Positions 1 to 64,000 of a stretch of DNA of 64,000 bases are shown here, piece by piece. A program made the translations under genes and the position numbers. How positions within the stretch are numbered: the first letter of the stretch is position 1; each line of letters begins with the position of its first letter. The notes under the pieces are model-generated. The model worked only from the letters and a program-made list of their open reading frames with translations, did not search any database and was not told the origin of the DNA. Location of the stretch: positions 62,001-126,000 of the forward strand of contig JAISJD010000050.1 in the NCBI GenBank assembly GCA_031261705.1. Direction: 5' to 3'. The stretch comes from Lactobacillales bacterium (lineage in GTDB: Bacteria; Bacillota; Bacilli; Lactobacillales; Streptococcaceae).

Positions 1-405
1 ACGAGTCACGACGCCAACTGTTAATGAACCTAATTGTTTTGAGATACGTGCAACGATTGGTGCAGCACCTGTACCAGTTCCACCACCCATACCAGCAGTG
101 ATAAAGACCATGTCGGCTCCTTGTAAAGCTTCAGTTAATTGAGCTTCACTTTCTTCAGCAGCTTTTTGTCCAATTTCTGGTTGTGCGCCAGCACCTAAAC
201 CACGAGTTAATTTAGGGCCTAATTGAATAATCGTTTCAGCCTTTGAGCTTTTTAATGCTTGTACATCAGTATTTGCAGCGATAAATTCAACGCCACTTAC
301 ATTTTCTTCAATCATACGGTTGACAGCATTGCCACCGCCGCCACCGACACCAATGACTTTAATCACAGCGCCCGCGTTTAAATTATTATCAAATGAAATT
401 TCCAT
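1..405 (-). CDS. ftsZ: Cell division GTPase FtsZ, N-terminal part (cut by window edge)
   Basis: FtsZ is the tubulin-like GTPase that polymerises into the cytoplasmic Z-ring and recruits the divisome. The first 135 residues are visible and the rest lies before position 1. The nucleotide-binding start ([12 protein letters not shown], about residues 20-31) and the tubulin signature GGGTGTG (residues 107-113) are intact. The ATG at 405 follows an AGGAGG ribosome site. The gene is the last visible member of the dcw cluster, 25 bp downstream of ftsA, the usual Firmicute arrangement. Identity is certain from motif and context; only the C-terminal tail that binds FtsA and SepF cannot be judged. Confidence 0.98.
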
Positions 406-430
406 TGTTCGTTTAGCCTCCTAGTTCGTC

Positions 431-1774
431 TTAATCAAAGATATTGTTTAAAAATCCTTTTGCCTTATCAAGTAAGCCAGGACCTTTTTCTTTTGGTTCT
501 TCATAGTAGTCATCATAACCATAATCATCTGGTTTATAGTCTTCTTGAGGCACTTGTGAATAATTTGGAGCAGCTGATTGAGCAACTTGTGTCGGTTTTG
601 GAATGGTCCGTTCGCCAGTAATTGCTCCTTTTGAGATATGGTAAATATCATTCAAGCTTGCAGCATATTCAACCAAGCTAATCACATTAGTAAATACTGG
701 ATTTCTAAGACCCATGTGATTTGGTACAAATAGTTTCACATTGACATCTAAAATGTCTTGAGCTAGCTCAACAACACCTGGTAAGCTTGCACCACCACCA
801 GTAAGAACAACGCCACCCGGTAAGTCTAGCGCATCAATATCACGCAACACTTCACGAGATTTTTGGAAAATTTGTTCTACACGAGCTTCGATAATTTCAG
901 ATAGATATTTTTCATCAATTTTGATTGGTTCAGATTTCCCAATAACATCCACTGGAAATTCTTCATTTGAAGAAGTCCGTGATGGATAAGCATCCCCATA
1001 ATTTACTTTTAATGCTTCTGCATTATTAAATGAAGTATTTAAAACAACGGAAATATCCCGTGTGACGAATTCGCCACCTTCTGGATTCACATCAGTAAAT
1101 TTCAACTGTTTATCGTGCATAACCGCAGTCGTCGTTTGACCGCCACCCATGTCAATCACAGTTGTTCCAAAGTCACGTTCTCCATCAGATAAAATAGATT
1201 CAGTTAGCGCAAGTGGAGCAATGATTAACTCATCAAGTACCAAACCAGCTTTTTCAACTGTTGAAGTTAAGTTATGAACGATGGTTTTTGGACCAGTAAA
1301 CAATAATCCAAACATTTCTAAACGAACACCAATCATTCCACGTGGATCTTTGATTCCTTCAAAACCATCTACGGTAAACTCTTGCGGCAAAATGCTTACA
1401 ATTTGTCGTTCGGGAGGGACTGAACGTACTAATGCCGCTGAAGCAACATTGCGCACATCTTCATCTGTAATTTCTTTTGAATCACTGTTTACAGCAATCA
1501 TTCCTTGACAAGTTTCCACTTGTAAAAGATTTGCTGGTAAACCAACATTTACATTGGTGATTTTGATTCCTGCTTTTTCTTCTGCTTGTCTAATTGCACG
1601 TTGGATAGATTGGACTGTCTTGTCAATATCGACAATAATCCCGCGATTCAATCCTTCTGATTTTGCATTCCCAACGCCAATAATATTCATTTGGCCCTCG
1701 ATGTATTCAGCGACAACAACTTTTATAGATGTTGTGCCAATATCAAGTCCAGTGTAAAGACCTGTTTTTGCCAT
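431..1774 (-). CDS. ftsA: Cell division protein FtsA, Z-ring membrane tether
   Basis: FtsA is an actin-fold ATPase that binds the FtsZ tail and anchors the Z-ring to the inner face of the membrane. The phosphate-binding start GLDIGTTSIKVVV (residues 9-21), an internal DMGGGQTT segment and a GVVLTGGGASLPG loop are typical of the family. The protein ends in a short amphipathic helix (about residues 430-447, LLDKAKGFLNNIF) after an acidic tyrosine-rich linker, as expected for membrane targeting. Its 447 residues fit the family. The ATG at 1774 has an AGGAGGG ribosome site. It lies between divIB and ftsZ; the 175-bp gap upstream may hold a promoter that would allow ftsAZ to be expressed separately. 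Confidence 0.98.
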   Translation of the reverse strand: MAKTGLYTGLDIGTTSIKVVVAEYIEGQMNIIGVGNAKSEGLNRGIIVDIDKTVQSIQRAIRQAEEKAGIKITNVNVGLPANLLQVETCQGMIAVNSDSKEITDEDVRNVASAALVRSVPPERQIVSILPQEFTVDGFEGIKDPRGMIGVRLEMFGLLFTGPKTIVHNLTSTVEKAGLVLDELIIAPLALTESILSDGERDFGTTVIDMGGGQTTTAVMHDKQLKFTDVNPEGGEFVTRDISVVLNTSFNNAEALKVNYGDAYPSRTSSNEEFPVDVIGKSEPIKIDEKYLSEIIEARVEQIFQKSREVLRDIDALDLPGGVVLTGGGASLPGVVELAQDILDVNVKLFVPNHMGLRNPVFTNVISLVEYAASLNDIYHISKGAITGERTIPKPTQVAQSAAPNYSQVPQEDYKPDDYGYDDYYEEPKEKGPGLLDKAKGFLNNIFD

Positions 1775-1804
1775 GAATAAGGTTCCCTCCTGTATATTTT
1801 TTCT

Positions 1805-1833
1805 TCTAAATTAGTTAATTTTCAATAAGTCAA
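1805..1833 (-). promoter_or_regulatory. Possible ftsAZ promoter
   Basis: On the minus strand TTGACT (1833-1828) is followed after 17 bp by a weak -10 TTTAGA (1810-1805), just ahead of the ftsA ribosome site. The gap between divIB and ftsA (175 bp) is the widest in this half of the cluster, which fits a local promoter. The -10 match is poor, so this is a suggestion only. Confidence 0.3.
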
Positions 1834-1949
1834 TAATGATAGTCTCACTTCTTTTAAGTTTAACATAAAAACCGTAATTCTTGTATGTTTTTCTACTAAC
1901 ATTTTTAACTTTTACATGAATTTTCTTTACGTTTTCATTAAAAAAATGA

Positions 1950-2990
1950 TTACTCATCTGTTTCAGGAGAAATAGCCTCTTCGTCACTAGAAGATAGAGT
2001 GGACGATTCTTCTGTTTTTTCTCCCTTATCGTTTTCTTCTTCCACTTTTGAGTAAGGATAAGAGTAAATTGCTACTTCCATATCCACAACCCCATTTTCT
2101 TCCATTTGACTTGCAACTTGCGGGTAATACTTCATTTTTGTAGAAATATCCTCAATCGAAATCTTCACTTCGTTTTTGTCTTTCATCGCAATCGTTAGTA
2201 AATCTGGATTAGAATTTGACGGAGTTAGCTTCACATTTAGAATTAAAGAACGCAAGTTATTATCTAGTTCATCATACTGCTTGATTAGCTCAGAAATAAG
2301 CTTTTCATTGCTTGCAAATTGTTCTAGGATTAGAGAACCATCGGCTGGTTTAGCTACCTCTTCATCTGTCAATGGGAAACCATTTTCTAAAATGGGATGA
2401 TATTTACCTCCCTCAAATTCATAAGCTACCACTTTAAATTCCGTTAATTTTAATTGGAAAGTGTTAATGCCAGAAAGTTTAATATCGGCAGTTTTCACTC
2501 TTGGAATCTGTGCAACCACATTTTTTTCATAAACAGAACGTTTGTAATATTGTTTCCAAATGGGTTGTCCTTCTTGAAGTTTGCTCACTTGTAAAACTTG
2601 ATTGGCATTCACCACACCATTCCCAGAAATTTCCACACTTTCTAGCTTACTTAGTGGGGACACTTGATAGACAGCTACTGCCGTTCCTGCAAGGAAAACT
2701 CCGACAATCACAGATAAACGACGAATGAGTTTTTTATTCCGCTGTTTCTTCATTTTTGGAAGCTTCGTAGCAAACGATTGATAGTCCTTTTCTTTAGAAT
2801 CCTCGCTCATTTCGCTTTCTGAGGTTTCATTACTACTTTCAGCCTCCTCATGATTTTCGGCGTTCTCATCTTCCTCTTCTTGCCAAGGAATTTCCTTTCC
2901 CTGCTCTTTTAGGTATTTTTGGTTTTCAATTTGCCAAGGAGTGAGTGGTGGCTCCTGATCGGAAGGGGTATTTTGTTTCTTTCTGCTCAT
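1950..2990 (-). CDS. divIB: Cell division protein DivIB (FtsQ-like)
   Basis: DivIB is a bitopic divisome protein that works with FtsL and DivIC to control septal wall synthesis. Residues 1-89 form a charged cytoplasmic tail rich in Glu and Lys. A single membrane span follows at about 90-110, then a POTRA (FtsQ-type) domain starting near LSKLESVEISGNGVV (about 113-127), the beta domain, and a Ser/Glu-rich C-terminal tail outside the cell. The long acidic N-terminus is usual in enterococci. It lies between murG and ftsA, its standard position, and the ATG has a GGAGGAG site. Confidence 0.95.
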   Translation of the reverse strand: MSRKKQNTPSDQEPPLTPWQIENQKYLKEQGKEIPWQEEEDENAENHEEAESSNETSESEMSEDSKEKDYQSFATKLPKMKKQRNKKLIRRLSVIVGVFLAGTAVAVYQVSPLSKLESVEISGNGVVNANQVLQVSKLQEGQPIWKQYYKRSVYEKNVVAQIPRVKTADIKLSGINTFQLKLTEFKVVAYEFEGGKYHPILENGFPLTDEEVAKPADGSLILEQFASNEKLISELIKQYDELDNNLRSLILNVKLTPSNSNPDLLTIAMKDKNEVKISIEDISTKMKYYPQVASQMEENGVVDMEVAIYSYPYSKVEEENDKGEKTEESSTLSSSDEEAISPETDE

Positions 2991-3045
2991 TTACAACGCT
3001 CCTCCTTGCAACAAAATTTTTACAACTTGTGCATTTTTAATCGTA

Positions 3046-4140
3046 TTACTTAATAATTTCTTTAACAACTGATAATAATTTCTCTGCGGAATTTGGGACA
3101 CCCTCCCTAAGAGAAGCCTGCGACATTTTTTCCAAAACAGATTTGTCTAACATAATGGAATCAATTGCTTGAACTAAACTCTCCCCAGTCAGTTCATCAT
3201 CCTTAATCATGAGTACAGCACCTGCATTAACTAAATTTTGTGCATTCTTCGTCTGGTGATCATTTGTCACATACGGACTTGGAATCAAGATTCCAGGAAG
3301 TCCTAGAGCGGTCATTTCCGCAATAGACGTGGCTCCTGCTCTTCCCACCATAAGATTGGCATTTGCTAAAACATCTGCCATCTTACTAATATATGGTCGA
3401 ACACGTACATTTGTCAATTTATCTTCGGCTTCCTTAAAGTTTTCTTCAAATTCTTTATAATATCTTTCACCCGAAGCATACAAAACTTGATAATTTTTTC
3501 CTTCAAATTTTGGTAATGCCTCTACAAAGGCTTGATTGATTTTAAGAGCCCCTCGACTTCCACCAAAAATAACAACAGTTGGTTGTTCTACTTTCAAATC
3601 ATATTCCTTCAAAATATCCGATTTAGAAATATCTGTCACCTCTTGCGCCCGAGGATTCCCTGTAAACACTACCTTTTCTTTTGGAAAATATTCTTCCACC
3701 CCATGAAAAGAAGTAGCAATTTTTGTTGCATAACGACTTAAAAATTTATTCGTCACACCGGGAACACTGTTTTGTTCATGGACAATTGTTGGGATGCCTA
3801 GCTTACTAGCCATGTAAACGACCGATCCCGACACATAACCACCTGTACCAATAACGACATCAGGTTTAAACTCACGAATTAATTTTTTCGCACGCTTTAG
3901 ACTGTTTAAAAATAGATAAACTGTGCGAATATTTTCAGGACTTAGTGAACGACGAAACCCTTGAATTTCAATTGTTTCAAACGGCACACCTGCTTCAGGA
4001 ACAATTTTATCTTCTAGTCCCTTTTTCGTCCCAACATAAAGGACTTGTGTATCTGGTTCAACAGATTTTAAATATTTTAAGAAAGCAAGTGCGGGGTAAA
4101 TATGCCCCCCTGTGCCACCACCTGTAACCATTACTCTCAT
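3046..4140 (-). CDS. murG: UDP-GlcNAc:lipid I transferase MurG
   Basis: MurG adds N-acetylglucosamine from UDP-GlcNAc to lipid I, giving lipid II on the cytoplasmic membrane face; it is a GT-B glycosyltransferase. The glycine-rich loop [14 protein letters not shown] (residues 6-19) and the second loop GGSRGA are both present, as is the sugar-nucleotide segment [10 protein letters not shown]. At 364 residues it has the family length. Its ATG overlaps the murD stop as ATGA, so the two are translationally coupled. Confidence 0.98.
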
Positions 4141-5516
4141 TGAGCTTCATCCTTTTCTTTTCGTAATTTATCCACGGCAGCCATAAATTTATCTCCACGA
4201 ATTTCAAAATTTTTGTACTGATCCCAAGAAGCATTGGCAGGAGAAAGTAAAATAACATCTCCCTCGTCGCTTAAATCAAAAGCCAGCTGTACTGCGGTTT
4301 CTGCATTTTCAGTAGGAAGAATTGTTGAAATACCTGCTTTCTTTGCTGATTCAATTAACTTATCCTTGGTTTCTCCAAAGACAATCATTCCTTTAACTCC
4401 TTTAATTGCTGGAATAAGCGCATCAAACCCATTACCACGATCTAAACCACCTGCCAGTAAAATAACCTTTTCATTCTCAAAACCGCTTAAAGCCATTTCA
4501 GTAGCCAAAATATTGGTTGCCTTTGAGTCATTGTAAAAACGACGATTTTCAATTTGCCCAATATATTGTGTCCGATGTGGTACACCATGGAAGGAACTTA
4601 ATACACGATGAATCGCTTCATTTGACACCTGACGAAGTTTGCCAACAGCAATCGCAGCTAACGCATTTTCAACATTATGCGCACCCGGAACCCCAAGTTC
4701 ACTTACAGAAATAATCGCTTCTCCACGGAAATAGAGTACTCCATTTTCTAAATAAGCACCATCGACCTTTTCATTTGTAGAAAACGGTAAAATTTGTGCC
4801 TTCGAAGTCTTAGCAAGCACCATTAGTTCCTCTTGGTTCGCATTTAGCACAAGAACATCTTTATCAGTCATGTTTTGTTGAATCCGCCATTTCGCTTTGA
4901 CGTATTCTTCACGGCTTCCATGATAGTCAAGATGTGCTTCATAAATATTGGTAATCACAGCAATCTCAGGATGAAACTCTATTGTTCCTAATAACTGAAA
5001 ACTAGAGAGCTCCATCACTAGCTCGTCATCGTTAGTTGCCTCTTGGGCTACGGTACTGGCTGGATAACCGATATTTCCTGACAAACGTGCTTGACCTTTT
5101 TTACGTTCTTCATTCAAAATTAAACCAATCATTGTTGTCGTCGTTGTTTTCCCATTGGTTCCTGTAATTCCAATAATTGGTGCTTCGCTAATTTCATAAG
5201 CAAGCTCCACTTCAGTAACAATCGGGATATTCTTTTCCAATGCTTTTTCAATCAACGGATTAGAATAAGGAATCCCCGGATTTTTAACAACTAACTCAAA
5301 TTCTTCATCCATTAATTCAATTGGATGTCCACCAGTAATTACTCGAATTCCTTCATTTAATAAATCTTGTGCATCTGGATTTTCTTCAAATTTTTTAAAG
5401 TCATTTACAGTAACAAACGCTCCAAGCTCTGACAATAATTTTGCCGCGCTCACACCACTTTTAGCCAATCCCAAAACAAGCACTTTTTTGTTCTCATATT
5501 TGGTAATTTTTTTCAA
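4137..5516 (-). CDS. murD: UDP-MurNAc-L-Ala:D-glutamate ligase MurD
   Basis: MurD adds D-glutamate to UDP-MurNAc-L-alanine in the cytoplasm using ATP. The Rossmann-like start ([16 protein letters not shown]) binds the nucleotide precursor, the Mur-ligase P-loop GTNGKTT is at residues 119-125, and the central HLDYHGS motif and C-terminal [17 protein letters not shown] segment are intact. The length of 459 is normal. It overlaps murG by 4 bp. Unlike most members of the cluster it is separated from mraY by 136 bp carrying a terminator hairpin and a possible promoter, so murD-murG may be transcribed partly on their own. Confidence 0.98.
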
Positions 5517-5555
5517 TCAGATCAACCTCTTTTGCTTTTTCATACATACCTTTTA

Positions 5556-5584
5556 AAAGTACCACTAACAGTGCGAAATATCAA
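5556..5584 (-). promoter_or_regulatory. Possible promoter ahead of murD
   Basis: Downstream of the mraY-murD terminator, TTGATA (5584-5579) is followed after exactly 17 bp by TACTTT (5561-5556) on the minus strand. The -10 box is weak, but a promoter here would explain how murD onward is expressed past the terminator. Confidence 0.35.
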
Positions 5585-5608
5585 TAATTCTCTTCAATTT
5601 TTAATGAA

Positions 5609-5641
5609 TAAAAAACGTACGAAAAGGAATCGTACGTTTAA
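5609..5641 (-). terminator. Intrinsic terminator between mraY and murD
   Basis: A perfect 9-bp stem, AAACGTACG paired with CGTACGTTT (5613-5621 with 5631-5639), has a 9-nt loop and ends in a run of Ts on the minus strand. It has the full shape of a rho-independent terminator and lies inside the dcw cluster, which is unusual. Confidence 0.75.
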
Positions 5642-5652
5642 AAGTTTTTTTG

Positions 5653-6639
5653 TTATAAAACGATAATGAGTGCAATAATCGAAGCAATCGCTCCAACAAT
5701 CCAGAAAACAATATCCACCTTCCACTCACTCCATCTTTTCCCTTTGCCAGTGATTCCTCCAAGCTCGAAATGATGATGAATAGGGGTCATTGCAAAAATA
5801 CGTTTCCCGCCAGTAAGTTTGAAATAAGTGACTTGCAGCATTACACTTAACGTTTCAATCACATAGACAAACCCAATCAGCAGTAATGTCCATTCTTGAT
5901 GAAGTAAACTTGAAATTGCTGCTAAAATCCCCCCAAGTGCAAGAGAACCAACATCTCCCATGAAAATCTTTGCTGGCTTATGATTATAACCGAAAAATCC
6001 GAGTAAACCACCAATCGTTGCAACAATCATCACTAAAACGTCATACTGTTGCTGTTTCCAAGCAATGATTCCGTAAGCAATAAAAGAAATTGTTGCCAAT
6101 ATAGAAACTAGACCATCTAGCCCATCTGTCAGATTCACCGCATTTGAAAAACCGACCAACCAAATAACAATAAACACTCCGTAAAATAACCCGATTGGCA
6201 ACTCCCAAATACCAAAAATATTAATCGTGTCTGGAAGTCCTTCGCTCTGATAAACAAGGAAGAAAATGATTCCTCCAATAATTTGTCCTACAAGTTTCTG
6301 CCAAGAAGTTAAGCCCATATTTCTTTTCAAAAAGATTTTAATAAAATCATCTAAAAATCCAAGCAAACCATATAATACAAGGATAAATAATAAAATCAAA
6401 ACTTGTGGCGTTAATTCATTGAACCACAAACCCGTAATCACTACTGAAATCACGATAGCAATCAGGAAAACGAACCCACCCATGGTCGGCGTTCCCGCCT
6501 TTGCTTCATGTTGTTTTACTTCCTCTAAGGTTTGTTGACCATATTTTTTTTGTTTGAAATAGCTGATAAACAATGGCATTGCGCACACCGTTATAGCAAA
6601 GCTTATCACGAGTGGAATGATATATTGTGTTAGCTGCAT
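5653..6639 (-). CDS. mraY: Phospho-MurNAc-pentapeptide transferase MraY
   Basis: MraY moves phospho-MurNAc-pentapeptide from UDP to undecaprenyl phosphate, making lipid I in the membrane. About ten hydrophobic spans cover the 328 residues. The catalytic aspartates lie in NLTDGLDGL and in the [10 protein letters not shown] segment, and the family histidine motif [11 protein letters not shown] is near the C-terminus. The ATG follows an AAAGGAG site. The gene sits 32 bp from the transpeptidase gene and is followed by a terminator before murD. Confidence 0.98.
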
Positions 6640-6671
6640 TTTTGTTCTCCTTTAGTTCTTCGCATCGTTTT

Positions 6672-8903
6672 TTAATTGGATAAATTAATTTTCAGTGTGT
6701 CGCCTTCGTTAACCTTTGCATTAAATACTATGCTTTGGTCTTTTGCTACACCGTCACCATTAAGTTCCAATTTAATATTCATTAATTTTTCAAGTTTTTC
6801 TAAATCTGACCGTGTCCAACCAATCACATCAGGCATCGTCATATTTCCAGTCGTTCTAAACATTAATTTTTGGTTGGGCAACAATTTATTGCCCGCCTTT
6901 GTCGATTGTTCAGCAACCTTTGTCCCGTCACCTACAATAATCGGGTCTAAAATTTCACGTCGAGCCTTCAAGCAAGAAGTATTAATTCCTTCTCCTTTAT
7001 AATTGACAATCTTAATTTCTTCTGGCACTCCGGCTTTAGCTTCAAGGGTTCCTCCGTCCACTTCTAATGCTAGTTTTAACATAGTGTTAACGAAAGGCCC
7101 AAGCAAATCATCTTTACTCGTTCCCGGTTTCGGTTGCTTCATCGTCACATATAAAACATATTTAGGATCATCCGTTGGAGCAACGATTGCCACAGAATAG
7201 ACATAATCCGTGTCTCCACCTAAATATCCAGCAGATGTTTGAGAACCAATCTGTGCTGTCCCAGTTTTCGCTGACAAGCGCACTCCCGGAACAGCGTATA
7301 AACCTCTTCCTAATTTTTGACTATAAGCTGAACCCCATTGAGGATCTTCGACCACTCCAACCATATACTCAAGTAATGTATTCGCTGTTTCTGGACGAAT
7401 AGGGTGCCCTACTACTTCTGGCTCAGAAACCCTTTCCTGCCCATTATCAGGATTCACTATCTTACTAATGTAATGTGGTTGAAGCATTGCCCCTTGATTT
7501 GCAATTGCTGAAAAGGCCTTCATCATTTGAAAATCTGTCGTAAACATTGCTTGTCCAAACGAACTCATTGCTTTATCCACTGGGTTATCTCCCGCTAAGG
7601 TGCCAGATTGTTCAGAGGTCAAGCCCGAGTTTGTGGAGCGACCAAAACCAAAAGCAATCTGATAATCTGTCAGCTTCTCACCTAAGCCTTGTTCAAGGTG
7701 GACCATTCCGACGTTACTCGACCAAGTTAATGCTTGAAGATAGGTTAACGGATGTGCTCCTCTAGTACTCCAGTCATGGTCGTGTATCTCAGTATCATAA
7801 ACTTTAGTTTCTCCAGCCGTGTAAGTATCATTGGGATTAAATTGTCCTTCATTCACTGATGCTGCTGTCGTAATGACCTTCATTGTAGAACCTGGTTCAA
7901 ATTGATCACCGACGATTCTATCCGGCCAGACATCTTCATTATCAAAGCCTGCCTTAGTATCAGGATTAAAAGTTGGACGTTGACTAAGCGCCACAATATC
8001 CCCAGTTTTTGCTTCCATCAAGACCGCTGTCATTGATTTTGGCGTATATTTTTCATTTGTTTCGTCCATTAAGGATTCCATATAGTTTTGTAAACGAACA
8101 TCTAAAGTTGTATAAATATCTTGTCCATCTTTAGCTGGAATCGTTGACTCACTGGTGCCCGGTAATGGATTGCCTGCCGAGTCTTTTTCATAGAATTGTT
8201 TTCCGTCTTTCCCACTTAGAATATCATCGTAGGCAGCCTCTAATCCGAGTACCCCTTTTAAGCCTTCCGCCTCATTATTTTCATTTAAGTTCGCCATACC
8301 GATAAAATGTGAGGCAAACTGGCCATTCGGATAACTACGACTTGGACGACTATCAAAGCCAATTCCTTTAATTTTTTGGTCTTTCAACTCTTTTTCAATA
8401 GCTTGTTTCTTACTTAAGTTAATATTTTTTCCCTTATTGCCAAACTCCACTTGAAATTGTTTGTTATTATGTCCTTGTGTAAGCCGTTTCAGTGTGTCAG
8501 CTTCATCAATGTCTAAGTATTTTTTTAATACACTAGCTACTGCACTAAAATCTTTTTCTTGTATATAAAGTTTTTCTTTATTCGAACCAACATATTTTTC
8601 ACTGATAATCGCAAAAACAGAATAAGAAGTGGCATCCTCTGCGATTGGGTTTCCATATCTATCTAAGATAGACCCTCGTTTCGCATAAATCGGCTCACTT
8701 CCCTGATATAATTCTTTGGTTTTTGCGTCCAAGGAAACGTTAGCAACTTTCCCTGTTCCAACTATCCAGGAAAAACGGACAACGAAGACAATAAAAACAA
8801 GAATAGTAATACCAAACAAAGTAACCCCAACAAGCCTTCGATTATTTGCAGGGCTTAAATTATTCTTATTGATAAATCGTTTGAATTTCCTTAATAATTT
8901 CAT
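6672..8903 (-). CDS. pbpX: Septal class B penicillin-binding protein with PASTA domains (PBP2X type)
   Basis: This membrane-anchored D,D-transpeptidase cross-links septal peptidoglycan and is a beta-lactam target. A short cytoplasmic N-terminus is followed by one membrane span (about residues 23-45), the class B dimerisation region, then the transpeptidase domain with catalytic STMK (S339), SSN (395-397) and KTG (546-548). Two PASTA repeats occupy roughly 615-743. This architecture matches pneumococcal PBP2X and the enterococcal dcw PBP (also named pbpC), not the PASTA-less proteobacterial FtsI. It sits between ftsL and mraY as expected. The three motifs are all canonical, so the enzyme should be active. 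Confidence 0.95.
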   Translation of the reverse strand: MKLLRKFKRFINKNNLSPANNRRLVGVTLFGITILVFIVFVVRFSWIVGTGKVANVSLDAKTKELYQGSEPIYAKRGSILDRYGNPIAEDATSYSVFAIISEKYVGSNKEKLYIQEKDFSAVASVLKKYLDIDEADTLKRLTQGHNNKQFQVEFGNKGKNINLSKKQAIEKELKDQKIKGIGFDSRPSRSYPNGQFASHFIGMANLNENNEAEGLKGVLGLEAAYDDILSGKDGKQFYEKDSAGNPLPGTSESTIPAKDGQDIYTTLDVRLQNYMESLMDETNEKYTPKSMTAVLMEAKTGDIVALSQRPTFNPDTKAGFDNEDVWPDRIVGDQFEPGSTMKVITTAASVNEGQFNPNDTYTAGETKVYDTEIHDHDWSTRGAHPLTYLQALTWSSNVGMVHLEQGLGEKLTDYQIAFGFGRSTNSGLTSEQSGTLAGDNPVDKAMSSFGQAMFTTDFQMMKAFSAIANQGAMLQPHYISKIVNPDNGQERVSEPEVVGHPIRPETANTLLEYMVGVVEDPQWGSAYSQKLGRGLYAVPGVRLSAKTGTAQIGSQTSAGYLGGDTDYVYSVAIVAPTDDPKYVLYVTMKQPKPGTSKDDLLGPFVNTMLKLALEVDGGTLEAKAGVPEEIKIVNYKGEGINTSCLKARREILDPIIVGDGTKVAEQSTKAGNKLLPNQKLMFRTTGNMTMPDVIGWTRSDLEKLEKLMNIKLELNGDGVAKDQSIVFNAKVNEGDTLKINLSN

Positions 8904-8906
8904 CTT

Positions 8907-9380
8907 TTATTTCACAGTCCTTATATTGTCGTCGTTTTTAGAAAGGCCCTTTTCCTCAGCAATTTTTTTCACACGTTCTGCATTTAATAGTTCCGTGCTT
9001 TGTTGCTTCAACTCTTCAATTCGACGTTCCTTCTTTGAAATATCTCCTTGAATCGTTGTTACTTCGTTCGTGGTCTCAGTAATCACTGTCCTGACATAAA
9101 TCATAGACACAGCAAATGATATGATAACAAAAACAATCGTGAGAAACAAGATTTTCTCTAAACGCGTAATTTTATTGAAACGTTTGTAAGGATTATGAGG
9201 ATTTACAGAATGCTGAATGGTTTCGTTTGGTTGTTTGATTTCTTCTATCTCAAGAGCTGACATATCGTCTACATCTGCTACTTGAGAGACATAATTGCTA
9301 TAACTTGTTGCTTGATAATAAGTTTCATCATAATTCACTGCATAATCATCATCAAAATGATACATTTTACGTTCAGCCAT
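8907..9380 (-). CDS. ftsL: Cell division protein FtsL
   Basis: FtsL is a small bitopic coiled-coil protein that partners DivIB and DivIC and helps activate the septal synthase. The 157 residues show an acidic, Tyr-rich cytoplasmic N-terminus, one membrane span (about 76-97), and an external heptad-rich segment containing ISKKERRIEELKQQSTELLN. The sequence itself evolves fast, so the call rests on topology, size and its fixed place between rsmH and the transpeptidase. The ATG at 9380 follows an AGGAGG site and the stop is 3 bp from the PBP start. Confidence 0.92.
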   Translation of the reverse strand: MAERKMYHFDDDYAVNYDETYYQATSYSNYVSQVADVDDMSALEIEEIKQPNETIQHSVNPHNPYKRFNKITRLEKILFLTIVFVIISFAVSMIYVRTVITETTNEVTTIQGDISKKERRIEELKQQSTELLNAERVKKIAEEKGLSKNDDNIRTVK

Positions 9381-9395
9381 TGTGAATCCTCCTTC

Positions 9396-10352
9396 CTACG
9401 TTTCTTTTACTTTCTCAGCAATGCGAAGTTTTGCACTCCGTGAGCGATTATTTTCTTCTAATTCTTTTTCACTTGGTAAAATTGGCTTACGATTAACCAA
9501 TTTTAGTACTGGTTGATACTCAACAGGTACCACGGGTAAGCCAGGTGGTAAATCACCTATTGAACTATACTCCTTGAACATGGTTTTGACAATACGATCT
9601 TCTAATGAGTGGAAAGTAATAACACTAATACGTCCCCCCACCTTTAATAAATCAATTGCTTGTTCCAAAGAATCCTCTTCTGCGCCAAGTTCATCATTTA
9701 CAGCAATGCGTACTGCTTGGAAAATCCGTTTTGCCGGATGTCCGCCTTTTCTACGAGCGGGAGCTGGAATTGCTTCCTTGATTAAATCCACCAGTTCCTC
9801 CGTCGTTTCAATCGGTTGATTTGCACGAGCTTGTTCAATCTTTCTAGCTATCTGTTTGGAGAATTTTTCCTCGCCATAACGAAAAAAAATCTTCACAAGT
9901 TCATTATATGAATAAGAGTTTACCACATCATAAGCAGAAAAATCAGTTTCTTGGTCCATCCTCATGTCTAAAGGAGCATTTTGATGATAGCTAAATCCGC
10001 GCTCTGCTTCGTCTAATTGCGGTGAGGATACGCCTAAATCGTATAAAATGCCATCCACTTTATCAACAGATAATTCATTTAATTTTTCTTTAAGATTGCG
10101 AAAATTCGACTTCACAAAAGTAACCATTCCTTTATCTACAAAAGGCTTTAATCGAATCCGTGCATTATCTAACGCTTTTTGATCTTGATCAAACGCATAA
10201 AGGTGTCCTTCTTCACCTAGTTGAGAAAGAAGATACTCTGAGTGTCCCGCACCACCTAATGTGCAATCTACATACACACCCTCTTTTTTTATTTCCAATC
10301 CATCGACTGTTTCATGTAACAGCACGGTATAATGCTTAAATTCAGCAGTCAT
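9396..10352 (-). CDS. rsmH: 16S rRNA (cytosine1402-N4)-methyltransferase RsmH (MraW)
   Basis: RsmH methylates N4 of C1402 in the 16S rRNA decoding centre using S-adenosylmethionine. The SAM loop [14 protein letters not shown] (about residues 29-42), the [19 protein letters not shown] block and the [15 protein letters not shown] block are diagnostic. At 318 residues it is full length. It lies between mraZ and ftsL as in nearly all dcw clusters. The N-terminal start ([16 protein letters not shown]) matches the family. Confidence 0.98.
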
Positions 10353-10395
10353 TATTTAACCTCTTCTCAAAACAACATCTATTGTAAGTTTCACT

Positions 10396-10827
10396 TTAAA
10401 AGCCAAAATCAATCATACTCTCTGCAATTTCATCAAAGTTTTCCTCTGAATCTGCAGTGTATTCTTCCCAACGTTCTTCATCCCATATTTCAATACGATT
10501 GTTGACACCCACGATGACACAACCCTTTGAAAGATTGGCATATTTACGAAGAGTGGCGGGAATATTTATTCTTCCTTGCTTATCTAGTTCACTATCACTA
10601 GCTGCAGAAAAAAAGAAGCGAGTAAATTTACGTGCGTCTGCTTTTGCTAAAGGTAAATCCTGAGACTTTTCGGTAAATTCCTTCCACGCATCCATTGGGT
10701 AACCAAAAAGGCATCCATCTAGTCCACGTGTTACAACAAATTTTTCACCCAGTTGCTCACGAAATTTAGCAGGCACGATGAGACGACCCTTTGTATCAAT
10801 ATTATGTTGAAACTCTCCCATAAACAT
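10396..10827 (-). CDS. mraZ: Transcriptional regulator MraZ
   Basis: MraZ is a ring-forming DNA-binding protein with two SpoVT/AbrB-like half-domains and represses its own dcw operon in the bacteria studied. The start [15 protein letters not shown] and the second repeat ([16 protein letters not shown]) are typical, and 143 residues is the family length. It opens the cluster after a TGAGGTGA ribosome site. A row of TGG boxes at 10-bp spacing lies just upstream and is the likely autoregulatory operator. Confidence 0.97.
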
Positions 10828-10866
10828 GAACTCGTCACCTCAATCTACCACTTGATAATATTAGTC

Positions 10867-10895
10867 TACCACATTCCCCCACTTTCCACCACCCA
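10867..10895 (-). promoter_or_regulatory. mraZ: Likely MraZ operator (TGG boxes, 10-bp period) at the dcw promoter
   Basis: Reading the minus strand, TGG boxes begin at 10891, 10881 and 10871, exactly one helical turn apart, with another TGGGT at 10895. Known MraZ sites are direct TGGG-type repeats at about 10-bp spacing in front of mraZ. An AT-rich -10-like stretch (TAATATTAT, around 10863-10855) follows, so bound MraZ would overlap the promoter. The function is inferred from pattern and place. Confidence 0.65.
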
Positions 10896-10976
10896 GAACT
10901 CACAAAGATATAAAACTTTTTTGTTATATTTTACAAAGCTCCCTTTATTAATAGAATGTGTCAAATCCACTGCACG

Positions 10977-11005
10977 AAAAAAGCCCTAGACACAAGGCCT
11001 AGAGC
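10977..11005 (-). terminator. Intrinsic terminator after the DUF3397 gene
   Basis: A 9-bp stem (10983-10991 with 10997-11005, two G-U pairs) with a 5-nt loop ends in TTTTTT on the minus strand, 13 bp after the DUF3397 stop codon. It separates that gene from the mraZ promoter. Confidence 0.75.
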
Positions 11006-11017
11006 ATCATTTGCTGA

Positions 11018-11377
11018 TTACATGATAAAACTCAGAATGATAAAAATGACATATAACAGCATTGTCATTAGAAAAGTCATCCGCCAAAACATTTTAAAGA
11101 ACCTTGCGTAGTTGATTTCCTCGTAGAAATAGCCTTGGAACACGGCTACACTAATTCCTAACAAAAAGATTGAAATAATGTAATATGGCAAAACAGAAGA
11201 ATGAAAAATATTTTCCGACAACGCATGAAGCCCAATAAATAACAGCAAAACAGCTACATCTGGGGCTTTAATCTTAAATCTTTCTTGTAATTTAAATGTT
11301 GTTACTAGATAATTTGAAGCGAATAACACAATCACTGGAAAAATTATCCAAAAAAAAGTTATTAGTACCGACACCAC
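11018..11377 (-). CDS. DUF3397 family membrane protein
   Basis: A small integral membrane protein of unknown function, commonly found directly upstream of mraZ in enterococci and relatives. Four or so hydrophobic spans are visible. The reading frame is open to a TTG at 11392, but that codon overlaps the AGGGGGAG ribosome site, so the GTG at 11377 (or 11374) is preferred, giving about 119 residues. It has its own terminator, so it is not part of the dcw transcript. The family assignment is from sequence character and context. Confidence 0.8.
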   Translation of the reverse strand: MVSVLITFFWIIFPVIVLFASNYLVTTFKLQERFKIKAPDVAVLLLFIGLHALSENIFHSSVLPYYIISIFLLGISVAVFQGYFYEEINYARFFKMFWRMTFLMTMLLYVIFIILSFIM

Positions 11378-11529
11378 TTTGCTCCCCCTCAACCAATTCT
11401 TTCAAATAAAGTGTTTTTTATTTCAATGCTATATCATTTCTATTAAATTTTTACTTAGTTGATACTAACAACGTAAGTCTAATTAGTTTATAATAGAAAT
11501 ATATTTTACTCGATAGGAGGAAAACTCCC

Positions 11530-12465
11530 GTGCTTAACTATTATACCAATTTTAACGGATTTTTCCATAGCTCAGAGTCGATTACTGAGAAAACTTTATG
11601 GATTAATGTAGAAAAACCGACATCAGAAGAAATTGAACTGCTCCGTAAGACTTTTTCACTACCTACTGACTATTTAACGGACATTTTAGACGACGATGAA
11701 AATTCAAGATTTGAAAGTGGCAAGGATGTCCCCAACCTACTCCTCTTGCAATACCCAGCTTTAGTAAAAGACGGAGAGGCTTATTCATATGTAGAAACCT
11801 TTCCACTGGCACTCATTCTGACCACTGACGGGAAAATTCTCACAGTGGGGAATCATCCCACAAGTTTTATTCCTGAAATCTTGCGCCAACATTTTGCACC
11901 AGAGGATATTGTGGACCACTTGCTTTATGAAATCATGTTTCAACTGGCAAAATCCTTTAATTCTTATTTGAAGTCGCTGAAAACAGAAACCTCTCAGCTA
12001 GAACACGAGCTTTTGTTAACAACTGAAAACAAACAGCTTTACCAAATGATTGAAGCACAAAAAAGCTTGGTTTTACTTGAAGCCGCCTTGGAGGCAAACG
12101 TTGAAGTCTTAAACAAAGTCTATAAATCTATGGAAATAAAAGGACGTACACTAGAAAGTAAACTTTACGATATTATCGTCGAATCACAACAAGCGCTCAC
12201 TACGACACGCATTCAAATGAAATTACTTGAAAATATTAGCGACATGTTTTCTTCTATTGTATCCAACAATCTAAACAACGTAATGAAAATTTTGACTTCG
12301 CTCACGATTGTCTTAACGATTCCAACGATTGTCGGTGGAATTTACGGAATGAATGTGAAACTTCCATTTGAAGATAATGATTATGCTTTTTTTATTGTGC
12401 TTGGGCTAACGATTGTCTTTTGTTTTGCAGTTATCCGAATTTTAAAAAAGAAAAACATGCTTTAA
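11530..12465 (+). CDS. corA: CorA-family divalent cation (Mg2+) transporter
   Basis: CorA proteins form pentameric membrane channels that bring in Mg2+ or related cations. The 311 residues show a soluble alpha/beta N-terminal domain, long helices (about 150-240), and two C-terminal membrane spans; the signature GMN (about 273-275, in GGIYGMNVKLPF) lies at the end of the first span and a Lys-rich tail ends the protein. The start is a GTG preceded by a strong AGGAGG site. A TATAAT box at 11489-11494 is a plausible -10. The ion preference cannot be told from sequence. Confidence 0.92.
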   Translation: MLNYYTNFNGFFHSSESITEKTLWINVEKPTSEEIELLRKTFSLPTDYLTDILDDDENSRFESGKDVPNLLLLQYPALVKDGEAYSYVETFPLALILTTDGKILTVGNHPTSFIPEILRQHFAPEDIVDHLLYEIMFQLAKSFNSYLKSLKTETSQLEHELLLTTENKQLYQMIEAQKSLVLLEAALEANVEVLNKVYKSMEIKGRTLESKLYDIIVESQQALTTTRIQMKLLENISDMFSSIVSNNLNNVMKILTSLTIVLTIPTIVGGIYGMNVKLPFEDNDYAFFIVLGLTIVFCFAVIRILKKKNML

Positions 12466-12536
12466 CAGTTTTCTGTTGAAATGAATGAATAATGGTTGTA
12501 AAATGAATTCAGAATAATTTTTAGGACGTGAATTTT

Positions 12537-12656
12537 GTGCAAGATAAAAAGAAGAAAAGTACCTTCCAAAAGGTAACCATGATTGTCATTTTATTCATGC
12601 TTTTTGCGACAATTGCTGGTGTATTACTAACAGCACTTCCAGCATTCTTTAGTTAG
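12537..12656 (+). CDS. DUF4044-type 39-residue membrane protein
   Basis: A very short gene. It starts at a GTG with an AGGACG site 8 bp upstream and encodes 39 residues: a Lys-rich cytoplasmic start (MQDKKKKSTFQ) followed by one hydrophobic span and a short end (LPAFFS). This size and pattern match the DUF4044 family of small lactobacillal and enterococcal membrane proteins, whose role is unknown. It lies 71 bp after corA on the same strand and is followed at once by a bidirectional terminator. Confidence 0.75.
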   Translation: MQDKKKKSTFQKVTMIVILFMLFATIAGVLLTALPAFFS

Positions 12657-12663
12657 AAATATT

Positions 12664-12699
12664 AAAACAGGAGCCTGATTTCTAAGCCCCTGTTTTTTT
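12664..12699. terminator. Bidirectional terminator between the DUF4044 gene and recN
   Basis: The stem AAAACAGG (12664-12671) pairs with CCTGTTTT (12689-12696) with inner pairs, and has A/T tracts on both sides. It sits between converging genes and can serve both strands. Confidence 0.75.
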
Positions 12700-12703
12700 A
12701 TAT

Positions 12704-14383
12704 TTACTTTTTCGCTAAGTTTAACAACTCTTTGGCATGTTCTACTGCAAGCTTAGTTATTTCCGTACCTGCAAGCATACGCGCAATTTCTTGAACACGT
12801 TCTTTTGGATTGAGCACTCGCACGGAAGTTTCTGTCCGCCCATTCTTCACTTGTTTTTCGATGAAATATTGGTAATCCGCTCTAGCAGCTACTTGCGGAA
12901 GATGTGTAATACAAAGCACTTGCGAATTTTCTGAGATTTGATAGATTTTATCTGCAATTGCCTGTGCCACACGGCCACTAACACCGGTATCCACTTCATC
13001 AAAAACAATACTTGTAATTCCCTGTGTTTTTGAAAAAATCGTTTTAAGTGCCAACATTACCCGACTCATTTCCCCACCTGAAGCTACCTTTACTAATGGT
13101 TTCAACGGTTCGCCCGGATTACTTGTAATGTAAAATTCAACATCTTCAAGTCCATCTGGTGAGAGATGATAAGGCTCGTTTTCCATAAATCGTACTTCAA
13201 ATTGTGCTTTATCCATATATAATTCTTTTAATTCTTTTAAAATTTTCTCTTCCAAAGTTGCTGAAAGCTCGTGACGCATTTTTCTAAGCTCAAGCCCGTT
13301 CTTCCAAGCCAGTTCTTTCTTTTGCTTCAATACTTTTTCGAGTTCGCCACTTTTTCCTTCAAGAAAATCAGCATCTGCTAATTCTTTAGTGATTTCCTCG
13401 TAATACGCCAAAATAGCTTCTACAGATTCCCCGTATTTGCGTTTCAAGCCTCGAATCAGCTCTAATCTCGCTTCTACTTCATTTAAGCGGTTTTCATCAA
13501 GCTCCAAACTATCAATCTGTCTTGATAAATCAGACACAACCTCTTGTAGCAAATAATAAGCGTTCGTGACGTTTTCAGAAATCTGCTTATACTCTGAATC
13601 TAAGTCCTCAATGACTGAAAGTTCATTCATCGCAGCACCCACATGATCCAAACAATCCTCTCCGTCACTAGAAAGAGCCGAATAGCTATCCGAAAGTGCA
13701 TTAACAATTTTTTGATAATTCGCCAGTTTGTTTCGCTCTTCTAGCAAGGCTTCCTCCTCCCCAGCTAAAAGCTCCGCATTAGTGATTTCATCCCTTTGAA
13801 ATTGCAGCATATCGATACGCTGTGCAAATTCTTTTTCATTTCTCTGACGTTTTCTTACCTTTGAGTCAACAGATAAATAGTCTTGATAGGCAACTTGATA
13901 TTTTGCTTTTACTTTAGCAAGCACTCGTCCACCAAATTCGTCTAACATTCCAAGATGACGTTCGGCATTCATCAGCTCCTGATGCTCATGCTGACCGTGT
14001 ATATCCACCAGAAACTCACCAACACGCCGTAAATTTGCAATATTAATCATGCGACCATTGATACGGCAAACATTTTTCCCACTCATTGACATGTCACGCT
14101 GTACTAACAAAGTACCTTCTTCTACTTCGATACCTAACTCCTCGAATAAAGCAAACAGCTCCTCATTATTGGGCATTTCAAATAAGCCCTCAAGCGTTGC
14201 CTTACTTGCTCCTTGACGAATGTAGTCGGCTGAACCACGTCCGCCAGTCAAAAGGCTCATTGCATCAATAATAATTGACTTACCAGCACCTGTTTCCCCA
14301 GTAAGCACCGTCATACCCCCTTGAAAGCTAAGACGGAGCTTAGAAATAATAGCAAAATTTTGAATAGATAATTCTAATAACAC
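12704..14383 (-). CDS. recN: DNA repair ATPase RecN
   Basis: RecN is an SMC-like ATPase that acts early in double-strand break repair. The Walker A motif GETGAGKS is at residues 28-35 and the ABC signature (VASGGEMSRVMLALK) and Walker B (SIVFDEVDTGVSG) are in the C-terminal quarter, with a long coiled coil between them. At 559 residues it is full length. The start is a GTG with an AAAGGAG site. It lies 18 bp downstream of argR, the classic Firmicute argR-recN pair, and ends against a shared terminator. Confidence 0.97.
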   Translation of the reverse strand: MLLELSIQNFAIISKLRLSFQGGMTVLTGETGAGKSIIIDAMSLLTGGRGSADYIRQGASKATLEGLFEMPNNEELFALFEELGIEVEEGTLLVQRDMSMSGKNVCRINGRMINIANLRRVGEFLVDIHGQHEHQELMNAERHLGMLDEFGGRVLAKVKAKYQVAYQDYLSVDSKVRKRQRNEKEFAQRIDMLQFQRDEITNAELLAGEEEALLEERNKLANYQKIVNALSDSYSALSSDGEDCLDHVGAAMNELSVIEDLDSEYKQISENVTNAYYLLQEVVSDLSRQIDSLELDENRLNEVEARLELIRGLKRKYGESVEAILAYYEEITKELADADFLEGKSGELEKVLKQKKELAWKNGLELRKMRHELSATLEEKILKELKELYMDKAQFEVRFMENEPYHLSPDGLEDVEFYITSNPGEPLKPLVKVASGGEMSRVMLALKTIFSKTQGITSIVFDEVDTGVSGRVAQAIADKIYQISENSQVLCITHLPQVAARADYQYFIEKQVKNGRTETSVRVLNPKERVQEIARMLAGTEITKLAVEHAKELLNLAKK

Positions 14384-14401
14384 GTGATCGCTCCTTTGAC
14401 A

Positions 14402-14851
14402 TTATTCAAACATTTCTAATTCTCGATAGGCTGAACTCGCCTGTCCTGCAGATGCAAAAAGTAAAAGTACTCCATCATCATCAGAGAAAATCCCGAAAAG
14501 TTCCTCTTCAAACCTTTTAGCGAGTAATTGTTTCAGTGCAGTGGCACTCCCTGGAATGGTTTTGACAATCACCTGATTAGCAGAAATCTTTACGGACAAT
14601 ACAGAATTATTAAATGCTCGATTGATTCGCACTTTAATGGTTTCAGCCGTTTCTGCGGGTAATGAATACTTATACCCTCCTGTTGAGCTAGGAACCTTGA
14701 TTAAATTCATCTCTTTCATATCTCGAGAAATGGTCGCTTGTGTCACCTCAATTCCTTTTTCTTTTAAAATTTCAACAAATTCTTCTTGTTTTTGAATTTC
14801 ATTCTCCGCAAGTAATCGGACTAGTAAACGATGTCGGTCTTTTTTTCGCAC
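14402..14851 (-). CDS. argR: Arginine repressor ArgR/AhrC
   Basis: ArgR is the hexameric, arginine-sensing regulator of arginine biosynthesis and catabolism genes. The N-terminal winged helix (residues 1-70, with TQATISRDMKEMNLIKV) binds ARG boxes; the C-terminal domain (GSATALKQLLAKRF, then FSDDDGVLLLF) forms the hexamer and binds arginine. It is 149 residues, normal for the family, starting at GTG with a GGGAGG site. The place between tlyA and recN is conserved. No arginine genes lie nearby. A possible ARG box lies 50 bp upstream. Confidence 0.96.
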   Translation of the reverse strand: MRKKDRHRLLVRLLAENEIQKQEEFVEILKEKGIEVTQATISRDMKEMNLIKVPSSTGGYKYSLPAETAETIKVRINRAFNNSVLSVKISANQVIVKTIPGSATALKQLLAKRFEEELFGIFSDDDGVLLLFASAGQASSAYRELEMFE

Positions 14852-14901
14852 GTGATGTACCTCCCAAATTATTCATCTTTTTATACTTTTCTCATTGTTG
14901 T

Positions 14902-14919
14902 TTCTTATTCTTATTCATT
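14902..14919 (-). promoter_or_regulatory. Possible ARG box upstream of argR
   Basis: On the minus strand AATGAATAAGAATAAGAA resembles the ARG-box consensus in its left half (ATGAATAA) and centre but diverges on the right. Its place just before argR fits autoregulation. The match is partial. Confidence 0.3.
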
Positions 14920-15004
14920 TTATCCTACATTTATGCAAATACCAAGCAGTTTACTATAAAAAATTCTAAAGAATCAATTTTTTTCTCAATCCTTTTAACA
15001 AAGC

Positions 15005-15035
15005 AAAAAACCTGTTCAATTCAAACAGATTTTTC
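15005..15035 (-). terminator. Terminator after tlyA
   Basis: A short stem (CTGTT with AACAG, extended by flanking A and T tracts) with a T-run on the minus strand lies 7 bp past the tlyA stop. It separates tlyA from argR. Confidence 0.6.
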
Positions 15036-15041
15036 TTATAG

Positions 15042-15869
15042 TTATTTTATATTAGCAGTCAAGACTTCATGTGCTGATTGAACCACTTCTTCCAAATGTA
15101 CCGTGTCAGAAATAGTGCCTGTTCCGTCAACTTTTTTTAGATGAGCGATAAATTCAATATTCCCCTCACCACCAGTAATCGGGGAGAAGTCTAATCCACA
15201 AACATCAAAACCGTCCTTTGTCGCAAAATCAAATACTTCACGAACGACCTCTTGATGAACCTTTTCGTCACGCACAATCCCTTTTTTTCCGACCTGTTCT
15301 TTTCCAGCTTCAAATTGTGGCTTAATCAATGCCATCACATCCCCACCAAGCTTTAAAATTGCGTGAAGTGGAGGGAATATCAATCGTAAAGAAATAAAGG
15401 AAACATCAATCGTTGCCACATCAGGCAGACCGTCAAGAAAATCTTCTGGCTTGCTGTATCGAAAATTTGTCTGCTCCATAACAACCACTCGCTCATCTGA
15501 ACGAATTTTCCAAGCTAGTTGATTCGTGCCGACATCTAGTGCATAGCTCAATTTCGCCCCATTTTGTAAAGCGACATCCGTAAAACCGCCTGTCGAAGCA
15601 CCAATATCTAGCACTACTTTATCTGCCACATCAAAATCAAATATTTTCAGCGCCTTCTCCAGTTTCAATCCTCCACGAGAAACATAAGGCATGACTTCTC
15701 CCTTCACTCGTAAAGTTGTATCAAAGGGCAATTTTTCTCCGGGTTTGTCATGTCTTAGATTGTTTTGGTCAACGATAAGCCCCGCCATTACCGCACGTTT
15801 TGCCTTTTCACGTGTATCAAATAAACCTTGCTGTACCGCTAACACATCCACTCGTTCTTTCTTTGACAT
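15042..15869 (-). CDS. tlyA: TlyA-family rRNA ribose 2'-O-methyltransferase (YqxC-like)
   Basis: Members of this family carry an N-terminal S4 RNA-binding domain and a Rossmann FtsJ-like methyltransferase domain; in mycobacteria TlyA methylates riboses in 16S and 23S rRNA. Here residues 1-60 match an S4 domain (RVDVLAVQQGLFDTREKAKRAVMAG), followed by the SAM loop VLDIGASTGGFTDVAL and catalytic-type KPQFEAG. The older label haemolysin is not supported. It begins one base after ispA ends. In bacteria with the MEP pathway dxs usually lies between these two genes, and it is absent here. Confidence 0.92.
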   Translation of the reverse strand: MSKKERVDVLAVQQGLFDTREKAKRAVMAGLIVDQNNLRHDKPGEKLPFDTTLRVKGEVMPYVSRGGLKLEKALKIFDFDVADKVVLDIGASTGGFTDVALQNGAKLSYALDVGTNQLAWKIRSDERVVVMEQTNFRYSKPEDFLDGLPDVATIDVSFISLRLIFPPLHAILKLGGDVMALIKPQFEAGKEQVGKKGIVRDEKVHQEVVREVFDFATKDGFDVCGLDFSPITGGEGNIEFIAHLKKVDGTGTISDTVHLEEVVQSAHEVLTANIK

Positions 15870-16754
15870 CTACTCACCCGCCTTTATTTCTAACATTTCG
15901 ATAAATTCCTCAAGAAGTTGACCGTCAAAATTCGAGTCTAAACTCTCTACATTTTTCAGTGCCCTTTTAGCCTTTTCAAGTTCCTCCGACAAGGCTTGTT
16001 TTGCCCCGTCAAGTCCAAGTAACGCTGGATAAGTCGATTTATTCATGACAATATCTTTTCCAGCTGTTTTCCCCAATTCTTCGGTGCTTTTGGTAATATC
16101 TAAAATATCATCTCGAATTTGAAAGGCTAAACCAAAACTTTTAGCATACACTAGCATGTTTTCACTAATTTTAGGCGTTTCTTTTTCAACCGCCATAGCC
16201 ACACCTGTCGAAACAGCAAAGCGGAGTAAAGCACCTGTTTTCTTCTCGTGAACTTCTTTCAATTCATCAAGAGTTAGTGATTTTTCTTCCCCCTCAATAT
16301 CTAAGACTTGCCCAGCCACCATGCCACTCGCACCTGCTGCATGAGCAAGCGGGGCAACAAATTCTCCATGAAACGCTTTAGCAGTTAATTCAAATGCCGA
16401 AGTTAACAATCCATCGCCCGCCAAAACTGCCATTCCCTCACCAAAAACTTTATGGTTTGTTGGCTTTCCTCGGCGTAAATCATCATTATCCATTGCGGGT
16501 AAATCATCATGGATAAGTGAGTACGTATGCACCATTTCAAGCGCACCTGCAACAGCTAGATGTTCCCAAGTAATAGTGGTGCCAAAGGATTTTGCAGTTG
16601 CTAGTAATAGTAGGGGACGAATCCTTTTCCCACCCGCATGAATCGAATAAAGCATTGCCTTTTTTAAGGTATCTGCTTTTGCATTTTCATCAATAAATTC
16701 TTCCATGACATTTTCAACCTTTGGAAGATGAATAGTTGAAAAATCATTCAGCAC
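15870..16754 (-). CDS. ispA: Geranyl/farnesyl diphosphate synthase
   Basis: This trans-prenyltransferase condenses IPP with allylic diphosphates to give farnesyl diphosphate for undecaprenyl carriers and quinones. The first aspartate-rich motif DDLPAMDNDD and the second DDILD (in QIRDDILDIT) are present, with the HAGGKRIRP substrate motif near the start. It is 294 residues long. The start overlaps the xseB stop by 1 bp, so translation is likely coupled. The lack of dxs next door suggests the IPP comes from mevalonate. Confidence 0.95.
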   Translation of the reverse strand: MLNDFSTIHLPKVENVMEEFIDENAKADTLKKAMLYSIHAGGKRIRPLLLLATAKSFGTTITWEHLAVAGALEMVHTYSLIHDDLPAMDNDDLRRGKPTNHKVFGEGMAVLAGDGLLTSAFELTAKAFHGEFVAPLAHAAGASGMVAGQVLDIEGEEKSLTLDELKEVHEKKTGALLRFAVSTGVAMAVEKETPKISENMLVYAKSFGLAFQIRDDILDITKSTEELGKTAGKDIVMNKSTYPALLGLDGAKQALSEELEKAKRALKNVESLDSNFDGQLLEEFIEMLEIKAGE

Positions 16755-16978
16755 TAGGCTTCACCTTCTTCAAAGGGGACTTCTTGATTTTCTTCTGTCA
16801 TTACTTTTGTCAAAGTTTTTTCTGCATTCTTCAAGGTCACTTCAAGCGATTTACTTAAATCCATTCCTTTTTTAAACGCATCTAGCGCTTCTTCTAAAGG
16901 CACATCTCCACGTTCAAGTTGAGAAACGATTGCTTCTAGCTCTTGTAATGACTCTTCAAATGTTTTTCCTTTTGCCAT
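16754..16978 (-). CDS. xseB: Exodeoxyribonuclease VII small subunit
   Basis: XseB coats the long helices of XseA to form exonuclease VII, which degrades single-stranded DNA. It has 74 residues, with the family motif [26 protein letters not shown] and a C-terminal helix plus an acidic tail. It lies 2 bp after xseA and overlaps ispA by 1 bp, inside the folD-xseA-xseB-ispA-tlyA unit. Confidence 0.96.
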
Positions 16979-16980
16979 GA

Positions 16981-18324
16981 TTATTCTCCATTTTCTTTTC
17001 TGATTTCTTTGATTTCAGCTTCAACAAAACCGTCTGTATAGTGAACTTGCACGGTCTCATTCAATTTGAGCTGATTGACTGACTTAATCATTTCCTTATC
17101 TTTTAGCGTATAGCTATATCCTCGTCCCATAATTTTTAACGGACTTAGTAAATCTAAGGCTTGAACTGTTTTGAAAAATGCTTGCTGTTTTGTATTAAAG
17201 TATTCATTCATCCCTTGAATCAATCGTTGTGTATCATAGGTTACTCGTTGATGTTCTTGAAATACACGATTTTTTGGGGAATATTCTGCTAATTGTCCTC
17301 TTGCTTGGATATAACGTGTTTTTTGCTCGTTAATCGTCCGTTCTATTGCAGTATTTAGACGTTCTTTCGTCTTGTCTAACCGCATGGATAAGCCTTCATA
17401 AAGTCGTTCAGGCTGCATAAATACGTATGATTCTTTTAAACGTTTAAATCGTAGCATTTTATTTTCTAATACTTTTTTAAACCCATTTTCCAAGCGAATT
17501 TGCTTTTGTTTAATGTTCATCAGCTCATCCGTCAAAACGGGCACTGCTAATTCTGCCGCTGCTGTCGGAGTTGCTGCACGGACATCTGCCACTAAATCTG
17601 CAAGAGTCACATCTGTTTCATGTCCGACCGAAGAAATGGTAGGTGTTCTCGCTTCAAAAATCGCACGCACCACTTTCTCTTCATTAAAACTCCATAAATC
17701 TTCGATAGAACCTCCACCACGACCAATAATCATCGTATCAAAATTGCCAAGCTCCTCAACACGCCGAATATTCCGCACAATATCGTCTGCGGAACCCTCT
17801 CCTTGTACCTTGGTAGGAAAGAGGACAATTTGAGCGATTGGATACCGCCTGCGAGTTGTCGTAATAATATCTCGAATAACTGCACCACTTGGGCTAGTCA
17901 ATACTGCGATTCTCTTAGGAAAACGAGGCAAAGGTTGTTTGAAGTTTGGATTAAACAATCCTTCTTTTTCTAGCTTTTCTCTAAGCTGTGCCAAAGCTTG
18001 ATAAAGAGCACCCACTCCGTCTGGCTCCATGTGTTCAATCATGAGTTGATATTGTCCACTTCGTTCATAAAGAGAGACACGACCGACCACTAGAACCTTC
18101 ATACCCTCTTCTGGCTTAAACTTTATCTTGGAAAATGCTCCTTTAAACATGGTAGCACTAATTACAGCATTTTCGTCCTTTAAACTAAAATATTGGTGAG
18201 TCGGTCGCAAGCGAAAGTTTGAAATTTCTCCTGTCAGGTAAACCCGACCAAGATACGGGTCCCTTTCAAATTTTGCTTTCAAATATTTAGTTAATGCCGT
18301 GACCGTTAAATATTCTTCCGACAT
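16981..18324 (-). CDS. xseA: Exodeoxyribonuclease VII large subunit
   Basis: XseA is the catalytic subunit of exonuclease VII. The N-terminal OB fold (residues 1-100, [21 protein letters not shown]) is followed by the catalytic core with [21 protein letters not shown] and [26 protein letters not shown]-like blocks, then a long helical region and a C-terminal segment ([14 protein letters not shown]). At 447 residues it is complete. Confidence 0.97.
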
Positions 18325-18339
18325 GTTCCTCCACCTTTT

Positions 18340-19194
18340 CTATTTTTCTTCTATCGTGCGAGTCGCTGCGATATACGTTTGTTCAAGTAACATAGTAATT
18401 GTCATTGGACCCACTCCCTTGGGAACAGGAGTAATGTAACTAGCAAGCGGTTCAACTTCATCAAACTTTACATCACCAATTAGTTTTCCTGCTGCATTGT
18501 GATTCATTCCAACGTCAATCACCACCGCGCCCTCTTTTACAAATTCTTTTGTCACAAAATGTCCGCGACCAATCGCCACCACTAAAATATCTGCTTGTTT
18601 CGCAACTTCTTCAAGATTTTTCGTATGAGAATGGGCAATAGTAACCGTAGCATTGTTCATCATCATTAACTGAGCAATTGGTTTCCCAACAATATTTGAA
18701 CGTCCAATGACCACCGCGTTTTTCCCGTCTAAATCAATACCATAGGCTTCAAACATTTTCATAATGCCAAACGGTGTACAAGGAATCATAACAGGCTTTC
18801 CAATAAACAATTGTCCCATATTAATTGGATGAAAGCCATCTACATCTTTTTCTGGATGAATCGCTAATATGACTTTTTCTTCATCTATGTGTGCAGGTAA
18901 TGGAAGTTGAACTAAAATTCCATGAAAGGCTGTATCTTGATTATACTGTTCAATAAGCGCCAATAAATCAGCTTCCGTAATTGTCTCAGGAAGTCTCTCT
19001 ATTTTTGATAGAAAACCAACTTTATTCGCTGCAATTTCCTTATTTCTAACATAGGTCTGACTTGCAGGGTTTTCTCCAACCAAGAGAACAACCAAGCCTG
19101 GTGTGACACCCTTTTCTTTTAAAATATCCACCTTTGTCTTTAATTCTGTTTGCAATTTGTCCGCAAGTGTGCGACCGTCTATAATTTCTCCCAT
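18340..19194 (-). CDS. folD: Bifunctional methylene-THF dehydrogenase/cyclohydrolase FolD
   Basis: FolD interconverts 5,10-methylene-, methenyl- and 10-formyl-tetrahydrofolate using NADP. The segments [24 protein letters not shown] and GRSNIVGKP are family signatures. The frame stays open to a TTG at 19209, but that codon lies in the GGAGGG ribosome site; the ATG at 19194 with 284 residues (starting [11 protein letters not shown]) is correct. It leads the xseA-xseB-ispA-tlyA row. Confidence 0.97.
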
Positions 19195-19317
19195 ACAATA
19201 ACCCTCCAAAATTTTCTTAGCAATATCTATTGCCTTAAATCCTTTTTGTAATATTTTATCACACTGTGCAATAAATCGGGAAAAATCTCTTACTAAAATT
19301 CATTAAAGAACAGCAAG

Positions 19318-19344
19318 AACACCGCAAAATGGCTCTGCGGTGTT
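19318..19344 (-). terminator. Hairpin between nusB and folD
   Basis: A 9-bp perfect stem (AACACCGCA 19318-19326 with TGCGGTGTT 19336-19344) follows the nusB stop. The T-run after it on the minus strand is weak (TTCTTG), so it may only partly terminate. Confidence 0.45.
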
Positions 19345-19349
19345 GAAAA

Positions 19350-19799
19350 TTATTCATTTATTTCTTTTAATACACTTGATAAGACACCATTGACAAATTT
19401 ACTTGAAGCATCATCACTAAATTTCTTTGTCAGTTCTACCGCTTCATTAACAGCAACTTTGTTTGGCACTTGTTCATCATTTACATAATTCATCTCAAAG
19501 ATAGCCATACGTAAGATAATCAAATCCGTCTTAGCAATCCGATTTAACGTCCATTTTTTCGTTAGATTTTGTTGAATTAAAGCATCAAGCTCAGCTTTCT
19601 TCTCAATCACGCCTGTGACTAACAAATCAAGATAGGTTGGTACAAAGTTTTCTTGTTCTTCATCCACTAACTCTTGTTGTTCAAGCATTAACGCATTTTG
19701 AATTGCATCTTCCTTCGTCAAATCCAAATTAAAATCTAAGGGAAATAACGATTGTAACGCTTTTTCGCGAATCTCGTGTCGGTTTAATTCTTTAGTCAT
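19350..19799 (-). CDS. nusB: Transcription antitermination factor NusB
   Basis: NusB with NusE/S10 binds boxA and supports rRNA antitermination. The all-helical fold is evident, with conserved HEIREKALQSLFPLDF at the start and KVAVNEAVELTKKFS and FVNGVLSSVLKEI near the end. The frame is open further upstream, but the ATG at 19799, which overlaps the stop of the Asp23-family gene (ATGACTAA) and has a GAGGAAG site, gives the normal 149-residue protein. Coupling with the upstream gene is likely. Confidence 0.95.
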   Translation of the reverse strand: MTKELNRHEIREKALQSLFPLDFNLDLTKEDAIQNALMLEQQELVDEEQENFVPTYLDLLVTGVIEKKAELDALIQQNLTKKWTLNRIAKTDLIILRMAIFEMNYVNDEQVPNKVAVNEAVELTKKFSDDASSKFVNGVLSSVLKEINE

Positions 19800-20226
19800 C
19801 CGCTTCCTCTTCTTCATCATCGTCAAATAAATCCGTTGAATCTACTTTCGCTAATTTTTCAGGAACAACTGCCACGACATGAATATTCACTTCTTGTAAA
19901 TCAATTCCCGTCATATAAAGCACTTGTTGTTTCACCTTTTCTTGCATTTCTAAGGCAACCTTTGGCACAGATACGCCATAGTTAAGATAGCAGTAAATAT
20001 CAACAGATACTCCACCATCTTCAGTTGTTTGCAAGCTAATTCCTTTGCCGTGCTCTTGACGACCTAAACGCTCTGCAACATTATTTGCAAAAGTTCCACG
20101 CATGCCATAGACACCGTCTACTTTACTTGCCGCAATCCCAATAATGATTTCGATAACTTCTGGCGCAATGACAATATCACCAAGCTCTGCAGAGTTATCA
20201 ATTGTTAATTTATTTCCTTCAGCCAT
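19792..20226 (-). CDS. yqhY: Asp23/Gls24-family envelope stress protein (YqhY-like)
   Basis: DUF322/Asp23 proteins are small cytoplasmic proteins linked to envelope stress or fatty-acid homeostasis; the copy upstream of nusB corresponds to B. subtilis YqhY. The core signature IAPEVIEIIIGIAASKVDGV is near residues 22-41, and the protein ends in an acidic tail (DLFDDDEEEEADD). The ATG at 20226 follows a GGAGGT site and gives 144 residues (MAEGNKLTIDN); an in-frame start at 20250 lacks one. It overlaps nusB and lies 30 bp after efp. In B. subtilis accBC precede this gene; here efp does. Confidence 0.9.
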   Translation of the reverse strand: MAEGNKLTIDNSAELGDIVIAPEVIEIIIGIAASKVDGVYGMRGTFANNVAERLGRQEHGKGISLQTTEDGGVSVDIYCYLNYGVSVPKVALEMQEKVKQQVLYMTGIDLQEVNIHVVAVVPEKLAKVDSTDLFDDDEEEEADD

Positions 20227-20256
20227 GGAATAACCTCCATTCACAATCAATTTTCT

Positions 20257-20814
20257 TTATGCACGAGAAACATATGAACCATCTGTTGTGTTAATAATTA
20301 ACGAATCTCCTTGGTTAACAAAGAAAGGCACGTTTACGCTCAATCCTGTTTCCATAATCGCTGGTTTTGAACCACCTGAAGAAGTATCGCCCTTGATGTT
20401 TGGTTCTGTTTCTTTTACTGTTAATGTCACTGTATTTGGTAGAGAAACTCCTAGAATTTCATCGCCAAACATGATAATACTTACTTCCATGTTTTCAAGC
20501 ATATATTTTAATTCATCTTCAATTTGTTCTTCTGGGATTTCCACTTGTTCGTAAGTTTCTAAGTCCATGAACACATGAATGCCACCAGTATCATAAAGAT
20601 ATTGCATTTTTTTATTATCAATTTGCGCTTTCGATACTTTTTCGCCGGCACGGAACGTTTTTTCTTGAACAGCTCCGTTACGTAAGTTTTTTAGCTTTGT
20701 ACGAACAAATGCGGCACCTTTCCCCGGTTTTACGTGTTGGAAATCGACGATACGCCAAATGCCTCCATCAAATTCGATAGTCAAGCCAGTTTTAAAATCT
20801 GAGGTTGAAATCAT
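20257..20814 (-). CDS. efp: Translation elongation factor P
   Basis: EF-P enters the ribosomal E-site and rescues stalling at polyproline. The three beta-barrel domains fit 185 residues. The tip loop [12 protein letters not shown] places a lysine at position 32, as in the Firmicute branch where this lysine is modified. The C-terminal signature ([19 protein letters not shown]) is intact. It lies between a proline peptidase gene and the yqhY-nusB pair, the usual Firmicute order. Confidence 0.98.
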
Positions 20815-20908
20815 TTATTTTTCATTTCCCTTCATTCTTAATTGTACAATACGCACTATTCCTAACTATTTTATCATTTTTCCACACTTTCGTACAATGA
20901 AACATCGG

Positions 20909-21976
20909 CTAAACGATAATTAGCTCTTTTGGTGCATGCGTTAGAACTTCGCAACCCTCTTCAGTGATAAGTAAATCATCCTCAATCCGCACACCACCAA
21001 GACCTGAAAGGTAAATTCCCGGTTCATCTGTAATCACTTGCCCAGCATAAAGAATATTGTCTAACCGTTGAGAAATGGTTGGTTCCTCATGAATTTCTAA
21101 TCCAATCCCGTGACCAATTCCGTGAGAGAAATAAGCACCATAGCCCTTTTCTACAATGTAATCTCGAGCAATTCTATCATATTCTGCACCAGACAAACCT
21201 GCCTTCGCCACTTCCAATACTTTTTCCTGCGCCTCTAGCACAATCTGGTAAATCTCTTTTAGCTTTTCATCTGGTTCCCCAACAGCAATCGTTCGGGTCA
21301 TGTCACTAACATATCCATGATAATAGCAACCAAAATCGAGTGTCACTAAATCACCCTGCTCAATTATCTTCTCACTGGCGACACCATGTGGCATTGCTGA
21401 GCGTGCACCACTTGCGACAATCGTTTCAAAGGAAACACCACTTGCCCCAAGACTTCGCATATAAAAATCAAGCTCATTTGCTACTTGAATTTCTGTCATA
21501 CCGGGCTTAATATAATCTAAAATATGTGTGAACGCTTGGTCACTAATCGCACAGGCCTGCTTGATAATTGCTACCTCATCTGCCGACTTCACTTCACGTA
21601 ATGCTTCTACCATCCCACTGACAGGAACTAAATCGGTCGTTAATGGAACGATTTCTTCTAGTGCGACATATTCTGCATAAGTAATATTTTCCTCAAAACC
21701 AATATTTTCAGGTTCATCCTGCTCTAAAATTTTTGTTACTTCCTCATAAATAGGACCGATGTTTTGCACAATAATAAAATCTTCTGCCTGCTTTTCCGCT
21801 TGTTCAGTATAGCGAGAATCTGTGACAAAATATAGCCTTTCCAGTGTAATGACCGCAAGACCTGTCGTTCCTGTGAAATTTGTTAAATAGCGTAAATTAT
21901 AAGGACTTGTGATTAGTAAGCTTTCTAGCCCATATTGACGCATGGTAGTTCTTAATTTCTCTATTCTTTGTTTCAT
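20909..21976 (-). CDS. pepP: Xaa-Pro aminopeptidase/dipeptidase (M24B)
   Basis: This cytoplasmic metallopeptidase releases residues next to proline. The creatinase-like N-terminal domain (residues 1-130) precedes the pita-bread catalytic domain, with metal ligands in DFGCYYHGYVSDMTRT, SHGIGHGIGLEIHE, DEPGIY and VRIEDD. Although the frame is open to 22126, the ATG at 21976 (AAAGGAAG site, start MKQRIEKLR) gives the normal 355 residues; the extra 50 would be an atypical basic stretch reaching into leuD. A TATAAT lies 14 bp before the ribosome site. The place before efp matches B. subtilis yqhT. Aminopeptidase and dipeptidase activity cannot be separated by eye. Confidence 0.9.
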   Translation of the reverse strand: MKQRIEKLRTTMRQYGLESLLITSPYNLRYLTNFTGTTGLAVITLERLYFVTDSRYTEQAEKQAEDFIIVQNIGPIYEEVTKILEQDEPENIGFEENITYAEYVALEEIVPLTTDLVPVSGMVEALREVKSADEVAIIKQACAISDQAFTHILDYIKPGMTEIQVANELDFYMRSLGASGVSFETIVASGARSAMPHGVASEKIIEQGDLVTLDFGCYYHGYVSDMTRTIAVGEPDEKLKEIYQIVLEAQEKVLEVAKAGLSGAEYDRIARDYIVEKGYGAYFSHGIGHGIGLEIHEEPTISQRLDNILYAGQVITDEPGIYLSGLGGVRIEDDLLITEEGCEVLTHAPKELIIV

Positions 21977-22116
21977 TTCTACACTTCCTTTGACTTCATT
22001 ATAACAAAGGTCATACAAAAATGTTTTAATTTTTTTATATAATTTGTTTGATGAAATCCGCCTCAAAAAACACGACAAAAATACGACTGAGATTTTTCGG
22101 CTCAATCGCATGTTAT

Positions 22117-22704
22117 TTATTGCCAATAACTCGGACGATTTTCTTCATATTGACGAATCAAGTCCACATACTGCAAGGTAATCCCAATATCATCTAGCCC
22201 ATTCACTAATTTATGTTTCCAAGTTGGATCAATCTCAAAATGAAAGACTCCTGCGGCACTATCAACAGTCTGGTCTGCTAAATTAATTTCAATCATTTCA
22301 TCTGCGGGCAATTCAGCCAATGCTTCACGTTCTGCAAGAGGTAATACAATGGGTAGTAACCCATTTTTTAACGCATTCATATAAAAAATGTCACTATAAC
22401 TCCCCGCAATAATTGCACGAAAGCCATAATCTGTCAATGCCCATGCCGCATGTTCCCGACTAGAACCCGAACCAAAATTATCCCCACTTATCAAAACTGT
22501 TGCCCCTTGATGTTCTGGAAAATTCAACGGAAACTCCGGATTAGGCGAACGGTCAGGCAAATAGCGCCACTCATCAAACATAAATTCTCCAAAACCTGTT
22601 TTTTCAATCCGTTTTAGAAAGCCTTTCGGAATAATTTGGTCGGTATCAATATTATCATTCATCAGCGGCACCTTTGTCCCAGTATGAATCGTAAATTTTT
22701 CCAT
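22117..22704 (-). CDS. leuD: 3-isopropylmalate dehydratase small subunit
   Basis: LeuD pairs with LeuC to isomerise 2-isopropylmalate to 3-isopropylmalate in leucine synthesis. The aconitase-swivel motifs ([35 protein letters not shown]) are clear and 195 residues is the normal length for the bacterial subunit. Its start overlaps the leuC stop by 1 bp. It ends the leuABCD row; no ilv genes follow. Confidence 0.97.
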
Positions 22705-24080
22705 TATTTTCCTACCTCCTGACGTATATCAACAAATGTGCCATTAATCGCTGCAGCTGCTGCCATAGCGGGAGAACATAAATGCGTGCGGCTGCCCTTT
22801 CCTTGTCGCCCTTCAAAGTTTCGATTACTTGTCGAAGCACAATGTACGCCCTCTGGTACTTGATCAGGATTCATCCCCAGACACATAGAACAGCCCGGCT
22901 CTCGCCATTCAAAACCTGCTTCAATAAAAACCTTATCCAGTCCAAGCTTTTCTGCAGCGTGCTTCACTGGACGACTTCCCGGAACGACAATTCCAGAAAC
23001 CTGCTTACTAATCTTTTTCCCTTTAACAAATTCTGCTGCCTCTTGTAGATCACTCAACCGCCCATTCGTACATGAACCAATAAAGACATAGCCCACTTCA
23101 ATATCTGTAGCTTTTTGGCCCGGATGTAAATCCATATAACGATAGGCTCGTTCGTCATTCATATCGGTGATTTCTGGAAAATTCTCGGTAATCGCTACCC
23201 CCATTTCTGGATTCGTTCCCCAAGTAACAAAAGGTGCCAAATCACTCACATCTAGTTCAATCATTTCATCAAAAGTTGCCATCTCATCTGTTACAAGCGT
23301 TTGCCAATCCTTGATTGCTGCTTCCATATCCTTGGGAGCAAACTCACGCCCACACACATACTTAAACGTTTTTTCATCTGGGGACATCATACCCATTTTT
23401 GCGCCACCTTCAATTGCCATGTTGCAAATAGTCATGCGTTCTTCCATGCTAAGTGCGGTAATCGCTTCACCGTAAAATTCCACCGCGTAGCCAACACCAA
23501 AACCCACGCCATAGGTTGAAATCAGAGCTAGAATAATATCCTTCGCATAGACTCCTTTTTGTAGTTTTCCAGTAACATGAATCCCCATTTGCTTAGGTTT
23601 CCGTTGCCAAATCGTTTGTGTCGCAAAGACATGTTCCACTTCACTTGTCCCAATCCCGAACGCTAACGCCCCGAAAGCTCCATGCGTGGCTGTATGAGAG
23701 TCCCCACAGACGATTACTTTCCCCGGCTGCGTTTGTCCTGTTTCTGGACCAACCATGTGGATAATCCCTTGACGTTCTGAACCGTTCGTACAGATTTCTA
23801 CACCAAACTCCTGGGCATTTGTTCCCAAGGTTTCAATTTGCTTTTTGGCAACCACATCTTGAATGTTAAAAATATCTTTGGTTGGCACGTTGTGATCCAT
23901 AGTTCCAAAAGTTAGAACAGGACGACGGACACCTCTTCCTTCTTCACGCAGTCCCTCAAAAGCTTGTGGGCTAGTTACTTCGTGAATCAAATGTAAATCA
24001 ACATATAAAAGCTGTGGTTCCCCCACTTCGCCAGTAATGACGTGACGTTCCCATAGCTTATCAAAAAGTGTTTTTCCCAT
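22704..24080 (-). CDS. leuC: 3-isopropylmalate dehydratase large subunit
   Basis: LeuC carries the [4Fe-4S] cluster and active site of isopropylmalate isomerase. The cluster cysteines are seen in IGSCTNGR and in [13 protein letters not shown]. The [24 protein letters not shown] block is typical. At 458 residues it is full length. It starts 2 bp after leuB ends and overlaps leuD, giving tight translational linkage. Confidence 0.98.
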
Positions 24081-24082
24081 AA

Positions 24083-25138
24083 CTATCCCTCTACTTTCTC
24101 AATTTCTTTTATGACTGCTTCAGTAAAATCAGTCGTCGAGCTTGTACCACCTAAATCTTTAGTTAAAATTCCTCGGCTCATCACCTTATCACATGCCTGT
24201 TCAATAATAGCTGCCGCCTTTTCTTCACCAAAAGACTGACGAAGCATCAGCGCCACTGATAAAATCATTGACATGGGATTCGCTATATTTTTTCCAGCAA
24301 TATCAGGCGCTGACCCATGAATCGGTTCATAAAGTGACGGACCACTTTCTGCGTGACTTGCTGACGGCATGACCCCAAGTGATCCGGGTAAAACAGACGC
24401 CTCATCACTCAAAATATCGCCAAAAAGATTTTCTGTCACAATCACATCAAATTTCTGTGGATGGGTAATCATCACCATAGCACAGCTATCTACTAATTGA
24501 TGCTCTAGCGTAACCTCTGGAAATTCCAATGAAACCTCTTCTGCAACTTGTCGCCAAAGCTTAGAAGTAGCAAGAACATTTTGCTTATCCACTGAGGTCA
24601 CCTTTTTCTTACGTGTCTGCGCAATTTCAAAGGCTTTCCGTATAATCCGCCGAATCTCTTGAGCGGTATAAACATTGGTATCAATCGCTTTTTCAGGGGT
24701 TAGCTCCCGAGGTTCTCCAAAATAAATCCCTCCCGTCAGCTCCCGCACCACTACGAAATCTACACCAGCAACAACCTCCTCCTTTAATGGAGAAAGATGA
24801 GCAATCGCTGGATGAACACTAATCGGTCGAATATTTGCAAAAAGTCCTAAAGATTTTCTAAGCGCTAGTAAGCCTTGCTCAGGACGAACCTCTGCCTTGT
24901 CATATTGAGGCCCACCAATTGCCGCTAATAATATTGCATTGGAGGCTTGTGCAGCTTTTAAAGTATTTTCTGGTAAGGGGTGCCCTACTGCATCAATTCC
25001 TGCACCACCAAACGCATAATTTTCCACTTCATAAGAAAAATCAACTTTTTTTGCAACGATTTTCAAAACATGCAAACCCGCATTCATGATTTCTGGACCA
25101 ATCCCGTCTCCAGCTAATGCTACGATTTTTTTCTTCAT
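24083..25138 (-). CDS. leuB: 3-isopropylmalate dehydrogenase
   Basis: LeuB oxidatively decarboxylates 3-isopropylmalate with NAD+ to 2-oxoisocaproate. The N-terminal [11 protein letters not shown], the substrate-binding [16 protein letters not shown]-like segment ([15 protein letters not shown]), [13 protein letters not shown]-type metal motif ([13 protein letters not shown]) and [13 protein letters not shown] are intact. It has 351 residues and overlaps leuA by 4 bp (ATGA). Confidence 0.98.
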
Positions 25139-26667
25139 TCTACTTCCTCCTGTGCATTTTCTTGTTGAACCGCATTGTTTGCTTGTAAATAAGCAATTGC
25201 TGAAGCTTGTAAAACATCAAAATCAATCCCCACCGCATTATGGAAACTGCCTGTTTCTGAGTTAATCACGGTCACATGAACCTCTGCCTGTGCATCAATC
25301 CCTGAAGTCACTGCTTCTATGCTATAACTATTCAACGCAATTTCATGACTGAAAATTTCATCAATCGCATTATAAATTGCTTGAACAGAGCCTGACCCCT
25401 TGGCGCTTGCCTCAATAGCCTTACCATTTGGCATCACAACCACCACGGTCGCCTCCTGTTCACCGTCAGAGTGATAATTCAACTCTAAACCAGTGAGAGA
25501 ATAAGCATCGCTTTCGCTCGTTTGTTGCCCGACCATTAATGCACGCAAGTCCGAATCCGTTACTTCTTTTTTCTTATCCGCTAAATCTTTGAATTTCGCA
25601 AAAGCCTCTCTTAGTTCCTCTTGCTCTAATGTAAACCCAAGCTCCTCCATTTTGTTGATAAACGCATGACGACCTGATAATTTTCCAAGAGGTAGCGCAT
25701 TATGCTTCACTCCAACTAGCTCGGGCGTGATAATTTCATAAGTTGTAGGATTTTTTAGCACACCGTCTTGATGGATCCCCGACTCATGAGCAAAAGCATT
25801 TCCGCCAATCACCGCTTTATTTTTAGGAACAGGAATCCCCGCAAAACGTGAAATAATATCACTCGTCGTTTTCGTTTCTGCAAGCTGAATATTGTCTTCT
25901 GCTTGATAAAAATCTTTACGAATATAGAGTGCTACTGCCACCTCTTCTAGCGCAGTATTTCCGGCACGCTCCCCAATCCCATTTAACGTTCCCTCTACAC
26001 GATTCGCCCCATTTTCAATTGCAGCTAGTGCATTAGCAGTCGCCATCCCCAAATCATCATGGCAATGCGAGCTAAAGGTAATCTCTTTTTCTGATTGCAC
26101 ATTTTCAATTAAATATTTAAAAATTTCCCCATATTCTGTTGGATTGGAATAGCCCACTGTATCAGGAATATTAATAATCGTTGCCCCAGCATCTACTGCA
26201 GTTTGAACCGCAAGAAGTAAAAATTCACGCTCCGTTCGTGTTGCATCTTCTGGCGAAAATTGAACCTTTTCAAATAATGTCCGCGCATAAGTGACATGTT
26301 CCTTAATAGAGGCAATCACTTCTTTGGTCGTCATTTTTAATTTATATTCCATATGCACAGGACTTGTTGCCAAAAACACATGAATTTGCGGGTCTATTGC
26401 GTCCTGCAACGCTTCATAGGCACGATCAATATCTTTTTTCTGACAACGAGCAAGACCGGCTACCGTCATATGTTTCACATGTCGAGCAATCTCCCTCACC
26501 GCTTCAAAATCACCGTTAGAAGAAATTGGAAAACCTGCTTCGATAACATCAATGCCCCATTTTTCTAGCTGCAAAGCAATTTGAACTTTTTCTTTTGTAT
26601 TAAAATTTACTCCCGGTGTTTGCTCCCCATCACGTAACGTTGTATCAAAAAACTGAATTTTTCTCAT
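25135..26667 (-). CDS. leuA: 2-isopropylmalate synthase
   Basis: LeuA condenses acetyl-CoA with 2-oxoisovalerate, the committed and leucine-inhibited step of leucine synthesis. The TIM-barrel motif [12 protein letters not shown] starts at residue 7, the metal histidines are in HCHDDLGMA, and a C-terminal leucine-binding regulatory domain follows (about 390-500). The ATG at 26667 with a GAGGAA site yields the expected 510 residues; the frame remains open further upstream through the leader terminator but that is not a credible start. The operon is preceded by a leader-peptide attenuator. Confidence 0.97.
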
Positions 26668-26701
26668 TATTTTTTCCTCTTTTCTTTTGTATTTTATGGT
26701 A

Positions 26702-26743
26702 TAAAAATAGCACCCCAACTTGTGGGATGCTTGAAAGTCCCAC
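26702..26743 (-). promoter_or_regulatory. leu attenuator: terminator and competing antiterminator
   Basis: On the minus strand AGCATCCC (26731-26724) pairs with GGGGTGCT (26716-26709) and is followed by ATTTTTAT, a rho-independent terminator 35 bp before leuA. The same CATCCCAC segment can instead pair with GTGGGA (26743-26738 with 26727-26722), an exclusive antiterminator. Further upstream AGTCC (26766-26762) can pair with GGACT (26740-26736) and block the antiterminator. Together with the leucine-rich leader peptide this is a complete three-way switch. It lacks the conserved T-box sequence. Confidence 0.75.
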
Positions 26744-26790
26744 GCATAGAATGCTGAAGTAGGACTCACGGCAACTGATTTTTTTCAGTG

Positions 26791-26841
26791 CTACGAGCCC
26801 GACATTAATAATAAAGTTGTAAGAGTTGTCATAGATTTCAT
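26791..26841 (-). CDS. leuL: Leucine leader peptide of the leu attenuator
   Basis: A 16-codon reading frame, MKSMTTLTTLLLMSGS, with a CTT and three consecutive TTA leucine codons followed shortly by TAG. It lies about 30 bp downstream of the leu promoter and 60 bp upstream of the attenuator hairpins. Ribosome stalling at the TTA run when charged tRNA-Leu is scarce would set which hairpin forms. The ribosome site is weak (AGAAAGAAAG), and the start could also be the preceding in-frame GTG or the ATG three codons in. Role inferred from codon content and position, as in the peptide-controlled leu leader of Lactococcus. Confidence 0.75.
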   Translation of the reverse strand: MKSMTTLTTLLLMSGS

Positions 26842-26879
26842 CACAATCACTACTTTCTTTCTGTAATAGTTCTAAACTA

Positions 26880-26908
26880 ATCATCACATGATTTAAAATT
26901 AAAGTCAA
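26880..26908 (-). promoter_or_regulatory. Likely leuABCD promoter
   Basis: TTGACT (26908-26903) and GATGAT (26885-26880) are separated by 17 bp on the minus strand, with TGT just before the -10 (an extended -10). Transcription would begin about 30 bp before the leader peptide. Confidence 0.5.
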
Positions 26909-27000
26909 GATATTTTTGAAATTTTCTGATAATTTTATTTTATAAGAATTTTTTTTGAAATAAAACAAGAACTGTGATTATTAAAAATCAATGATTAATT

Positions 27001-27039
27001 GTTTGTTTACAAGAAAAACAATGTTATAATCAAACAAAC
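27001..27039 (+). promoter_or_regulatory. Promoter framed by an inverted repeat, upstream of the 27080 gene
   Basis: TTGTTT (27003-27008), a 16-bp spacer and a perfect TATAAT (27025-27030) form a promoter. GTTTGTTT (27001-27008) is the exact reverse complement of AAACAAAC (27032-27039), so the -35 box is one arm and the region after the -10 is the other. This looks like an operator for a repressor. Confidence 0.55.
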
Positions 27040-27079
27040 GTAATAGAACAAAACGAAATTACATACGGAGGATAATAGA

Positions 27080-27457
27080 ATGATGAATATAGAAAAAACA
27101 ATGAAGGACAAAATCCTAGTATCTTATCTTTCAGAAACATTAAACGGCTGTCTAACGCTAACGGAAATCGCACAAAACCAAAGAAAATCAGACTATGCGA
27201 AAATTCAAGCTGGCATTAGCGAACTATTCACCCTCTACCACTCAACGAAGCTCTTTTATTTATTAACAAACGAAACGCATGACATTGACTGTTTAAATTT
27301 CTTTACAAACTTTGAAGACTTTTACTTTGAATTAAAACATTATTGCTTATATGAAACAGCAAAGAAAGATTTTCAACTGGTCGAAGAAAAATTTAACGTA
27401 CTTAAAAAAACCTATGAAAAAATTACCGACCGTCTAAATAATTTAGAAGAAAACTAG
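27080..27457 (+). CDS. Uncharacterised 125-residue protein
   Basis: I do not recognise this family. The protein is soluble, mainly helical, with no signal peptide or membrane span. It has a segment with several aromatic residues (FFTNFEDFYFELKHYCLY) and a charged C-terminal helix that could be a short coiled coil (about 95-125). A strong GGAGGA site precedes the ATG, and a good promoter with flanking inverted repeats lies 40 bp upstream, so it is very probably a real gene. The next gene on the strand (27518) may be cotranscribed; a terminator follows that. Confidence 0.7.
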   Translation: MMNIEKTMKDKILVSYLSETLNGCLTLTEIAQNQRKSDYAKIQAGISELFTLYHSTKLFYLLTNETHDIDCLNFFTNFEDFYFELKHYCLYETAKKDFQLVEEKFNVLKKTYEKITDRLNNLEEN

Positions 27458-27517
27458 AACTACCAGAAAAATCATGCTATGATAAATCGGTAACTGATTT
27501 AGAACGGAGGGAACCAA

Positions 27518-27709
27518 TTGACCGCAGATGAAGTGGTTGACCGTCTACGTGAAGAGCTAAATATGCCCTATTTTAAAGGACATGTCGAAGAACGTGACTA
27601 TTCCGAGGAGGATTACTCACAAGTCAAAGCAGACTTATTGAAATACTTTGAAGACTATGTAGACAATGTGGAGGGGTATTTTCCCGGCACAGATATGATT
27701 AAGAAATAA
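27518..27709 (+). CDS. Uncharacterised 63-residue acidic protein
   Basis: A small acidic protein with no recognised domain. It starts at a TTG 7 bp after a GGAGG site; no better start exists. It has a motif of alternating acidic and aromatic residues (ERDYSEEDYSQVKADLLKYFEDYVDNVEGYF). The clear ribosome site and immediate downstream terminator support it as a real gene. It may share a transcript with the 27080 gene. Function unknown. Confidence 0.6.
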   Translation: MTADEVVDRLREELNMPYFKGHVEERDYSEEDYSQVKADLLKYFEDYVDNVEGYFPGTDMIKK

Positions 27710-27711
27710 GC

Positions 27712-27752
27712 AAAAAAGATTAGGCGGCTTGTAAGCTACTTAATCTTTTTTT
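27712..27752. terminator. Bidirectional terminator
   Basis: AAAAAAGATTAGG (27712-27724) pairs with CTTAATCTTTTTT (27739-27751) with one G-U pair and has A and T tracts on both sides. It serves the 27518 gene and the converging phosphatase gene. Confidence 0.75.
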
Positions 27753-27754
27753 GA

Positions 27755-28582
27755 TTATTTTTTATCTAATACTTTCTTTCCAGTCTCAACATAACTCATG
27801 TCATTTACTTTCTCTAAAGTATATTTTCCATCCTTATATCTGACTGTACAGACACTCGCATTCTTCAAGCCACCCTCAGGAATTTTATAATCAGGGAATA
27901 AGGTAGCTAACAAAGCCGAGATACTAAGACCATGGGAAGCGATTAAGATATTTCCTGAACCATCATTTTTCATCTCTTTTTTGACAATTTCCTCTACCCC
28001 TGCTTTCAGTCGTGTGCTGATTGTCTTGTAATCTTCTGCTGGCCAATTATTTTTTACTTCTTCTGTACGTTTAGCGTCTAATTTTGCGACACTATTAGCG
28101 AACGATTCAGGGGTCAGATTTTTCTTAAATTCCTCTAAGGAAACACCTTGCTCATCTGCAATATCTTGCCACATCGTATGGTTTAAATCTCCCTCATAAG
28201 TTCCAAAGTTAAATTCTCTTAATCGCTTATCCGTCGTCACAGATAAATCAGAAGAAGTTTCATTTTCCTTCAGAATAAAATTGGCCGTCTGAACTGCTCG
28301 ACCACTGTCACTGCTGTAAACATTTTGAAAATCAATATCCTTTAATCCAATACCTGCTGCAGTTGCAACTTCTTCTCCTGCCTTTGTTAAAAATGCGTCT
28401 GACCAACCTTGAACACGATCCGTAGTATTAAGCATCGTTTTCCCGTGACGAACAATATATAAGGTTAATTCCTCTGGTGTTTTTTTGTCAGTAGCAGTAT
28501 TCTTTTTCTTTTCCATTCCGCAGCCAGTAATGACCAACGCTCCTAGCATTAAAACACTTACTAATTTCAATAACTTCTTCAT
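27755..28582 (-). CDS. Histidine-phosphatase (phosphoglycerate mutase-like) lipoprotein
   Basis: A cell-surface lipoprotein of the histidine phosphatase superfamily. The N-terminus is a lipoprotein signal (hydrophobic stretch then LVITGCG, with the modified Cys at about residue 22). The catalytic motif YIVRHGKTMLNTTDRVQGW follows at about 44-62, with a second conserved region LREFNFGTYEG and a late histidine in IASHGLSISALLA. Members of this superfamily are mostly cytoplasmic; export as a lipoprotein points to an extracellular phosphoester. The substrate cannot be told. The ATG at 28582 lies 8 bp after GGAGG; an in-frame TTG is one codon earlier. Confidence 0.85.
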   Translation of the reverse strand: MKKLLKLVSVLMLGALVITGCGMEKKKNTATDKKTPEELTLYIVRHGKTMLNTTDRVQGWSDAFLTKAGEEVATAAGIGLKDIDFQNVYSSDSGRAVQTANFILKENETSSDLSVTTDKRLREFNFGTYEGDLNHTMWQDIADEQGVSLEEFKKNLTPESFANSVAKLDAKRTEEVKNNWPAEDYKTISTRLKAGVEEIVKKEMKNDGSGNILIASHGLSISALLATLFPDYKIPEGGLKNASVCTVRYKDGKYTLEKVNDMSYVETGKKVLDKK

Positions 28583-28600
28583 CAAGAATCCTCCATTTAT

Positions 28601-28645
28601 AAAAATAAAAAATGGTTCTAAGGTCTTTCAATCTTAAAACCACTT
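28601..28645 (-). terminator. Terminator after ahpC
   Basis: A stem of GTGGTT and TAAG paired with CTTA and AACCAT (minus strand, about 28642-28613) ends in TTTTTTATTTTT. It lies between ahpC and the phosphatase gene, which are on the same strand. Confidence 0.65.
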
Positions 28646-28664
28646 TTAGCGTGTAAAATACATT

Positions 28665-29228
28665 CTATAATTTTCCTACAAGATCTAGACTAGGTGTTAA
28701 TGTTTCTTCACCTTCTTGCCATTTTGCTGGGCAAACTTGTCCCGGATGAGCCGCAATATATTGTCCCGCTTTAACTTTATTGATTAGAACACTTGCATCA
28801 CGACCGATACTATCTGCACTGATTTCAATACTTTGAACGATTCCTTCTGGTGAGAGAATGAAAGTTCCACGTTGTGCCAAACCTGCTTCTTCATCTAATA
28901 CATCAAAATTTCGACTAATAACATGACTTGGGTCCCCAACCATTGTGTATTGAATCTTTCCGATTTCTGGCGATTCATCGTGCCATGCCTTATGCACAAA
29001 ATGTGTATCTGTAGAAACTGAAAAAACTTCAACGCCCAATTTTTGTAACTCTGCATATTGTGATTGTAAATCCTCTAACTCCGTTGGGCAAACAAAGCTA
29101 AAATCTGACGGGTAAAAACAAATGACACTCCAATGCCCTTTGAGGTCATTTTCTGTGACTTCAAAAAATTCCCCATTCTGAAAAGCTTGTGCTGTAAAAG
29201 GTTCCACTTTTTTTCCAATCAATGACAT
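28665..29228 (-). CDS. ahpC: Peroxiredoxin AhpC
   Basis: AhpC reduces hydrogen peroxide and alkyl hydroperoxides. The peroxidatic cysteine lies in [12 protein letters not shown] (about residues 43-54) and the resolving cysteine in [13 protein letters not shown] near the C-terminus, so this is a typical 2-Cys enzyme of 187 residues. The flavoprotein partner ahpF normally follows ahpC, but here a terminator and an unrelated lipoprotein gene follow; the reductant must be encoded elsewhere. A weak PerR-like site lies upstream. Confidence 0.96.
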
Positions 29229-29269
29229 ACTCTTATCTCCTTTGGTTTATTGTCTTATTTCTAACGAAT

Positions 29270-29284
29270 ATAAATTTATGATAA
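29270..29284 (-). promoter_or_regulatory. Possible PerR box upstream of ahpC
   Basis: TTATCATAAATTTAT on the minus strand agrees with 10 of 14 defined positions of the PerR consensus (TTATAATNATTATAA). The region is AT-rich, so a chance match is possible. Confidence 0.3.
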
Positions 29285-29358
29285 GATTCTTTTAGCCATA
29301 AGTAAAATAACAATTTATTATGTGAAAATCAGATTTCAAAATGGATAAACATAAGGTT

Positions 29359-30330
29359 CTATTTCACACTTTCCAGCCAGATTTTTTTGAAGAATACTAG
29401 ATAATGAACAAGCACATATAAAACAATGATGCAGGCTATTCCTGTCTCAACTACTGCTAAACGATTTAAAACAGAAAACAAGATGGAACCTGCTGAAATC
29501 TGTTTCGTTGCAGTCGTAATTGCCATCGCTGAGATCACCATTGGAAATGTAAACGCCGCATAGCTTGGATAAAAAGGCAAGTGCAAACTTTTCTTCACTC
29601 GACTTAAAATAAATAGTTTGATAATTCTAGTAAAGATAAACAAATATAAAACTTGAGACAGTGCTAGTAATAAAAATAGCAAGAACGAATTAGGACTAGG
29701 AAATGCCTTTAAATAACCAGTCAGCTCTAAAGAACCCGGTGCCGCAATAATGGTAATCAACGGTAGCGTTGGATTCGGCATGTTTTTCACCCGGAATACT
29801 CGGTGAATAATCATTGGCAACAGAAGAAGATAGAAAAATAATCCTATCCAAAAATTTATCTGACCGAAAAGAACAGAATAATTAGGACTTGTCACTGCGA
29901 TTACTCCTAAGCCAACAAATACAATAAACCAGCTTGGATAGAGATGTTCAATCGTCACATTAGGTTTAATCAAAAAATTATAGACGAAATAAAACATCAA
30001 ACAATAATGAAGCACAATCGCAACAAACCATATAATTTTAGCCACAAGCGCTAAAGAGGGAATTGGGTAAATATACGTTGTTAGCACCATCGTTCCCATA
30101 GTAAATGTAGGAGATACCGAAGCAACAATCGGGTCTGCTAAGGTATCTTTTACATGTCTGAAAGTCAATAAAATTTTGGATAACACAAGGAGGAAAATAA
30201 TTGCGGCAATCACACCGCAAATATTCCCCAGTAGAAATAAATTGTAACTCTTTAACAAATTTCCCAAAGAGGCTAACCCCAACATTAACCCACAAATAGG
30301 AATAGGTACTTTTTTAAGAAAATTTTTCAA
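29359..30330 (-). CDS. TDT-family (TehA/SLAC1-like) transporter
   Basis: An integral membrane protein with about ten spans, of the tellurite-resistance/dicarboxylate transporter family that includes TehA, malic-acid permeases and plant SLAC1 anion channels. The GLMLGLASLGNLL segment near the N-terminus is typical. A TTG at 30330 with a GAGAGAAG site is my preferred start (323 residues); a TTG at 30369 is also in frame but lacks a ribosome site. It is 65 bp after the lactate-dehydrogenase-like gene on the same strand, so it may export or import the same 2-hydroxy or keto acid. Substrate inferred only. Confidence 0.75.
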   Translation of the reverse strand: MKNFLKKVPIPICGLMLGLASLGNLLKSYNLFLLGNICGVIAAIIFLLVLSKILLTFRHVKDTLADPIVASVSPTFTMGTMVLTTYIYPIPSLALVAKIIWFVAIVLHYCLMFYFVYNFLIKPNVTIEHLYPSWFIVFVGLGVIAVTSPNYSVLFGQINFWIGLFFYLLLLPMIIHRVFRVKNMPNPTLPLITIIAAPGSLELTGYLKAFPSPNSFLLFLLLALSQVLYLFIFTRIIKLFILSRVKKSLHLPFYPSYAAFTFPMVISAMAITTATKQISAGSILFSVLNRLAVVETGIACIIVLYVLVHYLVFFKKIWLESVK

Positions 30331-30395
30331 TAGACTTCTCTCTTTCTTTTTAAGAATACATAATAACAACTTTTTTTGAAGTTTCTATTAAAAAA

Positions 30396-31346
30396 TTAAC
30401 TCAAGTCCACAGATTGAATCACACTTCTAAGCTTTTCAACGGAAGTTTTAAATTGTTTTCTTTCATTTGCATCAATCGAAAGCTCAATAATTTCTCGAAC
30501 ACCTGATTGATTGACCACAGAGGGAACCCCCGTAAATATATCTTTTTCTCCATATTCCCCATTTAAGTAGGCTGAAACAGGTAAAACAGATTGTTCATTA
30601 TTTAAAATAGCTTTAACAATTCTAGCAATGCTCATGCCAATACCGTAATAGGTTGCTTGTTTCCGGTCAATAATTTCATAAGCGGCGTTTTTTACTTTGT
30701 CTGCCAAAACTGTTAAATCTTCCACATTTAAGCGATTATTTTTCACTATAAACTCTAAAATAGGTTTGCCTCCAACTGTTGTATGAGACCAAACTGCTAC
30801 CTCTGAATCCCCATGTTCCCCAATAATATAGCCATGAATACTCCGTGGATCGATTTTAAGCTTTGCGGCTAATTCTTTACGAAAACGGGTAGTATCTAAC
30901 GTTGTGCCCGTACCGATCACTCTACTACTTGGAAGACCAGATGTTTTCCAAGCAACGTAAGTCAACACATCTACTGGATTAGAAGCAACCACCAAAATCC
31001 CATCAAAACCTGAAGCCATCACCTCTTTGACAATAGACTTCATGATGCTAGCATTGATATCTACTAACTCTAAGCGCGTTTGTCCAGGCTTTTGATTCAC
31101 TCCTGCCGTGATAATAACTACATCTGCATCTTTACACTCTTCATAGCCTCCAGACCAAACATTCACATTTTCTTGCCCCCAAGCTACTCCATCTAAAAGA
31201 TCCAAAGCTTCTCCTTGCGCTTTTTCTTGATTCACATCAATTAAAACTAGCTCATTGATAATCCCTTGGTTAATCATTGAATAAGCAATACTCGCTCCAA
31301 CTAATCCAGTTCCTACAACAACAACTTTTCTACTCGTTTTTTTCAC
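30396..31346 (-). CDS. ldh: L-lactate dehydrogenase-like 2-hydroxyacid dehydrogenase
   Basis: An NAD-dependent dehydrogenase of the LDH/MDH fold. It has the Rossmann loop VVGTGLVGASIAY, the substrate loop NQKPGQTRLELV with the specificity Gln and active-site Arg, and the catalytic histidine in GEHGDSEV. The Gln points to lactate or a related 2-hydroxyacid and not malate. Start: the GTG at 31355 overlaps the GAGGTGA ribosome site, so the GTG at 31346 is preferred (316 residues). The TDT transporter downstream and divergent LysR gene suggest a regulated, specialised enzyme, not necessarily the main fermentative LDH; L-2-hydroxyisocaproate dehydrogenase is an alternative. Confidence 0.85.
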   Translation of the reverse strand: MKKTSRKVVVVGTGLVGASIAYSMINQGIINELVLIDVNQEKAQGEALDLLDGVAWGQENVNVWSGGYEECKDADVVIITAGVNQKPGQTRLELVDINASIMKSIVKEVMASGFDGILVVASNPVDVLTYVAWKTSGLPSSRVIGTGTTLDTTRFRKELAAKLKIDPRSIHGYIIGEHGDSEVAVWSHTTVGGKPILEFIVKNNRLNVEDLTVLADKVKNAAYEIIDRKQATYYGIGMSIARIVKAILNNEQSVLPVSAYLNGEYGEKDIFTGVPSVVNQSGVREIIELSIDANERKQFKTSVEKLRSVIQSVDLS

Positions 31347-31406
31347 ACGACTCACCTCATTAATAATTTTGTACGTTTTCCTAAAACTATTATAAGTCGT
31401 TTCCTA

Positions 31407-31435
31407 TTGTTTTTGAAATAAATAGTTGTTATACT
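31407..31435 (+). promoter_or_regulatory. Promoter of the divergent LysR gene, with inverted ATAG/CTAT
   Basis: TTGTTT (31407-31412), a 17-bp spacer and TATACT (31430-31435) with a preceding TG form a good promoter. ATAG (31422-31425) and CTAT (31438-31441) are an inverted pair overlapping it, a plausible LysR-type site. On the other strand TATAAT (31394-31389) is a plausible -10 for the dehydrogenase gene. Confidence 0.5.
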
Positions 31436-31467
31436 TACTATTAATTAAATTAATGGAAGTGCTCACT

Positions 31468-32298
31468 ATGTTTAAATTACTACAAACTTTTCGCATTGTT
31501 TATGAAACAAGAAATTTTTCTCAAAGTGCAGAAATTCTATTTTTATCTCAACCGTCCGTCTCCCATCAAATAAAACAGCTTGAAAATGAGCTAGGAATAA
31601 CATTATTTCAGCGAAACGGCAGACAAGAAATCGTTGCCACTAAGCAAGCGGATATTCTTTATCAACATGTTTTAAATTTATTAGAGGATTGGCAGCAAAC
31701 AGTTAGTGAATTAAATCATGAAATCAATCAGCAGGAACTTTGTCGTATCGTGGCTTCTCATACCTTTTCTAACTACTGTTTGCCAAAATTAATGAAACAA
31801 TTAGTAGAAAAATTTCCAGAGATTTCCTTTGAAATAGAAATGCAAAATTCTCTTGAAGTATTAGAAAAAGTAGCAGAACACAAGGCAGATATTGGTTTCA
31901 TGGAAAAACCTCTAACAACCGAGGGAATCAAACGATACTCCATTTTAAAAGACCAATTAGTTTTAGCGGGGAAAAAGTCAGCAAATCTTTGGCTTGTCCG
32001 AGAAGAAACTTCTGGCGTTTTCTATTATACAAAACGATATTTTAACGAACATAACCTAACTGTACCAACTATGGAAATTAAAAACAATGAGATAATTGTC
32101 GCTATGCTAGCGGAAGGAATTGGGCGGTCTATCCTTTCGAAACGGGCAGTACCAGAAAACGTTGACTACGAAGAATTATCTCCAAGCTATCAACGAGACT
32201 TTTATTTTATCCAAAGAAATCATTTAACTTCTATTAAGATGAATCAGGTTACACGGTTTATTCTTGATTATTATGAGGGAGAAGAGATTAATAATTAA
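31468..32298 (+). CDS. LysR-family transcriptional regulator
   Basis: A LysR-type regulator: N-terminal winged helix-turn-helix (FRIVYETRNFSQSAEILFLSQPSVSHQIKQLE, about residues 7-38 of the protein) and a C-terminal periplasmic-binding-like effector domain. The frame is open from 31426, but the ATG at 31468 with a GGAAGTG site gives the standard start (276 residues). It is divergent from the dehydrogenase-transporter pair and most likely controls it in response to a small organic acid. A shared terminator follows. Confidence 0.88.
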   Translation: MFKLLQTFRIVYETRNFSQSAEILFLSQPSVSHQIKQLENELGITLFQRNGRQEIVATKQADILYQHVLNLLEDWQQTVSELNHEINQQELCRIVASHTFSNYCLPKLMKQLVEKFPEISFEIEMQNSLEVLEKVAEHKADIGFMEKPLTTEGIKRYSILKDQLVLAGKKSANLWLVREETSGVFYYTKRYFNEHNLTVPTMEIKNNEIIVAMLAEGIGRSILSKRAVPENVDYEELSPSYQRDFYFIQRNHLTSIKMNQVTRFILDYYEGEEINN

Positions 32299-32379
32299 TA
32301 ATATAAAGAGGAGTGAGTCATAGATAAGCTTCATACTCTATAATTTTTTATGAATTTTTCTGCACCTTTTCAAAGAATC

Positions 32380-32408
32380 AAAAAAAGCGACCTTAGCCGC
32401 TTTTTTTT
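32380..32408. terminator. Bidirectional terminator
   Basis: AAAAAAGCG (32381-32389) pairs with CGCTTTTTT (32398-32406) around an 8-nt loop. It lies between the converging LysR and AraC genes. Confidence 0.8.
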
Positions 32409-32414
32409 GCCCAA

Positions 32415-34748
32415 CTAATATAAAATAGGCGTCAATTCTAGCAACACTACCCCATTTGTATCTATGGTTGTGTAATAGTGAAACTCGTCATCAATTTCAA
32501 TATCAAAAGCACTGATTTTTGGACGGGTCATTTGAGCTATATAGTTTTGGGTTTCTAAATCAAGAGTTTCCGCCTTTCTAAACTCTTCATAGGAATAAAA
32601 CAGGGCGCCGTTATGCCGATTCAATTCTATTTGCTTTACTCGGTAACGGTGAGGCTTCATCATGCATATCTCTAGGTCATAGGTCACTGTCTGGCTTTCC
32701 AAAAATGTTTCCTCTGAAGAAAGGTGAGGATCAAAATAATTGGTGTTCCAAATTAATAGCTGATATTTCCCATGATTATAGGTTAATACATATTCTTCTC
32801 CCCTCGCCACTATCCTCCCCTGTAAACGTCTTGTCATCTGGAGACAAAAATAAGCAGGACGCTTACTTCCATAATAATGAAACAGCTCCAACCCATCATT
32901 TTTCATCTTTCTTTGCGACTTGTATTCCTCATAAATCACCATATCTAACCAAAAGCCGTAACCCGAAACTAACAAATCTAGCTTTAAAATATCTTTCAAG
33001 ATAATCGCTCCACGGAAAAATGTTCCATTGGTGATTCTTGTTATGCCAGTCAATGTATTCCAATCCGTCAAAAATAACGGTAAATCAAGATCATACTCTT
33101 TCAACTTATGCTTGATATGAAATACTTTGTTTATTACATACTGATGATAATTTTCTAAATTTACAAAAAGCTCTCTTGTTTCATTAAAAATATAATTTGG
33201 CTCTGCAGTGAACGTCAAAAATTCACATTTTGAAGCAATTTCTTCGTAGAAAAACTGCTGCTCTTTCTGATGGTTTTCATCAAAAAATGGGTCCCCCAGT
33301 GGAATTTCCGCTCCAAGAGAAATTGGAATTGACGCTGCCAAAAGTAGCTCATGGAAATTTAAAAATTCCGCAAAGGTTGACTGACAGCTTTCTCCATCAA
33401 AAATACAATTCATTTTCCACTCGGTAAAATGATTGAAGTCAAATTGATTTTGCATATGACGGAAAAAATCTCTATGGATTCTTTTCACTCTTTCTGTAAG
33501 CTGCTGATATTTTGTCAAAGAAAAATGGAAAAAAAGGGCAATATTTACTTCTCTTAAAAACTCTAAAATCAACTCTAATCGTTCAAAAGAAGGAAATGAA
33601 TTAAGTCTAGTCTCTTGATGAATCCCCACAGAAAGAGGCGTCTCATCAAATAACGCATCAACACTAACATATTGAATAGTTACTGTCTTTTTTAGTTCCA
33701 AAATTTCGTCCTGTATTCTCTTTGAAGAAAGGTACTCTAATCTTCCAACATGAACAATCACTTGTCCCATTTTTCGTTCGACTCCTATAGGTTCTGCAGT
33801 AATCTGAAGCTTCTTATTTTTAGAAAAAATATCAGTAGTCTGCGTTTCTTCTAAGGGAACTTGTGCATACTCATATAGTGCCATCAAAATTTCCTTAGAC
33901 ATTGGTATATGGTCTATTTCTTCTATTTTTTCGGGTCGTGATTTCTCCGTGCGTTCCAGATGATTCATGCGATAAGTCACAGGAGACTCTCCAAAGACCT
34001 TCTTAAACCGCTGACGGTACGTCTTACTATTACTAAATCCGTTATTCAAGGCGATTTGCTCGATACTTTTCTTTGAATAAAGAAGTTCATTCACACTGTG
34101 TTTCACACAAATAGCCCCTACATATGTCGAAAAATAAGTTCCTGTTTCCTTTTTGAAAAATTTCGACAATGCCGATTCTGACATGAAAAAATGCTCTGCC
34201 ACTTCTAAAAGAGGCACTCCCTCTTGAAAATGTTCCTCTATATATTCCAGTATCTCTCGAAGCTTGATATTCTCTGATAACTTCCCCTGCTCAGTTTCTT
34301 TTTGAAAATACTGTATCAAAGTCAAGATAATCTGGCAGAGTGCCAAGGTTTGTTTTAATGTCTTAGAGGACTCATTGCTAAAATCTATTAAACAAAGTTC
34401 TGCCACTTGCTTTCTTAAAGAAGCGAGAATATTCATCTTTCCATGAGTCAATTGCTTGGATAGGCATTCAAATTTCGTATGAAAAAAAGAAGGAAACTGA
34501 CTCGCAAAAAATAAATTATTAATTTTTAATTCTAAAAATAAGCACTGCTTCTGAAAATTCAACGCTAGTTCGACATTTTCATTTGCATTTATGACAAAAA
34601 TATCCCCTGCTGTACGTAAAAAGGAAGCCTCCTCCGTGTTCACTACCAGCTGACCTTTAAGGACAATGAAAATCGTTGTTTCGGTATATAAGTTTTTCTC
34701 TTTTTTCTCTAATGTTCGATAATCTATCTGATAATTTCCATTATTCAT
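32415..34748 (-). CDS. AraC-family regulator fused to a GH39 (beta-xylosidase)-like domain
   Basis: A 777-residue fusion. Residues 1-130 form a cupin-like sensor domain. The AraC helix-turn-helix pair lies at about 165-262 (VPLLEVAEHFFMSESALSKF, then IEQIALNNGFSNSKTYRQRF). The C-terminal 500 residues resemble GH39 beta-xylosidases, as in known AraC-GH39 fusions of streptococci and enterococci. The equivalents of the catalytic residues look altered: the region expected to read W-N-E-P reads FTEWKMN, and the nucleophile segment reads LFLTDWNT with Asp in place of Glu. A sugar-sensing role seems more likely than catalysis. No sugar genes lie beside it; the divergent M20 peptidase is 211 bp away. 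Confidence 0.85.
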   Translation of the reverse strand: MNNGNYQIDYRTLEKKEKNLYTETTIFIVLKGQLVVNTEEASFLRTAGDIFVINANENVELALNFQKQCLFLELKINNLFFASQFPSFFHTKFECLSKQLTHGKMNILASLRKQVAELCLIDFSNESSKTLKQTLALCQIILTLIQYFQKETEQGKLSENIKLREILEYIEEHFQEGVPLLEVAEHFFMSESALSKFFKKETGTYFSTYVGAICVKHSVNELLYSKKSIEQIALNNGFSNSKTYRQRFKKVFGESPVTYRMNHLERTEKSRPEKIEEIDHIPMSKEILMALYEYAQVPLEETQTTDIFSKNKKLQITAEPIGVERKMGQVIVHVGRLEYLSSKRIQDEILELKKTVTIQYVSVDALFDETPLSVGIHQETRLNSFPSFERLELILEFLREVNIALFFHFSLTKYQQLTERVKRIHRDFFRHMQNQFDFNHFTEWKMNCIFDGESCQSTFAEFLNFHELLLAASIPISLGAEIPLGDPFFDENHQKEQQFFYEEIASKCEFLTFTAEPNYIFNETRELFVNLENYHQYVINKVFHIKHKLKEYDLDLPLFLTDWNTLTGITRITNGTFFRGAIILKDILKLDLLVSGYGFWLDMVIYEEYKSQRKMKNDGLELFHYYGSKRPAYFCLQMTRRLQGRIVARGEEYVLTYNHGKYQLLIWNTNYFDPHLSSEETFLESQTVTYDLEICMMKPHRYRVKQIELNRHNGALFYSYEEFRKAETLDLETQNYIAQMTRPKISAFDIEIDDEFHYYTTIDTNGVVLLELTPILY

Positions 34749-34915
34749 TCCATTCCTCCTCCATTCTTTTAATTTTCCTCATTATATCATCTGAAAATAA
34801 AACATCGTTTCTTTATAAGGGATTTATTTTCCGTTCTCTTTCTTCTTAAATTTTTAACTTAAATTATGAAAATAAACGCATTGCCTGGTAAAACATATGG
34901 TATAAACTGAATTTA

Positions 34916-34933
34916 ACATACAATTTTGTATGT
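34916..34933 (+). promoter_or_regulatory. Inverted repeat in the M20 peptidase leader
   Basis: ACATACAA and TTGTATGT are perfect 8-bp arms separated by TT, lying just after a TATAAA box (34911-34916 region) and 26 bp before the start codon. It could be an operator near +1 or a small stem in the leader. Confidence 0.45.
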
Positions 34934-34959
34934 AATGATGATAAAGGGGTGTTTCAATT

Positions 34960-36105
34960 ATGAACAATCAAGAAGCATTAGATTTATTAAAAGAAGTTGT
35001 CAAAATCAAGAGTGTCTTAGGAAACGAAAAATTAGTGGCTGATAAATTACAAGCAGTCCTTGAAAAATATGATATTCCTTGCGAGCAAGTAGAATATAGT
35101 AAAGGTCGAAACCAACTTGTTGCAACTTTGAAAGGAACTGAAGAAGGCAAAACACTTGGACTTAGTGGACATATGGATGTGGTTCCAGTCGGCGAAGTTC
35201 CTTGGGATTTTGATCCGTTTGCTGCAATTGAAAAAGACGGTAACTTGTATGGCCGTGGCACTTGTGATATGAAATCTGGATTAGTTTCCTACGTTGTCGC
35301 TATGACTCGTTTAAAACAATCGGGTGCCAACTTTAAAGGAACCATCAAACTTCTTGCCACAGTCGGTGAAGAAACAAGTGCGATTGGTGCTGGTAAATTA
35401 GTCGATAAGGGCTATGCAGATGATTTAGACGCATTACTCATTGGCGAACCAACAAATATTGAAATTGGTGTTGCGCACAAAGGAGCATTATGGCCACGTA
35501 TTACAACTTTTGGTAAAACAGCTCATGGTTCTATGCCAAGTTTAGGAGTAAACGCGATTGAACACATGCTTCTTGTCCTTACAGCTTTCAAGAAAAAATT
35601 CAATTTTTCTTCCTCTGTTGATGATTTAGTAGGTGCTTCAACTTCAAGTATTGACGTTATTAATGGCGGAAACGGAACAAACGTCGTACCCGATAAATGT
35701 ACCGTTGAAATCGACATTCGTACCATAAAAGCACAAAATCATGAAGAAATTAAAAAACAATTTACCGAAATGCTAGATGAATTAACAAAAACGGTTCCAG
35801 ATTTTAAAGCAGAAGTGGAATTTATCAATGATTTACCTTCTATGCGAACAGAAGTTACTGACCCATTCACTGAATTAACTCAAAAAGTCGTTTCAGATGT
35901 TACTGGAACCCCATCAGAAACTTTTGGGTTAACAGGTTACACAGATGGTTCCCAATTTGAACGTGTCAACAAAGAATTTCCAATCTTAATTTTAGGACCT
36001 GGTGAAACAAAATACGCACACCAACCAAATGAATTTATTACTATTGATGATTTTTACAAAATGATTGATATTAATACGAAGATTGCTGAAGCGTTCTTAA
36101 AGTAA
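34960..36105 (+). CDS. M20-family metallopeptidase/deacylase (ArgE/DapE-like)
   Basis: A zinc-dependent hydrolase of the ArgE/DapE/CPG2 group. Metal ligands are visible in LGLSGHMDVVPVG (His, Asp), LYGRGTCDMKSG, VGEETSAIGAGKL (general base and ligand Glu), and the C-terminal KYAHQPNEF histidine; the dimerisation domain occupies about 180-290. At 381 residues it is complete, with an AAAGGGG site. Substrate is not certain: succinyl-diaminopimelate desuccinylase is the usual automatic label, but acetylornithine deacetylase or a peptide are equally open. It has its own promoter region and terminator. Confidence 0.88.
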   Translation: MNNQEALDLLKEVVKIKSVLGNEKLVADKLQAVLEKYDIPCEQVEYSKGRNQLVATLKGTEEGKTLGLSGHMDVVPVGEVPWDFDPFAAIEKDGNLYGRGTCDMKSGLVSYVVAMTRLKQSGANFKGTIKLLATVGEETSAIGAGKLVDKGYADDLDALLIGEPTNIEIGVAHKGALWPRITTFGKTAHGSMPSLGVNAIEHMLLVLTAFKKKFNFSSSVDDLVGASTSSIDVINGGNGTNVVPDKCTVEIDIRTIKAQNHEEIKKQFTEMLDELTKTVPDFKAEVEFINDLPSMRTEVTDPFTELTQKVVSDVTGTPSETFGLTGYTDGSQFERVNKEFPILILGPGETKYAHQPNEFITIDDFYKMIDINTKIAEAFLK

Positions 36106-36113
36106 TTCTGATT

Positions 36114-36146
36114 AGAAGTGGAGAAATTTTTCTCTGCTTCTTTTTT
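36114..36146 (+). terminator. Terminator after the M20 peptidase gene
   Basis: A 12-bp stem with two G-U pairs (AGAAGTGGAGAA with TTCTCTGCTTCT) around a short T-rich loop is followed by TTTTTT, 8 bp after the stop codon. Confidence 0.85.
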
Positions 36147-36168
36147 ATGCCGTAAAATCTAAGATGAA

Positions 36169-36201
36169 AAAACTAAGTGCAAATTTATGGCACTTAGTTT
36201 T
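36169..36201. terminator. Second hairpin, possibly bidirectional
   Basis: AAAACTAAGTGC pairs perfectly with GCACTTAGTTTT (12 bp) around a 9-nt loop. A-rich and T-rich flanks would let it stop transcription from either side. It lies just outside the left inverted repeat of the next element. Confidence 0.6.
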
Positions 36202-36219
36202 CTGATACTGTATTTAAGG

Positions 36220-36241
36220 CACCCTACTATGGGACGCTTAC
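36220..36241 (+). repeat. Left 22-bp inverted repeat
   Basis: Matches the reverse complement of 37138-37159 at 21 of 22 positions. Ends GGGACGCTTAC toward the interior. Confidence 0.85.
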
Positions 36242-36308
36242 CTCGTTTGTGGTATTTTTATTCAGATATATTTATTTGAAACAAATCAATACTTTTTCTC
36301 TTAACACA

Positions 36309-36827
36309 TTAGAAAGCAGCGACTAGATAACAAATCCCGCTTATCATGAAATAACATCCAACTAAGAATGCTAAAGTTAATGCTGAAGTCACAGGATTGA
36401 ATAGTAACACTATGCCGATAACGATACCCAAGATATTAATAATAATCATGAACCAATAATATCCTTTGCTGATTTCTTTGAAAGTACCTGAAATATATAA
36501 TCCCCAGATAGAATCAATAATAAACCAAGTTGCAAAGACATATGGTAGAGCTATAAGCCCAGCTTGCATGTTAAACAGTAAGAATATCCCAAAAATCAAA
36601 TCTAAAATCCCTAAAACAATTAAGGAAGTTGATTTTGTTCCAGTAAATTCTTTTAATTTGCTCCGTATGAACAATTCAAAAATCCCTTTAAGAATTGCCG
36701 CAATAGAGAAAAGCAATACGACAGCGACTAAATCACTTGCTGGATCTTGGAACGCTATTAGCGCAACAAAAATATAAAGCAATCCTAAAATAAAGTAGGA
36801 CCAACTAAATTTCTTTTCCTTTACCAT
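36309..36827 (-). CDS. HdeD/DUF308-family membrane protein
   Basis: A 172-residue membrane protein with six spans in three repeated pairs, the DUF308 pattern seen in E. coli HdeD (acid stress). Segments such as LLYIFVALIAFQDP and LIFGIFLLFNMQAGL are typical of the repeats. Its role in Firmicutes is unknown, though stress links are common. It lies inside the inverted-repeat segment and is preceded by a small gene in the same direction. Confidence 0.82.
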   Translation of the reverse strand: MVKEKKFSWSYFILGLLYIFVALIAFQDPASDLVAVVLLFSIAAILKGIFELFIRSKLKEFTGTKSTSLIVLGILDLIFGIFLLFNMQAGLIALPYVFATWFIIDSIWGLYISGTFKEISKGYYWFMIIINILGIVIGIVLLFNPVTSALTLAFLVGCYFMISGICYLVAAF

Positions 36828-36902
36828 AAAAAATCATCCTTCTTCTTCAAAAATATTTATTCAAAACATCTGACTAAACGAACAAATTTATAACCTATTC
36901 TT

Positions 36903-37100
36903 TTAAGATAATTTATTTTCAGAATAATTTAATTCTTTAAATAACACATTGAAGTTTTTAGTGTGCTTAAATTTATAACAAACCTTTTTTGCACACCGTG
37001 CCGCTTCATGTTTTTCAACTCCGTTATCAATTAACACTTGCTCAGTGATTGATTGCACAGTAGTTCCCAGTTTTTTTAATAATTCAGTTCCTCGTTCCAT
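36903..37100 (-). CDS. Uncharacterised 65-residue protein
   Basis: A small basic helical protein with a Cys-rich, Lys-rich middle (HEAARCAKKVCYKFKHT). No family recognised. The ATG at 37100 is preceded by AAGGA; an in-frame GTG is one codon earlier. It is 75 bp upstream of the HdeD-like gene, likely cotranscribed, and inside the inverted-repeat segment. Confidence 0.5.
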   Translation of the reverse strand: MERGTELLKKLGTTVQSITEQVLIDNGVEKHEAARCAKKVCYKFKHTKNFNVLFKELNYSENKLS

Positions 37101-37137
37101 CACTCACAGTCCTTTTTTACACAAACGCATGATTTTT

Positions 37138-37159
37138 GTAAGCGTCCCATAGTAAGGTG
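37138..37159 (-). repeat. Right 22-bp inverted repeat
   Basis: Reverse complement of the left repeat at 36220-36241 with a single mismatch. Begins GTAAGCGTCCCATAG on the plus strand. Confidence 0.85.
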
Positions 37160-37185
37160 ACTTTTAATTGCTAGCTAAAATCAAT

Positions 37186-37416
37186 TTAAGGTTGTATAAT
37201 TTTGTTAACTGTCCGTCCATTTCCTAACCGTATTGTAATTAATCTTGGATTGATTCGTAAGATTTTGGAATACAAAAATTGTATTTCTTTACCGACTTCA
37301 TTTTTAATAGTAAAGGGTAAATATTCCTCCTAAAATTCAAATTGAGCTTGTCATAATATATCCTTTTTTATTGGAGATAAGTCGACTAATTGAAGTGCTA
37401 ATCTATCCTCTTTTTA
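37186..37416 (-). pseudogene. Possible decayed continuation of the EEV-repeat gene
   Basis: In the same frame as the gene ending at 37417, the sequence after the TGA and TAA stops reads as protein-like segments (DRLALQLVDLSPIKKDIL, stop, QAQFEF, stop, then 47 codons containing FTIKNEVGKEIQFLYSK) to a TAA at 37186. This could be the remnant of a longer protein or a separate broken gene. It may also be chance in an AT-rich stretch. Confidence 0.25.
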
Positions 37417-38685
37417 TCATTCTTCCTCAACAGTTAATTCTCGATTTAATAAATAATTTTCTCCTTGAAGAACATCAAAATACGCTGCTTTTCTGACTAA
37501 ACAGTCGTAATCCTTTTTCATGATACGAACAGTTGGATTTTGACTAAATAAGCTGGTATGCCTAATCTTTACCCGAGCTTCGATTCTCTTACATTCATCT
37601 AGCGACATATGAAGTTCCTTGATTCCCTCGGCTTGTTTAAGATTATAGACTCTTTCATATTCATAATCCCAATCATAGGGAGAAATTGACATTTGCGCAT
37701 GCTCGGCGACCAATTCTTGATTAAGTTTCCACGTCTGTTCCAAAAATCTTGCTTTTTGAATTAGCCTTGTGTACCTAAATACATCAATTTTAAGAAGCTT
37801 ATGCTCGTTTTGTTTTTTCTTTTCTTTCTTAGATAAGGTCTGAAGTCCATTGGAAAGTAGTTCTATTTCCATTTGTTCAATAATTAATTCTAGCTTTTGA
37901 TTTGTTAAAGTTAGGCGCTCTTTTGCTTGTTTCTCAAGATATAGACTTTCTTTATAATATAGAAGTTCTCGATTACTTTCAGGCATCTCTTTAATTTCTG
38001 GTTCAACTTCTTCTGTGATTGTAGGCTGACTTTTAACTTCACTAGTCATAGTTTTACCCTCTTCTACATCACTGAAAATTTCAACTTCTTCGACTTCTTC
38101 AACTTCTTCAACTTCTTCAACTTCTTCAACTTCTTCAACTTCTTCAACTTCTTCAACTTCTTCAACTTCTTCAACTTCTTCAACTTCTTCAACTTCTTCA
38201 GAGAAATTTTGCGCAATATCGGCAATCTTTTCAACAAAAAAGCGGGAATAATCTTCTTCTACCATTGAAAATTGCTGTTCCAAAGAAGTTCGCAAATGTA
38301 TAGAATATGGAAATTCACCATAACTAGAGGCTAATGGGACGAACTCAAAGAGGTAAAGACTTTCATTCTCAAATTCTACCTTTCTCCCACTAACCCATAA
38401 AAATTGCGGAAAATACATCATCAATTCTTGTAAAAATTGTTGCCAATCAAGCTCTAAGGAGGTCAATTGAATCTGAATATGCCTTAAAAAAGAACCTACT
38501 TTTTGTAATTCTTCAAAATGCTTGACTAACTCTGGACGAGAACAAGGAGTATCCATTTTTTTCTCGTCATCAATTCCCTCACAAACACAGCAAAGACCGA
38601 TAAATAAATCCTCTTCAAACAATATTTTTCCTAAGGGCATTGCTGGCGTAGAATACAGCTCTACTTTAATGTTTTGAGTTTTCAT
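37417..38685 (-). CDS. Uncharacterised protein with 13 tandem EEV triplets and coiled coils
   Basis: No family recognised. Residues 1-160 look globular, with a Cys pair (LCCVC) and aromatic segments; no signal peptide or membrane span. Residues 163-201 are 13 copies of Glu-Glu-Val encoded by a 9-bp tandem repeat, an extremely acidic spacer. Residues 235-420 are helical, rich in Lys, Glu and Leu, and likely coiled coil (YKESLYLEKQAKERLTLTNQ). The ATG has an AAGGGAAGG site. It lies 36 bp after the DivIVA-like gene on the same strand, so the two probably form an operon and perhaps a complex. Confidence 0.75.
   Translation of the reverse strand: MKTQNIKVELYSTPAMPLGKILFEEDLFIGLCCVCEGIDDEKKMDTPCSRPELVKHFEELQKVGSFLRHIQIQLTSLELDWQQFLQELMMYFPQFLWVSGRKVEFENESLYLFEFVPLASSYGEFPYSIHLRTSLEQQFSMVEEDYSRFFVEKIADIAQNFSEEVEEVEEVEEVEEVEEVEEVEEVEEVEEVEEVEEVEEVEIFSDVEEGKTMTSEVKSQPTITEEVEPEIKEMPESNRELLYYKESLYLEKQAKERLTLTNQKLELIIEQMEIELLSNGLQTLSKKEKKKQNEHKLLKIDVFRYTRLIQKARFLEQTWKLNQELVAEHAQMSISPYDWDYEYERVYNLKQAEGIKELHMSLDECKRIEARVKIRHTSLFSQNPTVRIMKKDYDCLVRKAAYFDVLQGENYLLNRELTVEEE
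38083..38199 (-). repeat. 13 x 9-bp in-frame tandem repeat
   Basis: Thirteen consecutive 9-bp units GAAGAAGTT on the coding strand, identical except for one base in the second unit from the 3' end (GTC in place of GTT). Because the unit is a multiple of three, slippage changes the length of the EEV spacer without shifting frame. Confidence 0.95.
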
Positions 38686-38721
38686 GAACCTTCCCTTTCA
38701 CTTTAAAACCTCTAATCAAGG

Positions 38722-39498
38722 TTACATCAACCATAGATTATCTTCTTTTTTATTCTTTTCATCACCAACTATCTGTTCCGTTTTGCGAACGAGTTGATTG
38801 TATAACATTTTTGAATCCTCCTGTGAGCGAAGTAGACGTTGGTAGTAGTCCTCTGCCTCATGCTTCAAGAGATGCAAATCTTCCTTTGCCGTGCCAATAA
38901 TTTTATCCGCTTGCGTATGGGCATCTGTAAGAATACGTTTTGACTCATACTTTGCCTCTGAAACGATTTTATTCGCCTGTTCCTTTGCCTTACCAACCTG
39001 AACATGAGATTCTAGCTTTGCTTGATTCACCATATTTTTCGATTGCTCTCTAGCAACAACTAACACATCAGCAATCTGTTCTTTTTTCGTTTCCTGCTCA
39101 CTTAATTTTCTTTCTGCCTCCTCTAATCTTTCCTCTAACGAACGAGTATACTCCTTGTCCTCTTTGGAAGAAAAATTTCCTGAAAACATTAATCGGTCAA
39201 TTTCTATTTGCTTATTTTCAACTTCGTGGCGCAGATGTTCTACCTGTCTATTCAGCCATTCATTTTTATTAATAAGCTGCTCATTTCCATTGGATTTTGG
39301 TTTTTCTTCCATATCGTCCTCTGAGGAAGTAGCTGATTTAGGTCGCTCAGACTTATGTTTTTTTTCCTTTGGAGCTTTCTTTTTTGGAAGAAACTCTTCC
39401 ATATCATCTTCCTCTTCTTCATCAAAATATTCGTCAAATTCTTCATCATCAAAGTCAAAATCAAAATCATTTTTCTTACTTTTCTTTTTTCCAAACAT
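38722..39498 (-). CDS. DivIVA-tail-like coiled-coil protein
   Basis: A 258-residue cytoplasmic protein. Residues 1-80 are strongly charged, first basic, then acidic (DDEEFDEYFDEEEEDDMEEF), then Lys-rich. Residues 80-240 form a long coiled coil whose pattern (IADVLVVAREQSKNMVNQAK, KIVSEAKYESKRILTDAH) closely resembles the tail of DivIVA/GpsB-family polar scaffold proteins. The DivIVA N-terminal membrane-binding motif is absent. A GAGAGG site precedes the ATG. It leads a two-gene unit with the EEV-repeat protein. A scaffold role is inferred from coiled-coil similarity only. Confidence 0.7.
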   Translation of the reverse strand: MFGKKKSKKNDFDFDFDDEEFDEYFDEEEEDDMEEFLPKKKAPKEKKHKSERPKSATSSEDDMEEKPKSNGNEQLINKNEWLNRQVEHLRHEVENKQIEIDRLMFSGNFSSKEDKEYTRSLEERLEEAERKLSEQETKKEQIADVLVVAREQSKNMVNQAKLESHVQVGKAKEQANKIVSEAKYESKRILTDAHTQADKIIGTAKEDLHLLKHEAEDYYQRLLRSQEDSKMLYNQLVRKTEQIVGDEKNKKEDNLWLM

Positions 39499-39560
39499 AG
39501 TTTTCCTCTCCTAACTGTTTTATTATCAATATTTATCTCTATTTTTTATCTTCAATAACA

Positions 39561-39598
39561 AAATAACTGAAAGCCGATATGACTTTCAGCTATTTTTT
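39561..39598. terminator. Hairpin terminator downstream of eutH
   Basis: CTGAAAG (39567-39573) and CTTTCAG (39583-39589), extended by outer A-T pairs, form a stem flanked by T-runs on both strands. It lies in the 278-bp gap between eutH and the coiled-coil gene and could end the eutH message. Confidence 0.6.
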
Positions 39599-39658
39599 CT
39601 GTGGAAAAATATATATAAAACTTGTGACTTTTCTTGACTTCTTCCAATAAGTTTTAAT

Positions 39659-39700
39659 GAACAATAGCATTTTCTCTGGGGGGATTTAAGGCTATTGTTC
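39659..39700. repeat. 10-bp inverted repeat with 22-nt loop
   Basis: GAACAATAGC (39659-39668) and GCTATTGTTC (39691-39700) are perfect arms around a loop with six Gs. There is no T-run. It may be an operator or an RNA stem in the eutH 3' region; nothing more can be said. Confidence 0.5.
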
Positions 39701-39777
39701 TTGATATGCTTTGCCACATAAACGATGAGAACGTTTTATTCATTGAAAGAAAATCAATCAAGTCTCAAGTGGAACCC

Positions 39778-40884
39778 TTAAGACATCTTACTGGCTGTTT
39801 CTTCTTTAGCAATCATCCGATTTGCCATGAAAATTGCCACAAATACTGCGGTAATTCCACCGACTAATTTTCCGACAATCACTGGAAAAAGGACTTCTTT
39901 AGCTACTCCGGCAATAAAACCTAAATGGTCTCCAAAGACGAACGCCGCTGATACCGCAAAGGCGACGTTAATCACCTTTCCTTTTTTATCCATGTCCTTC
40001 ATCATTTGAAACATCGGAATATTATTTGCCAGTGTAGCGACCATACCAGCCGCAGCAACCTCATTTATGCCAAGTAGCGCTCCAAGCTTCATCAGTGGTC
40101 GATTGAAAATCTTGGTAATGACCTTCACCATGCAGAATGCTCCAGCTAAGGTTAGAGCAATGTCTCCCACGGTACTAATTCCCTCCTGTACAGGTGTAAT
40201 TCCTTTGATCGGTCTTACACCAATCAATAAATCCATCGCCCCGAGAACTAGACCAATCACCGCAATAATCACTACTCCCTTACCAAAAATAGTAAACCCC
40301 TTAATCATTTTACTAGGAATTAACCACAGTCCAACCATTACCAAGACCGCAAATAACACAATCGGCACTAAGTTTTTCAAAAGCATCATCAGTGGCATTT
40401 TCGCCACCAATCCGCCTACCAAGCAACCAATTGGAATAGTAATCATGCCACTAAGTACACCCGTCGCAAGGTAAGGCTGATCGTCCTTTTCGATAATATT
40501 TAACCCAACCGGAATGGTGAAAACAATTGTTATCCCCATCATTGACCCTAAAATCGTTCCCGCAAACAAACCGGCTTGTGGATCAATCGCTATTTGTTTT
40601 GCCAATGCGAAGCCACCCATATCACATGCAAATAAAGTGCCTGCAAAAATGGAAGGATCTGCTCCTAAAAATTTATAAAGCGGAACAACGACAGGGCTTA
40701 AAACATTGGCTAACACAGGAGCTAGCACAATAATCCCAATCATTGACATCGCCAATGTTCCCATGGTATGAATACCCTCTTCAAATTCCTTCGCTAATCC
40801 AAGTTTTCCACCGATACATTTATCCAGTCCACCAAGACAAAGAAAGAAAACGATGATATACATAATCACTTCATTAATATTCAC
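39778..40884 (-). CDS. eutH: EutH-family ethanolamine permease, isolated
   Basis: EutH is a membrane permease thought to bring ethanolamine into the cell. The 368 residues show about ten to eleven spans, with family-like segments LGGLDKCIGGKLGLAKEFEEGI, GTLFACDMGGFALAK-type and MVATLANNIPMFQMMKDMD. The start is a GTG with a GAAAGGA site. No other eut genes (ammonia lyase, microcompartment shell, EutVW) are in the window. It sits 47 bp after the small gene that ends the surface-protein cluster, same strand and without an obvious terminator between, so readthrough is possible. Confidence 0.85.
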   Translation of the reverse strand: MNINEVIMYIIVFFLCLGGLDKCIGGKLGLAKEFEEGIHTMGTLAMSMIGIIVLAPVLANVLSPVVVPLYKFLGADPSIFAGTLFACDMGGFALAKQIAIDPQAGLFAGTILGSMMGITIVFTIPVGLNIIEKDDQPYLATGVLSGMITIPIGCLVGGLVAKMPLMMLLKNLVPIVLFAVLVMVGLWLIPSKMIKGFTIFGKGVVIIAVIGLVLGAMDLLIGVRPIKGITPVQEGISTVGDIALTLAGAFCMVKVITKIFNRPLMKLGALLGINEVAAAGMVATLANNIPMFQMMKDMDKKGKVINVAFAVSAAFVFGDHLGFIAGVAKEVLFPVIVGKLVGGITAVFVAIFMANRMIAKEETASKMS

Positions 40885-40931
40885 TTGAGTAAATCCTTTC
40901 CCTTATTCCGAATTGCCCATAGTATAAAAAC

Positions 40932-41081
40932 TTAAAGCTCATTTCTATTCTTTTTTATATACTGTTCATCACATTGATGTAGCCATCGTTTTCTATCCCT
41001 AAGGCTCCCCACCGCAATTAAAGACCATATAAAAATTTGAAGCATTATGATTATCATCAAACTACTAATTACAAAAATCAT
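40932..41081 (-). CDS. Uncharacterised 49-residue single-span membrane protein
   Basis: A short gene starting at ATG 41081, 14 bp after the stop of the large lectin-type surface protein. It encodes one hydrophobic span (residues 2-26, with IIIMLQIFIWSLIAVG) followed by a basic, cytoplasm-type tail (LRDRKRWLHQ) and a Lys/Asn-rich end. The ribosome site (GGAAG) is very close to the start, so the start may be slightly later. Context and codon pattern support it moderately; no family recognised. Confidence 0.5.
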   Translation of the reverse strand: MIFVISSLMIIIMLQIFIWSLIAVGSLRDRKRWLHQCDEQYIKKNRNEL

Positions 41082-41095
41082 TCTTCCACTACTTT

Positions 41096-43924
41096 CTATT
41101 CTTTTGAGCTAATTACTTTAGGAAGCAACTCAAAATTAATCATGATTACTCCCTTATAAATATCTACTTTCTTGAAATTCTCTTTTGGTGCTTTTAAAAA
41201 GAAATCATATGAAGTATTCTTTTTGCTTAACACCGTCAAATGTTCCAATTCTTTTAAAGGAATTTGATTCGACTTATACACCTGTAAATCAATTTTATCT
41301 CCTTCACGACTTTCCAACGGTAAAACATTCATTGTATCTACTTGAATATCTACATCTGATACACCGTTATAGCTTACTTTTCCAATTCCTTGAACCATTT
41401 TATCCCTTTTTTCTAAAGAAATATTTTCTGGAACACTAACATAAGCCAATGGTTCCTCAATAATAGTAATAGTTACTTTCACTTTGGATTCAACACCTGT
41501 TGCCTTACTTCTAATATTGACATTTACAGAAGTCATTCCGGGATCATCAAAGACTTTTTCCTCATCAAAACCTAGAACCTCCACTGTATCAAAAACTAAC
41601 ATACTCTTTAGATTTGTCACTAACTTACTTGCGTCTAAATCTTTTGTTGAACTTACTCTTTTAACTACTGTATCAATGCCTTCTCCTGTTGGGGGTTGCA
41701 TCGTGACTGAAGCAACGGTCTTTGATACTAAATCCTTACCATTATAAAGACTTACAGGAATTTCAAAGTTTTCATTGTCAGAATTATATAGATCAAGTAA
41801 AGTTTTATTTGTTGTAACTAAAGGGACTTCGATATTAAAAGTAACTTCTTTATCTCCATTTTCCTCGGAAAATTGTTGTAAATCTTCTTTCGATAATTTC
41901 ATTAAAAGTTGCTTACTATTATTAAGATTAGAATAAGTTTTTGAAATCACTTCTTCTAACATTTGCTCAGAAGAAGAAACTGTAACATTCTCATCAGATA
42001 AATCAATAGCATATTTACTTAAATCAATTGTCCAAGACAAATCTTCATAGCTATCAGTAAAAATCTGTTTGGGCAAGAATTGCTTTAAAGAAACTGATAT
42101 TTTTTCGCCTTTTGTGTCTATATTTCCTTTAATACTTCCTGGTGGATAATCTACTTTATCCTTAATAATATTCATATTAATTTTTAGACTAACAGTTTTA
42201 TAATTAAAAGTTATTGTATAAGTTCCCGTAGTTATTGAATCACCTGGTTTTGGCAGCCCATCTATATTTATATCTACTAAATTAGGGTTTTCAGATTCAA
42301 GTAAATTTTCATTATTTACTTCGTATAGTTCGAGATCCGAATCATTAAGAATATAACTTTTTAAATCAGCTACTGTTTTAGGATAAAATGATTTTCTTAT
42401 ATTAATATCTTGAGCTTTCAATAAAAAATCTGAATTGCTTGCCGTTTTCTCATTTTCATAAACGACAAACATAGGGATAGTTAAGTCAGCAGTATTATTC
42501 ACTTCATCCGATAAAGTCAACACAAAACTAGTTGGTCCATATTTTTTTGCTTTTTCCTTTATATCTTCTATATCTTTAAAATTTATAGATATAGCTTCTT
42601 TTGAGCTGATATCATCTTCATAACTTTTCAAAATATTAGCTTTAGGTGATTCCAATAAACTATTAGAGTCATCTTTTTTAACCACTTGAATATTTCCTAC
42701 ACCTTTTGGGGGGGAACTATCAACAACAAATTCTCTTTCTTTTCCTTGACTATCAGTGTAATTATCCGCATTGACAATACTAGTAATTTTAAATTTATCA
42801 AAAGAATATAAGTCTTTTAATTTCACCTTAAACTTTATCTTTACTTTATTTGAAGCTAAATTTAAATTTGGTAGTTCAACTTGCAAACTATTTCCAGAAA
42901 TTGTTGGTACAACATTTTCTCCATTAATTGAAAAAGTGTCAGAAATATACTCTATCCCCCCTGGTAATGGAAATTCAATATGAGGATTATTAAAATCATA
43001 CTTTCCGCCAGCATAAACACCTTCATATTCTATTAATAATTCAGAATCACTTTTTACTTTGTCTGATAGCTCCAAATTATTAGATGTATCGAAAATCTTT
43101 AACGTATCATCGTAATATATTAACCCAGGAACAGAATAAAACGCGACTTGCGCTTGCTCAGAAATTTCTCCTGTAGATCCAGTAAATCCCCAATATACTT
43201 GTTTAGCATTACAAAATATGCTATAGGGAATTTTTACTGAGACCCAATCCAAATCTCCATATTTATAAGAGAAGATTCCACCAGTGTCATCAATAGGCTC
43301 CCACGAAATTAAAAATCTCGTCCAAGTATTAGTGTTCAATTTTGTGTATTGTAAATTATTATGCACAACTGCGCGTGCCCCAGTTGAAACTTTTTTATAT
43401 GTGCTAGCTTCACCTGGAAACGCATTTGCAATATGACTGCCTCTATCTGAATAATAATCTGTAGAACGAAAATTAACATAGGTATCAAATTCAACTACAA
43501 AAGAGCAATAAAAACAATTTGCCATCGTACCATTAGTGTAGAAAGTATCTGCATATACACCTAAATTTTCACCTAAACTCCCACTAAATTCTGTAACTTT
43601 CCAATCAAGAGCATGCATGATAAAAGTCAATCCGTCAGCATTCCCATTAATTTTTAGGTACATTTCAGCATTAGATTTTTTTGTTAAATCTAATCGAAAA
43701 TCCTTATTGGAAAAAATAGAGCCAATTTGAGATGGCAAATTTTTTGTAACGGTAACAATATTATTTGAAACAGAGCTATCAGCTCCTTTGGGTACAGAAA
43801 AAATACCTTGCAAAGGAAGAAAATTATCTGGATTTACTGTTTCTTCTGATAAAGCAGTTATTTTAAAATGACCAAGAAAAACGAAAAAAAAGAAAAGGAA
43901 AAAGAAATTTTTTAATTTATTCAT
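41096..43924 (-). CDS. Large secreted protein with L-type lectin-like domain (WxL-cluster protein)
   Basis: A 942-residue exported protein. A signal peptide (1-25) is followed by an L-type (legume-like) lectin domain at about 40-275, marked by ADGLTFIMHALDW, VVEFDTYVNF, HIANAFPG and YWGFTGSTG. Then come Ig-like segments (one with GPTSFVLTLSDEVNNTADL), a unit with LKQFLPKQ and LSKYAIDLSDENV, a MQPPTGEGID module, and a C-terminal beta domain (from AYVSVPENISL to DIYKGVIMINFELL). There is no WxL motif and no sortase motif, unlike most lectin-type WxL proteins. Its C-terminal 330 residues are related to those of the 44490 and 46997 genes. Probably binds host or wall sugars while held by cluster partners. 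Confidence 0.8.
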   Translation of the reverse strand: MNKLKNFFFLFFFFVFLGHFKITALSEETVNPDNFLPLQGIFSVPKGADSSVSNNIVTVTKNLPSQIGSIFSNKDFRLDLTKKSNAEMYLKINGNADGLTFIMHALDWKVTEFSGSLGENLGVYADTFYTNGTMANCFYCSFVVEFDTYVNFRSTDYYSDRGSHIANAFPGEASTYKKVSTGARAVVHNNLQYTKLNTNTWTRFLISWEPIDDTGGIFSYKYGDLDWVSVKIPYSIFCNAKQVYWGFTGSTGEISEQAQVAFYSVPGLIYYDDTLKIFDTSNNLELSDKVKSDSELLIEYEGVYAGGKYDFNNPHIEFPLPGGIEYISDTFSINGENVVPTISGNSLQVELPNLNLASNKVKIKFKVKLKDLYSFDKFKITSIVNADNYTDSQGKEREFVVDSSPPKGVGNIQVVKKDDSNSLLESPKANILKSYEDDISSKEAISINFKDIEDIKEKAKKYGPTSFVLTLSDEVNNTADLTIPMFVVYENEKTASNSDFLLKAQDINIRKSFYPKTVADLKSYILNDSDLELYEVNNENLLESENPNLVDINIDGLPKPGDSITTGTYTITFNYKTVSLKINMNIIKDKVDYPPGSIKGNIDTKGEKISVSLKQFLPKQIFTDSYEDLSWTIDLSKYAIDLSDENVTVSSSEQMLEEVISKTYSNLNNSKQLLMKLSKEDLQQFSEENGDKEVTFNIEVPLVTTNKTLLDLYNSDNENFEIPVSLYNGKDLVSKTVASVTMQPPTGEGIDTVVKRVSSTKDLDASKLVTNLKSMLVFDTVEVLGFDEEKVFDDPGMTSVNVNIRSKATGVESKVKVTITIIEEPLAYVSVPENISLEKRDKMVQGIGKVSYNGVSDVDIQVDTMNVLPLESREGDKIDLQVYKSNQIPLKELEHLTVLSKKNTSYDFFLKAPKENFKKVDIYKGVIMINFELLPKVISSKE

Positions 43925-43928
43925 AAAC

Positions 43929-44450
43929 CTATTCCCCCTTTAATACAGTCAATTCAAAGGAAGTTGTTGTTCCTGAAAGACGAGTTTGATTATCTGAAAA
44001 TCCTAACATTTCTAACTTAATCTTATGCTTCCCAACTGATAAGCCTTTAGGCAGCGGTACCTCTGTTACTGCTTTCCCGGGTATCACAATATCTGTCTTG
44101 AGAAGAGGAGACTTTTCATCATCTAAATAAACAATAAATTGAATATTCCCATGATTGAATGATGGATTGACTAGCGCTATTGCGAGCTTTTCCGTTCCCT
44201 CTAAAATACTCATATTCCCATACCCTGGGAATGTAATTGTATCTTTTTCCGAAATAATTGGTTTCTTTATTGCTGACTTATAAGAAATCGCACGTTTATC
44301 TTCTTTTACTGCTTCCTCTGATGGTTCTTTTTTTGATAAAAGAGAATAAGTAATTAAAGGAAGAACAAGTAATAAGAGAATAATACTTCCTATAAGTATT
44401 CTCGTTTGATATTTTTTTAAAAATTGTTTCATTTTCATATTATTTCTCAT
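43929..44450 (-). CDS. Membrane-anchored extracytoplasmic protein of the surface cluster
   Basis: A 173-residue protein with a basic start, one N-terminal membrane span (about 16-37, LIGSIILLLLVLPLITYSLL) and an outside beta-rich domain (TITFPGYGNMSILEG, LVNPSFNHGNIQFIVYL, GLSVGKHKIKLEMLG). It resembles small type-II membrane proteins common in WxL clusters. It lies 4 bp from the lectin-type gene and 39 bp from the 44490 gene. It may hold the large proteins near the membrane; that is inference. Confidence 0.7.
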   Translation of the reverse strand: MRNNMKMKQFLKKYQTRILIGSIILLLLVLPLITYSLLSKKEPSEEAVKEDKRAISYKSAIKKPIISEKDTITFPGYGNMSILEGTEKLAIALVNPSFNHGNIQFIVYLDDEKSPLLKTDIVIPGKAVTEVPLPKGLSVGKHKIKLEMLGFSDNQTRLSGTTTSFELTVLKGE

Positions 44451-44489
44451 CGCTTTTTTCTCCCAATTTCTATCTTTTCTATGTCATCA

Positions 44490-46955
44490 TCACAGTTTAA
44501 ACAATTTGAAGTTAATCAGCATTTCTCCTTTATAAATATCTACCTTTTTAAAATTATTTTTTGGTGATTTTAAAGAAAAATTATACGAGATATTATCCTT
44601 ATTTAATATCGTTAAGTGTTCATTTTCTTTCAGTAGAGTATTATCATTTTTATAAATCTCTAAATTCACTTTATCTGTACTTGTATTAGTTAATGTAACT
44701 TGATTTGCTGTGTCCACTAAAATATTGACATCTGATTCTCCTGTGTAGCTTACAGTTCCTATTCCTTCAACAAATTTATCACCAATTTTTTTCAATTCAA
44801 TTTTTTCTGATACCGTAACATAAGCTAATGGAGCTTCATAAACCATAACAGGAACGCTAATTGTTGACTCTACTCCGGTTTCTTTACTTTTTACAAGCAC
44901 CTCAGCCGTAGAATCGCCCATTTTATTAAAGATTTTTTCTTCTTTAAATCCAATAACCTCTACAGTATCAAAAGGAAGCATGCTTTTTAAATTTTTTACA
45001 AGACTTTTTGGATCTAAATCATTTGTTGAGCTTCCTTTATTTACACTTTGTGCAATGGCTTCACCAGTTGGTGGCTTCATTTTCATTAAAGCAAGTTGAT
45101 CATCTACTAAGGTCATGTTTTCATTATATAATTTAAGAGGAATTTCAAAATTTTGAGTTTCTGCATTATAAACTTTTAGTAAATTTTTATTGGTCATATC
45201 TACTGGTATTTTTAAATTAAAAGGTGTAAATATACCCATTAAAAACGAATATACCCATTTTTCCCATATGTTTTTTTGAACCATTATACGTAATTGCTGT
45301 CTTCCACTAGAAGAGGATAAAAAATCAATTTTAGAGTCAGTAATAGCGTTCGAATAATTCGAAGTAATGGTTAAATTAGTTTTATTTAAAGGGATAGTAT
45401 ATTCACTTAAATCAGCTATAAAGGTCACATCTTCATACTTTTCAACATCCTCCTGTTTATATACAAATTTTTTTAAATAAGCACGTAACATTCCATCATT
45501 ATCAACATTTCCCACAATTTGCGAGGGAAAAGATTCTACAGGAATAGGAATTGGCACGATATATTGGAAAAAAGCTATACTCGCAATATTTTGCACATTC
45601 AAGGAAAAACTAGAATTAAGATTTCCGTATAAATAAGAAAATGAAAAAGTATTGCTCTCGTCTTTTATAAAATTCATTGTGTATTTATCAGAAAAGTTTG
45701 TCCCTTGTATATTAGCAAAATCAAAAACTGCCGGAGAGTTAAAAATTATATTTTTAAGAGAAAGGTTGCTAGTGCTAAACGTTGTTCCTTTTGCTGGACG
45801 TCCTTTAATTATCGAAAATAATACATTTAAATTTCGATTCTGAATTGGTTGATTATTACCATCAAGAATTTCAAAATCAAAGTGGACACTGCTTGGATTA
45901 TCAAAAGATATTCCATTTTGGCTGTCATCAATCGGATTTAGAGTTAAAGGAGTCTCATTTTTTAGTGTCATCGCTAACTTTATAAATTTCCTTTGATAGT
46001 AACCCATTTGACCGATAATTAATTTATCGGATGGATTGAGCGTTACTGGCGTATTTCCTGACCACTTGTAGGAGTTACCTGTATTTTCTACTATGTCAAT
46101 ATCTCGATCTAAATGATTTCCATAATATCTCAGAACAATTAAATCCTTTAGATATTTTGGATCAATTTTATTTTGTGTAATATTCCCTTTCGAGTCAGCA
46201 ATAGTGGTAAATAAACCATTTAAGATAGGTACCGTCCCAGTTGGTGGAGTAACTGTCATTTTTGGAGATACTTTAGCAGTAGAACTTCCATAAAAAGTAC
46301 AGGTATACGAAAAAGAATATGTTCCTTGTTCAGGAAATAAAGGGATATCGTTGTAAGCTAATTTTATATCCAACTTTGAATCTGGTACACCAATCAAAGT
46401 ATCCCCAACTCTATAATATCCTTCGATATTTGCTCGTTTATTAATGTAATCCTCTATAGGTGTGCCAGTAAAAGTATCTTGTGGTATGCTGAAATTTTCA
46501 CCTTTCAACAAATAGCCTCCCGTAACAGTTACTACATCATTTTTCCCTTTCACATACAAAGGTATCTCAACATCTGTTGTGTTTTGAGCTTCATCTATCA
46601 TTGTTAGGTAAAAACTAGTAGGCCCTGGCTTACTAATTTTTTTTCTCATAGACTGGAAAGTGTCAATTAATCTGAAATAAATTTTATCTTTTGGAGATAC
46701 ATTATCATAATAGTATTCCATGAAATATTTATATAAATTATCATCATAAAAATAACTTATATCGTCTTGATCAACTACAAGTAATTTCCCTCTTCCAGTA
46801 GGACCTTGCGTATCAGCATACAATGATTTTGTTAGTTTTGTATCACTCATTTGCTTAGCTAAAGTAGGAGTTCCTAAACAAAAACAAAACGAAAACAAAA
46901 AACACATTTTTATAATATTTTTAAATAACGAGAGTTTTGTCAACATTTTTTTCAA
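44490..46955 (-). CDS. Large secreted surface protein, paralogue 2
   Basis: An 821-residue exported protein with a signal peptide (hydrophobic stretch ending LGTPTLAKQ, about 34). It contains an Ig-like segment shared with the lectin-type protein (KPGPTSFYLTMIDEAQNTTDVEIP), a middle region resembling the 46997 protein (DLIVLRYYGNHLDRDI, then YTMNFI), one copy of the module starting KMKPPTGEAIAQ, and the C-terminal domain ending VDIYKGEMLINF. No WxL, LPxTG or membrane anchor is seen. It starts with an AAAGGA-type site and lies 41 bp after the next paralogue. Confidence 0.75.
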   Translation of the reverse strand: MKKMLTKLSLFKNIIKMCFLFSFCFCLGTPTLAKQMSDTKLTKSLYADTQGPTGRGKLLVVDQDDISYFYDDNLYKYFMEYYYDNVSPKDKIYFRLIDTFQSMRKKISKPGPTSFYLTMIDEAQNTTDVEIPLYVKGKNDVVTVTGGYLLKGENFSIPQDTFTGTPIEDYINKRANIEGYYRVGDTLIGVPDSKLDIKLAYNDIPLFPEQGTYSFSYTCTFYGSSTAKVSPKMTVTPPTGTVPILNGLFTTIADSKGNITQNKIDPKYLKDLIVLRYYGNHLDRDIDIVENTGNSYKWSGNTPVTLNPSDKLIIGQMGYYQRKFIKLAMTLKNETPLTLNPIDDSQNGISFDNPSSVHFDFEILDGNNQPIQNRNLNVLFSIIKGRPAKGTTFSTSNLSLKNIIFNSPAVFDFANIQGTNFSDKYTMNFIKDESNTFSFSYLYGNLNSSFSLNVQNIASIAFFQYIVPIPIPVESFPSQIVGNVDNDGMLRAYLKKFVYKQEDVEKYEDVTFIADLSEYTIPLNKTNLTITSNYSNAITDSKIDFLSSSSGRQQLRIMVQKNIWEKWVYSFLMGIFTPFNLKIPVDMTNKNLLKVYNAETQNFEIPLKLYNENMTLVDDQLALMKMKPPTGEAIAQSVNKGSSTNDLDPKSLVKNLKSMLPFDTVEVIGFKEEKIFNKMGDSTAEVLVKSKETGVESTISVPVMVYEAPLAYVTVSEKIELKKIGDKFVEGIGTVSYTGESDVNILVDTANQVTLTNTSTDKVNLEIYKNDNTLLKENEHLTILNKDNISYNFSLKSPKNNFKKVDIYKGEMLINFKLFKL

Positions 46956-46996
46956 ATCCTTTTATTTCCGAAATTTTAATCCTATTATGATAGTAA

Positions 46997-49555
46997 CTAA
47001 TTAAGCAACTCGAAGTTAATCAGCATTGCCCCTTTATAAATATCTACCTTTTTAAAATTCTCTTTTGGTGCTTTTAAATGAAATTTACAAGAATTATTCT
47101 TTTGGCTTAAAATCGCCAAGGGCTCTCCATCCTTTAATGGAAGTTGATTAGATTTATACACCTGCAAGTCAACCTTATTTGACTCGCGGCTTGTTATTGG
47201 TAAAACATTTATAGTATTCACCTGAATATTGACATCTGCCATCCCTGTATAATTTATTGTTCCCAATCCGTGAACAATATTATTCTCCTTTTCTAGCTCA
47301 ACACTTTTCGGTACTGTAATATATGCTAGTGGATTTTCAACTACAGAAATGGGTACATTAATTACAGTTTCTAAAGAGGTCAGCTTACTTCTAATTAATA
47401 CGTTTACTGAAGTATTGCCAACTGTATCAAATGTTTTATCTTTATCAAAACCAACAGCTATCACCGAATCAAAAGATAACATACTTTTTAACTCTGTAAC
47501 TAACTCATTAGGTTTTAAATCTTTAGTTGAAGTCCCTTTATTCACAGTTTTAGTCAATGCCTTTCCTGTAGGTGGTTGCATTTTTACAAAAGACGTACAA
47601 CTCCCTACCACGCCTGTCTCATTTGATAATGTAAGAGGAATCTCAAAATTCTGAGTGCTTGGATTATAAACATTTATCAAATTAGGATTATCTATGTCTA
47701 AGGGTGCTTTGATAACAAATAACGCCTCGCTGTTCCCATTTTTTTCAGAAAATTTTTCTATATCCTCTTTTTTTAACCTCAATAACAATTGTTTGAAGTC
47801 TTTTTGGTTAAGATAGCTTCTTATCAAGCTTTTATCTAAATTCCCCGTTAAACTATTAATAACAACGGTATCCTCCGTTAAACCCACAGAATAATTCTTA
47901 TAATTAAATCTCCAAATTAAATCCCTATAATAGTTTGGACTAGGTTGCTTTGGTAAAGATTGTTTAAATAGAAAAGTAATGTTTTTTCCACTCTCATCTT
48001 TCCCTTCAAAAATTTGAGGTGTTGGATAAGGGATGGGAAGAGGGTCAACAATAGTACTACAAGTGATAGGTACTGTAATTGTTGATTCAACACCAGTTAA
48101 CTTACTTTTAATTCCTACATCAACGCTTGTTTCGCCTATTTTATCAAAAAGTTTTTCTTCTTTAAATCCTGTTACTTCAACAGTATCAAAGGACAACATA
48201 CTTGTTAGATTTGTTACCAATTCATTTGGATTTAAATCTGCTGTCGAAGTACCCTTTAAAACTTTTTTAGGGATTGCCTTTCCAGTTGGAGATTGCATCC
48301 TAACTGAAGCATTCACTTCTTTTAATTTTTTCTTTTCATTGAATACCTTTACAGGTACTTTAAAATAGTTATCCTTTGAATTATATATTTTTAACAAGTC
48401 TTGATTATTTGTATCCAAGAATATTCCAACTGTGAAATTTATTTCTTGTCTATCCGTACTAATAAAATTCATAATATCTTCTTTATTAATTTTTAAAACG
48501 AATAACTTCGATCCATCTGCTGATGTTTCAAAATATCTTGAACATTTTTCTTCAATTGTTTTATCTTCAAAATTTAATTGAATGTTCGCATCACTTAAGG
48601 AGACCGCATATTTACTTAAATCAAATTTTAGATACCAGTCTTTATAGTAAGCATCATCCGCCTGCTTTTTTAATCCTTGTTTTACACCTAACTGAATAGT
48701 TTTATCTTCATTAATTTTTGAACTATCAAATCTTAAAAAATTTTCATAGAGTAAAGGTAACAAGATAGGAACATTATTCTCAAATAAATTAATTCTCGAA
48801 TAATCGCCTCTAATACTCCCACTAAAACCCACAGAACTCGCATTTTTAAATATAAAATTCATCTGATACTCTTTTCCAGATCGATTACCATTAAACGCCA
48901 GATTATATTTATAACTCTCTAAACCAAAAAAAACAACATTACTCCCAAAAAAAGATAAGTCACTTTGAGAAATTATACTTCTAGTATCTGTATTACCTGT
49001 AACACGAAAATTTTCTTGGTCATTAAAAACTGTCTTTTTAAATGGTAGTGAAATATTCGTAGTTGATGCGGGTAACTGTTTCATATTTTCATCATATAAA
49101 GTAATTGTAAATTCACTTAAAACATACTCCCCTATTCCTATTTGTACTGATTTAGTAGCTGAGGCGCAAGTAACATTAGCTGCAGAGTTAAAAATCATCT
49201 TAATTATAACGGGTTCACCCTGTAACCATGCCATATTATAAATGAGACAATAATCGCCCCTTCTTAATTTTACAAAACCAACACCAATTGGCCATGTTAT
49301 TTCTTTTCCATCAATAAATGGTTTTACATCTTTTTTAAGATTTTTTCCAAGATATTGAAATTGAACTAAATTAGAGAAGTCAACATCATTTATTGGGTTG
49401 CGTACAAAATCTCCTTTTTTGTTAACCGTTGCTGTGGTAGGATCATTTACAAAAGATTTATTAGTCGCATCTACATTTTTGCTTAAACAAAAAAAGCCGC
49501 TTAAAAAGAAGAAAGAAATGATGAAAAATTTCAAAAAAGCAACCTTAAATATCAT
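46997..49555 (-). CDS. Large secreted surface protein, paralogue 1, with internal tandem duplication
   Basis: An 852-residue exported protein with a signal peptide (1-30). Residues 275-500 and 515-738 are two copies of one unit, each with a KQ.L.KQ start, a Y.VGL/YAVSL strand, and a MQ.PTGKA module with GTST.DL and a LVT.L.SMLSFD segment. The C-terminal domain (740-852, AYITVPKSVEL to DIYKGAMLINFELL) matches the other two paralogues. The N-terminal region resembles the middle of the 44490 protein. No WxL or sortase motif. Likely a long adhesin or structural surface protein. Confidence 0.75.
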   Translation of the reverse strand: MIFKVAFLKFFIISFFFLSGFFCLSKNVDATNKSFVNDPTTATVNKKGDFVRNPINDVDFSNLVQFQYLGKNLKKDVKPFIDGKEITWPIGVGFVKLRRGDYCLIYNMAWLQGEPVIIKMIFNSAANVTCASATKSVQIGIGEYVLSEFTITLYDENMKQLPASTTNISLPFKKTVFNDQENFRVTGNTDTRSIISQSDLSFFGSNVVFFGLESYKYNLAFNGNRSGKEYQMNFIFKNASSVGFSGSIRGDYSRINLFENNVPILLPLLYENFLRFDSSKINEDKTIQLGVKQGLKKQADDAYYKDWYLKFDLSKYAVSLSDANIQLNFEDKTIEEKCSRYFETSADGSKLFVLKINKEDIMNFISTDRQEINFTVGIFLDTNNQDLLKIYNSKDNYFKVPVKVFNEKKKLKEVNASVRMQSPTGKAIPKKVLKGTSTADLNPNELVTNLTSMLSFDTVEVTGFKEEKLFDKIGETSVDVGIKSKLTGVESTITVPITCSTIVDPLPIPYPTPQIFEGKDESGKNITFLFKQSLPKQPSPNYYRDLIWRFNYKNYSVGLTEDTVVINSLTGNLDKSLIRSYLNQKDFKQLLLRLKKEDIEKFSEKNGNSEALFVIKAPLDIDNPNLINVYNPSTQNFEIPLTLSNETGVVGSCTSFVKMQPPTGKALTKTVNKGTSTKDLKPNELVTELKSMLSFDSVIAVGFDKDKTFDTVGNTSVNVLIRSKLTSLETVINVPISVVENPLAYITVPKSVELEKENNIVHGLGTINYTGMADVNIQVNTINVLPITSRESNKVDLQVYKSNQLPLKDGEPLAILSQKNNSCKFHLKAPKENFKKVDIYKGAMLINFELLN

Positions 49556-49696
49556 TTAAAATCTCCTCCTTATTTTTGGCTATCATAGACCTTTCACAAA
49601 TATCAAAAAAACGTAAACTCAATATTTTATCCACTAAGACTAGGGTTAGACAGTAAGATCTTATTACAAACTTGTAAATCCCCATTAAGTCCTCTG

Positions 49697-50200
49697 TTAT
49701 AAAGGTTTAATCGTATAAGTCAATAAATCCTCATAAATTCCAATGTTTTTTTCAGCAACCGATGTAGAACCTAACCTAGCATAACCATTAATCATTGGTT
49801 GGGTTTTACTTAATGTTCCTAGTTGATTTGCCACATTTGTCACGCCTTGTTCATTTCCCTCTGAATCAAATCTCACTAGACGATAGGCGATACTTAAAAA
49901 ATCGTCGCTCTGTGTAAGCTTAAAATTATTTTTCGAGCTAACATTGACTTGAACAGATTTATCCCCTGAATATATCTTTCCATTCAAATCAAACATGGTA
50001 ACCGTGGTATTCAATAGGTAATTTTTTTTAGTGAAAACCAAGTTTGAGGGAACCGTCACAATATACTCTGGCTGTTCAATCACCTCTGCATTCCAATAGG
50101 TAATACCAATCTCTTTTTTGATCTCTTCAGCGAAAAAACACTTTGGCATTAAAAATATCTCTAGTATCAATATAAATAAAAGAAGTTTTTGTTTTTTCAC
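49697..50200 (-). CDS. Small secreted protein resembling the paralogues' tail domain
   Basis: A 167-residue protein with a signal peptide (1-24, ending CFFAEE). The mature part begins YIVTVPSNLVF and ends IGIYEDLLTYTIKPL, the same pattern as the C-terminal domains of the three large paralogues (YITVP... to DIYKGAMLINFEL). This suggests a stand-alone copy of that beta-sandwich domain, of the kind that ends many WxL and pilin-like proteins. It may bind or cap the large proteins. It lies between the WxL gene and paralogue 1, 127 and 141 bp away. Confidence 0.65.
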   Translation of the reverse strand: MKKQKLLLFILILEIFLMPKCFFAEEIKKEIGITYWNAEVIEQPEYIVTVPSNLVFTKKNYLLNTTVTMFDLNGKIYSGDKSVQVNVSSKNNFKLTQSDDFLSIAYRLVRFDSEGNEQGVTNVANQLGTLSKTQPMINGYARLGSTSVAEKNIGIYEDLLTYTIKPL

Positions 50201-50327
50201 TGAAGATTCTCCTCTCTTTTTCCTTCATACCCTGTATTCTCTTAATAAGTATCTTGAGACAATAACTCTCTAACCAATCTAATATTTTTGTATTTATTAA
50301 TTTTTCATTTCAAAACTATGTCTTATC

Positions 50328-51044
50328 CTATACTGCTAAATCATCCATTGTCCAAATGACTTGACCACTATATGATTTTCCTTGTGCTTTTGAACTATCC
50401 ATAACAGTTAGTTTTACATCGGTAAGTTTTGTAGCTACACCACCAGTAATATCATTTTTAGCTTTTTTCTCTAAAATTGTTTTACCAGTTGTATTACCAG
50501 CTTCAAGCACAACAGCTTCTTGCGAACCATCACCAACAGTAATTCCAGATCCTGGATTTAATGTACCAAGTGCACCTGGTGATTCAGGTAGATTTGGAAT
50601 AAAGTCGTTGGTTTCTGGGTCGATGGCATCACCAATATTGTATGATTGCGCTGTGCCTAAAACAAATGACACGTTAGATGCCAATTCATCTTTCCCGTCA
50701 GCAGTTGATAATTTAGTGAACTGAGCACTTAATTTCCAAGCAGTTGATTCTGCTGATGAACGGTCATCATTGGCAACAATATATTGATTTCCTTCAACCT
50801 TATTATTAAAAGTTGCTTTGTTTGCTAAAGCTTTTTGTTCACCAAACATAAATTTTGACGGTTTCCAAATAAGTGACAAGTTTCCTTTAAAGGGACCGGT
50901 TTCCCCGGGGTTTACTGGTCCATCTGATTTGAAGCTTACGCCAACATCGGTTTTATCGTTTTTTTGTACTGCGCTTGCTGGCGCAGCAATCATCATCATT
51001 GCTGATGATGATAATAATAATGTAATTAAAAGTTTCTTATTCAT
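50328..51044 (-). CDS. WxL-domain surface protein
   Basis: A 238-residue exported protein consisting of a signal peptide (1-25, ending APASA) and a single WxL domain. Seen motifs are TAWKLSAQF (the WxL motif) and the terminal VIWTMDDLAV, with the usual NPGETGPFKGNLSLIW start. WxL domains bind peptidoglycan non-covalently in Gram-positive bacteria. This is the only WxL protein in the cluster and corresponds to the small CscB-type member. It may dock the larger partners to the wall with the DUF916 protein. Confidence 0.92.
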   Translation of the reverse strand: MNKKLLITLLLSSSAMMMIAAPASAVQKNDKTDVGVSFKSDGPVNPGETGPFKGNLSLIWKPSKFMFGEQKALANKATFNNKVEGNQYIVANDDRSSAESTAWKLSAQFTKLSTADGKDELASNVSFVLGTAQSYNIGDAIDPETNDFIPNLPESPGALGTLNPGSGITVGDGSQEAVVLEAGNTTGKTILEKKAKNDITGGVATKLTDVKLTVMDSSKAQGKSYSGQVIWTMDDLAV

Positions 51045-51123
51045 TTTTTTCCCATCCTTTTAAATACATCCATATAGATTGGTGATAGTTATTGTATCAA
51101 GATACTTATTTTCTTAGAGTAAT

Positions 51124-51357
51124 CTAATACAGAAGTTCTATCTGTTCTTTGATTAAATTAAATAGAAAAACAACCAAGCCCAAGCTGGCTAGTGTTAATC
51201 CAATAAAACTAAAATTTAATAGTAATTTACTTTTGCCGTAACGTAATCTTTTTAGTAGAAAAATATCTCTTGATAAAGTTACTAAAAAGAAAATTAGTGT
51301 GACAATTGCTACTCCTCCTAAAAGGAATATCCAAAGGTAATCCATCATTCTTTTCAC
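51124..51357 (-). CDS. Small two-span membrane protein of the WxL cluster
   Basis: A 77-residue protein with two hydrophobic spans (about 7-27 and 47-67) joined by a basic loop (LLKRLRYGKSKLLLN). No recognised family. Its ATG overlaps the stop of the upstream sortase-type gene (ATGA), so the two are coupled. Function unknown. Confidence 0.7.
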   Translation of the reverse strand: MKRMMDYLWIFLLGGVAIVTLIFFLVTLSRDIFLLKRLRYGKSKLLLNFSFIGLTLASLGLVVFLFNLIKEQIELLY

Positions 51358-51695
51358 CCGCCCTCGTATGGTCTAAGCCATAACGACTTATAACTAAATA
51401 TAACAACAACAACAATCAAAAGAGAAAATCCTATAAGCATCCAGGTTACTGAAGTAATCAGCTCCCCAGTTGAAGGAAATTCTCCAGTGCTACTTGGTTC
51501 TTCCATTCCCGGTAAAGTATCTTGAGGCTCGAAAGGTTCTTTCGCCCCATGATTTACTGGTATCTCATCCTCGCCCTGCATAAAAGTGATATTTAAATCA
51601 CTTTTATTCTCTCTACTAGCTGCTTGAGTTTTTTCTCCTATTAAAAAATTAACACCCATAAGCATAAACAATAAAGGTATGAGATACTTTTTCAT
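51354..51695 (-). CDS. Small sortase-anchored protein (CscD-like)
   Basis: A 113-residue exported protein with a signal peptide (1-24), a short polar mature part, then FPSTGE followed by a hydrophobic span and a positively charged-type tail (RPYEGG). FPSTG is a variant of the LPxTG sorting motif. WxL clusters usually include one such small sortase substrate. It lies 4 bp after the DUF916 gene. Confidence 0.85.
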   Translation of the reverse strand: MKKYLIPLLFMLMGVNFLIGEKTQAASRENKSDLNITFMQGEDEIPVNHGAKEPFEPQDTLPGMEEPSSTGEFPSTGELITSVTWMLIGFSLLIVVVVIFSYKSLWLRPYEGG

Positions 51696-51699
51696 ATCA

Positions 51700-52773
51700 T
51701 CACTCCGCTTTCTTCTTCTTCATCTTTCTTGCTTTTCTAATTTTCCATAGTCTAAATCGCCAAATTTTTTCTAATTTTTTTCGTCTGACTATGAAGAAAA
51801 TAATTAGTCCAAACAATAGAACAAATTCTCCAATCGTTACCCATTTAATCCAAGCTGGGGTAACAATCTTATAATCAGATTCTTTATTTAATTTCGAAGC
51901 TTGATCCCCTGTAATGATAAATTCTTTCGTAAACTTCCAGTCTTTATACTCGTTGTTTGCGGTTAATGTCAGCACATAGGTTCCTGATTTCACCGCCGTG
52001 GTTCCTAAGTCCATTTCAAAATCAAATTGACTATTCGGCGCAATCATATAATTTTCCACTTCTTTTTTTAATATTACTTTGTGTGTTTTTTGATCTTTAA
52101 TTTCTGCGGTAATTGCTAAGTTTGAAATAATTTTAGGGTCAGGATTTTCCAATCCCGCTAAAACCATTTTCTTTCCACGCTTGATAGATGTTTTTACTTC
52201 TTTTAAATTTAATGTTTGACCATTTTTAAATTCATCTCCTGTTTCAGAAGTAATGATTCCTACTCGATAAGCAAACTTATTTGTTAATTGTTCATTTTCG
52301 TCTGCGTTATCTAATTCAAAAACTAGCGCCCCCATTTTGACTCCTTGATAAGAATTTGCTGGAGGAGTTAGCTTAAATTTCGCTATTTTTTCTTCAAAAT
52401 CCTTTACTGTAATACTTGGCGTTTCTACCTTCACAAGAGAACTAATCGGCTGCTCTAGCAAAGGATTTTTTTCCTTTTGAGGTTCTCGATACTCAATCGT
52501 CCCACTGTCACCTGTAAAGGCATCTGTCACATAAATTTTTACTTTAATTGGTTCTTTCTGTGTACTTTTTACTTTTACTTCAAGCTCTTGCTCTTCTCCT
52601 GGAGTCGTCTGAATGTAAAAGAAGGTTTTTTGTGGGTCAATCTGTTTACTATTTATCTTTGCTGAAACTGTGTAGCCCAGATTAGAGGAACCCTCCGCAA
52701 GTGCCGTCTTTGATATGCCAAAGCAAAAAAAACTCGTGAATAAAATACTGAATAAAAATGTTCTTACTTTCAA
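51700..52773 (-). CDS. DUF916/DUF3324 WxL-associated membrane protein (CscA-like)
   Basis: A 357-residue protein with a signal peptide (1-26), an N-terminal DUF916 domain (YTVSAKINSKQIDPQKTFFYIQ start), a DUF3324-type domain (about 175-300), a membrane span (about 312-333) and a basic cytoplasmic tail. In WxL systems the DUF916 part binds peptidoglycan and the second part engages WxL proteins or host ligands. It starts at a TTG with an AAAGGAAA site and leads the cluster. A MITE-like repeat lies 63 bp upstream of the start. Confidence 0.9.
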   Translation of the reverse strand: MKVRTFLFSILFTSFFCFGISKTALAEGSSNLGYTVSAKINSKQIDPQKTFFYIQTTPGEEQELEVKVKSTQKEPIKVKIYVTDAFTGDSGTIEYREPQKEKNPLLEQPISSLVKVETPSITVKDFEEKIAKFKLTPPANSYQGVKMGALVFELDNADENEQLTNKFAYRVGIITSETGDEFKNGQTLNLKEVKTSIKRGKKMVLAGLENPDPKIISNLAITAEIKDQKTHKVILKKEVENYMIAPNSQFDFEMDLGTTAVKSGTYVLTLTANNEYKDWKFTKEFIITGDQASKLNKESDYKIVTPAWIKWVTIGEFVLLFGLIIFFIVRRKKLEKIWRFRLWKIRKARKMKKKKAE

Positions 52774-52835
52774 TGCTTAATTTTCCTTTCTTTTAAACCA
52801 TAAATCCTCAACCATCGTTGTATCTCTATTTGTTT

Positions 52836-53083
52836 CCTAAATTGCAAGAATAAGTTAGCACCTAAACCAAAAAAATAAACGTTCTAGCGAAGAAAAGTCA
52901 TGAATTTTGTTTTTTTATTGAGGGGTCGTTCTTATGTCATAGGTTACAGCTGGTTTGAACTTAGACAGTTGCTATCCAAGAAAAAAGTGTGTTAGGCGAG
53001 GAAAATACTGAACCCTCCCATAGAAGCGTCACACTCAATAATTTTGCATTAGGGAGTGGGCTAACTTATTCTTGCAATTTAGG
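52836..53083. mobile_element. MITE-like element with perfect 24-bp terminal inverted repeats
   Basis: Positions 52836-52859 (start CCTAAATTGCAAGAATAAGT) and 53060-53083 are perfect reverse complements over 24 bp. The 200-bp interior has no gene-length frame on either strand. Size, AT-rich repeats and lack of coding capacity fit a miniature inverted-repeat element or a deleted insertion sequence. No target-site duplication was clear. It fills most of the gap between the LysR gene and the WxL cluster. Confidence 0.75.
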
Positions 53084-53197
53084 AATAAAATCTTTATGAA
53101 TATTATATTAGTCAATTCTATATATAATGTAAAATAATTATTTGTTATATAACTATAAGTTTAAATTATAGATAATAGGTCAACCCTTACACAATAA

Positions 53198-53246
53198 AGA
53201 AACAGCCTTACTAAAACCATTGCTACGGCTTTAATAAGACTGTTTT
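53198..53246 (-). terminator. Terminator after the LysR gene at 53247
   Basis: A long stem (AAACAG, CTTA and AAA segments pairing across 53200-53245) abuts the LysR stop codon. T-rich sequence follows on the minus strand. Confidence 0.6.
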
Positions 53247-54128
53247 TTAATGACTTGTTCTTTGGAAACTTTCTTCCATTCTCAAAATGAAATCTGTCGT
53301 TGGATTACTTGTTAAATAAATGAAATTTAACATTTTAGCTTCAAACTCATAGCCAAAATCTAACTTTTTAAGCGTCCCTTCTTCTAATTCCTTCTCCACA
53401 CATACATCAAATAAAAAAGAAATTCCAACATTGCTTTCTACCACTCGTTTAATTAAATCTATACTTCCTAGTATTGTTTGATTTTTAAAACTACTTAGCT
53501 CAATTTGTTCATTAGCAAGGATGGTTTCAAAGGACGACCTTGTCCCAGAGCCCGGTTCTCTGATGATGATTTGTTTATTAAACAGATCTTGAAAGCTGAC
53601 CTGCTTATCTGCCAATTCAAAATCAGGAGAACATATCCCGACAATTCTCGCTTCTTTATAAGGAATACTTGAAAATACACGCTGATTAAAATCTCCCTCA
53701 ACAAAAGCCCCATCAATTTTTCCTTGAACTAAATAATTCACCAAAGTTTCTGTATTTTCTACTAATACATTTAAGCGAAACCCTTTTTCCTTGTGAAACA
53801 TGTCAATGAAAAATGAAGGTACAAGATAGTCACTAATAGATAAAGTGCAACCTAAATTAACCTTAGTAAAATTAATTTCACCTAATTCTTCTAAAGTTTT
53901 TTTAGAAAAATTTTCCATCCATAACAGTTTGTTATAAAGATAACGTCCTTCTTCTGTTAAAGATAACTTTTTGTTCTTATAAATAAATAATTTGGTGTCA
54001 AGCTGGTCTTCCAAATAAGCAATATGTTGACTAACAGCAGGCTGACTCATATTCATTAATTCCCCTGCACGTGTATAGTTCAACGTCTTACATACAGTTA
54101 AAAATGTTTCATAATGATAATCTAACAT
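53247..54128 (-). CDS. LysR-family transcriptional regulator
   Basis: A 293-residue LysR regulator. The winged helix-turn-helix is at residues 1-60 (FLTVCKTLNYTRAGELMNMSQPAVSQHIAYLE) and the effector domain starts near residue 90. This N-terminal type is close to CysB/YeiE-like members. Divergently from it the only candidate target is the doubtful reading frame at 54463, so its real target may have been lost or lie elsewhere. It has its own terminator. Confidence 0.9.
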   Translation of the reverse strand: MLDYHYETFLTVCKTLNYTRAGELMNMSQPAVSQHIAYLEDQLDTKLFIYKNKKLSLTEEGRYLYNKLLWMENFSKKTLEELGEINFTKVNLGCTLSISDYLVPSFFIDMFHKEKGFRLNVLVENTETLVNYLVQGKIDGAFVEGDFNQRVFSSIPYKEARIVGICSPDFELADKQVSFQDLFNKQIIIREPGSGTRSSFETILANEQIELSSFKNQTILGSIDLIKRVVESNVGISFLFDVCVEKELEEGTLKKLDFGYEFEAKMLNFIYLTSNPTTDFILRMEESFQRTSH

Positions 54129-54462
54129 GGTATATTCTTGTTAATTAACCTATAACAGTAATTAACAAATCTCCTTTTCTCCATTAATTTTATTACCTTA
54201 AAATACATTATTACATATTTTTTCAATTCGGTGCAATAATCTTTTACTGAGGCATTAAAAAACATGGTATTTCAAACGTAAGAAAATAGAATCTATTAAA
54301 AGATACAATCGTTCTATTATAAAACGTTATTTTACAATCTTTGTGTAGGTGATTAATTTATAGATAAATCTTATAATTTTAAAGAGAAGTGGATACTCAT
54401 GCCACATTAAGTTATTATTCTTACCATTATGGTGCAATACTAATTAGCCTATCATTTTTTTC

Positions 54463-54723
54463 TTGTTAAAAGATGGTTCAAAGAATATTTTAGAAAGCGG
54501 AAAAATGACGTTAGCAAGAGGATTAGGTATTTTACTCTTACAAAGCTTATTCGCCGTATTTAAAGTCAACGCTTTGAATCTAATGTTTAACCCCTTTATT
54601 TTTGGAACAGTTCTTTCTATTGCAAGACAAATAAAATTAAACAAAAATAGTTTTAGCGACTTCCACTCTTTAATGGGAGATAGTTTTTATACGTTTAATT
54701 GTCAGAAAATTCTAGTTATTTAG
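54463..54723 (+). pseudogene. Possible fragment of a membrane transporter gene
   Basis: A reading frame of 86 codons starting at TTG without a ribosome site. Its first 60 residues look protein-like and partly hydrophobic (LGILLLQSLFAVFKVNALNL); the end looks random. It may be the remnant of a transporter gene once divergent from the LysR gene. The 334 bp between them hold no other gene that I can see. Low certainty; it could be chance. Confidence 0.25.
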
Positions 54724-55127
54724 ATTATTTAATGAATAGAAAGATATAAAAATAAATAAACACTTCTAACAATTTTTTTCTTAACTTCTCAATTACTTTA
54801 TAGGTGACTAACCCGAGAAATCTTAGGAATATTCGCAACAAGCTCCTCTCTCTTTCCGCTATTTATTTTTCAAGAATAATTTTTCTTTAACTCTCATAAA
54901 TAAAAAAGAAGCGTCAATAAATCAACGTTTCTAAAACTCTATTCTAAAAATTTCCCAGAAAATAAAAAAACCACGGGGTTGGTTGAGTCCCGTGGAAAAA
55001 GGAGTTTTTACTCTTGGTTAGAGAGTAAGAACAAAATAAAAGGTTGTTGGTTACATTCTTATATTAACGCTTTCTATATAAATTGTCCACTAACAAGTTT
55101 ATTAGAAATTGATGAGTTTTTTGTTAT
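54724..55127. other. Intergenic region with hairpins, no gene seen
   Basis: About 400 AT-rich bases without a credible gene on either strand. It contains the terminator at 54964-54995 and, nearer the 55128 gene, a small stem (TTACTCT with AGAGTAA, about 55008-55029). Confidence 0.5.
54964..54995 (-). terminator. Terminator for the 55128 gene
   Basis: CCACGGG (54971-54977) and CCCGTGG (54989-54995) form a GC-rich stem followed by TTTTTTT on the minus strand, 130 bp past the stop codon. Confidence 0.75.
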
Positions 55128-55556
55128 TTATTTCATAATAAGGTTGGTCATTCGTTGAATCGCAAAAGAGATTTCTTGTGACGCCTCATCTTGCTGTACT
55201 TCTGACGCATCAAAGGCTTTTGCATCCACCACACCCTCGTTTATCGAGTCAACCATTGCTTGACATGCGGCAACATAATCCGTATACGCACGTTCAAATT
55301 TTTTGTGAATACCCATCACACGTGGAGTTGGTTTCAACGTTTTAATCAACGCTAATTGTTCATTGTAAGTCGCTACACCAGCGCTAAATTCTGTGTTAAT
55401 TTCAGTTAATTGTTCAGCTGAAACTTCTGAGAGCTTGTCATTATCAATTGCTTTACGGATGACTTCGTATGACTCGTGGAGCTTATCCCCAGTATCCTCT
55501 GTCAATGTGACAATATCATTAATCTTTGAAATATAAAAACCTGCATTGGGCTTCAT
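55128..55556 (-). CDS. Uncharacterised 142-residue helical protein
   Basis: I do not recognise a named family. The protein is soluble and helical, with start MKPNAGFYISKINDIVTL and conserved-looking RVMGIHKKFERAYTDYVAACQ. The frame is open to a TTG at 55577, but that lies in the AAAGGA ribosome site, so the ATG at 55556 is chosen. It is 75 bp after the YihY gene on the same strand. Similar small proteins seem to be encoded near housekeeping genes in enterococci, but that is memory, not evidence here. Confidence 0.65.
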   Translation of the reverse strand: MKPNAGFYISKINDIVTLTEDTGDKLHESYEVIRKAIDNDKLSEVSAEQLTEINTEFSAGVATYNEQLALIKTLKPTPRVMGIHKKFERAYTDYVAACQAMVDSINEGVVDAKAFDASEVQQDEASQEISFAIQRMTNLIMK

Positions 55557-55631
55557 GTCTATATCATTCCTTTTCAATTTATATTTACCTGTTCCATTTT
55601 ACTTGGTTCTGTTTTGAAATACAATGCCTAT

Positions 55632-56564
55632 TCATTTTTCTTCTTCGTTTTTTCGGATATTTTCCACTTTCTTTTTTACAAAACGATGAACAGCTTTATC
55701 TCGTGAACGGGCTTCTTCGCCAGTTACCAGCTCCTGTACTACTGAATTGATAATACTTCCCAAAATTAATATCTTCGCCGCAAACACCAGCCACAGCATT
55801 AAAACAATCACCGAACCAATCACCTGATAGCCTGCCACACGTGTCGCAAAATACTTCGCATAAATCCCAAAAACTTGCGATAAAAGTAAAGAACCGATTG
55901 TCGCAAAGCAAGCTCCTGGAAAAATGAACCGTTTCTTCTTAATTATCACGTTAGGAACTGCATAATAAAGTAAACACATGACTAAAAGAACACCAATAAT
56001 AGATACTGGAAACGTCAAAGTTTGTGCTTTTTCAATAAATGTGTCAGAAATTTTAAGAATTGGTTGTAGAAAAAGTAAAATCGTTTGTCCAAATCCCAAG
56101 AGAACGACACCGACCACCGCTACTAAACAAAGCAAAATCAATACAAAAAGTCCGATTAGTCGATTGGCAATAAGATTTTGCTTCACGGTCAGAGCGTAGG
56201 CTTTATTCATCGCTGTTTGCAGAGCGCTTATCCCCTGACTTGCCGCCCAAAGTGTCGCCAAAGCGGAAATTGAAAGCAGCCCACCTGAACGCTGGGTCAA
56301 AAGCGCGGTAATTGCCCCACCCAACCGCTCATAAATATCTGGCGGGACAATTTCTTTGATGTACTTGATTGCTTCCGTAGAATCAAGATTGAGATAAGGC
56401 AAAAGGTTACCGATAGTAATTAATAATGGAAATAAGGATAATAGCAAATAATAAGCGACAACAATTGAACTCATACTCATTTCTGATTCATTCATGTGCT
56501 TATATGTTGTTTTAATCGCACGCTGTAAGGGTTCATTTTCTTTGAACTTATGTAAAATACTCAA
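55632..56564 (-). CDS. YihY/BrkB-family membrane protein
   Basis: An inner-membrane protein of about 310 residues with six spans; the label ribonuclease BN is an old error for this family. Segments SIVVAYYLLLSLFPLLITIGNLLPY and RSGGLLSISALATLWAASQG are typical. A TTG at 56564, 9 bp after an AAAGGAGG site, is the best start; the longer frame to 56609 would place that site inside the gene. The C-terminus is charged. Function unknown, perhaps transport or envelope integrity. Confidence 0.85.
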   Translation of the reverse strand: MSILHKFKENEPLQRAIKTTYKHMNESEMSMSSIVVAYYLLLSLFPLLITIGNLLPYLNLDSTEAIKYIKEIVPPDIYERLGGAITALLTQRSGGLLSISALATLWAASQGISALQTAMNKAYALTVKQNLIANRLIGLFVLILLCLVAVVGVVLLGFGQTILLFLQPILKISDTFIEKAQTLTFPVSIIGVLLVMCLLYYAVPNVIIKKKRFIFPGACFATIGSLLLSQVFGIYAKYFATRVAGYQVIGSVIVLMLWLVFAAKILILGSIINSVVQELVTGEEARSRDKAVHRFVKKKVENIRKNEEEK

Positions 56565-56612
56565 TGTCTTTTCCTCCTTTCTTGCGAAGTTGAGAGTAGC
56601 ACTTAACACTAG

Positions 56613-56638
56613 AAAAAAGCTGGGGCTTTCACCTCAGC
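56613..56638 (-). terminator. Terminator after map
   Basis: GCTGAGG pairs with CCCCAGC (56638-56632 with 56625-56619, one G-U) and is followed by TTTTTT on the minus strand, 13 bp past the map stop. Confidence 0.75.
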
Positions 56639-56651
56639 CTATTTCTGTCAT

Positions 56652-57419
56652 CTAGTAAGTTCCTTCTTCTCCTTGAGAAGTTAAAATACGTGGTCCTTCT
56701 TTTGTAATAGCCAAACTGTGTTCATATTGGCAACTTAGAGAGCCATCTAGCGTGTTAGCCGTCCAACCGTTCGGATTATCCATACGTGCTTTCCAGTCCC
56801 CAACGTTGACCATTGGTTCAATTGTGATAACCATGCCCTCTTTTAAGCGTAATCCTTTGCCCGCTTCCCCGTAATGTGGAATCATTGGTGCTTCGTGAAT
56901 AGTTGGTCCAATGCCGTGACCTACAAAATCACGGACAACGGAAAAGCCTTCCCCTTCAACATACTCTTGAATCGCATGTCCGATGTCCCCAATGCGGTTG
57001 CCCACTTGTGCTTGTTCAATCCCGATATATAAAGCTTTTTTTGTCACTTCCATTAATTTGTCAATTTGTGGCGTAGATTTTCCTACCACGTAAGCCCAAC
57101 AAGAATCTGAAATCGCTCCGTTATAGTCCACACACATATCCACTTTGATTAAATCGCCGTCTTTTAAAATTTGATGACGAGGGAACCCGTGACAAATTTC
57201 ATCATTAATCGAAACGCAAGTTGCATATTCATAGCCCTCAAAGCCAATCTGCGCAGCAATCGCCCCATGTGACTCAATATAGTTGCGAGCAAACACTTCG
57301 ATTTCCCACATATCCATACCAGGTTTAATAATATCTCGTAAACCGATATGTACACCGGCCAAAATCTTTCCTGATTCTTCCATTAAATCAATTTCACGTG
57401 CTGATTTTAAAGTAATCAT
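56652..57419 (-). CDS. map: Methionine aminopeptidase type I
   Basis: MetAP removes the starting methionine from new proteins. The M24 ligands are present in VDMCVDYNGAISDSCW, FVGHGIGPTIHEAPMIPHYG, TIEPMVNVG and SCQYEHSLAIT. At 255 residues it is the short type I form with no N-terminal extension. It is monocistronic, with a terminator behind and a divergent flavodoxin gene ahead. Confidence 0.97.
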   Translation of the reverse strand: MITLKSAREIDLMEESGKILAGVHIGLRDIIKPGMDMWEIEVFARNYIESHGAIAAQIGFEGYEYATCVSINDEICHGFPRHQILKDGDLIKVDMCVDYNGAISDSCWAYVVGKSTPQIDKLMEVTKKALYIGIEQAQVGNRIGDIGHAIQEYVEGEGFSVVRDFVGHGIGPTIHEAPMIPHYGEAGKGLRLKEGMVITIEPMVNVGDWKARMDNPNGWTANTLDGSLSCQYEHSLAITKEGPRILTSQGEEGTY

Positions 57420-57504
57420 CTTTGTTTTCGTCTCCAGTCCTTCTTAAAAAAATTCTTTTCTTCTATATTTTAGCAGACTTGGCTTTTTCTTTCAAAAATA
57501 GTTT

Positions 57505-57512
57505 GGTATAAT
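57505..57512 (+). promoter_or_regulatory. Extended -10 promoter of the flavodoxin gene
   Basis: TGG directly precedes a perfect TATAAT (57507-57512), an extended -10; a clear -35 is lacking. The start codon lies 46 bp downstream. Confidence 0.6.
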
Positions 57513-57557
57513 CTGATATGAATAATCTTTGTAGTTTCTAAGGAGGAAATTATTCTT

Positions 57558-58001
57558 ATGGCATTAGCAAAAATCGTCTACGCAAGTATGACAGGAAATA
57601 CAGAAGAAATTGCGGACATCGTGGCAGAAGCATTTGAAAATCTTGACCTTGAAGTTGAAATTGACGAATGTACTACGGTGGATGCTGCTGATTTTCAAGA
57701 CGCAGATATTTGTGTCGTGGCAACCTACACTTATGGTGATGGTGAACTACCTGATGAAATCGTTGATTTTTATGAAGATTTGCAAGAAGAGGATTTATCT
57801 GGCAAACTTTTCGGCGTTGTGGGTTCAGGCGATACATTTTACGATGAATTTTGTAAATCAGTCGATGACTTTGAAGCTGCTTTTAACAAAACAGGTGCGA
57901 CAAAGGGAGCAAACTCTGTTAAGGTGGACTTAGCAGCAGAAGAAGACGATATTATTCGCCTTGAGGGCTTCGCTAAACAAATTGCAGAAGCGTTAAACTA
58001 A
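57558..58001 (+). CDS. fld: Flavodoxin
   Basis: A small FMN electron carrier of 147 residues. The phosphate loop SMTGNTEEIADIV (about 10-22) and the isoalloxazine loop segment TYTYGDGELPDE (about 54-65) and GSGDTFYDEFC are classical. It is very acidic. It has its own promoter and a perfect terminator. Partners could be pyruvate-formate-lyase activase or other radical-SAM enzymes. Confidence 0.96.
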   Translation: MALAKIVYASMTGNTEEIADIVAEAFENLDLEVEIDECTTVDAADFQDADICVVATYTYGDGELPDEIVDFYEDLQEEDLSGKLFGVVGSGDTFYDEFCKSVDDFEAAFNKTGATKGANSVKVDLAAEEDDIIRLEGFAKQIAEALN

Positions 58002-58002
58002 G

Positions 58003-58045
58003 AAAAAATCTCTATGGCTGTGTTTCATTCCATAGAGATTTTTTT
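58003..58045. terminator. Strong bidirectional terminator
   Basis: AATCTCTATGG pairs perfectly with CCATAGAGATT and the stem is extended by A and T tracts on each side. It serves flavodoxin and the converging M29 peptidase gene. Confidence 0.9.
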
Positions 58046-58052
58046 ATTCTTT

Positions 58053-59291
58053 TTAAGCCCAGTCTCCATTGTGGAAGATTGGCACACGTGTTCCATCAGC
58101 TCGTATTCCGTCAATATTCATCTTATCGGAACCGACCATAAAGTCTACATGAATATTTGAACGATTTAATCCTGCTTCTTTTAGTTCCTCTTCGCTCATT
58201 TCTGTTCCACCCTCGATAGAAAACGCATAAGCAGAACCAAGCGCCAAATGATTCGAAGCATTTTCGTCAAATAAAGTATTAAAGAAAATAATTCCCGATT
58301 GAGAAATTGGTGATGGATCAGGTACAAGTGCAATTTCACCCAAATGACGAGCACCTTCATCAGTATCTAATAGCTTAGCAAGCACTTCTTCTCCAAGCTC
58401 TGCTGAAAAATCAACGACTTTCCCCTCTTTAAAAGTAAATTTCATTCCGTCAATAATCGTTCCACCATAAGACAATGGTTTTGTTGAAGAAATGACTCCG
58501 TCTACACGATTTCTATCAGGTGCAGAAAAGACTTCTTCAGTTGGCATATTTGGCATGAAGAACTCACCACGGACATTTTTCGTTCCCGCACCGTCCCAAA
58601 GATGATGCTTTGGCATGCCAAAGATAATATCAGTTCCCGGAGCAGTATAATGTAAGGCGTCAAATTGTTCTTTATTCAGTTTGCTCGCCTTATCCGCTAA
58701 TTTCTTGTCATGTGCTTTCCATGCAGCCACTGGATTTTCATCATAAATACGTGTTGTTTTGAAGATTTCATCCCAAAGCGCATCCACTTGTTCTTCTTCG
58801 GTTGCTAAATTAGGGAAAACAACCTTTGCCCAACCTGGACTAGCCGCTCCTACTACCGTCCAGTTTACTTGATTGGCTTGCGTAGCAATACGTGTCGCTA
58901 TCATTGCTTTACCATTAGCGGCTTGATAGCTTGCTACACGTTCTGGATTTACTCCAGCAAGCGCAGCGGGGTCTTGAGAAACAACACTAATGCGACTAGC
59001 TCTTTTTTCCAGTAATTCGTCCGCTTGTATGATTTTTGATTTTGGAATATTTACAAGTCTATCTTCGTCTGTATGTTCCAAAAATTCACGAGTAATCACA
59101 TCATCGTTCCACAATAAAACCACTTCTGCAGCACCAAGTTTATACGCTTCTTCGGTAATTAATCGGGCAAGTGGAGCTTGATCTACAGAAATATTTATTG
59201 AAACAGTATGACCTTTTTTCGTCCCCACTCCAATTTCAGCAATCAATCGGGCGTATTTCTTTAGATTTTCTTTAAAATTTGGTAGCACCAT
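58053..59291 (-). CDS. M29-family metal-dependent aminopeptidase (AmpS/PepS-like)
   Basis: A cytoplasmic leucyl-type aminopeptidase of the thermophilic M29 family. It has 412 residues, with conserved ligands in FTFKEGKVVDF, DEGARHLGEIALVPDPSPIS, FNTLFDENASNHLALGSAY and VDFMVGS. The length and the ending match AmpS/PepS enzymes of lactic bacteria. The divergent TetR gene 279 bp away may regulate it, but that is a guess. Confidence 0.93.
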   Translation of the reverse strand: MVLPNFKENLKKYARLIAEIGVGTKKGHTVSINISVDQAPLARLITEEAYKLGAAEVVLLWNDDVITREFLEHTDEDRLVNIPKSKIIQADELLEKRASRISVVSQDPAALAGVNPERVASYQAANGKAMIATRIATQANQVNWTVVGAASPGWAKVVFPNLATEEEQVDALWDEIFKTTRIYDENPVAAWKAHDKKLADKASKLNKEQFDALHYTAPGTDIIFGMPKHHLWDGAGTKNVRGEFFMPNMPTEEVFSAPDRNRVDGVISSTKPLSYGGTIIDGMKFTFKEGKVVDFSAELGEEVLAKLLDTDEGARHLGEIALVPDPSPISQSGIIFFNTLFDENASNHLALGSAYAFSIEGGTEMSEEELKEAGLNRSNIHVDFMVGSDKMNIDGIRADGTRVPIFHNGDWA

Positions 59292-59476
59292 TCTTTAACC
59301 TCTTTCGACTTTTATTGTTTTTTTCTTGTTTTATAACAGTAGTATTGTAGCATTTTTTTGTTTAAAATTGAAAAAAAATCAATTTATTTATATTTGTAGC
59401 CTTAATAACGTGTTTTATTTTTAAAAAGTAACAAATTTCGCTTGTATTAAATCACTAAAAAAATTGTCTTTTCCGC

Positions 59477-59506
59477 TTGAATAAATTAAATGAAACGTGT
59501 TACAAT
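59477..59506 (+). promoter_or_regulatory. Promoter of the TetR gene
   Basis: TTGAAT (59477-59482), an 18-bp spacer and TACAAT (59501-59506) form a plausible sigma-A promoter, 64 bp before the start codon. Confidence 0.5.
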
Positions 59507-59570
59507 AACAATATAGTACATATTAAATAATGAGTTTTTTTTAAGTTTATGAAATTGGAGGAATTAAAAT

Positions 59571-60143
59571 ATGGCAAGAAGAAAAACTATCACGCGCGAA
59601 CAGATTTTAGACGCTGCTTATGACCTAGTTGCCACAGAAGGCTTTTCACATTTTACTGCACGAAATATCGCAAACAAAATCGGTTGCTCAACACAACCAA
59701 TCTATCTTGAATTTAAGAATATGGCGGAGTTAAGGGACAACTTATTTGATCGTATTTATGCGTATCTAAGTAATAGTGTCTATCCAACACGTCACACGGG
59801 AGATCCGATTGTCGACTTGAGCTTAAACTATATCAAGTTTGCGAAAAATGAATCACGTTTGTATCGTGCCCTGTTCTTAGAAGATTCAGGCGGTGGCTCT
59901 CGTATGAACGAATTTTCTTACAACTATTTTTCAAATTTAGTAAGAAATCACGAAACCTACTCTCACTTATCAGAAGAAATGATTAAATCCTTGTTAAATG
60001 GTACTTGGATTGTTGCGACTGGGATTGCAAATTTAGCAGCTTCCGGCTCTATTCGCCCAACCGAAGAACAAAAGATTCAATTAATTAAAGATTCTATCCA
60101 AGCGGTGCTAGGTTTAGACCACGTGATTAACCTAAATTATTAA
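59571..60143 (+). CDS. TetR-family transcriptional regulator
   Basis: A 190-residue TetR-type regulator with the N-terminal helix-turn-helix (ITREQILDAAYDLVATEG, then ARNIANKIGCSTQPIYLEF) and a C-terminal ligand domain of unknown specificity. It has a GGAGG site. It is divergent from the M29 aminopeptidase gene and followed by its own terminator. Candidate targets are itself and the peptidase gene. Confidence 0.9.
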   Translation: MARRKTITREQILDAAYDLVATEGFSHFTARNIANKIGCSTQPIYLEFKNMAELRDNLFDRIYAYLSNSVYPTRHTGDPIVDLSLNYIKFAKNESRLYRALFLEDSGGGSRMNEFSYNYFSNLVRNHETYSHLSEEMIKSLLNGTWIVATGIANLAASGSIRPTEEQKIQLIKDSIQAVLGLDHVINLNY

Positions 60144-60153
60144 TTAATAATTT

Positions 60154-60188
60154 AAAAAGTTTCCAATCAAATTTGGAAACTTTTTTTG
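60154..60188 (+). terminator. Terminator after the TetR gene
   Basis: AAAAAGTTTCCAA pairs with TTGGAAACTTTTT around a short loop, followed by more Ts. Confidence 0.85.
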
Positions 60189-60715
60189 TTATTTTTTATT
60201 TATTGACTTTATTAAATATAAAGATAACTTAAAAGAAGAAATATGGAAATAGAAATATAAATTAAATTAAATAATTTTCGATACTCTTTTAAATAAAGCA
60301 CAAGGCTTCAAATTTCACAACAATGCTAAAAAGTGTCAAGACTTTTTTCTGAATTGTTCTCGTCATTTTTTCACCCCTTCGTTAATCCCAATCATCGAAC
60401 CGCTATAATCAGCAATCTCATGAATCGTCAACATTCGTCTAGTTTTCCACTACAAACAAATAACGGAGAATTGTTCCCTTATCCTTTGAATTAATTTTCC
60501 CCATAACGTATCATTTACGCCAACAAATTTGACCAACCTTGAGCAGAATAAAAAATATCTGGGCGGCTCAATATTCCCTCTCGTTTTCATCTTACTCTAA
60601 CAAAAAAAATCGAGAAATTGATATTTGGGACTTTTTAGAGCATTATTTGAAAAAATCGTTTAAAAATACCCCATAATCAGACATCAAGCCTAACTACGAG
60701 GTATTCCTAATTCTA
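60189..60715. other. Intergenic region with no intact gene
   Basis: About 530 bp between the TetR terminator and the end of the siderophore-binding gene. Apart from a possible broken reading frame at 60363-60569 I see no gene and no clear terminator hairpin for the ABC operon. Confidence 0.5.
60363..60569 (-). pseudogene. Possible gene remnant
   Basis: A 69-codon frame with one internal TAG. It contains protein-like stretches (GVNDTLWGKLIQRIREQF before the stop, MLTIHEIADYSGSMIGINEG after it) and ends in a TGA. The part after the TAG looks like the end of a regulator or replication-type protein, but no family can be named. It could be chance. Confidence 0.25.
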
Positions 60716-61684
60716 TTATTTTTCAGGTAATGCTTGTTCCACATCTTCTAGCATTAATTGTGTGGATTCTAGTCCGCCACCGCTTAGATACCAAACGTCT
60801 GGTTGAAGAGAAATCACTTTTCCATTTTTTCCAGCATTTGTTTGCGCAACTAATTCATTCTCTGCTACATTATTTTTTGAATCATCGCCACCGATTGCTT
60901 TTGTACGGTCGATAACAAATAAAATATCTGGATTTTTTTCTAAAACATATTCATATGAAACGCTTTGTCCGTGGATAGAAGCTTTGATATTTTCATCTGC
61001 AGTGGCAAAACCAAATGTATCATAAATGATACCGAAACGAGAACCTTTCCCGTAAGCGGATAGTTGTCCTTCGTTCACTAGAACTGCTAACGCTTTTTCA
61101 TCACTTGCTTCAGCCTGTTTCTTCACATCTGCAATTTCTTTTTCAAGAGTAGCAATTTTTTTCTTAGCCACGTCTTGTTTGTCAAAGATTTCTGCTAAGG
61201 TTTGGATATTTTGCTTTGTAGATTCCCAAGTTTTTGTGCTATCTACTGCTAAATAAATCGTTGGTGCAATCTTAGACAAATCTTTTTTGAAATCTTGTTG
61301 ACGACCAGAAATAATGATTAAATCAGGTTTTAATTGATTGATTTTTTCCATATCAGGCTCTTTGATGCCACCCGCATTTTCCACTTCTGCATATTTTTTC
61401 AAATAAGCTGGAACACTTTTAGTAGGTGCGCCAATCACTGTTTTCCCAACACCTAAAGCATCCATTGTATCTAGTGAACCGTTATCAAAAACAACTACTT
61501 TTTTCGGATTTTTTGGTACTTCTACTTCTTCTTTTGCATCTTTTACAGTCAATGTTTTTGGTGCTTCTTTACTACTTGAGGCAGTTGTTGCTTCCTCTTT
61601 CTTTGTTCCACAGCCAACTAATAAACCTAAAAATAAAACCACACTTAGAACTGTCAATAACTTCTTCTTCAATTTCACTATCAT
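60716..61684 (-). CDS. yclQ: Siderophore-binding lipoprotein of an ABC importer (YclQ-like)
   Basis: The extracellular solute-binding lipoprotein of an iron-siderophore importer. A lipoprotein signal ends LLVGCGTKK (modified Cys at about residue 25), followed by the two-lobed FecB/CeuA-type domain (VVVFDNGSLDTMDALG; PDLIIISGRQ; PDILFVIDRTKAIGG). Sequence character is closest to B. subtilis YclQ and Campylobacter CeuA, which bind catecholate siderophores such as petrobactin. It is the last gene of a four-gene operon, 15 bp after the ATPase. The GGAGG site is strong. Confidence 0.9.
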   Translation of the reverse strand: MIVKLKKKLLTVLSVVLFLGLLVGCGTKKEEATTASSSKEAPKTLTVKDAKEEVEVPKNPKKVVVFDNGSLDTMDALGVGKTVIGAPTKSVPAYLKKYAEVENAGGIKEPDMEKINQLKPDLIIISGRQQDFKKDLSKIAPTIYLAVDSTKTWESTKQNIQTLAEIFDKQDVAKKKIATLEKEIADVKKQAEASDEKALAVLVNEGQLSAYGKGSRFGIIYDTFGFATADENIKASIHGQSVSYEYVLEKNPDILFVIDRTKAIGGDDSKNNVAENELVAQTNAGKNGKVISLQPDVWYLSGGGLESTQLMLEDVEQALPEK

Positions 61685-61699
61685 AAACCTCCATTTATT

Positions 61700-62455
61700 T
61701 TAAAAATACATACAAAATCGTTTCCCCTCGATTTGACATATGCGAATATTCATATCGTAAAGGTGATTCAGAACCTCTTCGTCAATCATTTTTTCAGCAC
61801 TTCCCGACGCAAACACTTGCCCATTTTTCATTGCCACAATGTCATCTGCATAGCTTGATGCAAAATTAATATCATGTAAGACAATAACAACTGTTTTCCC
61901 AAATTCGTCAACCAACCGCCGCAAAAGCTTCATCATTTGCAGAGCATAATTCATATCAAGATTATTTAATGGTTCATCAAGCAAAATATATTCGGTGTCT
62001 TGTGCGAGTACCATTGCAATATAGGCACGTTGTAGTTGCCCGCCTGACAAGCTATCAATCATTTCCTCTGCAAGCTCTGTCAATCCAAGATTTTCGAGTG
62101 CCTTATCAACTAGCTCCTCATCTTTTTTCCCCAAACGACCCTTGGAATACGGAAACCGTCCAAAGCTTACAAGCTCACGCACAGAAAGCCGCAAATTTAA
62201 CTGATTCATCTGTTTTAGTACTGCTAGACGTTTCGCTAACTCTCCTGTTTTCCATGCCTTAAGCTCACTATGGTCTAGGTAAATTTCTCCCTGTTCATTT
62301 GGAATCAGACGGCTCACTAAAGAAAGAAGGGTACTTTTTCCTGCACCATTTGGCCCGATAAACGCTGTCATTTTCCCTTTTTTAACGGATAAATCAATCT
62401 CTGATAATACGCGTTTTTCTCCGTAGCTCTTTGCAATACCTTGAATTTCAATCAA
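61700..62455 (-). CDS. yclP: Siderophore ABC importer ATPase (YclP-like)
   Basis: The cytoplasmic ATPase of the importer, 251 residues. Walker A GPNGAGKST, signature LSGGQLQRAYIAMVLAQ, Walker B YILLDEPLNNLD and the switch histidine in VIVLHDINFAS are all intact. It overlaps the upstream permease gene by 4 bp. Confidence 0.95.
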   Translation of the reverse strand: MIEIQGIAKSYGEKRVLSEIDLSVKKGKMTAFIGPNGAGKSTLLSLVSRLIPNEQGEIYLDHSELKAWKTGELAKRLAVLKQMNQLNLRLSVRELVSFGRFPYSKGRLGKKDEELVDKALENLGLTELAEEMIDSLSGGQLQRAYIAMVLAQDTEYILLDEPLNNLDMNYALQMMKLLRRLVDEFGKTVVIVLHDINFASSYADDIVAMKNGQVFASGSAEKMIDEEVLNHLYDMNIRICQIEGKRFCMYF

Positions 62456-63405
62456 TTAGCACTCGACCTTTCTTTCAGTAGTCTGCCAACGAAATAACAG
62501 CCTCCTGCAAATTCTATAACCACACTCAATGTTGTATTTAATTTAAAGACATGCTCAACCAAAAATTGTCCTAAAACTAATAATAAAATCGCTAACAAGC
62601 TGCCGCCAAAAAACAACTCTTTATGACGGAAAGTCTGCATAAACTGATAGCAGCTATTGGCAACAATAAAACCTAAAAATGTCGTAGGCCCAACTAAAGC
62701 AGTCGCTACACCAACTAGCGTGCTCACAGCCAGTAAGACTAAAAACTGGATAGTATCTAGCTTTACCCCAAGATTTATCGCCTGATGATTACCTAAATGC
62801 AACACATCTAATGTTGGACTCAAATACCAAAGAAACCCGCACATGACGAAAATTAACAATGCTGCAATTCCTAGATACTTGCTATTCACATTTCCAAAAC
62901 TAGCAAACAGTTTCCCTTGTAACAAACTGAACTCATTAGGATCCATAACCACCTGTAAGAATGAGCTGATATTATGAAAGAAAGTTCCCAAAATCATACC
63001 AATCATCAATAATAAAAATAAATTATTATGACTCTTACGTAAGAAAAAGTGAGCAAGTAAGACACTTCCACCTACCATGAGTAGAATATTTCCTAAAAAT
63101 TGACCGATTGACTCATTTCCTAATACACGGTCGCCACCAAGAAAAAAAACTAACATTGTTTGCACAAGGACATATAGCGAATCTAAGCCAAGGATATTGG
63201 GAGTCAATAACCTATTTTGTGTCAACGTTTGAAAACTAATCGTTGAAAAGCTCGTCGCAATTCCAACAAGCAGAAAAGCAATTAACCGCTTTCCTCGAAT
63301 TTCCCAAGCAAACGCAAAGTTTCCATAGGTGTGATACGTCAGATATAAAGCACAGGCAAGAATGATTGCCACAACTAAAAGAAATTTCTTCATTCCAAGT
63401 TTCAT
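62452..63405 (-). CDS. yclO: Siderophore ABC importer permease (YclO-like)
   Basis: A FecCD-type permease with about nine spans (317 residues). LLVGIATSFSTISFQTLTQNRLLTPNILGLDSLYVL-like start region and the cytoplasmic segment GPTTFLGFIVANSCYQ fit the family. It pairs with the next gene to form the pore. Overlaps that gene by 4 bp and the ATPase gene by 4 bp. Confidence 0.93.
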   Translation of the reverse strand: MKLGMKKFLLVVAIILACALYLTYHTYGNFAFAWEIRGKRLIAFLLVGIATSFSTISFQTLTQNRLLTPNILGLDSLYVLVQTMLVFFLGGDRVLGNESIGQFLGNILLMVGGSVLLAHFFLRKSHNNLFLLLMIGMILGTFFHNISSFLQVVMDPNEFSLLQGKLFASFGNVNSKYLGIAALLIFVMCGFLWYLSPTLDVLHLGNHQAINLGVKLDTIQFLVLLAVSTLVGVATALVGPTTFLGFIVANSCYQFMQTFRHKELFFGGSLLAILLLVLGQFLVEHVFKLNTTLSVVIEFAGGCYFVGRLLKERSSAN

Positions 63406-64000
63406 GCTGCCTGCCCCCTAACTTCCTTCATCAATAACCCAAGGAACAGGACACTTCCAATACAGCCTACAACCAAGCTCACGGGTACCTCATAAGGCGC
63501 AATCACCACGCGAGCTATCAGATCGCACACTACTAAGAATGCGGCTCCAAAAAATGCGGTAAACTTGAGTGTTCGCTTCATCTGATCTCCATATCTTAGC
63601 GAAACCAAATTAGGCACCACGACACCTAAAAAGGAAATACTCCCAACCATAACAAGCACTAAGGCACTGGCAAGAGCAACTATCCCAATCCCGAGTAGGC
63701 GTGTTTTCTGATAATGCACCCCCAGATTCGTTGCTAAATCCTCACCCATTCCCACTATCGTAAACTGATAAGCGAAAAGATAAACAAGGAAAAAAAGTGG
63801 AATCGTCAGATAAACCAGCTCATAGCTCCCTCGTGTGACCGTTGAAAAATTTCCTTGTAGCCAAGACGACATATTCTGCACCACTTGATATTGATAAGCA
63901 AAAAAGGTCGCAATGGAACCAACGATATTTCCAAACATCACACCAACCAATGGAACCATAATCGAGTTTTTAGTTGGTAATAAACGGGATAAAAAAAGGA
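63402..64000 (-). CDS. yclN: Siderophore ABC importer permease (YclN-like), partial
   Basis: The second FecCD permease. The frame is open through position 64000 (SRLLPTKNSIMVPLVG), so the start lies outside the window; an internal ATG at 63959 is not the start. The segment SISFLGVVVPNLVSLRYG is the conserved EAA-like loop contacting the ATPase. With yclO, yclP and yclQ it forms a complete importer. Confidence 0.92.
   Translation of the reverse strand, partial: LFLSRLLPTKNSIMVPLVGVMFGNIVGSIATFFAYQYQVVQNMSSWLQGNFSTVTRGSYELVYLTIPLFFLVYLFAYQFTIVGMGEDLATNLGVHYQKTRLLGIGIVALASALVLVMVGSISFLGVVVPNLVSLRYGDQMKRTLKFTAFFGAAFLVVCDLIARVVIAPYEVPVSLVVGCIGSVLFLGLLMKEVRGQAA

Follow-up and report, generated by a model that had tools for sequence, protein, structure and literature searches.

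Donor-strand pili and their chaperones are regarded as a Gram-negative trait. The csc/WxL gene clusters encode a WxLIP, a small WxL protein and a small LPxTG-like protein, together with large multi-domain proteins that display a lectin-like N-terminus and a CscC-type stalk, and the published clusters are said always to contain a large WxL protein (PMC1534035, PMC9772566, PMC10599100). A strand inserted by the WxLIP is predicted to complete the WxL sandwich (PMC10599100). An operon of ten genes at positions 52773-40932, on the minus strand of the 64,000 nucleotide stretch of Lactobacillales DNA analyzed here (the window), displays the same types of genes and the same logic of a membrane-anchored Ig protein and a C-terminal beta domain, however none of its large proteins has a WxL domain. 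The cluster also differs by the addition of a non-WxL pair of 173 and 167 aa (termed A and T), which elsewhere is present without WxL genes.

All products named in an earlier note on this DNA are present on the minus strand at the positions given here. A terminator-like hairpin (53200..53245, minus strand; 20-pair stem and T-rich tail) is located in the interval between a LysR gene and CscA, and the operon most likely starts below it. The gene order CscA-CscD-77aa-WxL-167aa-large-173aa is also found in three other genomes, at loci L039, L041 (Enterococcus rivorum) and L043, and since it recurs the cluster is not due to chance. The 173, 167 and 77 aa products all have homologues in these three clusters, the small proteins being about 36–51% identical to those of the window; the order of the 173 aa gene relative to the large genes differs among the three loci. 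The recurrence, together with the coordinates, domain matches and a motif scan, bears out the earlier description of a WxL cluster with three large proteins that lack an anchor. The last gene of the operon (40932..41081, minus strand) would encode a 49 aa membrane protein. An RBS-like AGTGGAAG is found upstream of its ATG. None of the loci searched has a homologue, and as a real gene it is only plausible.

CscA (51700..52773, minus strand) encodes a 357 aa protein with the complete WxLIP arrangement, DUF916-DUF3324-TM. Both Pfam domains are over the cut-off (PF06030, 96.6 bits; PF11797, 123.9 bits), the membrane segment is at position 307, and the protein is a sequence relative of the solved EfmWxLIP1 (9i1y/9i25, E-value = 5.6e-25). 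CscB (50328..51044, minus strand) encodes a small WxL protein of 238 aa that matches PF13731 with 46.9 bits (cut-off 25) and has WTM as its second motif. Both members agree with their naming in the earlier note. A CscD-like gene (51354..51695, minus strand) is also present; its 113 aa product, previously called sortase-type, is likely a sortase substrate and not a sortase. The product has a hydrophobic segment at its C-terminus and displays an FPSTG motif, and its match to the NCBIfam family EF0750_LPXTG (NF053819) has 43.9 bits, slightly below the cut-off of 47. The ten sortase-domain matches of the genome are elsewhere. A 77 aa membrane protein with two hydrophobic stretches (51124..51357, minus strand) has homologues in L039, L041 and L043, and one more beside a further WxL cluster of the window's own genome (L104). 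This gene tracks the WxL genes and not the A-T pair.

The three large proteins are encoded on the minus strand and end in a common domain, here called the T domain. Large protein 1 (46997..49555) has 852 aa, two CscC-type stalk modules and the T domain at 46997-47356; large protein 2 (44490..46955) has 821 aa and the T domain at 44490-44858. Large protein 3 (41096..43924) has 942 aa, with an N-terminal L-type lectin domain at residues 39–262 (PF18483, 76.9 bits versus a cut-off of 78.3) and the T domain at 41096-41476. The last 320 residues or so are 43–50% identical among the three. The only hydrophobic stretch is N-terminal, the motif scan found neither an LPxTG close to the C-terminus nor a W-x-L at the end itself, and there is no Pfam WxL match (PF13731). 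The shared C-terminal end without a WxL pair, LPxTG or membrane span, as the earlier note had it, therefore agrees with the motif, Pfam and hydrophobicity results. No large protein with a WxL2 end is found in this cluster; in the other six WxL clusters of the genome the large proteins have WxL or WxL-like ends. Searches with the large C-terminus gave no match in the viral contigs or in a pattern scan of the genome contigs, and no relative in the host's own family (295 genomes). The best explanation as a whole, to which we give slightly better than even confidence, is that these are CscC-like surface proteins in which the T domain has replaced the C-terminal WxL2 domain.

The T gene (49697..50200, minus strand) encodes a 167 aa protein with a signal peptide and a pilin-like beta domain. 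In profile-profile comparison the C-terminal domain of the large proteins matches the T family with 90.8–92.5% probability over 115–116 columns; in the same test the positive control, WxL1 against WxL2, gives 98.8% and column-shuffled controls give 0.5% or less. In the 167 aa protein a relative of this C-terminal domain stands on its own.

The profile similarities and the predicted fold both point to kinship between the Gram-positive T domain and the archaic chaperone-usher pilin domain (SCPU, CsuA/B). A search of all PDB sequences with the T/large profile finds CsuA/B with an E-value of 2.5e-4, the match reaching the exact C-terminus; a Bap-type surface protein outscores it, but in two weak pieces. 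Against the SCPU pilins the T/large profile gives 79% (jackknife 48–80%) when the T relatives are included, with a score of 37.2 versus at most 12.8 in 100 shuffles. The large C-termini alone give 2.7%, and significance arises when the T proteins are added. The best single T relative, a clostridial protein, matches Pfam SCPU (PF05229) with an E-value of 0.0014 and 19.4 bits (cut-off 22.4); no protein of the window matches this family over the cut-off, and neither the A nor the T family is over any Pfam or NCBIfam cut-off. The match of T to classical E. coli pilins is 2% by profile, although the register is right.

Like the archaic pilins, including the tip adhesin CsuE (PMC4654587, PMC9452303), the T proteins have a chain that ends at the last strand and, in many cases, a GxYxDtLxxTV-type motif, and the T-ended adhesins likewise begin with the receptor domain and end with the pilin-type domain. 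Unlike these pilins, T is Gram-positive and has no usher. The T domains of the window also lack the invariant pilin cysteines: one cysteine is present in the C-terminal domain of the 852 aa protein, and none in those of the 821 and 942 aa proteins or in the mature 167 aa protein. The classical pilin C-terminus displays Gly at position −14 and an aromatic residue at −2. This pattern is present in large proteins of Listeria and E. mundtii, however it is absent from those of the window and was for this reason not used as evidence.

The last 119 aa of large protein 1 are predicted by AF2 to have the pilin fold (pLDDT 93.5). Foldseek gives CfaB as the best match (E-value = 7.4e-4), followed by Caf1 and CsuE, and a structural aligner gives CsuA/B with a Z score of 8.6 (3.4 A over 107 residues), which is near the values that common beta sandwiches give. 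The best 17 structural matches are all chaperone-usher pilin domains. The solved WxL chain 9i25_A is absent among the structural matches listed, which carries no weight either way.

The A gene (43929..44450, minus strand) encodes a protein with an N-terminal membrane helix at positions 3–39 and an extracellular Ig domain at positions 68–173 (AF2 model, pLDDT 89.3). In the model the Ig domain resembles the pilus chaperones (PapD type, PF00345/PF02753), but it ties with other Ig domains: its superposition on SfaE and FimC, in each case on the N-terminal domain, has a Z score of 8.4, the same as for GH157 and GbpA. Pilus chaperones are 16 of the 50 structural matches listed, and the Foldseek ranking favors other Ig-like folds. 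Unlike those chaperones, A has a single Ig domain and not two, and a membrane helix. The carboxylate-anchoring Arg of CsuC is not evident in A by eye, and PapD_N has no match in the genome. By profile A is not recognizable as PapD (2%) and matches the E. coli and Acinetobacter chaperones with 2–3%; it is not homologous to WxLIP (4%) or T (2.6%). FliL-like NCBIfam matches of A are due to the membrane helix.

The A family was found at 20 loci, and each of them has a T gene adjacent to A or within two genes of it. These loci span Enterococcus, Listeria and Clostridia and are mostly without WxL genes; when genome contigs were scanned by pattern for the 173 aa family, three Enterococcus loci were obtained. 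In Bacilli the A-T set is usually found with large T-ended adhesins. The large partners display lectin, mucin-binding or LRR domains, e.g. MucBP repeats on an E. faecalis plasmid and DUF285/LRR in Listeria. The 173 and 167 aa products, which form a conserved set in distant Firmicutes, agree with the earlier proposal of small partners that hold the large ones; for the 49 and 77 aa products there is no evidence of such a role. The papers searched gave no description of the A-T pair. The earlier note had called the cluster the best candidate for an undescribed system in the window; the module is not peculiar to the window and recurs in many genomes.

A little more probable than its opposite is that A and T form a portable module that holds adhesins by beta-strand complementation and is here fused to a WxL platform. 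The small membrane-tethered A protein probably holds the T domain of the large proteins. The T fold would end at its last (F) strand and leave an open edge as in pilins; a beta strand from A would complete the fold and so tie the large protein to a membrane-bound partner. Alternatively, the free T protein could donate the strand from its N-terminus, A in turn filling the groove of that T protein. The A protein would present its Ig domain outside the membrane, held by the N-terminal helix. Contact between A and T, donation of the strand, the direction of the chain and adhesion are all putative elements of the scheme. Under strand donation the large protein would therefore be tip-adhesin-like, the 167 aa T protein an adaptor or a short-fibre subunit, and A a chaperone or cap tethered to the membrane. 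A parallel, wall-bound platform would consist of the WxL, WxLIP and LPxTG-like proteins.

An unlikely alternative is that a WxL2 domain has diverged strongly into this C-terminal domain, with loss of its tryptophans, and still binds peptidoglycan and WxLIP, with the 173 and 167 aa proteins as accessories. Its position and the stalk modules match those of WxL-ended CscC proteins, and the layout is similar, with a VP-x-I strand first and YxGxxxxxF/W-x-L last. There are also short profile stretches to WxL2, i.e. 11.7% over 27 columns and, in a separate profile alignment, 8% over 51 columns. However, these probabilities (0.5% for WxL1) are all below 12%, versus 98.8% for true WxL1-WxL2 kinship, so that the degenerate WxL domain which the earlier note had named as fatal to its claim is not recognizable. 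The domain groups instead with the T proteins and SCPU pilins, and T-ended large proteins are found in stretches without a DUF916 or WxL gene (L042, L050, L060 and L061). WxL1 and WxL2 match the SCPU pilins with 0.4% and 1.4%, respectively, and there is therefore no sequence support for WxL itself as a pilin. The T and WxL domains may have a remote common origin.

Somewhat less probable still is a Gram-positive pilus without an usher, in which A is an assembly chaperone, T polymerizes by donor-strand exchange and the large proteins are tip adhesins. The predicted pilin fold and the SCPU relation are consistent with this, as are the extra N-terminal strand ahead of the core in free T proteins, the tandem T genes (several each) in E. 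mundtii and R. albus, and the adhesins that, like CsuE, FimH and PapG, carry a pilin-type domain at the C-terminus. However, the window has a single T gene beside three large genes, A is one domain fixed in the membrane and has neither the second domain nor the carboxylate anchor of known chaperones, and the usher family PF00577 was not found in the genome (78.7% complete). Least probable, and doubtful indeed, is that the large proteins are secreted or held non-specifically, by charge or by contact of stalk and wall, and that the A-T linkage has an unrelated function, e.g. signalling or envelope stress sensing. In its favor, the cytoplasmic N-terminus of A is only short, and at some clostridial loci A and T are found in a neighborhood that lacks a large T-ended protein, but the large C-terminal domain is itself in the T family and T-ended adhesins occur beside A in several independent architectures.

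The module that we favor, A holding T-ended adhesins, points to a means of adhesin attachment that is not yet catalogued. Pilin-ended adhesins with a membrane-held Ig partner would explain how large proteins of Enterococcus, Listeria and others are retained on the cell although they have no LPxTG, WxL or other known anchor, and the A-T reading supplies test partners for two families that have remained below the database cut-offs. We hold more tentatively, at rather less than even confidence, that this is an usher-less form of adhesin display, widespread in Firmicutes and akin to the archaic chaperone-usher pili, in which a tethered Ig protein, a small pilin-like protein and pilin-ended adhesins (lectin, MucBP, LRR) are joined by donor-strand complementation. 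WxL-WxLIP would perhaps be a parallel system of the same principle, both being combined in this cluster.

A comparable locus is found in Listeria monocytogenes (NZ_CP030101, at about 2.05 Mb) and is unannotated in the record used. It differs from the window cluster in that the stretch has no WxL or WxLIP gene and the large proteins are of the LRR and not the CscC type. Here again, T-ended large proteins, in this case three DUF285/LRR proteins, are found together with A, T and LPxTG-type genes.

The WxL operon lies on the minus strand and comprises ten open reading frames, extending from position 52773 to 40932 of the window with small overlaps or short gaps between them. They encode a WxL-interacting protein (WxLIP/CscA), a CscD-like protein of 113 aa with an FPSTG motif, a 77 aa membrane protein, a small WxL protein, a secreted protein of 167 aa, two large proteins of 852 and 821 aa, a 173 aa protein, a third large protein of 942 aa and a 49 aa membrane protein. 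At the N-terminus of the 942 aa protein is an L-type lectin domain (76.9 bits, slightly below the Pfam cut-off); by analogy with the large, WxL-ended CscC proteins, such a protein on the surface would imply glycan binding. A terminator-like hairpin (53245–53200) is located between the ten-gene set and a LysR gene. The source genome (2.13 Mb, Lactobacillales-like, 78.7% complete) is the sole representative of its genus among the genomes searched.

The three large proteins have about 320 C-terminal residues in common (43%–50% identity), and the last ~110 residues display no WxL, LPxTG or membrane span, which confirms the cluster as described in the earlier note. A stalk module, present in two copies in the 852 aa protein, is shared with classical CscC proteins from other families, which have a normal WxL end (e.g. 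LTWTLEDTP-type). In the six other WxL clusters of the same genome the large proteins end in WxL or WxL-like strands and a 173/167-type pair is absent; thus the window cluster is an exception in its own genome.

A degenerate WxL domain at these C-termini would have counted against the earlier note. Profile-profile comparison does not support membership in the WxL family: the C-terminal domain gives 0.5% with small-WxL domains and 11.7% over 27 columns with large-WxL domains, against 98.8% between the small and large WxL types, a true WxL pair, and 90.8% over 115 columns with the family of the 167 aa protein. In 60 column-shuffled controls the value is 0.5% at most. Thus the C-terminal domain and the 167 aa protein are grouped together as T. 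Short segments at both ends of the T and WxL domains do align, so a remote common origin of the two is possible. Elsewhere in the genome, a decayed fragment with stop codons (L004:420–575, G000:C48) resembles the large proteins' T domain (E = 0.0026).

The AlphaFold2 model of the 852 aa protein C-terminus, built from an 18-sequence alignment, has a pLDDT of 93.5. Foldseek places CfaB (7.4e-4), Caf1, one chitin-binding domain and then CsuE at the top. With the structural aligner, chaperone-usher pilin domains occupy all of rows 1–17, with CsuA/B at the top (Z 8.6, 3.4 Å over 107 residues); self-complemented CsuA/B gives Z 8.5 and 2.7 Å over 108, and the first unrelated row has Z 7.3. Evidence independent of the predicted fold comes from a search of all PDB sequences with a profile built from T and the large C-termini, which finds CsuA/B (2.5e-4) with an alignment reaching the exact CsuA/B C-terminus. 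One clostridial T protein matches Pfam SCPU, the archaic pilin family, at 0.0014, below the cut-off. Against archaic pilins, represented by Acinetobacter plasmid sequences, the T/large profile gives 79% (48%–80% in 20 jackknives) and a score of 37.2, where 100 shuffles reach no more than 12.8. In this test WxL profiles give only 0.4%–1.4% and classical E. coli pilins 6.5% at most; the large C-termini alone give 2.7%, which is below significance because the sequences are too few. Like pilins, T has no residues beyond its last strand that could form the missing G strand, and the groove would accordingly be open. The identity of the T/C-terminal domain is fairly secure.

The 173 aa protein, termed A, is modeled (pLDDT 89.3) with a membrane helix at positions 3–39, a linker and a single Ig domain at 68–173. 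The N-domains of SfaE and FimC are its top structural matches (Z 8.4, 2.5–2.9 Å over 95–96 residues) and pilus chaperones make up 16 of 50 rows. However, GH157 and GbpA domains tie with them (Z 8.1–8.3), Foldseek prefers other Ig-like folds, and sequence profiles find no relation between A and PapD. The apparent resemblance to pilus chaperones is for these reasons a lead and not a result.

Strand complementation appears to be the most economical reading of A, T and the large proteins, since T domains have the fold of proteins that need a strand from a partner to become stable, and A is a membrane-held Ig protein that is always encoded nearby. T domains would be completed by a beta strand from a partner. 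A may tether the large proteins directly, or A may hold T, whose N-terminal strand would hold the large protein in the manner of a pilus tip. Anchoring via A and T is a strong inference. The earlier suggestion that small partners hold the large proteins is supported in part and is sharpened, with the 173 and 167 aa products as the candidate partners.

The cluster agrees with the definition of a csc cluster but lacks the large WxL protein that is its central feature and that every csc cluster is said to contain (PMC9772566). WxL and WxLIP chains are both present in PDB entry 9i25. The cluster is not a chaperone-usher system: the genome, 78.7% complete, yields no usher and no PapD match, and the pilin cysteines are missing. 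The cluster would work most like a cross between the csc and chaperone-usher systems. Neither T nor A scores above any Pfam or NCBIfam cut-off, and no description of the pair was found in the open-access papers searched.

Profile searches trace the A family to Enterococcus-like genomes, plasmids of E. faecalis and E. mundtii, and Listeria monocytogenes, and further to a group of more remote Firmicutes, among them Ruminococcus albus. A T-type gene is near A in all 20 loci, adjacent except in Enterococcus rivorum, where it is two genes off. WxLIP and WxL genes are in the same run in only four of these (the window, E. rivorum L041, and L039 and L043 of other genomes); in the E. mundtii stretch they are found a few kilobases further along. 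Bacilli A/T modules usually include a large T-ended protein, and often a small protein, LPxTG-type or membrane, is encoded as well. The domains of the large partner vary, with DUF285/LRR in Listeria (5.1e-85) and MucBP repeats on the E. faecalis plasmid (1.1e-208), and the C-terminus of the plasmid-encoded protein matches the 167 aa profile at 1.8e-24.

This E. faecalis plasmid is mobilizable, and L060:8331–13679 encodes T, A, a small LPxTG protein and a 1306 aa mucin-binding-repeat protein with a T domain at its C-terminal end in place of LPxTG. R. albus plasmid pRUMAL01 has a series of consecutive T genes next to an A gene; one product there (L063:13376–14116) is a secreted ubiquitin (PF00240, 7.8e-31) with a T-like C-terminus as fusion partner.

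The LysR-type regulator gene adjoining the operon is at 53247–54128. Another A/T cluster (L050) is flanked by three LysR paralogues. In L. plantarum a LysR regulator alters DUF916 gene expression (PMC9019972). A homologue of the 77 aa membrane protein (L104:2754–2990, E = 2e-8) is located next to a different WxL cluster in the same genome; thus this gene accompanies WxL clusters and not A/T.

Immediately downstream of the operon, positions 39778–40884 encode a 368 aa multi-spanning membrane protein, putatively EutH-like as judged by eye, which may be co-transcribed given the 47-base gap. Beyond it is a gene pair (37417–39498) encoding a coiled-coil-like protein of 258 aa and a protein of 422 aa. 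The pair is found again next to a further WxL cluster in this genome (L101 10274–12225; E = 5e-54 and 7e-86) and, in E. rivorum, next to a short T-ended gene (L040 11962–13968); it may therefore be part of the WxL or A/T surface systems. The 422 aa protein contains a long EEV repeat tract (38064–38237) that may vary in length from strain to strain.
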